A DNA stretch of 28,842 nt, taken from the IMG/VR virus record IMGVR_UViG_3300010354_000439, positions 1-28,842 of that record. The stretch is one strand, 5' to 3'. Origin of the DNA: a virus. The position numbers and the translations under genes were made by a program. Position 1 is the stretch's first letter; each line of letters opens with the position of its first letter. Positions 1-28,842 of this stretch are shown one piece after another. The notes under the pieces are model-generated. The model was not told the origin of the DNA. It worked only from the letters and a program-made list of their open reading frames with translations, and searched no databases.

Positions 1-98
1 CCAAACAGTTTGATCTGTTCGTCAGCAAGATCTTGTGCTAGGTTTTGCTCCCCAGGATGACCTTGGTAGTAGGTTGGAAAATAAGGACTAGTAGGCAT
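1..98 (-). CDS. 14: Neck protein gp14, N-terminal fragment (cut by window edge)
   Basis: The minus strand opens with ATG at 98 and stays open to the window edge, giving about 32 residues beginning MPTSPYFPTYY and continuing through GEQNLAQDLADEQIKLFG. This matches the N-terminus I recall for cyanophage gp14, the neck/head-closure protein that acts with gp13 after DNA packaging to complete the portal and accept the tail. It starts one base past the gp13 stop, in the T4 order 13-14, so the two are probably translated from one message. Only the N-terminus is visible, so function rests on this short match plus position. Confidence 0.8.
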   Translation of the reverse strand, partial: MPTSPYFPTYYQGHPGEQNLAQDLADEQIKLF

Positions 99-99
99 C

Positions 100-900
100 T
101 TATCCGATCATATCCATAGGTGGGATTGCATACTTGCTGAGGACTTCGCTTTCGATCTTTTCGATCTCACCGATAGCATCCTCATACAACTGCCTGCCGT
201 TGAGTGTCAAACCACCAGGCAGTTGAACGTTATTGTATTTGATTAGGTTTTGACCCCACTGCTTCTTCATTAGAGCAGTAGCATATCTCTTCACAAACAT
301 ATCATTATACATTTCAGTAGCATCTGTTGGATCGACCAATCGATGGCACTCAATCAACAAATACTTACCTTCATCAAGAAACTCTTTACCAATGTCAAGA
401 TACAAACGATCACGGCGCATGTTGTATCTGAACTGCTGGAATGATCCATTGTTGAGAACCATATCCAAAGTTTCTAGATATTCCTTGGTCATATAATAGT
501 TGAGGATATCAAGTGACCCGAATGCATATAGATCATTCAGGAACAATTGATACTCAACGCCAAAAAGGTTTGAACGGATTGAGTTGCTGACCAATCCAAA
601 TACTTTTGTGATACCTACAACATGCGGAGGAATTGGAATATAATTGGTTGCCTCTTCCCAATTTGTTGTTCCATTTGATGTTGTTACCTTGCCAGCAAGT
701 CTAGCAGTATCATCAGCATTCAACTCATGTCTGAGATAGCATCTCTCCATACCGTTGTAGCAGTTCTCTTGGAAGAACTGGATGGTATCGTCGATAACAT
801 TGTTTACCTGTTCATCATCGATATTGATCTGAAGGACAGGCTCACCAAGCTGTCTCTTACAGTATGTGATAAGATCAGACCTTGAATTTGGAGATGCCAT
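100..900 (-). CDS. 13: Neck protein gp13
   Basis: This encodes 266 residues beginning MASPNSRSDLITYCKRQLG, the characteristic opening of gp13 in T4-like cyanophages. T4 gp13 is somewhat longer (about 309 aa). The protein is part of the neck that closes the filled head and joins it to the tail. The C-terminal part carries a helical stretch (LPGGLTLNGRQLYEDAIG), also typical of the family. I chose the ATG at 900 because MAS-NSR is the usual N-terminus. An in-frame TTG at 909 would add MCV and sits at a better distance from the AGGG in the hairpin just upstream, so it cannot be excluded. gp14 follows one base downstream. A late promoter motif lies 26 bases upstream, in the loop of a terminator. 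Confidence 0.9.
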   Translation of the reverse strand: MASPNSRSDLITYCKRQLGEPVLQINIDDEQVNNVIDDTIQFFQENCYNGMERCYLRHELNADDTARLAGKVTTSNGTTNWEEATNYIPIPPHVVGITKVFGLVSNSIRSNLFGVEYQLFLNDLYAFGSLDILNYYMTKEYLETLDMVLNNGSFQQFRYNMRRDRLYLDIGKEFLDEGKYLLIECHRLVDPTDATEMYNDMFVKRYATALMKKQWGQNLIKYNNVQLPGGLTLNGRQLYEDAIGEIEKIESEVLSKYAIPPMDMIG

Positions 901-907
901 TACACAC

Positions 908-943
908 AAAAAATCCCTTCTTACATATTTAGTAAGAAGGGAT
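908..943 (-). terminator. Rho-independent terminator between the small coiled-coil gene and gp13
   Basis: A perfect 12-bp inverted repeat (ATCCCTTCTTAC / GTAAGAAGGGAT, 913-924 and 932-943) has a 7-base loop and is followed on the minus strand by six T residues. It starts 7 bases after the stop of the small gene at 950. Structure and T run are those of a strong intrinsic terminator for transcripts arriving from higher coordinates. Its loop holds a late promoter motif. Confidence 0.88.
926..932 (-). promoter_or_regulatory. Late promoter motif (CTAAATA) for gp13
   Basis: The minus strand reads CTAAATAT here, a close variant of the T4-type late promoter TATAAATA. It is 26 bases from the gp13 ATG, matching the 22-31 base spacing seen before other genes in the window. 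It lies inside the loop of the terminator hairpin, so transcription could stop and restart at the same site. Confidence 0.65.
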
Positions 944-949
944 CTAGGA

Positions 950-1141
950 TTATTCTACTACTTCAGTTGGAGATACTTCTGGTTCTTCTTCTTGTTCTAG
1001 AAGTCCCAGAGTTTCAAGACCACCTTGGAGTTTGATCTTATACTCTTTTGCCTTTTGGAGATTTTCTTCTAGTTCACGAATTTGCTTATCTGTTGTAGCA
1101 ATTTGTTCTTCGAAATTTGCCTTAAGTGCTGCGGGGTCCAT
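950..1141 (-). CDS. Small coiled-coil protein, function unknown
   Basis: This encodes 63 residues from the ATG at 1141. An in-frame GTG at 1150 would add MIT, but the ATG is preferred. The sequence is highly charged and helical: the stretch from about residue 10 to 45 (QIATTDKQIRELEENLQKAK and on) has heptad-like spacing of I/L/A and should form a coiled coil, followed by an acidic tail rich in Glu, Pro and Val. I recall similar short coiled-coil proteins near the neck genes of marine T4-like phages, but no function is known to me. A late promoter motif lies 29 bases upstream and a terminator follows, so it may form a single-gene late unit. Confidence 0.7.
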   Translation of the reverse strand: MDPAALKANFEEQIATTDKQIRELEENLQKAKEYKIKLQGGLETLGLLEQEEEPEVSPTEVVE

Positions 1142-1169
1142 AGTTATCACTTTGAATGGTGTGTTCTTT

Positions 1170-1177
1170 TATTTATG
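1170..1177 (-). promoter_or_regulatory. Late promoter motif (CATAAATA)
   Basis: The minus strand reads CATAAATA, matching the T4-like late consensus NATAAATA exactly. It is 29 bases from the ATG at 1141 and overlaps the stop codon of the upstream gene (1173-1175). Confidence 0.72.
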
Positions 1178-1415
1178 GTAATATTGTTCCTTCTGATTGT
1201 GCAGGATCATGAATATCATAATCCTCCAATAAAATGTAATTTATACTTTCTTCAAACTCTTTTATTTTTCGTATAGTGTCTGCAATTTCTTCATTGGTTG
1301 GAACTGGTCTTGGATCATCCCAACAAAAGTTTCCATGATTTAAAGACCATTTAGCTCCTGGTCTCAATAAATTAATTGCTGCGTCCAATCCAACAAATTC
1401 ATATCTATTTTTCAT
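1173..1415 (-). CDS. Small XkdW-like protein, function unknown
   Basis: This encodes 80 residues beginning MKNRYEFVGLDAAINLLRPG. The pattern of an N-terminal segment with LLRPGAKW, then WDDPRPVPTNEEI, then a helix, resembles small proteins annotated XkdW-like in marine phages; this is from memory and was not searched. A longer in-frame reading to 1532 exists, but the ATG at 1415 overlaps the upstream stop as ATGA. That is the normal sign of translational coupling, and the upstream frame is clearly the real gene there. It pairs with the 124-aa gene before it. Their place between fibre genes and the neck suggests a structural or fibre-assembly role, but that is inference only. Confidence 0.75.
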   Translation of the reverse strand: MKNRYEFVGLDAAINLLRPGAKWSLNHGNFCWDDPRPVPTNEEIADTIRKIKEFEESINYILLEDYDIHDPAQSEGTILP

Positions 1416-1786
1416 TGATCTTCTTTGTCCCATTGCAAAAATTCTTCGTTCCATATCCAAGAACATCCAACTCCAGCTGGCGGCATAGGAATTGGTGGTT
1501 CCCAAACCAGAGTATCTTGATTTAATTTCCAACTATCATATGGTTTTTTATCTATAAACGCATCGTTAATTGGGTCATAATACCCACCAATCGACGCATA
1601 TCTACGTCTACAGTTATTATTGTATGAAGTTTTTTTCCATCTGGTGTCTTGTCCATGCCATTCTTTTAGTTTAGACACGGCTTTCTCTTCATCCAATTCA
1701 CCAAAGTCTGTCAACTCCCAAAAGTCATCTACTTTGCTGATATGAATGACCACGTTATCATCATTTAATTTTGCATAGTGTGCCAT
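1412..1786 (-). CDS. Conserved phage protein of unknown function (MAHYAKL family)
   Basis: This encodes 124 residues starting MAHYAKLNDDNVVIHISKVD. It resembles a family very common in marine myoviruses: an N-terminal MAHFAK-like strand, a central W-x2-TSYN-x3-RR segment, a Y-A-x-I-G-x-x-Y-D motif, then KPYDSW-L and a tryptophan-rich C-terminus with W-EPP-P-P and WNEE-LQWD. All of these are visible here. No function is established to my knowledge; its frequent place beside tail-fibre genes suggests a structural or assembly role. It overlaps the next gene by ATGA. A late promoter motif lies 31 bases before its start. Confidence 0.8.
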   Translation of the reverse strand: MAHYAKLNDDNVVIHISKVDDFWELTDFGELDEEKAVSKLKEWHGQDTRWKKTSYNNNCRRRYASIGGYYDPINDAFIDKKPYDSWKLNQDTLVWEPPIPMPPAGVGCSWIWNEEFLQWDKEDQ

Positions 1787-1816
1787 GTTTAAAGATAAAA
1801 ACTACTCTGGTTCAAG

Positions 1817-1824
1817 TATTTATG
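1817..1824 (-). promoter_or_regulatory. Late promoter motif (CATAAATA)
   Basis: The minus strand reads CATAAATA, an exact match to the NATAAATA late consensus, 31 bases before the ATG at 1786. It overlaps the stop codon of the upstream oxygenase (1820-1822). Confidence 0.72.
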
Positions 1825-2395
1825 TGCTGGAGATGCAACTATCGTAGGCATGTTGTAGGAAATAACCGTCCCTTCTAACATAATGGAAAAATATCTGGTG
1901 ATAGTACGTATCTTTATCTCCTTTTAATGGGGTTCTCCAGTGAGGCAATAAATGACCTTTATATAAAACAGCATCTCCAGACTTAGTTACTAATTCATGT
2001 ATCTCCCCATTTTCTAACTCAAAATAAATTGGCCAATCATACGAAGCATTACTACTGATATGCATAGAGACACTTACTTCACAAGATTCTCTATCAACAT
2101 GTCTCTTTAGATCTTGATTTTTAAAATAAAATCTATCATAGTAATATGTCGGATATAATTTTTCTTGGATAATATTTTCTACGGTAGATTTTACTGCGTA
2201 ATATAGATCTTTATATTTTGGGTGATTGTAGCGAGATAAACTTCCAGTTACTTGACCCTCTTTTTGATCCCATGTAGACAGTTTTCCTTTTAAGTCATAT
2301 CCAAATCTTCCCCTATCCAACGGGGGATTTTCTTTTAGTGGTTCAATTATTGCTAAATTTTTTAATACCATTAATGTCCAGTCATTATTCATCAT
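1820..2395 (-). CDS. 2OG-Fe(II) oxygenase 1 (prolyl-hydroxylase-like)
   Basis: This encodes 191 residues from ATG at 2395; an adjacent ATG at 2392 is equally possible. Fold features of the 2-oxoglutarate/Fe(II) dioxygenases are visible: a first iron ligand pair H99-x-D101 in KRHVDRE, a strand region SVSMHISSN, then SGDAVLYKGHLLPHWR with H152 as the probable distal iron ligand, and a C-terminal FFHYV strand. Enzymes of this family use 2-oxoglutarate and O2 to hydroxylate proteins, sugars or small molecules; the substrate cannot be told from sequence. It overlaps the previous oxygenase gene by four bases and has a GAGGTGG ribosome-binding sequence at 2398-2404, so the pair is co-translated. It is clearly different in sequence from the other three oxygenases here. 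Confidence 0.8.
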   Translation of the reverse strand: MMNNDWTLMVLKNLAIIEPLKENPPLDRGRFGYDLKGKLSTWDQKEGQVTGSLSRYNHPKYKDLYYAVKSTVENIIQEKLYPTYYYDRFYFKNQDLKRHVDRESCEVSVSMHISSNASYDWPIYFELENGEIHELVTKSGDAVLYKGHLLPHWRTPLKGDKDTYYHQIFFHYVRRDGYFLQHAYDSCISST

Positions 2396-2946
2396 TTCCA
2401 CCTCGGTCCAACAATCCATCCAACCAACGATTTTCTAATTCCAGATTCTATTTTTCTAACTCTGTGCTTAGTTCTACTATCAAATACAATCAACGTTCCT
2501 CTTTTCTTTGGAGCCATATATATTTTTCCAGCTTCATTCATTAACTGGAATTCACCTCCAGCATATTCTTCTGGATTTGACAATTGAAGAACCACCGATA
2601 ACTTTCTACATCCCTCATCAGTCAAAGATTCTAATCCAGAATCCTGATGCCAATGATAGTATTGCCCAGGTTCATATTTGGTAAATTGCATTTCTCCACC
2701 ATCAACCCCAGTAATATCATATTGCCAATTTGATTGATTTGCTTTTAACACATATGCAAAACAAAAATTAACAATCCAATGGTTATCATTTATCCAAGAT
2801 ACGTTGCTATCTCGCACATTCAAATCTATTCCACTTAGAATGTGAGCTGATGAATTATTTTCATCGTATGGTTGACAATCTCTTTCAATTAGATCAACCA
2901 ATTCTTCTGGTATTTGTGTCTCAAACCAAATTGTCTGATGTGCCAT
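2392..2946 (-). CDS. 2OG-Fe(II) oxygenase 2 (PKHD/P4H-like)
   Basis: This encodes 184 residues from ATG at 2946 (MAHQTIWFETQIPEEL). The oxygenase core is unusually clear. FTKYEPGQYYHWHQD gives H100-x-D102, and SVVLQLSNPEEYAGGEFQL is the strand pair with the GGEF turn typical of PKHD/P4H-type hydroxylases. GTLIVFDSRTKHRV gives the distal H161, and R171 in RKSLVGW is the expected 2-oxoglutarate-binding arginine. The length fits a stand-alone P4H-like domain. Such enzymes hydroxylate Pro, Lys or Asp/Asn side chains, or other substrates; which applies here is unknown. It is the first minus-strand gene after the divergent carbamoyltransferase, with a late promoter motif 25 bases upstream, and overlaps oxygenase 1 downstream. 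Confidence 0.9.
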   Translation of the reverse strand: MAHQTIWFETQIPEELVDLIERDCQPYDENNSSAHILSGIDLNVRDSNVSWINDNHWIVNFCFAYVLKANQSNWQYDITGVDGGEMQFTKYEPGQYYHWHQDSGLESLTDEGCRKLSVVLQLSNPEEYAGGEFQLMNEAGKIYMAPKKRGTLIVFDSRTKHRVRKIESGIRKSLVGWIVGPRWK

Positions 2947-2970
2947 AATCAACCATAATCTATGTTATAA

Positions 2971-2978
2971 TATTTATT
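2971..2978 (-). promoter_or_regulatory. Late promoter motif (AATAAATA) in divergent intergenic region
   Basis: The minus strand reads AATAAATA, 25 bases from the oxygenase ATG at 2946. It lies in the only divergent spacer of the window (2947-2990), shared with the plus-strand carbamoyltransferase. On the plus strand the overlapping TATAAT (2966-2971) resembles a sigma70 -10 box, but no -35 box is visible at the right distance. Confidence 0.68.
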
Positions 2979-2990
2979 GCCCTCCAAAAG

Positions 2991-4595
2991 ATGTCTTTGA
3001 AAATCCTTGGTATAAGCAGAGTGCATAACTCTTCAACAACTTTAATCGAAAATGGGGAAATTGTCTACCACCTTGAGAATGAAAGACTTTCTGGTAGAAA
3101 ATATGATTCCTTCCCATTTCAGTGCTTAACAGATCTGGACACTAAAAATATTGATGCAATTTCTATATCTGGTGTCGGTAAATTAACGCCAGTAGATTGT
3201 TTTGTATCGGACGATGCTTATAGTTTATATGTGAAAACCAAAGAAAACAAATATGACATCAGTGTATATGATCTATCATTATCTCACCATAAATTACATG
3301 CTGCACATGCTTTTTATAATTCGGGATTTGATGAGGCAATCTGTATTGTAAAGGATGGTATGGGATCCGATGTTCCTTTGACAGGTGATTTATTTCAGTC
3401 TGGAACATATGGTAGAGAATTATCAACCACTTTTATTGCATCATACCCTGCTAAATTTGATATTGTAGATAGACATGTTGCCGTTCCCTTTCAAGCAAAT
3501 CATAGATTTGGCGTAACTCATATCTCAAATAATCTTGGTGAGGGGATGGCATTTCAAAAAACATCAATGGCATTTGGTTTTCATGAATTGGATGCTGGGA
3601 AGGTTATGGGACTAGCATCTTATGGAAAAGAATTACCAATTTCAATATATCAGAATGGTTTGATTAATAACAAACTTTTTTACATTGGTAAGAACTTACA
3701 TGATACTGGCATAAACTACAACCTTAATGACTTCAATACCAAAACAAACTTTGCGTACACATTACAAAAACAAACACAAGAACATGTTGGTCAATATATT
3801 ATTGACATGATTGAAAAAACGGGATGTAAAAATGTATGCTTATCTGGTGGATTTTTTCTCAATTGTGTAGCAAATTACTATTACCTCAGTGTTTTGCCAA
3901 ATGATGTTAAATTGTACATAGAACCAGTTTCTAGTGATGCTGGAACATCAATTGGAGCTGCTAAGTATATCTGGCACAAACAAACTGGAGACACAACAAA
4001 GAGAACTCTTAAAAGTTTATACCTTGGACCAGAGAGAGATTTTATACCAACAGGAAACCACACAACTGTAGATGAAGTTGCTGATCTTCTTGTCGCTGGA
4101 AAAGTAGTTGCTATCTATCAAGGAAGGTCTGAAGCAGGACCCAGAGCACTTGGCAATAGATCGATCTTATATGATCCAAGAGATCCAAATGCAAAAGATA
4201 AAATTAATAAGATAAAAAAACGAGAAGAATTTAGACCGTTTGCTGGAACAGTATTAGCAGAATATGCTGATCAATACTTTGATATGAGAGGACTAAAAGA
4301 AAGTCCTTTTATGATGTATGCTGTCAATGTTTTATCGGATGATCTCCCTGGGATTACTCATGTGGATAAAACTTGCAGAATACAAACAGTCACTAAAGAG
4401 CAAAACAAATACTATTACAATCTTATCAATGCTTTCCATAAAAAAACAGGGGTTCCTATTTTGTTCAATACATCCTTCAACCTTGCTGGTGAATGTATTG
4501 CAGAAACCCCCGAAGATGCAATCAGAACTTTAAAAAATTCTGATATCGATTATTTGTATTTTCCTGAATATGGTGTTATGGTAAGTAGCGAATAA
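2991..4595 (+). CDS. Carbamoyltransferase, NodU/CmcH/TobZ family
   Basis: This encodes 534 residues and is the only plus-strand gene. Family motifs are present in order: LGISRVHNSSTTLI and ENERLSGRKYDSFP near the N-terminus, the metal-binding LSHHKLHAAHAFYNSGF, KDGMGSD, VMGLASYGK, CLSGGFFLNCVAN and EPVSSDAGTSIGAAK. Then comes the C-terminal domain with GRSEAGPRALGNRSI, DPRDP, KKREEFRPFAGTVLAE, VDKTCRIQTV and PILFNTSFNLAGE. These enzymes move a carbamoyl group from carbamoyl phosphate to a hydroxyl, via a carbamoyl-adenylate, typically on sugars (Nod factors, aminoglycosides, novobiocin sugar, cephem). The length is near normal and both domains look intact. A likely substrate is a surface or virion-linked sugar, which is inference. 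Its 3' end overlaps the glycine-rich fibre gene on the other strand by 20 bases. No good ribosome-binding site is visible. Confidence 0.93.
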   Translation: MSLKILGISRVHNSSTTLIENGEIVYHLENERLSGRKYDSFPFQCLTDLDTKNIDAISISGVGKLTPVDCFVSDDAYSLYVKTKENKYDISVYDLSLSHHKLHAAHAFYNSGFDEAICIVKDGMGSDVPLTGDLFQSGTYGRELSTTFIASYPAKFDIVDRHVAVPFQANHRFGVTHISNNLGEGMAFQKTSMAFGFHELDAGKVMGLASYGKELPISIYQNGLINNKLFYIGKNLHDTGINYNLNDFNTKTNFAYTLQKQTQEHVGQYIIDMIEKTGCKNVCLSGGFFLNCVANYYYLSVLPNDVKLYIEPVSSDAGTSIGAAKYIWHKQTGDTTKRTLKSLYLGPERDFIPTGNHTTVDEVADLLVAGKVVAIYQGRSEAGPRALGNRSILYDPRDPNAKDKINKIKKREEFRPFAGTVLAEYADQYFDMRGLKESPFMMYAVNVLSDDLPGITHVDKTCRIQTVTKEQNKYYYNLINAFHKKTGVPILFNTSFNLAGECIAETPEDAIRTLKNSDIDYLYFPEYGVMVSSE

Positions 4596-5628
4596 TTACA
4601 ACGCCACTACCACCATTTCCACCTCTACCAGAAGGCCAGCTGGATCCAGCACCGCCGCCACCGCCGCCACCTAGACCGTTGGTGCCAGCTCCGCCACCGC
4701 CATCCCCAACTCTTTGTGGTGCCTCACCGCCATGACCACCTCCACCAGAACCACCATTGCCACCTCTAGTTGGTGACGGGAAACCACCACCTCCTCCGCC
4801 ACCTCCAGCGTAGGTTACTGATCCTCCAGAAAAAGTGCTAGCACGTCCATTACCACCAGGAGCAGAATTACCATTTCCCCCAGCCGTCCCACCTCCACCA
4901 GCTCCACCTCCACCAGATCCAGTATACGGCGCTACGTTTGGATTTGGTGCGCCAGAAAATCCATATCCGCTGGTTCCAGATTGACCAGGAGCTCCAGGTT
5001 GAGTAGCAGAGCCGCCAGATCCAGGGCTTCCGCCACCACCTCCAGCTCCACCACCAGAACCACCACTGCCACCAGGACGGTTGCCAGGACCAGAAGCACC
5101 ATATCCTCCACCGTATGCTACTAGACCATTAAAATTAGTATCGGAACCAGGAGTTCCATTTTGTTGATTTCCAGGATTATTAAATCCTGTTCCACCAGCA
5201 CCAACCTGAACTGGATATGTCCCAGCATTTAAAATCATGCCACTTACTTGGACAAATCCTCCAGCGCCACCGCCAGATCCACCATCAGTTCCTCCAGAAT
5301 CTGGACCAGCATTTCTAGTTCCACCACCGCCGCCACCTCCAATTAAGAGAACATCAACAGTTAATTGTCCTTCCACCTGTAGAGCACCATCTGTAGTGAA
5401 AGTGTGGACATTATAACCATTTACTGATGAAAGTGATCCACCAGTGGCACCACCACCACCACCACCAACACCAATCCAGTCAGAACCATCCCAAACTAAC
5501 ACCGTTTCTTCAGTGGTGTCGTAAACAACAGTTCCAACTTGCACGCCAGATGGCAATTGACTTGTTGAATATTTTGGCAAAACTAAAATAGAACTGATGT
5601 TCGCAGTTCCTACATTAAGTTGGGACAT
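4576..5628 (-). CDS. Glycine-rich tail-fibre tip / adhesin-like protein
   Basis: This encodes 350 residues. Residues 1-60 form a fibre-type lead (SQLPSGVQVGTVVYDTTEET, VWDGSDWIGV), a motif shared with the other fibre genes here. Residues about 70-100 include HTFTTDGALQVEG, then VDVLLIGGGGGGG. From there to the end the protein is dominated by glycine tracts separated by Ser, Asn, Pro and aromatic residues (GGAGGF, GGYGASGPG, GGGGGGFPSP), ending GGSGVVIIRYLP. This ending is common in glycine-rich phage proteins, and polyglycine sandwich folds are known from receptor-binding tips such as T-even gp38. A short collagen-like run PGAPGQSGTSG lies mid-protein. It probably forms or caps a fibre tip that binds the host. 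A late promoter precedes it, and its 3' end overlaps the carbamoyltransferase on the opposite strand. Confidence 0.8.
   Translation of the reverse strand: MSQLNVGTANISSILVLPKYSTSQLPSGVQVGTVVYDTTEETVLVWDGSDWIGVGGGGGGATGGSLSSVNGYNVHTFTTDGALQVEGQLTVDVLLIGGGGGGGTRNAGPDSGGTDGGSGGGAGGFVQVSGMILNAGTYPVQVGAGGTGFNNPGNQQNGTPGSDTNFNGLVAYGGGYGASGPGNRPGGSGGSGGGAGGGGGSPGSGGSATQPGAPGQSGTSGYGFSGAPNPNVAPYTGSGGGGAGGGGTAGGNGNSAPGGNGRASTFSGGSVTYAGGGGGGGGFPSPTRGGNGGSGGGGHGGEAPQRVGDGGGGAGTNGLGGGGGGGAGSSWPSGRGGNGGSGVVIIRYLP
5448..5465. repeat. Trinucleotide repeat (CAC)6 in the glycine-rich gene
   Basis: Six perfect CAC units encode part of the first polyglycine run after the fibre lead. Similar but interrupted CCG/CCA tracts occur near 4650-4680. 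Slippage here would change the number of glycines without a frameshift. Confidence 0.8.
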
Positions 5629-5649
5629 GGTTTATTATCTTAGTAAAAC

Positions 5650-5657
5650 TATTTATC
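5650..5657 (-). promoter_or_regulatory. Late promoter motif (GATAAATA)
   Basis: The minus strand reads GATAAATA, an exact NATAAATA match, 22 bases before the ATG of the glycine-rich gene at 5628. It overlaps the stop codon of the upstream 95-aa gene (5656-5658). Confidence 0.72.
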
Positions 5658-5943
5658 AGTCAAGATCCTCTTCAAATTCCTCTTGTGAGAAATCATAGTT
5701 TTGATATTCTTCAATATCAAATGGTGGGCGAATTTGTGCTTTCTTGGAGGCAATCCAAGTATAAAATTTTCCACCCTTTCCAGGTACAATATCATCATTC
5801 ATATCATGCCACAATCTATCCAATTGCTTTTCAATTGGTCCATATGAGAAACCACGAGCTTCATTAAATTTTTTGATCTGCTCGTTTCTAGCATCAGACC
5901 ATTCACGAAATTTAGATCTCTTTCTTGGAAAGTTCATTGTCAT
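5656..5943 (-). CDS. Small hypothetical protein in oxygenase cluster
   Basis: This encodes 95 residues from ATG at 5943 (MTMNFPRKRSKFREWSDARN); a second ATG at 5937 is an alternative start. The N-terminal half is basic, with many Arg and Lys. The middle has a helical stretch with QLDRLWHDMNDDIVPGKGGK followed by FYTWIASKKAQIRPP, and the C-terminus is strongly acidic and aromatic (YQNYDFSQEEFEEDLD). I do not recognise the function. The W-D-G-x2-G-x2-F-Y-x-W-I pattern resembles short proteins I have seen in cyanophage genomes, without a known role. It begins two bases after the stop of oxygenase 3, so it is in one transcription unit with it. Confidence 0.72.
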   Translation of the reverse strand: MTMNFPRKRSKFREWSDARNEQIKKFNEARGFSYGPIEKQLDRLWHDMNDDIVPGKGGKFYTWIASKKAQIRPPFDIEEYQNYDFSQEEFEEDLD

Positions 5944-5945
5944 TG

Positions 5946-6629
5946 TTAGCGTTCCTTTATTGTAAAAGTGTATTTACCATTATCTATTGTTTGCGGTATA
6001 AAATTCATAGAAATGGAAGTTCTACCTGCCCAGAAATTTGTCATGCCATAGTATCCATGGCGTAATTCAGAGGACCAAAGTAAAAGATCTCCAGATGATG
6101 GATACAATGTTTCCATCCTTCTTGTATATTTATTGGAATTATCATTCGAAGGTCTTTTGTGCGCTAAAACTGGAAGAAGTTCGATATGCTGTTTGTAAAA
6201 TTCTATACCAGCATGGACCCATTCTTCTCTATGAACATAAAATGTCCCAGCAACTAAACAGTTGTGATGATTGTGGTCTATTTGACCTGCTCTCTCACCA
6301 CAAATATTTACCCAAGAATCTGTAATTAAAATTTTATTATCTTCTTCTATCTGATAATCTAAAACCTCGGTCATAAAATGTCTAGCACAATCCTGTGACC
6401 ATGCTTTAAATTCTTGCAACTCTTTATACTCGTGCAAAACTGACAATCCAGATTGATTGTAGTAATGTATTAGAGAAGGATCATTAACATTTTCACTAAA
6501 CTCTGCGCTTCCTTCTTTATGTTTTTCTGCTATCTCTTTTACGAGATCATGAATGGCAGATAATTTGTCGTCATCATAATGATATCTAGAAACTACTGTT
6601 GGAAATAATTCGAAATTTTCATGGTCCAT
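5946..6629 (-). CDS. 2OG-Fe(II) oxygenase 3 (TIGR02466/PF13759-like)
   Basis: This encodes 227 residues. The start MDHENFELFPTVVSRYHYDD resembles the opening (LFPTPV-like) of the putative 2OG-Fe(II) oxygenase family PF13759, which is frequent in cyanophages. The core has WVNICGERAGQIDHNHHN followed by LVAGTFYVHREEW. The cluster D118, H119, H121 and H122 contains the first iron ligands, by family precedent H119-x-H121 or the neighbouring pair. Downstream, GDLLLWSSELRHGYYG gives distal H191, and GRTSISMNF gives R203, the likely 2-oxoglutarate-binding arginine. All expected elements are intact. The substrate is unknown. It starts one base after the stop of oxygenase 4 and is followed two bases later by the 95-aa gene. 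Confidence 0.88.
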   Translation of the reverse strand: MDHENFELFPTVVSRYHYDDDKLSAIHDLVKEIAEKHKEGSAEFSENVNDPSLIHYYNQSGLSVLHEYKELQEFKAWSQDCARHFMTEVLDYQIEEDNKILITDSWVNICGERAGQIDHNHHNCLVAGTFYVHREEWVHAGIEFYKQHIELLPVLAHKRPSNDNSNKYTRRMETLYPSSGDLLLWSSELRHGYYGMTNFWAGRTSISMNFIPQTIDNGKYTFTIKER

Positions 6630-6630
6630 A

Positions 6631-7305
6631 TCAATCTTTTTTATTAATAAAACATTGTAAAGTTAATCTTGGGGAACTATTCCTAGAACTTCTATTTACC
6701 TTATGAAGAATTCCAGACGTTCCACCCTTATTTAGGATAGCGCGATTTGGTTTGGGATAAAAATAATTACCGTTACCTTTATCCATAATCATGTCGTATA
6801 ATTCTTGATTATCAAATACTTTCCATGTAATGTCTTCTTTATTCTCAATAATATAATCGTCTGCCTCGCATGTAATAAACTCACCTCCCCATTCTGGCGA
6901 CCAATATTTATGACAGTAGAAAGTTAATGCACCCAGATAATTGCTATCATTGTGCCAACTCAATCCCGTTTCTGCTGGCCAGCAATATGGTGTTAAACTA
7001 ATTGTAGATATTTGTTCTACATCAAATAATCCAGAATGTTCTATTGTTTTATTTACGCTTTCTATAAAAGGAATTAGACATCTTTCCATTTTATCTAATG
7101 GTGGAACTTTTCCATATGGCCATAGATATTTTTTCCCCATCAAAATTTGACCATCGGATAAATTCCAGACCTTGTTCCACTCCCCATGAGAAGATCGAAA
7201 AGCATATGGTTGAAAATTTTGTAAGTCAAATATTTCTAAAAAATCTTTTTCGGATACAAACTCATCATATACTTTTGTGTTTTTAGCATCAAATGTTAAT
7301 TTCAT
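6631..7305 (-). CDS. 2OG-Fe(II) oxygenase 4
   Basis: This encodes 224 residues from ATG at 7305 (MKLTFDAKNTKVYDEFVSEK). TGLSWHNDSNYLGALTFYCH gives the H118-x-D120 iron ligands, and WSPEWGGEFITC has the GGEF turn. A lysine-, aspartate- and tyrosine-rich loop follows, then PKPNRAILNKGGTSGILHKV with distal H201 and PRLTLQCF with R213 as the probable 2-oxoglutarate-binding residue. This is the layout of a P4H-like jelly roll with a longer insert between the two ligand strands. The substrate is unknown. No clear ribosome-binding site or late promoter precedes it. It follows the fibrinogen-like fibre gene after 27 bases and is probably read through from there, making it a fibre-linked late gene. 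Confidence 0.87.
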   Translation of the reverse strand: MKLTFDAKNTKVYDEFVSEKDFLEIFDLQNFQPYAFRSSHGEWNKVWNLSDGQILMGKKYLWPYGKVPPLDKMERCLIPFIESVNKTIEHSGLFDVEQISTISLTPYCWPAETGLSWHNDSNYLGALTFYCHKYWSPEWGGEFITCEADDYIIENKEDITWKVFDNQELYDMIMDKGNGNYFYPKPNRAILNKGGTSGILHKVNRSSRNSSPRLTLQCFINKKD

Positions 7306-7332
7306 AAAATATATTTAAATCAATTTTTCACA

Positions 7333-8178
7333 TCATAGTTTTGTGTTTGTAGATAGTAAATATCTGTCTCCAATAGAATAAGCACCACCATCATTAAATC
7401 CCATATTTGTATCAATATTTGTTCCATTGGGTCTGTTGCCGCCGTAAATTCTTAGGAAACCATTAGCGTTATAGTCACCGTTTGGTTCTGAGTGTGTGCT
7501 GTCTCTAAGCCACCATCTTTGACCACTCTTTACTCTCCACTCACCGCAGTTATTTCCACCATAGTAGCTACTTCTCATGATGCATCCAGTATAATTTCCA
7601 CCACCACTTGGTTTGTAAACATGCCCACATCCTTCCCAATAAGAAGCAAAATTTCCACTGTCAAAAGCCTGAACCGCTCTAGCAGCAGCTCTCCAACAGT
7701 TTACAGATCTACCTTCCCAGAGTTCTAGTCCAAGGGAAACACCAGCATGATTATCTGTAACATAACTGATATTTGGACCACTGGTAGTATAGAAGAAATC
7801 ATATCCACCACCATCTTCAATAAAATCTACATACATTTGTCTGGCAGTTGGCATTGCTAGGCTTTTAATCCAGTAAAGTCCATTTCCTTTTGCTGGATAG
7901 TTTGTAACAAGTTCAACACCACTTGTAGCAGCTTTATCAGCGGCTGATCCATCTGGAGCTCCACCAGCCCCAGCAGCAACCCATTCGGTCCCATTATATA
8001 CTTCAAAAACTTCTTCTTCTGAATTGTATCCAATAAAACCCTGCTGAGGAACATTTGGTCTTGCTGCATTTGTCCAAATTGGAACCTTAAAATTCCCTTG
8101 AACAACTAACTGATGCCCAGATGGAATAGTAATTGTCTGTGCTGTTCCTTGTATTTCGGATAATCTTAAAGTGCTCAT
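7333..8178 (-). CDS. Tail-fibre protein with fibrinogen-like C-terminal domain
   Basis: This encodes 281 residues. Residues 1-75 are a fibre lead: TITIPSGHQLVVQGN, then GFIGYNSEEEVFEVYNGTEW, the same adapter motif found in the neighbouring fibre proteins. After a Gly/Ala-rich linker comes a domain beginning about residue 85 with GLYWIKSLAMPTARQMYVDF, then EDGGGYDFFYT. This resembles the opening of fibrinogen-related domains (G-x-Y-x-I, then v-D-M-x-x-D-G-G-G-W). The C-terminal part is rich in Trp, Gly, Asn and Tyr, with WEGRSVNCWRAAARAVQAF and SGQRWWLRDSTH. Fibrinogen-like domains often bind acetylated sugars, so a role in host-surface binding is plausible; the fibrinogen match is from pattern only. 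It lies six bases after the giant fibre gene and is likely its distal partner. Confidence 0.72.
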   Translation of the reverse strand: MSTLRLSEIQGTAQTITIPSGHQLVVQGNFKVPIWTNAARPNVPQQGFIGYNSEEEVFEVYNGTEWVAAGAGGAPDGSAADKAATSGVELVTNYPAKGNGLYWIKSLAMPTARQMYVDFIEDGGGYDFFYTTSGPNISYVTDNHAGVSLGLELWEGRSVNCWRAAARAVQAFDSGNFASYWEGCGHVYKPSGGGNYTGCIMRSSYYGGNNCGEWRVKSGQRWWLRDSTHSEPNGDYNANGFLRIYGGNRPNGTNIDTNMGFNDGGAYSIGDRYLLSTNTKL

Positions 8179-8184
8179 GGTAGT

Positions 8185-11100
8185 TTAAACTATAGTCCAA
8201 ACGCCACCATTATCAATGGTGATGATTACTCCACTATTTATAGTGATAGGACCAGCACTCATTGTATTTGATGTCGATGGAATGGTGATAGATTGGTTAA
8301 TTGCCTTTCGGTTTGTCTTCATTACTCCATATGGATCCAACCACTGTCTGTCGCCGTTGATAAACATTGTTTCTTCAACAGCTTGAGATGTCATTGTTGT
8401 TCCTTCAATATTCATATTTCCAGAAACATGTAATGTATATGTTGGATTTGCCTTATTGATACCGACTTTAGACAATCTGTAGATATCTAATCCATTAGTT
8501 GCTTCTGTCCATCTGGAAGTAACAAATGGTTCGTTGTTCTGGAAAACAAATCCATTAATGTTGAAATCTCCCTGAACGTTTAGACTATAATTTCTAGTTA
8601 CTGGAGAAGCTCCGCTTGTATCAATTCCAGAGAAAGCGGTTGTATTAATAGCAACTCTTTTTCCTCTAATTGCTAGTGCAGAAGTATCCCAACTGGTTGG
8701 TCCAGCACTGCCGCCACTGAAAATATTTGGTTGAATAGCAAAAATTCCATCACCAACAACTTGGTTTGATAGTCTATAGTTATACAAACCAATGCTTGGA
8801 TCTGCTGATGCTCCACCAGTTGCGCCAGTAAAGAGTAAAGTAGCTCCTCCATTTGTTTGATAGTCGTTAATGGAAATGCTTGTCTTCGCCTGAATGGTGT
8901 TTGTATAAAGAATACTCCACTTGTTGGAAGAACTGCCAAGATTTTGCGAAGCATCTGTTCCAGGTGTAAGATGACCTGTTGTTCCAAAAGTTAAGTCAAA
9001 ACTGTTACTTCCGTCACTTCTACTACTTCTGATTGTGAGACTACCATTTGTGGTAGCATTAGGACCATATGCACGAATTTGTGCCGCGCCAGATCCTTCT
9101 TCGCCAATCCTAAGAGAATTTGCTTCATGTGCTAAGTTTTTACCTTTAATGCAAAGACCCTCTGTTGCGATCGTCAGAGCAGCACCATCTGATGGAGTTG
9201 CTTGGTTAATAGAAACTCTATCATTTGTATCACTAACAACGAGAGTGTCTATATCAACAGTTAGACCTTTAGCAAATGCTACCGCTTCTTGACCTGTAAT
9301 TGTTCCATCGACATATAGATTTGAAGTTGCTCCAGATCCAGAATTTAAGATCTGAAGAGTTCCAGTCATGGAATCACCAGACTTTTTGACGTTCAGAGAT
9401 GCGGCACCAACTATCAGTCCTTCAATTACATTTCCTTGTGGGTCTGTATAAGTTGTTAGGGTAATTCTGTGTGCTTGGAAACTACCAGTAGCATCACGCA
9501 TTACCGCATTTCTTAATGTCAATGCATTTTGAGCATTATACGTTGATTGACCAATAGTGTCTGTAAATACCGTGTTGCCTTGGTGGTAGACTGGATTGCT
9601 GTTTACAGTAAACGCCGTTGTTGAACCAACAATTACGTTTAGGTTTCCACTTCCATCAACATTAGTTCCCTGACCAGCAACAATAGCTGAGTTGTAGTTG
9701 GGTGCTGGTGATGAGCTAGAACTAAAGTAAATACCAGGAGATGTTGAGCTGTTACCAGCTGCTCTTTTTCCTAACTTTAGATTTGCTGTTCCAGACACAA
9801 CTTCGAGAGTTGCTCCAACTCCAGTGTTGTAATCTGTCAACGAATAATCAGTCCAGTTAGCATATTTTGTTACTGCATTTGAAGATGCTTGTCCTACCTT
9901 AACAGAAGTATCAAGAGTGGTTCCAGTTACAAGCACACCAACTACCGTTGTGTATACAAATGATGAATCTGAATTAGTTGTTGGAACAACTGATACAATG
10001 TATAATTCTCCTAAAGACTGAGCTCCAGTATTATTGTAGAGACCAACGGTGTTACCTACAATAAAAATACTTCCATACTCTGCATCGGTTAAATTAACAC
10101 CATCAAAGAGAATTTTGTAAGCAGATTTTCCATTCAATGATGCATTAGATGAGGTCGCTAGAGGTTCTCTGATTTCAATCCTTGTGTCAAATTGTTTTGT
10201 TGACAGATAGGTTGGAAGTCTTCTATCAAACAGAGTTCCTGAATTTAAATGAACTGTATTTGTTACCCATGACAATTGTTTGCCATCTAATCTATCAGCA
10301 TCTAGACCAGATCCGACACCATCATTACCAGATGTCCATACTTTGTGCCAGTTTTTCCATGATGTGACACCAAATCCAGTGCCACGAATATACATATTTG
10401 ATCCAATGCTGTTATCATCTGGGAAAGCAATTTGCTTTAAACCACCATAGCTTGTGTCAGCAGAAACACCGCCTGGTCTTAAGGTCATTACGATATGTCT
10501 TCCAGAATTTCCTCCTGGTTGAGAACTTTGTAAACCTACTTCTGGCCAAGCAGAGTATAGTGATCCTGTTGTTTCTCCAGCGATATTTGCATTATTGTAT
10601 TTGTTTTCTACAGTAATACCAGGGTTATATAAAGTTGGACTTTGCAGCGTAGTTGCAGCAGTAATGTCAACGTCAATAACTTTTGCAAAATCTGCTACAC
10701 CAGAAATATCAATATCATATGATCCAGATAATCTGGCAGATGGAAGAACCCCCTGAATCATATTGGATGCGTTTTGATAGAAAAGTCCATCTCTATCATC
10801 TAAGAAGTCAGCATTTAGACCACTACCAATACCAGTTTTAAGTTCAATAGATCCATTTCCGTCTACGCCGATCTTAAATTGCGCCTTTTTAAATCTAGCA
10901 ACACCAACAGTTCCATATGGGTCTGTGCTAATTGTAGATCCCTCACCACCAGCTCTAGAAATATCCATAGAAACGTTAGCATAGTTTCTCTGAACAGTTG
11001 ATAATTTACATGCCAGTGATAGTCCAGTTCCAGCTCCAAGAACTGCTGGCGCCACAGCAGTGAAATCGGTTGTATATCCAGATCCAGAACTTGTGACAAC

Positions 11101-14100
11101 AATATCAGTTACCACGCCACCAGTAACAACAATGTTTGCTTTTAGTCCAGTTCCAGGTATTCCAGATGGAGCATTCAATGCGACATCAAAGAATTGACCG
11201 TTTCCTCCAGTATCTGGAGCATATCCAGTTCCTCCGTTTGCAATGATAACATCATCAATAAATCCACCCTGAGTATATGAAGCATCAAATACAACAGGAG
11301 ATGAACCTCTATTGAATTCTAGAACAGTTCCTAGAGGAAGAGTTGCTGTTAATGAATTGCTGATTGTCAGTGTTGTTGTATTTCCTTCTGTTAATACAGC
11401 ACTAATATAAGTATCGGCTGGAATTCCAGTTCTTTCAATTAGTTTATGACCAATAACAAAGTTTCCATTTGCTGGAAATTCTAAAGTCTGGGAATTATTA
11501 GTTCCAGCTACCGATAGAGCAGCAAAATATCTTGTTTCTGCACCCTTTAGAGACTGAACTGCCAAGGCATATGACTGATCGCCTCTAAGGAATGTAAATG
11601 AGTTTGCTGCTGCGTTATTAAGTGCCAATCTCGCTGTCGAGATAACACCAGATGTAATATCATTTGCAGCAATGGTGTTTGTAGATAGAGATACCCAGTT
11701 GTTTGGATCACTTGCAGAAGTATTTACAACTCTATCAACTGGAATTCTTTCTGGAGGTGTATCACTAGTTAGGATGCTATCAGTTTCCTGCATCTTAATA
11801 GAATTAACAATGTCTCCATACAATCTGCTTTCGATTAGAGCAGTCGCTTGTGCTGTAGTTCCAGATCCAGGTGGGGCTGAGAATGTGACAGATGGTGGAG
11901 TTGTGTAACCCTTGCCTCCAATATATCCGTTATAGAGTTCAATTGTAACTGTTACAACTTCGCCACCAGCAATAGTACAAGATGCCTGTGCCGCAACTGC
12001 ACCTGCTTGTGGGTTTCCTCCAGTGATAGTAATAACTGGTGCTGTAACATATCCAGATCCAGGATCATCTAATACAATACTGTAAATAACACCTTGACGA
12101 TATTCTGTTGCTTGGATACGTGATCCAGATCCAGCAGTTGCTCCATCATCTCTGAATTCTCCAGTAAAAATATCCCCAAGAGTAAATTGGATCGTCGGAT
12201 CTACATCAAATGATACAAACTGACTATCAACATCATTGTTTAGAATGTATGATGCATTAGTATCTTGCTGAATTGCAATAGAACCAGCTAAAGCACCTTC
12301 GATTGCCAATCTTTCGTCTTCATCTGCAACTGTATAAACGGTGAATGGTTTTACAGCAGGAAGTTGGTCTTCAGAGATTTTACCACTATCCGTTAGTTCT
12401 ACAAGAGCTCTTGGAATTGGGTTTGTTGAATATGGTTTGTTTAAATATGGACCTAGGTTGTTTGTGATGTAATCCCTGACTGCTTTCTGGGTTGGTAGTT
12501 TTGTATTAGATGCGTTTGCACCACCTAGAGTGTTTGATGCATCAAATCCAGTAACAACAACATCACCACCTTTCAGCTTGAGGAACTCAACTTCCGAGAT
12601 TGTAACTGTACCTGTGAACGTAATGTTACCAGTTCTGTTCTCAATCTTCGCAAATGTTCCAACTTTGAAGTCACCAAGTTCGTCAGTTCCAGAAACATAA
12701 GTTCTACCATAATTTTCTGATACCTGCTCATTTGCTTCTACTTTAACACCGCCGTTTTCTGGTAGAGCATTATAGTCTGTTCCAGAACCAGCAAATTCCC
12801 AAGTATGTGATGATGAGTTACAGATAGATGGTCTATGCAATCTAAACGTTGGGATAGTTCCATATGTTGATTGGTGATAATCGACCAGATCTGGTGGAGA
12901 AATTATCTGACCAGTTGCTTTATCCTTAAATGATGCTGGACCAGTTCCAGTTCCATCGGAAAGAACAAATCTTGCTGTAAATGGTGCGCTACTTGTTACA
13001 CTAGTTGGATCAATGGAATCAATGAAGTATTCGATCTCTGGGTTTTCATTATCATATCCATCAATTTTAAAGATGTAATGCTCTAGTGGAGCTCTGCCGA
13101 GACCATTAACTGTTACTTCAGTTCTATTGGTTAATGTTGCAACCATATTTACAACAGTTGCTCTGGTGTAATTTTCACCAGTTCCATAACCCATATCAAA
13201 GCTATATGCTTCTCTTCTATAACCAGTCGCTCTCAGTGCATAGATACCAAAGTTTGTTGCTGAGTTTGTAATAGAAGCATATCCACCACTCTCACATAGA
13301 ACTCCATCGGCACAGAAGATACAGAATACAGAAACCAACTGAACATAACCGTCCTCAATAATCTTATATCCTACGGATTTACCACCTTGAGAAACAATGG
13401 TAAATGCTGATGCAACCATTGACTTACCCTGATTTGGGAAAGTAGCATTTCCATTTGCCTCTAAACCAGGCTTGGGGCAGTTTGGTTGTTTAACTCTCGA
13501 ACCATCGATAAGAGCACCACTACCACCTAGGAAGGAGATTACAGAAGAGTTCTGTGTGTATGGTGAAGCTTCAATAATTGGGTAATCATCATACGAAGAT
13601 TTTGGAGTGAAAATTCTACCATCAGCATCATATGCTGTTGAATCTGGATATGTAACAATATTCTCTGTGGCGAATAGAGTGCCATATGTTTTTGTAGTTC
13701 CACCAGAAGCAACAGTCCCATCAAGAATATCTTCAAATACTCCCATTAAAGTAGTGATAGAAGCTGCAACATCCGCACAATCTGGAGATGCTGGATCGGC
13801 AATGATTGCGCTATCTGTAAACTGAGGAATTGGAGATGTTGTTGTTATAGCATTTCCAGCACCATCAGACCAATTACGCATCGCCGCTATAGCAAGATCT
13901 CTTACTTGCTGGAATGCATATACAGTAGCATCCAATTCTCCAGCTGGAATTCCAACCAAAGATGTTCCAGAATAGTATGCTTCTGCTGCCTCAACAACAC
14001 CAGCATTTCCACCAAGAATAAGATCCCTCAGCAATGCTGTGATTACATAATTAATATCTCTACGGCACTTTCTTTCTTGAATATTATCCAATCCAAGTGC

Positions 14101-17100
14101 TGGATATTGAGCGATTGCTAATCCATATGCCTCATCAGCAATTAGATCTCTATTTCTTGCGATTAAATACCCAGCATCAAGATATCTTCCACTAGCATCA
14201 TTTGTTATAACATCAACAAATAAATATGCCAAAGTATCAATAGCACTTGCTACATTGGCACATGAGACAGTTTCAACAAGTGGGTCAGTATCAATAACAG
14301 TGGGATCGATATATGGAATGAGATCGGTATACTGTTTTACATATGTTGATCCATATCCATCAGCACCAGTTCTCCACTTACGCATTGCATAAACTGCAAG
14401 CTCTCTAGCATATTCTAGAGCACGAACTGTTTGAACGATCTCTGTGTCTACAAGACCAATCTGTGTACCTAAAACATACTTCTTCGCTGCTTCAATTGTA
14501 TTGTAGTTTGATCCAAACTCAAGGTCTCTAATAATGGCATTTAGATAATGCTTGATATCTCTACGACACTTATCATCACTTACTGGAATACTGAAACTTG
14601 GATACTCCTTATTGCCCTCACTACATGTGATAAGAATATTATCCAATCTAACAATATCATCTTCTGATGGTGGAGTTGCAATTAAATCACAAGTGATGGT
14701 AGCTACTCCAGTGGAGAAGTTATCCCACTCAAAATTGCTGATGTTATAAACATTTCCACCATATGTAACGGTTCCTCCACTTACATATGTGTGAACGTAT
14801 GTTGATGTTCCTAGATAGATTTTAAACTCTGTCTCTGACCCACCGTTGACAACCTGAACATCATATACAGAGTAATAGAATTTTGCAAACTCTTCATTAA
14901 TTCTACCTACAACTTCATCGGCAATAAAGTCCAAATTGTTTCTAATTTGGAGACAAGCATCTTGATATCTTCTGGCTACAGGAGTAGCCATTGTGAATTC
15001 AAATGGTGAGTTAAGAAGAGAAAGAGTTACGGATTTTGATGCACTGCGAACAAATGCGTTTGCTCCTGGCTCAAAATCATCCACATTTGGATATCCTTCA
15101 GCCGCAGGCATTTTCTTGGGAATAACAAATCTTCTAGAACGACCATCAGCATCTTCTAGAACCTTATAAATTCTCTGATATCCATTAAGCATGGATAGAT
15201 CTGGAGCAGCAGTTGGCAATCCAGAAATATAAATTTCATCACCTTCTTTATAATCATGAATATTCTGGAAACCTAATAGTTGGTTTGTATAGAAAACAAT
15301 ACCACCAACGTCATCATTACCACCAAAACCATCCGTAAATGTGCCCTGCTTGGTAAAATCAATTCTTACAATTGGTAAAGCAACATCTTCACCATCGTTA
15401 GCAGAGAATACAACTTCTCCCTCTGCTCTAGTTGAACTAACATCAGCAGAAGTAAATCTGTAAGTATCTCTTAGGTATGTGAGTTCTACAGTTCCAATAG
15501 TAACAGCTCCACTGTTGTGAATTGGAGCTCCAGATGCTGGAGAAGATCCAGCAATTGTTACTTCATAAGTATATTCTGGTGTCCAAACAATATCTCCTAA
15601 TAAGTAAGAAGTGTTGTTGACATAGAACTTTGAACCTATTCCACCATATTTGAAAACATCTTGGTTGGAGAAAGATCCCGCATTAATTTTGAAATCTAAT
15701 TGACCTTCATCAAATGCGTCTGGTTCAGCTGGATCTGTCTCATCAAATGTAACATTCAGGGCAACAGCTTCAGCAGAAGATGTTGAACCGATGAGAATTT
15801 GACCAGCAGTTAACTGGTCTCCGCCAATATTTGAAATAAAAGAAGATCTAAATCTTTGTGGTCCAAAGATTTGATGACCGATTGGAAGATCTAATGGAAA
15901 GTCACCGCCAGTAGTTGCATCAAATGTAATTCTCTGCTTGTCGTCAAACACCATGGCATAGTCCCATGTGTGTACTGATCGATCAGCAGCGTCAACATAA
16001 TCTCGGTATGTTACACCAATAACATAGTTTTTATCCCCAAACTTAACCATGTGTTTTTTGGGGTTCAATGGTCTCATGATAACCAAACGAAGGTTATCAC
16101 CAACTATCGAGCAATCTGGTGGCAGTGAAATTGGATTATCTTCGATATAGTTACCACCAGCAACGATTAGAGTTTCCTTTACTCCAGGAGTGCTCCAAGC
16201 AATTTGTGCTGCTCTTTTAATTGTTTTAACTGGATTAACTGCAGATCTTCCGTCGTTAAAATCGTTACCGATCTGTTCTGAAACATAAACACGACCACCA
16301 ACGTCATTCGTTGCTAGGTTAAGAACATATTCTGTTGTAGCGATTTTATCTGATCTATCTCCAAGTAATGGGGTGATCGAACGAGGAAATTCACCACCAT
16401 CTGGAGTTTCTCCATATTTATAGGCGTCTGGATCATCTACACGAATACCAATATGCTTTAATTCGATGTCTCCATTTGATACTATTCCGTTCGTATGAAT
16501 AGGTGGAGTAACGCCAGTAGTTCCTCTATTTAGTGTTTGGTATACATTAGTTCCATAATAACGATACTCATTCTCATCAACGATGGTATTTGCTAACCAT
16601 ACAGAACCAGTGTTGTTGGAGTATGTTTTGAGATTGGGTGCCTTCAGAACCAAGTCTGGGGTCACAACATTATCAATATCAATATTTAAAATTCTTGCAG
16701 TATCGGAAATAATTGAAGTTGATGTTCTGATAGCACCATTAACATCAAGTTCAAAATCAATTGTATCTAAAACTGCTACTGCAGTTGCTCCGCCACCATT
16801 TCCACCAGAAATAGTAACTGTTGGTGGAGTGATATATCCAGATCCGCTATCATTAACAAGAATACCAACTACAGCACCATCATTGATCACAGCACTAGCA
16901 AATGCTTGCTGTCCTCCAGCAGGTGGTGGAGCAATGTTTACGGTTGGTTGTTGTGTGTAACCCTGACCTGGAGTGACGATATCAATTTGATCTATTCGAT
17001 TTCCAGTTCTATTAATACCAATACGAGGTAATCTGGTAATTGGATCTAACTGAGCTCTAAAAATTTCAGTCTCAAAGTTACCAGGACCAGACCTGATAGT

Positions 17101-17175
17101 AACTTCATCGCTACCGAGTATAGTGGTTTTTAAACCAGCAATAATCTCTTTGTCCGAATTAATCTGAAAACTCAT
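8185..17175 (-). CDS. Giant tail-fibre/baseplate protein (2996 aa) with beta-helix, helical repeats and fibre shaft
   Basis: Start ATG at 17175 follows an AGGA ribosome-binding site (17180-17183), with a late promoter upstream. Residues about 60-130 hold two GYxxxPxVxI repeats (GQGYTQQPTVNI, GSGYITPPTVTISGG). About 290-420 resembles the N-terminal turn of a pectate-lyase-like right-handed beta-helix (GNDFNDGRSAVNPVKTIKRA, LPPDCSIVGDNLR). About 730-1180 is helical with a duplicated CRRDI module. About 1260-1310 returns to beta-helix-like sequence with a cysteine cluster (VFCIFCADGVLC). NTKLPTQKAVRDYITNNL marks a phage-fibre adapter near 1555. Two more GYxxxP repeats lie near 1710 and 1760. Shaft repeats (GSGLNADFLDDRDG, GSGLDADRLDGKQ, LGSSSNKWSILYTNT) fill roughly 2115-2760. 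The end, ITIPSTSNTMSAGPITI to WTIV, is a known fibre terminus type. I see no S74 autoproteolytic chaperone domain. It is a virion surface protein; the exact T4 counterpart is uncertain (gp10-like or fibre). Confidence 0.88.
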   Translation of the reverse strand: MSFQINSDKEIIAGLKTTILGSDEVTIRSGPGNFETEIFRAQLDPITRLPRIGINRTGNRIDQIDIVTPGQGYTQQPTVNIAPPPAGGQQAFASAVINDGAVVGILVNDSGSGYITPPTVTISGGNGGGATAVAVLDTIDFELDVNGAIRTSTSIISDTARILNIDIDNVVTPDLVLKAPNLKTYSNNTGSVWLANTIVDENEYRYYGTNVYQTLNRGTTGVTPPIHTNGIVSNGDIELKHIGIRVDDPDAYKYGETPDGGEFPRSITPLLGDRSDKIATTEYVLNLATNDVGGRVYVSEQIGNDFNDGRSAVNPVKTIKRAAQIAWSTPGVKETLIVAGGNYIEDNPISLPPDCSIVGDNLRLVIMRPLNPKKHMVKFGDKNYVIGVTYRDYVDAADRSVHTWDYAMVFDDKQRITFDATTGGDFPLDLPIGHQIFGPQRFRSSFISNIGGDQLTAGQILIGSTSSAEAVALNVTFDETDPAEPDAFDEGQLDFKINAGSFSNQDVFKYGGIGSKFYVNNTSYLLGDIVWTPEYTYEVTIAGSSPASGAPIHNSGAVTIGTVELTYLRDTYRFTSADVSSTRAEGEVVFSANDGEDVALPIVRIDFTKQGTFTDGFGGNDDVGGIVFYTNQLLGFQNIHDYKEGDEIYISGLPTAAPDLSMLNGYQRIYKVLEDADGRSRRFVIPKKMPAAEGYPNVDDFEPGANAFVRSASKSVTLSLLNSPFEFTMATPVARRYQDACLQIRNNLDFIADEVVGRINEEFAKFYYSVYDVQVVNGGSETEFKIYLGTSTYVHTYVSGGTVTYGGNVYNISNFEWDNFSTGVATITCDLIATPPSEDDIVRLDNILITCSEGNKEYPSFSIPVSDDKCRRDIKHYLNAIIRDLEFGSNYNTIEAAKKYVLGTQIGLVDTEIVQTVRALEYARELAVYAMRKWRTGADGYGSTYVKQYTDLIPYIDPTVIDTDPLVETVSCANVASAIDTLAYLFVDVITNDASGRYLDAGYLIARNRDLIADEAYGLAIAQYPALGLDNIQERKCRRDINYVITALLRDLILGGNAGVVEAAEAYYSGTSLVGIPAGELDATVYAFQQVRDLAIAAMRNWSDGAGNAITTTSPIPQFTDSAIIADPASPDCADVAASITTLMGVFEDILDGTVASGGTTKTYGTLFATENIVTYPDSTAYDADGRIFTPKSSYDDYPIIEASPYTQNSSVISFLGGSGALIDGSRVKQPNCPKPGLEANGNATFPNQGKSMVASAFTIVSQGGKSVGYKIIEDGYVQLVSVFCIFCADGVLCESGGYASITNSATNFGIYALRATGYRREAYSFDMGYGTGENYTRATVVNMVATLTNRTEVTVNGLGRAPLEHYIFKIDGYDNENPEIEYFIDSIDPTSVTSSAPFTARFVLSDGTGTGPASFKDKATGQIISPPDLVDYHQSTYGTIPTFRLHRPSICNSSSHTWEFAGSGTDYNALPENGGVKVEANEQVSENYGRTYVSGTDELGDFKVGTFAKIENRTGNITFTGTVTISEVEFLKLKGGDVVVTGFDASNTLGGANASNTKLPTQKAVRDYITNNLGPYLNKPYSTNPIPRALVELTDSGKISEDQLPAVKPFTVYTVADEDERLAIEGALAGSIAIQQDTNASYILNNDVDSQFVSFDVDPTIQFTLGDIFTGEFRDDGATAGSGSRIQATEYRQGVIYSIVLDDPGSGYVTAPVITITGGNPQAGAVAAQASCTIAGGEVVTVTIELYNGYIGGKGYTTPPSVTFSAPPGSGTTAQATALIESRLYGDIVNSIKMQETDSILTSDTPPERIPVDRVVNTSASDPNNWVSLSTNTIAANDITSGVISTARLALNNAAANSFTFLRGDQSYALAVQSLKGAETRYFAALSVAGTNNSQTLEFPANGNFVIGHKLIERTGIPADTYISAVLTEGNTTTLTISNSLTATLPLGTVLEFNRGSSPVVFDASYTQGGFIDDVIIANGGTGYAPDTGGNGQFFDVALNAPSGIPGTGLKANIVVTGGVVTDIVVTSSGSGYTTDFTAVAPAVLGAGTGLSLACKLSTVQRNYANVSMDISRAGGEGSTISTDPYGTVGVARFKKAQFKIGVDGNGSIELKTGIGSGLNADFLDDRDGLFYQNASNMIQGVLPSARLSGSYDIDISGVADFAKVIDVDITAATTLQSPTLYNPGITVENKYNNANIAGETTGSLYSAWPEVGLQSSQPGGNSGRHIVMTLRPGGVSADTSYGGLKQIAFPDDNSIGSNMYIRGTGFGVTSWKNWHKVWTSGNDGVGSGLDADRLDGKQLSWVTNTVHLNSGTLFDRRLPTYLSTKQFDTRIEIREPLATSSNASLNGKSAYKILFDGVNLTDAEYGSIFIVGNTVGLYNNTGAQSLGELYIVSVVPTTNSDSSFVYTTVVGVLVTGTTLDTSVKVGQASSNAVTKYANWTDYSLTDYNTGVGATLEVVSGTANLKLGKRAAGNSSTSPGIYFSSSSSPAPNYNSAIVAGQGTNVDGSGNLNVIVGSTTAFTVNSNPVYHQGNTVFTDTIGQSTYNAQNALTLRNAVMRDATGSFQAHRITLTTYTDPQGNVIEGLIVGAASLNVKKSGDSMTGTLQILNSGSGATSNLYVDGTITGQEAVAFAKGLTVDIDTLVVSDTNDRVSINQATPSDGAALTIATEGLCIKGKNLAHEANSLRIGEEGSGAAQIRAYGPNATTNGSLTIRSSRSDGSNSFDLTFGTTGHLTPGTDASQNLGSSSNKWSILYTNTIQAKTSISINDYQTNGGATLLFTGATGGASADPSIGLYNYRLSNQVVGDGIFAIQPNIFSGGSAGPTSWDTSALAIRGKRVAINTTAFSGIDTSGASPVTRNYSLNVQGDFNINGFVFQNNEPFVTSRWTEATNGLDIYRLSKVGINKANPTYTLHVSGNMNIEGTTMTSQAVEETMFINGDRQWLDPYGVMKTNRKAINQSITIPSTSNTMSAGPITINSGVIITIDNGGVWTIV
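13690..14568 (-). repeat. Duplicated helical module (CRRDI repeats) inside the 2996-aa protein
   Basis: Copy 1 starts at 14568 (CRRDIKHYLNAIIRDLEFGS, residue 870) and copy 2 at 14067 (CRRDINYVITALLRDLILGG, residue 1037), 501 bases apart. Each continues with a similar helix (NTIEAAKKYVLG / GVVEAAEAYYSG), then an AVYAMRKW / AIAAMRNW segment. A related RN-x-DFIADE / RN-x-DLIADE helix precedes both copies. The lower boundary is approximate. Confidence 0.85.
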
Positions 17176-17206
17176 TGGATCCTACCAACAGCAAATCTTC
17201 TCTATC

Positions 17207-17213
17207 TATTTAG
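17207..17213 (-). promoter_or_regulatory. Late promoter motif (CTAAATA) for the giant fibre gene
   Basis: The minus strand reads GCTAAATAGATAG here. The CTAAATA core is 32 bases from the ATG at 17175 and matches the motif before gp13. It lies just beyond the stop of the 169-aa gene (17216) and would start the transcript covering the giant fibre gene and the accessory genes after it. Confidence 0.65.
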
Positions 17214-17215
17214 CA

Positions 17216-17725
17216 TTAGGTCCAATCAATACTAACGACTTGAACAGATGCAAACCACTTTAAAACTGCTCCAGTTCCTGATTTTGTTGTCGAGTAGCTA
17301 AACCTATAAGCAGATCCCCCAGTATATGGAACAACATCCCAATCTTCTCCAGTTGGAACCGCATCCCTAATTACTGTTTCCATAGTTGAAAGTTCTGTAA
17401 CTACTCCAGCGGCATCACAAGAAATTGAACTTTCCAATTTCAAAGTCAATACTCCAACACCAGTGGTATTAACAGCTGCGATATGTGTGTTTATAAAATT
17501 TACGCTAGATGGACGCAGAATTATTGTTCCTGCAATATTATCTAGAGATAAAATTGCTGTATCTTGCCCAGTTAGAACATAGTTTGTAGTCCTTGCATTT
17601 GAAAAAAATGAATTTTTTATCTCAATAGAATTGACATTTTTAAAATTCTTTTTCTCATCAACAATTGTAGTTGTATCTACAGATACACCACCAGTAGAAT
17701 CGAATGTTTTTAGATTGCTTGCCAT
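17216..17725 (-). CDS. Conserved virion structural protein, 169 aa
   Basis: This encodes 169 residues beginning MASNLKTFDSTGGVSVDTTT. The pattern resembles a small structural protein I recall in many T4-like cyanophages between large baseplate/fibre genes: an N-terminal LKTF-STGGF/V, then KNVNSIEIKNSFFSNARTTN, YVLTGQDTAILSLDN, and a beta-rich C-terminus ending VQVVSIDWT. No membrane segment, signal peptide or enzymatic motif is seen. The predicted beta content suggests a small jelly-roll or shaft cap. It starts one base after the stop of the 1698-aa gene, so the two are co-expressed. A role linking baseplate and fibre is inference from position. Confidence 0.8.
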   Translation of the reverse strand: MASNLKTFDSTGGVSVDTTTIVDEKKNFKNVNSIEIKNSFFSNARTTNYVLTGQDTAILSLDNIAGTIILRPSSVNFINTHIAAVNTTGVGVLTLKLESSISCDAAGVVTELSTMETVIRDAVPTGEDWDVVPYTGGSAYRFSYSTTKSGTGAVLKWFASVQVVSIDWT

Positions 17726-17726
17726 T

Positions 17727-20700
17727 TTATTTCTTAATTACGTTTGAAACAACAGTTACATTAACAATGTTACCATTAGCAACAGCGTTTGCTAAGGAAT
17801 AAGATAGTCTAACAGCACCGTTTACATTAAAGTCAAGTGTGTAATCTACAATGGATCCACTTGTTTGAATGGTTCCAATTTCAGTATAGAATATATCTGT
17901 GCCATTATCTATAACAGAAAACTCGATAATCTCTTTATTTCCAGTTGTTGTATTGTGAGCTACAAATTCTACTTTTGCCGAGAGTTCGGTTGATGGAGAA
18001 TAGATAACAGATGAAGAGTTATTCGTTGTTCCTTTAATCAAAGTTGATGAACTTGTGCTAATTCTGTATTTTGCAATCTCAAGATTAGCTAGTTCTTTGT
18101 CAAAAACTCTTACCAAAGATTGGGATCCGCTTCCAAACCCAGTATTAAAATAAACATCTCCCTCATCATTTAGGCGAAGAACAACATCATTAGTCAATCC
18201 AGAAGATAGACCGAGATCGAGATTTTCCTTTGTTGTGCTAATAAATGTTGTAGTTGTTGATGTGTTATCAATAGATGTTGCTGCCGCATCTAATGTAAAC
18301 AATGAAGCAGTAATTTCAAGTGAATTTGATCCAGTCGATGTTATTGTATCAACATTGGCAAAATCTAATCCAGTGGTTGATAGATTGAGTGTATTGATAT
18401 TATTGTTGTAGAAATATAAAATGTTCTCATTTGTCCCTGGAGAAGTCTCGGGAATAATATAGGTATTTCCATCAACATCACGAACTCCACCAAGAGAAGA
18501 CCATGTTCCAGTATCTGAACTGAAACCTTCGTACTGCTTAATTGTTGTGTTAAATCTGATAGATCCATTTGCAGCAGTTCCAGTGCTCTTTTCATTTTCT
18601 GTTCCAGATGGAATAGTTAAATGAGTTCTGGCATCACATACAATTTTTCTTCCTGTATTTGGTCTAAAAGTAATATCTGTTAGATCTGTAGAGATAGTGT
18701 TTTTAGTAATACGTAGATCACCTTCAAATAACATTGGAACGCTTTTATTTGGTCCAATTCTGATCTCTGAGATTTCTTCAAAGGTTAGGGATGATACTGC
18801 AGTTGTGAAGTATTGTAGTGTTGCTGATCCATTCAGGAATGTGTTTCCAGTTGTATTGTTAGGTTCATTTCCAGCTGATGCTGTAGTTCCTGAACTTATT
18901 ACTTCGTATATATCATGTCTATACTTTAAATATTGTCCAACAGTAACTGGGGTATTTGCTGTCCAATTGATATAAGATGGTGTATTTAAATTTAAAGACC
19001 TTACCTTCTTAGTTTCTGTAAATTCTAGATATGAAGTTGTAAACTTGAAGGTGTTTTTTGCATCATTGTAGAACCATAATGTATTATCATTTGCTGCTGG
19101 TGTTAGTTCAGCTAAGATATACGTATTTCCATCTATATCACGAACGCCGCCTAAAGACGACCAAGAAGTTGTTGATGATCTATAACCTTCATATTGATTT
19201 GTCGTTGAGTTAAATCTGATAGCACCATCACTAACAACTCCTGGTCCTGGTCTATCTGTAGTTGCTCCAACAGGAATAACCAATGCACAAGTTCCAGATG
19301 CTTTTACAACTCTATTTGCTGGTGCGGAGATATTAATATCGTTTCCAGCGGAAGCAGAAATGGTATTATCTGAAATAGTAATCTTATCATTTATATTTAA
19401 AGAATTTGTAGTCTTTAATACTCCAGTGGTTGTTAAATCTCCATTGAGTTTGCTTATCGTTACTTTATTTGTATTAACAGTGATATTACTATTAATATCA
19501 AAAGAAGAAGCTTCTAGTGAAATATTATTAGATGTGTCACTTGAAATAATAGAAGTAACTTCGAAGTTAGTTGTAACAACTGTATCAGATTCTAGAGTGT
19601 TTGATACCGTAACATCATTGAAATTGGCAGATGTTCCACTAAAAGATATTGCATTAACATTTCCATTGGAGATACTTCCAGTTATAACATCTTCTGTTTC
19701 GAGAACTACAACTTTAAAATTAAATCCAGATCCAAATACTTTTGGATTATTTGGATCAATAGTAATTGCCGCTTCCTCCCCATCAGCGCCTCCCATATCA
19801 ACAATAGATCCAGAATCAAAATAATACAGAGTGGGTGTATTTTCAGATGGTTTTATTGTTAGATAATCATCAAAAACTTGAACTCCGTCAGTATAAGAAA
19901 TTCCGACAAATGACAATACAATAGATCCAGATGTGAGTGGAACTTTTGATAGTGTTAGAGTTGTTGCGCTATCGACACTCTGAACGAAAGTTCCAGATTG
20001 TAATTGACCACCATTTGCTGTCACTACTGTAACTAGCATTCCTGAAACAATTCCAGAAGTATCTGCAACGGTTATTTGAGATGTTGAAGTACTTAAAATA
20101 GTACTAACGTTTTCAACCAAACTTGGAGATTTATTTCCATCTCTAAAAGTACTAAACGCAAATGATGCTATTTGATTTGAAGAATCGGAATAATCAAATT
20201 TATATGTGGTTCCAGCATATAAAGTCAAATCGGGTGTAATGACAGAATCAATAAAAAATCTATATGCAGATGCCGAAGCAGTATCAATTGTGTATTGAGT
20301 TGAAGATCCAACTTTTAATACAACATCTCCATCATTTAATCCACCAGAAACAACGGTCAGTTTATCTGTATTTCCACCGCTTTCTTCTACTTTGAAAATT
20401 TGTAAAGTAGTTGATGATGTTACACTGTTTACATTTATTGTAATATTTCCAGCTGGAGATGATGATCCAATGGAAGACCCTAGAATAGTGAGGGTATTGC
20501 CAGTTGTATAAAGAGCTCCAGGACTATTTGGGGAAACAGCAATTACATCTCCATCTGGACCTCTGTTAATATTAAAAGTTGCTCCAGAACCAGATCCACC
20601 AGATGCAGATATGTTTGTATATGTTTGGTTTGCTTGGGATACTTCTGTTAGACCAGAAGTAACAATAGAAACGTCTGTAATTCCTCCTGCTCTTTCTTGA

Positions 20701-22823
20701 ATTGAATTGCCAACTAAAAATGTTCCTGCTGGCGGTGGGGTGACAAAAGTTATTTCTTGAATAGTTTCTGTTGTAACTACAAAGTCTACAGTAGAAGTTA
20801 GATTTTCTGCATTAACAGAAATAATATCATCGACACTATATCCAATTCCACCATTAACAAGAACAAATTCATCAATAACACCAAGATCACCAACAGTAAA
20901 TTCAAGATTTGAAGTTGGAATTCCATACTGTGGAGCAAATGACAGTGTTGCTGTTCCCGCAATTTGTGGATTTGTAGACAGTCTAACAGTATTTGAACTT
21001 AAAACACTAGCAACAATAACTCCAGATCCAAGAGTTCCAGATCCGCCAGTCTGAATAACAGCAGCTCCAGGAACAATGCCATTTGTGTTTGGAATAGTAA
21101 TTTCATCTAATGCACCAACTGATCTAAAGTCTAAAACTGCAGAACCTGCAACAATTGGTGTTTGTGATAAAGTAAGAAGAGTTGAACTATCTACGCTAAG
21201 AACTGTAGTTGATGGAGATATTTGTCCAATATCACTTCCAGTTTGTAGTACTTCCATCCCCGCAAGAATGCCAGATGTTGAAGTAACTGAAATTTGAGCA
21301 GATGAAGTGCTAAGTGTTGTTGAAACTCCATATACAACACCTCGCAATGTTGTGGAAATTCCCGATTTTACTCCAGGTAATGTAATTTTATCACCAGTGT
21401 TATAATTTGTTCCTCTGTCAATAAAATCAAATAATAAAGGAACTCCTGGACTATTTGTAATTATGAATGAAAATCCAGATCCACCTCCAGATCCGACAGA
21501 TGCATCTGAAAATGAAAGGGTGTCACCAGTCAAATATCCAGAACCACTATTACTAATACTAAAACTATCAACAATGCCAGTATATGCTACCGAATTGATT
21601 GTATATAAAAATCCAGATCCTCCATAAAAATTATCATTAATGATGATTTCGTCTCCACTTTTATATCCAACTCCAGTGGTAGTTATTGAAAAGTTAGTTA
21701 CAACTCCGCCATTATCAACTGTAAGATCGGCAAGAGCAAATCTTCCATAAGTTCCTGGAGATGGATTATTACTTACATTAAAAACACCAGTCATTCCTGG
21801 GTGAATACCGCAGTCATATGCATATGCCCCAGTTGCGGCTAACTCGGTAATAATTAAATAAACGTATCCTCCAGGTTGACCGTAGTTTCCAGAGCTTAAA
21901 CTAAAAAATTGTGATCCAATAAATCCACCACCAGAAGTAGTAAAAATTAAATTGTGGGATGCCATTGATGGATCAGAAACATCAAATCTATATGTCCCTG
22001 CATTTAATAAATTTAATGTAGCACTTGGAACTCCATCGAAGATAAAATTGGTAGTTCCATTTGCAGTTACAACAAAAGTTTGTATCGGGTTGTTGTATAA
22101 AGCAACATTGCTATATGATCCTGGAGTATAACCACTTCCAGGATTTGTAATAGATCCAGAAAAAGACTGGTCTCCAGTAATTACAACATTACCAGTAGCG
22201 CCAGTTCCAGATCCACCAGTAAGTGGAATATTTAAATATGATCCAGCTTTATATGCACTACCAACATTTAGAATATTTCCTTCAATTCCTTCAACTTCGA
22301 AGGTAACCACTGCTCCACTTCCAGATCCATCAGTTTCTGTTGGAATGCCGCTATAAACTCCAGCAGAATATCCAGACCCAGGAGACAAAATTCCATCATA
22401 TTCAATAACTTCAAAATCTCCAGTGGCACCAGATCCAGTTCCACCAGTTAATAATACAGATTGATAAGATCCAGAATCATATCCACTACCAAAATCATTG
22501 TATGTAATTCCAGTAGAAGAAATAGATTCTTGCCTTACAACATAGTCTTTGTAGAAAAGTAAATTATTTGATGTGATATCAAATAACTTCTTCTGTGAAG
22601 ATACCCAACCAACAACGGATTGCGATGGTTTATAAAAACCAAGAGTGTTATCACTGTCAAAAGCTAGTGAAGGAGCAGAAACAGTTCCATCACCTAACTT
22701 TAGATTACCAGTAGCAAGATCACTTCCACCAGATGTAACATTGAATATTAATTCACCAATCTGATTAATTTTCTGCCTTTGAGTTTCAAAGGTGTCTGTT
22801 CTGGCGACGTTAATTGCGGGCAT
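17727..22823 (-). CDS. Large tail-fibre-like structural protein (1698 aa) with cupredoxin domain and internal repeats
   Basis: Start MPAINVARTDTFETQRQKIN and the early FDSDNTLGFYKPSQSVVGWV segment are typical of large cyanophage fibre-like proteins. Residues about 95-240 carry GSGY-type glycine repeats (DGILSPGSGYSAG, ITNPGSGYTPGSY). Residues 249-351 form a cupredoxin-like domain with H290, C338, H341 and M344. More GSGY repeats follow at about 375-480. Three copies of a roughly 60-aa repeat lie at about 500-563, 570-628 and 905-971. The third interrupts a second, degenerate cupredoxin-like domain (about 855-1012). The C-terminal 500 residues hold a duplicated fibre-adapter block (GGVRDIDGNTYI and GGVRDVDGNTYI), and beta-rich sequence ends the protein. 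It overlaps the previous small gene by 14 bases. It is probably a baseplate-attached fibre or decoration; gp9/gp10-like placement is possible but not shown. Confidence 0.87.
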   Translation of the reverse strand: MPAINVARTDTFETQRQKINQIGELIFNVTSGGSDLATGNLKLGDGTVSAPSLAFDSDNTLGFYKPSQSVVGWVSSQKKLFDITSNNLLFYKDYVVRQESISSTGITYNDFGSGYDSGSYQSVLLTGGTGSGATGDFEVIEYDGILSPGSGYSAGVYSGIPTETDGSGSGAVVTFEVEGIEGNILNVGSAYKAGSYLNIPLTGGSGTGATGNVVITGDQSFSGSITNPGSGYTPGSYSNVALYNNPIQTFVVTANGTTNFIFDGVPSATLNLLNAGTYRFDVSDPSMASHNLIFTTSGGGFIGSQFFSLSSGNYGQPGGYVYLIITELAATGAYAYDCGIHPGMTGVFNVSNNPSPGTYGRFALADLTVDNGGVVTNFSITTTGVGYKSGDEIIINDNFYGGSGFLYTINSVAYTGIVDSFSISNSGSGYLTGDTLSFSDASVGSGGGSGFSFIITNSPGVPLLFDFIDRGTNYNTGDKITLPGVKSGISTTLRGVVYGVSTTLSTSSAQISVTSTSGILAGMEVLQTGSDIGQISPSTTVLSVDSSTLLTLSQTPIVAGSAVLDFRSVGALDEITIPNTNGIVPGAAVIQTGGSGTLGSGVIVASVLSSNTVRLSTNPQIAGTATLSFAPQYGIPTSNLEFTVGDLGVIDEFVLVNGGIGYSVDDIISVNAENLTSTVDFVVTTETIQEITFVTPPPAGTFLVGNSIQERAGGITDVSIVTSGLTEVSQANQTYTNISASGGSGSGATFNINRGPDGDVIAVSPNSPGALYTTGNTLTILGSSIGSSSPAGNITINVNSVTSSTTLQIFKVEESGGNTDKLTVVSGGLNDGDVVLKVGSSTQYTIDTASASAYRFFIDSVITPDLTLYAGTTYKFDYSDSSNQIASFAFSTFRDGNKSPSLVENVSTILSTSTSQITVADTSGIVSGMLVTVVTANGGQLQSGTFVQSVDSATTLTLSKVPLTSGSIVLSFVGISYTDGVQVFDDYLTIKPSENTPTLYYFDSGSIVDMGGADGEEAAITIDPNNPKVFGSGFNFKVVVLETEDVITGSISNGNVNAISFSGTSANFNDVTVSNTLESDTVVTTNFEVTSIISSDTSNNISLEASSFDINSNITVNTNKVTISKLNGDLTTTGVLKTTNSLNINDKITISDNTISASAGNDINISAPANRVVKASGTCALVIPVGATTDRPGPGVVSDGAIRFNSTTNQYEGYRSSTTSWSSLGGVRDIDGNTYILAELTPAANDNTLWFYNDAKNTFKFTTSYLEFTETKKVRSLNLNTPSYINWTANTPVTVGQYLKYRHDIYEVISSGTTASAGNEPNNTTGNTFLNGSATLQYFTTAVSSLTFEEISEIRIGPNKSVPMLFEGDLRITKNTISTDLTDITFRPNTGRKIVCDARTHLTIPSGTENEKSTGTAANGSIRFNTTIKQYEGFSSDTGTWSSLGGVRDVDGNTYIIPETSPGTNENILYFYNNNINTLNLSTTGLDFANVDTITSTGSNSLEITASLFTLDAAATSIDNTSTTTTFISTTKENLDLGLSSGLTNDVVLRLNDEGDVYFNTGFGSGSQSLVRVFDKELANLEIAKYRISTSSSTLIKGTTNNSSSVIYSPSTELSAKVEFVAHNTTTGNKEIIEFSVIDNGTDIFYTEIGTIQTSGSIVDYTLDFNVNGAVRLSYSLANAVANGNIVNVTVVSNVIKK
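18358..18618 (-). repeat. Fibre-adapter block, copy B (1698-aa protein)
   Basis: This encodes IPSGTENEKSTGTAANGSIRF through WSSLGGVRDVDGNTYI to TTGLDF. It matches copy A at 19020-19281 over nearly its whole length, about 660 bases apart. Boundaries are approximate. Confidence 0.85.
19020..19281 (-). repeat. Fibre-adapter block, copy A (1698-aa protein)
   Basis: This encodes IPVGATTDRPGPGVVSDGAI through WSSLGGVRDIDGNTYI to TTSYLEF. It is the paralogous partner of 18358-18618. DNA identity is patchy but the protein match is clear, so the duplication is old. Boundaries are approximate. Confidence 0.85.
19909..20110 (-). repeat. 60-aa beta repeat, copy 3, inserted in a degenerate cupredoxin domain
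   Basis: This encodes STILSTSTSQITVADTSGIV to SGSIVLSF. It closely resembles copy 1 (21126-21327): STSTSQITV against STSSAQISV, TSGIVSGMLV against TSGILAGMEV, and SVDSATTLTLSKVPL against SVDSSTLLTLSQTPI. It lies between the two halves of a cupredoxin-like domain. Confidence 0.85.
20937..21116 (-). repeat. 60-aa beta repeat, copy 2
   Basis: This encodes LDEITIPNTNGIVPGAAVIQ to IAGTATLSF, directly after copy 1. It is more divergent but has the same I-x-T-x-G-I-x-x-G-x-x-V start and the VLSSNTVRLSTNP core. Confidence 0.72.
21126..21327 (-). repeat. 60-aa beta repeat, copy 1
   Basis: This encodes STTLSTSSAQISVTSTSGIL to VAGSAVLDF. It is in tandem with copy 2 and closest to the distant copy 3 at 19909-20110. 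Confidence 0.85.
21771..22078 (-). other. Cupredoxin (plastocyanin-like) domain in the 1698-aa protein
   Basis: Within residues 249-351 the domain shows NAGTYRFDVSDPSMASHNLI with H290, then YVYLIITELAATGAYAYDCG and IHPGMTGVFNV with C338, H341 and M344. One early His plus C-x2-H-x2-M late in the domain is the type 1 copper ligand pattern. Similar domains occur, to my knowledge, in other marine phage tail proteins. Whether copper is bound here is untested. Confidence 0.75.
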
Positions 22824-23016
22824 TTTTTATTAACTCTCTAAGTAGGGATTTGATCTCAGAAATTTCATCCTTCAACATATTTATGTCTTCCAACGCGGAA
22901 CTTAACTGTTTAGATTTTCTCCTCGCAGCAATAGCAGAATCGTCCTGATTGATGATGGCACCTGTAGTTTCATCTCTAACAAGACCATCATATCCTTTCA
23001 CTCTGATATATGACAT
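22810..23016 (-). CDS. Small coiled-coil structural-region protein, 68 aa
   Basis: This encodes 68 residues starting MSYIRVKGYDGLVRDETTGA, then IINQDDSAIAARRKSKQL and a helical, heptad-like C-terminus (ALEDINMLKDEISEIKSLLR) predicted to form a coiled coil. A family with this layout is frequent in T4-like phages, especially marine ones, between baseplate genes: MSYI-VK-x-L-RD-TGAI-N at the N-terminus and a C-terminal coil. Its function is not established as far as I know. The start is ATG at 23016, nine bases after the preceding stop. Its stop lies 14 bases inside the next gene, so the two are translationally coupled. It may act as a small baseplate component or a chaperone for the large neighbour. 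Confidence 0.82.
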   Translation of the reverse strand: MSYIRVKGYDGLVRDETTGAIINQDDSAIAARRKSKQLSSALEDINMLKDEISEIKSLLRELIKNARN

Positions 23017-23025
23017 ACGCGGAAA

Positions 23026-26000
23026 TTAGAAAGATGCAACAGCTCGAATATCCTGAACCTTTGGTGGGAATGAAGGATCTGATGTTTTCATTACAATCTT
23101 AATTCCAAATGATGCAAATTCTGGAAGATTGGCAATACTATACTTGAGTTCTTGGTATGAGGATTGCTTCTCAACTGTTCCAGAAATACTATTCTCGCTG
23201 GTAGCAATTTCAAGTCCATCTGGAGCCCCAGTTTCGTTGAAGTAAATCCAGTCAATGTCATCAAAGTTTTCTTGACTTGATGCTTTCTTGTACCTGTATA
23301 GAACTCTGATATTTGAGATATCTTTGATGTTTGCAGTCAAGCGAACATCAATAGAAGTTCCAGGATTTCCAATCGATACTTCCTTGGTTACATACTTAGC
23401 AATTGCTGAAGTGTTCTTAGAAGAATCTTCTGAAACAAAATCTAGTCCATTGGTATATGTAATCGATCCGATCTCTAGGTAAGATGCTTCAACATCATCT
23501 TGTGCTGGATACTTAACAAAATCACCAACACGGAAGATATCTGAAATCTGTTCTGATGTTTGTGCATTTCTTGCAAATGCAACGTTGTCTGAAATTCTTC
23601 CAGTGAAGTCATTCTCTAGTGGTTGAGTATCAACTCTAAGAATTAGTTCTTGGGTCTTGTTATTCCAGAGAACTGCCTTTCCAGTAACTCTGTTGTCATA
23701 TGTTTCAAGAATTACCGATGGGTTTCTTGCTACGATAGTTGATCCATCTGCAATATTGAAGAATAGTTCAACTGGGTTTGAATCAATGGTAACTGATGTT
23801 AGTGATTGTTGATCTCCAAGAGCAACAGTTTCTCCAACTTGGAAGAACTGTGCAGTCTTCAATCTAACATAAACAACAGATCCATTTACTCTGGCGATAG
23901 TTCCAGAAGCCTTAGTTGTAGCACCTTTGATTGTTTGACCTGCTTGAATTTCTGTTCCACCATTTCCAGCTAATTGGAACTGATAGACGGGATAGAACTT
24001 GATGACTTGATCTCTTCTTCCAAATCTATCTTCATTTCCAACAGCATTTTCAACTCTAGATGTTGAAGTCTTAACCGTTGCTGAAGACAGATCAATCAAT
24101 GGTGACAGATATGAAAGATTTGATGTAAGAACCATCTTATATGTTAGAGACTGATTTAGATTGTTAAGCGTCTCATTAATCTCTGAAGCAACAAACTTTT
24201 GGTTTGTGAAGTAATGTGGTTCATTCAAGAAAGTTCTCTCATAATCTGACTGAGAATAAGAAGTGTAATTCGTGGTATTTGAATCTACTGGAACTACATT
24301 AGTTGTCTTGACATAATTCTCTACCTTAGTTCCTGTGAATGATAGGTAGTTTACCTGTGGGTATAATGTTTCAAACTTTCTGTTGTGGGAAGCATAAACG
24401 GTTGTTCCGCCACCAAATGAGTTGCTGGAAGAGTTCTCACTTGATGTGATGTTATAAGTATCAACTCCACTATTAGTTACTTTGAATAGAGTTCCGTTTA
24501 GGATATCTGCAGTAACTCCTCCTGTTTCCTGAGCGGTTCTGTAGAATACATACGACTTTCCACCAGTCTCAAATCCATGGTCTCTATGAGAAACTTTAAC
24601 GATTGAGTTGTTATTCTTAAACAACTTCGAAGTTGCGTTTGTATTTGCACTTGCGTTAGTTTCAAATGGATTGTTCTGTAGAAGTTCATATCCAAGGTTA
24701 TCATTTTTGAGAAGAAGTTCTGCTGGTCTGCTGATATCAAACTCAGCACGATATAGAGTGAATTTCAGATCCTCAAAGATATCTTCTGTCCAACTCTCGG
24801 TATTCTGTGACTTAAATACTGAACCAAGAGAAGGTTGGGTTGTAATAACAGTGCTTGTAGCAATGTCAGTTGCTCCCAACTTAGATGACCAGAGAGAATA
24901 ATCTGTGGAATCTGTTTCGATAACTAGAGCATACTCACTGTCATTTTGCAGATACACTGGGTATTCAAAAGCAAAGTGAGTTGGTGTTGTTGATTGCGTA
25001 ACTCCCTCGTTATCGACCGCTACGCCCATTCTAACTGCTGGGGTGTCTATCTCAATGAAAGTCTGGATCTCACACCCTCCAGCGCCATTTCCGACGCCTT
25101 TAACGACCACTGATGGAGCTTCTGTATATCCAAATCCAGAAAGTGATACTTCTGCATTGTAGATCTTGCCACCAGATACCTTGATTGCTGCAGTGGCAGT
25201 TGATCCGCCAGGAAGTTGTGGACTTTCAATTGTCAGAATTGCACTGCTGTAGTTTTGTCCTGGGCTAGTAACTCTAACCTTGGAAACTTTTCCACTGTCT
25301 TTTGCAATGGTAACTTTGGATGTTGTTCCTCCAGTTGCATTTGCATTAGTGACAGAAGCAATGAGTAGATCTTCGTTCTGAACAAATGAATTTCCATTAT
25401 GATTGCTAAGAACAAAAGTATAAACTTGCTCATTAGTCAAACTATACTTTCCAGATGCAGTAGCGACTAGTTCTACATTATTCTTATCAAAGATCTTTAA
25501 GATAGGACCAGATGCAGCTGAACTTACGCCAGTTACATTCTCACCTTTGTAAACAGATACATCTCCGTTTGTGTAGCACTTAAGGAATGTATTTGGTGGT
25601 AGAACTTTCTCGGAACCAGGAATAATATTCTTGCCTGGTTTTTCTGCGTCAACGTTAGTGATATATGTCTTTACTGGAATGTTGCTGCTCTTCTTGTTAA
25701 AGTAGAGGTCAACACCAGTCACAAAACATCCACCCTCGAAGTTTTCAATCTTAAATGTTTGTGCTAGAGGATTTGGTCTAATTGGATTATCAGTATTGCT
25801 TTCGATCAACTGCACACCTTCATTAGACTTGAAGTAAGATGGTTTAGTTGAAACGATTGTTCCTGGGTTTTCTGGGAGGATACCAGTTGCATAATACTTA
25901 ACTTCGGTGTAACTATCAACTCCCTCTTTTGCTTGATTTGTTGCACTTGAAGTAAATCTAAATGTCAGAGTTCCAGCAGTGATCGAAACTTCTTCGGCAT

Positions 26001-28842
26001 TTGTATCATAAGATACTGTATCAACACTTCCTTTCCATGTTGCATTCTCCAGTGGTGGATAACCAGCGGGAAGAATAATCAAACCGCTAGCATTTCCATA
26101 CTCATCGGTAGTAATTCCACCGTTGAATGCAGACAGAGAGTTTCCAGCAATACCAGTAAATCGTAGGTCTGGGTTTACCCAACGATCAATATTTCTTCCT
26201 TCTAGGAAGAGATACATCTTGGTATTTGGCTTCATTCTTCTAATAACATACTTAATAGGAACACTTCTAGCAAAGAATGAAAGCGAATTTGAAACTAGGT
26301 TTCCTCTCACATTCTTTGTTTGAACACCCTTACCAATATCATTATTTTGTGGGCTGATGTTGGAAGAACTCGCAACAGAAGCAGATTGAACTTTTGTTGA
26401 TGCCTGCTGAGTGTTTACTTCGCCAAGAGAATTGATTGAGGTAAATGATGGTGCAGAACCAACCCAGTTAACAATGAATGAATTGTGAATGCTTGCAAAT
26501 GATTCTTTGACGTTTTCCTTTGCAAGGAAGATATTGAAAAGACTGGTGTTGGTATCAACAACTAGTGGCTCTTCGTTTTGATCATACCATTGATCAATAG
26601 AAGGTGATAGTTCACCATCACCAACATACTGTAGAACCACAAATGGATTTGGGTTTATGTTTGATGATGCAAACTCATTACCAAGAAGAGGCAATGGAGA
26701 GTATGGAAGAGTTACTACATTATTTTGTTTCTTATATCCAGATACTGCTCTCTGGTCCTCTCTTACATTTACTTCAACAAGTTTGATACAATCTTCTTTT
26801 GATTGTGGGCGAAGAACAGACTGTTGTGGGTCAATCGAACACGTATAATCTAAAGAAACAAGATCTCCAACTCTATGTGCTTCAAAGTTGTCAACAAAGA
26901 AACCGCTCTTAAACCTATCTAATCCAACTTCATCCTTAACTTGCATGTTCAGAGCTTGCTGCTCTAGGATGCTGAGAGTTGTGTAATACTCAAGACGCTC
27001 AATGCGCTTCTCAAGTTTTCCAATATCTCTCATTGTATACCTGCGATTATCAACAGGTGTAATTCTTACATCTCTGCTGGTCTTTGTATATGCAGGGATG
27101 TATGCATAGAACAGAGGAACAGCGTCTTCAATAGGATCTGGTTTGGTTGGATTGAGTGAAGAATTGCCTTCCTTAATCAGGAATTCTCCTTTCTTGTTTA
27201 AGAAGATGCCATCGATACGATCTAGATATTGAATTTGACTGAACGAGAATGTATAGTCAATTCCTTGATCTGGAGCAGGTGTGCTTGAAATAACAGCACC
27301 AGATCCAGAGAATGATCCCTCTGTAACTTCTAGGAGAGACTTATCCAAATATCCAGGGATAATTGCATTACTATCTACCTTTGGTCTAAAATCGATAACA
27401 TTCTTGAGTTCTACGTTACCAAGAACTGGTGAGTTGAACGATGGAATTTCGTCTTCAGGAACACCTGCTTCGTGTAGATAACTATCGATTGTGCAGAAAT
27501 CTCCTTGTGACTGCTCAAAGTAATCAAATGCAATAACTAGTTGACCTACAGATGCTTCAAAACCAGGCTTCAGCACAAGTCTGGAAACATCATATACAGT
27601 ATCTCTCTGACCATCATCAAATGTATATCTTGAAGTTACATCAGTTCCAGTAACTAGATTACCAGCAGTATCAACTTCTGGTGGTTGTGATGGGGTGCCC
27701 TCATAAACATATCTAAGTTTGAATACGTCTGAGTAAGATAGGGTCTCGATAACCTCTGTATCGTAATCAGATCCTCTTAGTGGGATAACTCTATCACCAG
27801 CAGATGTAACAACAATTCTCTTGTTTCTTACTGCCGTCTTAAGTCTTGGTTTTGCGTTTGATACTTCGAGAGTTGCAGTTAGTTTTAATTTGGGGAATGA
27901 TCCGTTAGTTGGAATAGTTCCAAAATAATCTGAAGTGAGTTGAAGACTGATGCTACCAGAAGTAAGACCACTGGTTGTATCTGTAGAAGAAGAAATTTCT
28001 ACAGCATCTTCGGGAATATAAACAATGTCTCCTTTTTCGATGTTTGGCGCATCGCCTGGATCAAGCACAGTAACAATGTAATTCTCTTCGGTAAATCTTG
28101 CAAATCTCTGTGTTCCGAATGGCAACTGAGCAGCAAAAGTAATGGTTCCACCAGAAGTAGATGCTGTAGTTACAAAATCTCTGCGGAAGTAATACTTAAT
28201 CTTAGTATCATCTCCACCAGCAGAAATCTTCTCTACCTGCTTACTTCCAGTTGGGAATAGCAGAGTTCCAGCATTAGTATTTTCTGGGCGTGGTCTCAAA
28301 CGAACGATACTTGTATTAACAACATCGCCAGGAAGAGCAGTGTCAAGATAAATTCTTGTCTTAGCAGATCCACCTGCTTGAGTTGCATATTGAACAATAG
28401 CGCGAACAAGGTTGTTTTCTGAATCAGAGAATTGGATCAAGTCTCCCTGCTGAACAATGCTTGAAGCATCGGCACTGAAACTTGTTGATTCTACAAATAC
28501 AGTTCCTTTTTTGCCGAGGAAAGTATAGTCAGTTACAGCAGTAATATTGGCAAAGTTTTGATCATCAACTACTAGATCTGCACTGAACTTGTTTCCACCT
28601 CCAGATCCATATGAACCTCCAATTGATTTTACATTTTGAGGTGTATATGTAGTAACAGCATTTCTAACGAGAACAGCGCGAACTTCTGCAGCACCAGCAC
28701 TGTCGGTAGAACCAGTAACAATAATTTCTGGTGGTTGTGTAAACTCTAAGTTTCTTAGAACCGCTTGGTTGTTGATTGATACTTTATAAACCTTTCCTCC
28801 ATACACAACAGGACCGATCTTGGAAGAATCATACTCAACACC
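23026..28842 (-). CDS. Very large baseplate/tail structural protein, DUF4815-like (5' end outside window)
   Basis: The frame is open to the window edge (GVEYDSSKIGPVVYGGKVYK) with no start codon that looks natural. The GTG at 28806 is internal, so at least 1938 residues are present and the true N-terminus is missing. Near the middle is IQYLDRIDGIFLNKKGEFLI followed by VPLFYAYIPAY, a DUF4815-like segment. After it come RRYTMRDIGKLEKRIERLEY, a coiled region, and GLDRFKSGFFVDNF. Then NPLAQTFKIENFEGGCFVTG with a lectin-like beta segment (SEYALVIETD) is typical of large cyanophage baseplate/tail proteins. A GYxxxP-type insert (VTSPGQNYSS, SGFGYTEAPSVVVKG) sits at about 25060-25300. The position before the fibre genes suggests a gp7- or gp10-like baseplate wedge or periphery role, but homology to T4 is not demonstrable by eye. 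Confidence 0.85.
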   Translation of the reverse strand, partial: GVEYDSSKIGPVVYGGKVYKVSINNQAVLRNLEFTQPPEIIVTGSTDSAGAAEVRAVLVRNAVTTYTPQNVKSIGGSYGSGGGNKFSADLVVDDQNFANITAVTDYTFLGKKGTVFVESTSFSADASSIVQQGDLIQFSDSENNLVRAIVQYATQAGGSAKTRIYLDTALPGDVVNTSIVRLRPRPENTNAGTLLFPTGSKQVEKISAGGDDTKIKYYFRRDFVTTASTSGGTITFAAQLPFGTQRFARFTEENYIVTVLDPGDAPNIEKGDIVYIPEDAVEISSSTDTTSGLTSGSISLQLTSDYFGTIPTNGSFPKLKLTATLEVSNAKPRLKTAVRNKRIVVTSAGDRVIPLRGSDYDTEVIETLSYSDVFKLRYVYEGTPSQPPEVDTAGNLVTGTDVTSRYTFDDGQRDTVYDVSRLVLKPGFEASVGQLVIAFDYFEQSQGDFCTIDSYLHEAGVPEDEIPSFNSPVLGNVELKNVIDFRPKVDSNAIIPGYLDKSLLEVTEGSFSGSGAVISSTPAPDQGIDYTFSFSQIQYLDRIDGIFLNKKGEFLIKEGNSSLNPTKPDPIEDAVPLFYAYIPAYTKTSRDVRITPVDNRRYTMRDIGKLEKRIERLEYYTTLSILEQQALNMQVKDEVGLDRFKSGFFVDNFEAHRVGDLVSLDYTCSIDPQQSVLRPQSKEDCIKLVEVNVREDQRAVSGYKKQNNVVTLPYSPLPLLGNEFASSNINPNPFVVLQYVGDGELSPSIDQWYDQNEEPLVVDTNTSLFNIFLAKENVKESFASIHNSFIVNWVGSAPSFTSINSLGEVNTQQASTKVQSASVASSSNISPQNNDIGKGVQTKNVRGNLVSNSLSFFARSVPIKYVIRRMKPNTKMYLFLEGRNIDRWVNPDLRFTGIAGNSLSAFNGGITTDEYGNASGLIILPAGYPPLENATWKGSVDTVSYDTNAEEVSITAGTLTFRFTSSATNQAKEGVDSYTEVKYYATGILPENPGTIVSTKPSYFKSNEGVQLIESNTDNPIRPNPLAQTFKIENFEGGCFVTGVDLYFNKKSSNIPVKTYITNVDAEKPGKNIIPGSEKVLPPNTFLKCYTNGDVSVYKGENVTGVSSAASGPILKIFDKNNVELVATASGKYSLTNEQVYTFVLSNHNGNSFVQNEDLLIASVTNANATGGTTSKVTIAKDSGKVSKVRVTSPGQNYSSAILTIESPQLPGGSTATAAIKVSGGKIYNAEVSLSGFGYTEAPSVVVKGVGNGAGGCEIQTFIEIDTPAVRMGVAVDNEGVTQSTTPTHFAFEYPVYLQNDSEYALVIETDSTDYSLWSSKLGATDIATSTVITTQPSLGSVFKSQNTESWTEDIFEDLKFTLYRAEFDISRPAELLLKNDNLGYELLQNNPFETNASANTNATSKLFKNNNSIVKVSHRDHGFETGGKSYVFYRTAQETGGVTADILNGTLFKVTNSGVDTYNITSSENSSSNSFGGGTTVYASHNRKFETLYPQVNYLSFTGTKVENYVKTTNVVPVDSNTTNYTSYSQSDYERTFLNEPHYFTNQKFVASEINETLNNLNQSLTYKMVLTSNLSYLSPLIDLSSATVKTSTSRVENAVGNEDRFGRRDQVIKFYPVYQFQLAGNGGTEIQAGQTIKGATTKASGTIARVNGSVVYVRLKTAQFFQVGETVALGDQQSLTSVTIDSNPVELFFNIADGSTIVARNPSVILETYDNRVTGKAVLWNNKTQELILRVDTQPLENDFTGRISDNVAFARNAQTSEQISDIFRVGDFVKYPAQDDVEASYLEIGSITYTNGLDFVSEDSSKNTSAIAKYVTKEVSIGNPGTSIDVRLTANIKDISNIRVLYRYKKASSQENFDDIDWIYFNETGAPDGLEIATSENSISGTVEKQSSYQELKYSIANLPEFASFGIKIVMKTSDPSFPPKVQDIRAVASF

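Follow-up and report, generated by a model that had tools for sequence, protein, structure and literature searches.

An intrinsic transcription terminator and a T4-type late promoter are probably fused into one element ahead of the neck gene gp13 in the DNA described here, in an arrangement that would exempt transcripts begun inside the element from termination. The hairpin and the promoter motif are conserved together with compensatory changes in the stem, the T run is tied to the presence of the 5ˊ arm, and comparable arrangements recur at other genes. The window, meaning the whole stretch of DNA analysed, comes from a virus record; it is a genome fragment (28.8 kb) from a T4-like cyanophage. 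Its closest named relatives, as judged via gp13, are S-WAM2, S-RSM4, and S-H9-1 (81–82% DNA identity).

The hairpin, the late promoter motif, and their gene neighbourhood

The element and its surroundings comprise the following features.

932–943, minus strand: 5ˊ arm of the putative terminator hairpin, ATCCCTTCTTAC (fold, complementarity, compensatory changes in relatives)
925–931, minus strand: 7-nt loop, TAAATAT (fold and complementarity)
913–924, minus strand: 3ˊ arm of the hairpin, GTAAGAAGGGAT (fold, complementarity, compensatory changes in relatives)
908–913, minus strand: run of six T nucleotides, with 3ˊ ends of upstream transcripts expected at about 906–911
926–932, minus strand: late promoter motif CTAAATA, −12 to −6, with six bases in the loop
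920, minus strand: predicted +1 of the gp13 late mRNA, borrowed from the T4 rule, 6 nt past the motif end (PMC1524935)
901–920, minus strand: predicted 20-nt leader, GAAGGGAUUUUUUGUGUGUA, counted from the predicted +1
103–900, minus strand: gp13, neck protein (head-tail adaptor; phrog_211, E=2.9e-44), the gene that the promoter would serve
950–1141, minus strand: phrog_580, a small gene (63 aa) directly upstream, the transcript of which would stop at the hairpin
2991–4595, plus strand: carbamoyltransferase gene, between the minus-strand phrog_580/accessory module and the fibre/structural genes

The two arms are 100% complementary over 12 bp and lie 7 nt apart. The perfect stem, TAAATAT loop, and T run that the original prediction placed before gp13 are confirmed, also by folding and by a terminator scan. 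In the scan, the stem grows to 14 pairs (five G-C) spanning 945–911 with a T-rich tail, and it is the longest among nine terminator-like sites in positions 1–8200. The RNA fold has an energy of −21.7 kcal/mol (z = −3.98), which none of 200 shuffled sequences equalled. RNA of the upstream gene carries the stem-loop and run of U nucleotides typical of an intrinsic (Rho-independent) terminator, and this structure is located just past the stop codon of that gene on the same strand: phrog_580 ends at 950 and the extended stem starts at 945, leaving 4 nt between stop codon and stem. A comparison with Rfam gave no match over the gathering score. The best, PyrR, reached 31.6 bits against a gathering score of 54, and a PyrR identity for the hairpin was dismissed on this basis.

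The CTAAATA motif, likewise anticipated by the original prediction, begins with a C that pairs at the top of the stem and ends 25 nt before the gp13 ATG (900–898). The T4 rule for late promoters is TATAAATA from −13 to −6, and phage Aeh1 has CTAAATA as its late promoter form (PMC1524935). The published cyanophage late motif is NATAAATA, and the genes g55, g33, and g45 have been reported in cyanophages (PMC2984593). The window motif has the form of a T4-type late promoter, (T/N)ATAAATA or CTAAATA at −13/−12 to −6, and it stands a short distance in front of a late gene. Among S-WAM2, S-PM2, Syn1, and Syn33, ATAAATA and CTAAATA peak 20–40 nt before ORFs, whereas GTAAATA and TTAAATA hardly do so; the base preceding TAAATA in gp13 elements is mostly A or C. 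CTAAATA is not rare within the window (four found versus six expected), and sequence comparison indicates that the non-chance aspect of the motif is its position and conservation, not its frequency.

Presumably, once a polymerase arriving from phrog_580 or the accessory genes has copied the two arms, the hairpin forms in the RNA and the transcript is released at the U run. The late polymerase, carrying the gp55 sigma factor, would instead bind CTAAATA and initiate at about position 920, within the 3ˊ arm. The 5ˊ arm would be made only by polymerases coming from upstream. A transcript from 920 could not form the terminator because it would lack this arm, and it would pass the U run so that gp13 and gp14 are transcribed. 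The equivalent 5ˊ end in S-PM2 is predicted about 6 nt past GATAAATA, again inside the 3ˊ arm. From these features we infer that transcription does end and start here and where exactly its +1 lies. As a likely secondary effect, ribosomes would not have access to the AAGAAGGG leader in read-through RNA.

The original prediction held that a single element ends the upstream transcript and starts the neck transcript, and this part is well supported by comparison among genomes. Its identification of the unit being stopped as the fibre transcript does not fit the window. The gene immediately upstream is phrog_580, which has its own ATAAATA motif in front (core 1170–1175), and farther upstream are accessory genes including a 2OG oxygenase. 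Cores of TAAATA precede the accessory genes at 1170, 1817, and 2971, and the plus-strand carbamoyltransferase gene intervenes before the fibre genes. The further claim that gp13/gp14 dosage is decoupled from the fibre operon is wrong for this genome. The element is absent where gp13 comes straight after a giant fibre/structural gene with a gap of 6–10 nt (Syn33, S-RIM8, S-CAM1, S-CAM3, P-SSM7, and ACG-2014d). Judging from gene order, the neighbours from which the element would insulate gp13/gp14 are phrog_580 and the accessory genes, not the fibre operon.

Two other aspects of this region were observed. The carbamoyltransferase gene is on the opposite strand amid minus-strand late genes. Also, two proteins encoded at 1820–2952 (minus strand) have PHROG matches, one annotated as ferrochelatase and the other as 2OG-Fe(II) oxygenase. 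A Pfam match exists for the second alone, which makes the ferrochelatase annotation doubtful.

Conservation, covariation, and loss of the 5ˊ arm

The fused element is present at 162 of the 299 gp13 loci examined. Both stem and loop are thus kept before gp13 in related phages, a comparison that the original prediction had proposed, and the stems covary. Among the nearest IMG/VR gp13 relatives, the motif is at the same place in 80/80 and the full hairpin is present in 78/80. The same layout with different stems is found in S-PM2, Syn1, S-RIM44, Sf-CH3, S-H9-2, and many more. For example, members of the S-PM2 group carry CCCTATCTG-ATAAATA-CAGGTAGGG, TCCCTGCCTG-ATAAATA-CAGGTAGGGA, CCCTGCTTC-CTAAATA-GAAGTAGGG, or CCCTACATG-CTAAATA-CATGTAGGG, with a T run after each, and the more distant S-BM3-like relatives at loci L234 and L245 carry AACCCTTCTTATAAATACATAAGAAGGGTTTTTTT and AGACCCTTCTTATAAATACATAAGAAGGGTCTTTTT.

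In 32 diverse sequences, the loop core TAAATA is invariant and the stem is paired in 94.8% of cells. Double-changed stem cells number 35 versus 10.8 after shuffling, and the covariation score is 0.303 versus 0.122 (0/500 shuffles as high; slid controls ≤0.105), although these sequences are kin and the shuffle values overstate their independence. In usual hairpins the stem is kept and the loop varies, whereas the alignments indicate that here the loop sequence is fixed and the stem is kept mainly as pairing. These data bear on whether the overlap of hairpin and motif arose by chance or was inherited as a neutral spacer. Such an origin would agree with the lack of over-representation of CTAAATA in the window, but it is contradicted by the compensatory changes, the invariant loop, the diversity of stems, and the recurrence at other genes, and we regard it as very improbable.

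An invariant loop with a maintained stem would also fit a hairpin acting in DNA, whereby cruciform extrusion offers single-stranded TAAATA to the late polymerase. However, many stems contain G-U wobbles, including 14 of the 32 sequences at one pair (gp13-sense), which suit RNA rather than DNA. An RNA hairpin of the gp13-sense strand is favoured because these positions would be mismatched on the opposite strand (A-C) and in DNA (G-T). In addition, the promoter is kept without the stem at L050, L143, and other loci, and most late promoters lack such a hairpin. We consider a cruciform promoter the least credible of the explanations weighed.

The gene phrog_580 is the upstream neighbour at 153 of the 162 element-bearing loci, with another gene at the rest. 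This association would be expected if the hairpin were a 3ˊ-end stabiliser or an RNase processing site of the phrog_580 mRNA that the late promoter merely overlaps. Yet the element remains before gp13 at loci with a different upstream gene (L003, L012, L021, L234, and L245), and it therefore belongs to gp13. Moreover, processing needs no T run, and the run is nevertheless kept with the stem. A stabilising or processing role thus appears improbable.

At several loci (L050, L051, L143, L231–L235, L242–L249, and L262–L273), the 5ˊ arm has been lost while the promoter is kept, usually with a GAAGGG-like leader and with the T run mostly broken. At L050/L051 and L143, the arm is mostly or wholly gone and both promoter and leader are retained. 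A AAGAAGGG-like leader start persists in several relatives without the arm. Across 84 distinct elements, a T run is found in 61/68 with the arm and 5/16 without it (Fisher p=5e-6), an association that is indicative, given that the rows are related, that the Fisher value overstates their independence, and that some rows scored as having an arm without a T run (L221–L235) are G-U artefacts of an upstream T run. A few loci (L243, L255, and L143) have the T run without the 5ˊ arm. In other phages, a terminator and then a promoter are arranged in tandem, either before gp13 (S-BM3 and the L147 group) or at the 3ˊ end of phrog_580 (Syn33, S-RIM8, ACG-2014d, and P-SSM7), where phrog_580 precedes the giant fibre gene. 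From their layout, we read these tandem pairs as the same boundary function built from separate parts.

A translation switch of the T4 gene e/I-TevI type offers another account of the element. According to this explanation, the hairpin mainly hides the gp13 ribosome site on read-through (early) RNA, the late promoter yields a message with a free site, and termination is minor. Opening the region from −18 to +15 is calculated to cost 21.2 kcal/mol on read-through RNA versus 8.3 on late RNA. A terminator scan of T4 revealed that gene e and a 259-aa ORF, which we take to be that of I-TevII, have straddling hairpins with ribosome sites in the 3ˊ arm. Good GGAGG sequences occur in the 3ˊ arm at other cyanophage loci (S-WAM2 143180, Syn1 143044, and S-PM2 115170), and at L465–L468 GGAGG and the T run are kept despite loss of the 5ˊ arm. 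The T4 switch mechanism has been described previously (PMC3014915, PMC2988022).

However, gp13 has no Shine-Dalgarno-like bases other than AAGG, which stands some 14 nt ahead of the ATG. In the window and in most of the other sequences tested, but not in Syn1 and Sf-CH3, the read-through and late RNAs hardly differ in how open the start region from −9 to +12 is. The S-PM2/Syn1 group has kept the T run and not the Shine-Dalgarno-like stretch. A terminator is favoured over a ribosome switch because the T run is tied to the 5ˊ arm, because sister phages have a separate terminator plus promoter, and because none of the four straddling hairpins of T4 has a T run. We rank hiding of the ribosome site second as the main function and consider it unlikely in that role; alongside the preferred terminator-promoter fusion, it may add a second layer of control.

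Two variant arrangements were seen at gp13. In S-WAM2 (99266, L176) and many of L001–L080, a further ATAAATA is found immediately ahead of the 5ˊ arm, overlapping the stop codon of phrog_580, and RNA starting there would meet the terminator at once. At L160–L171, L312, and L274, the gp13 promoter is in the 5ˊ arm of a hairpin whose T7 run abuts the ATG, and AGGGG is in the 3ˊ arm. This hairpin is possibly a combined terminator and ribosome-site switch.

Straddled late promoters across cyanophage genomes

In ten cyanophage genomes, 319 late motifs precede ORFs. A terminator-like hairpin straddles the +1, leaving its 5ˊ arm untranscribed, at 13 of these motifs versus 0.25 expected by shuffling, which is an upper view of the enrichment given that shuffling ignores the clustering of terminators between genes. 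Other terminator-like hairpins at these motifs are tandem upstream (38), partial (4), or wholly downstream (1). Irrespective of a T run, 29 straddling hairpins were seen versus 7.9 by shuffling. When any straddling hairpin was accepted in a loose fold scan of the late promoters, 59 with 8 or more pairs were counted versus 54 expected, which is no enrichment; enrichment is confined to strict stems, above all those with a T run. When TAAATA was required within the terminator loop plus two bases on each side, little besides gp13 was recovered per genome.

The genes served by straddled promoters include phrog_1462 (S-WAM2 and Syn1), a phrog_773 head protein, a RusA-like resolvase, and a tail-fibre-assembly protein. 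The phrog_1462 gene provides a second fused element, which reads ACCTCC-CTCTAAATAGTTAGAC-GGAGGTTTTTT-ATG. It is located at about 3166–3205 of L179 (S-WAM2 143166–143205) and about 3034–3073 of L199 (Syn1), and it is also found at L469–L471; relatives of phrog_1462 are few in viral contigs. At L465–L468, the 5ˊ arm of this element is gone and the promoter, GGAGG, and T run remain.

We propose tentatively that cyanophages use a general class of self-exempting terminators, with late promoters built into intrinsic terminators at a number of unrelated genes (gp13, phrog_1462, the phrog_773 head protein, the RusA-like resolvase, tail fibre assembly, and others). Such elements would insulate late units, optionally silence translation of read-through RNA, arise repeatedly, and interchange with tandem pairs.

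Two further arrangements were encountered. Before a giant ORF (~2750 aa) in Syn1 (78513, L195) and S-PM2 (40718, L184), there is a very stable hairpin (to −24 kcal/mol) with CTAAATA in its loop and no T run, which looks like the T4 gene e type of arrangement. In just one case, P-SSM7 170731 (L442), does the terminator-like hairpin lie entirely between the +1 of a late motif and its ORF, and this hairpin is possibly an attenuator.

Comparison with known late promoter arrangements

A literature search with limited coverage of subscription journals found no description of a late promoter inside a terminator loop. The fusion would show how compact phage genomes can fit a unit boundary into 36 bases, with a terminator that halts only polymerases begun upstream and is invisible to those begun within. 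It leads to simple predictions for 5ˊ and 3ˊ transcript ends of cyanophages and would account for the placement of accessory genes in front of essential neck genes that they do not drive.

In motif and in distance to the gene, the gp13 element is the same as the cyanophage and T4 late promoters with NATAAATA or CTAAATA (PMC2984593, PMC1524935). However, ordinary late promoters are usually outside terminator-like hairpins, as reflected by the 13 straddled cases above. The tandem terminator and late promoter of other cyanophages would serve the same function of ending one late unit and starting the next, but with two parts in series rather than one 36-base unit.

The closest parallel is with T4 gene e, soc, 49, I-TevI/II, and segB and with Aeh1 mobE, where a hairpin likewise straddles the late start, the late mRNA lacks the 5ˊ arm, and the longer upstream RNA folds (PMC3014915, PMC2988022). 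As in those cases, the predicted gp13 late start at 920 is beyond the 5ˊ arm at 932–943. The T4 hairpins have a properly spaced Shine-Dalgarno sequence in the 3ˊ arm and, in the four straddling cases scanned, no T run. By contrast, the gp13 element has a T run, its promoter is in the loop, its Shine-Dalgarno-like bases are weak and distant, and no well-spaced Shine-Dalgarno sequence or AUG is held in the helix, the AUG being outside the main hairpin. On the evidence of sequence, the terminator-promoter fusion is real and conserved and is a variant of the T4 late-promoter hairpin design, one that would link the translation switch of T4 gene e to transcription termination.
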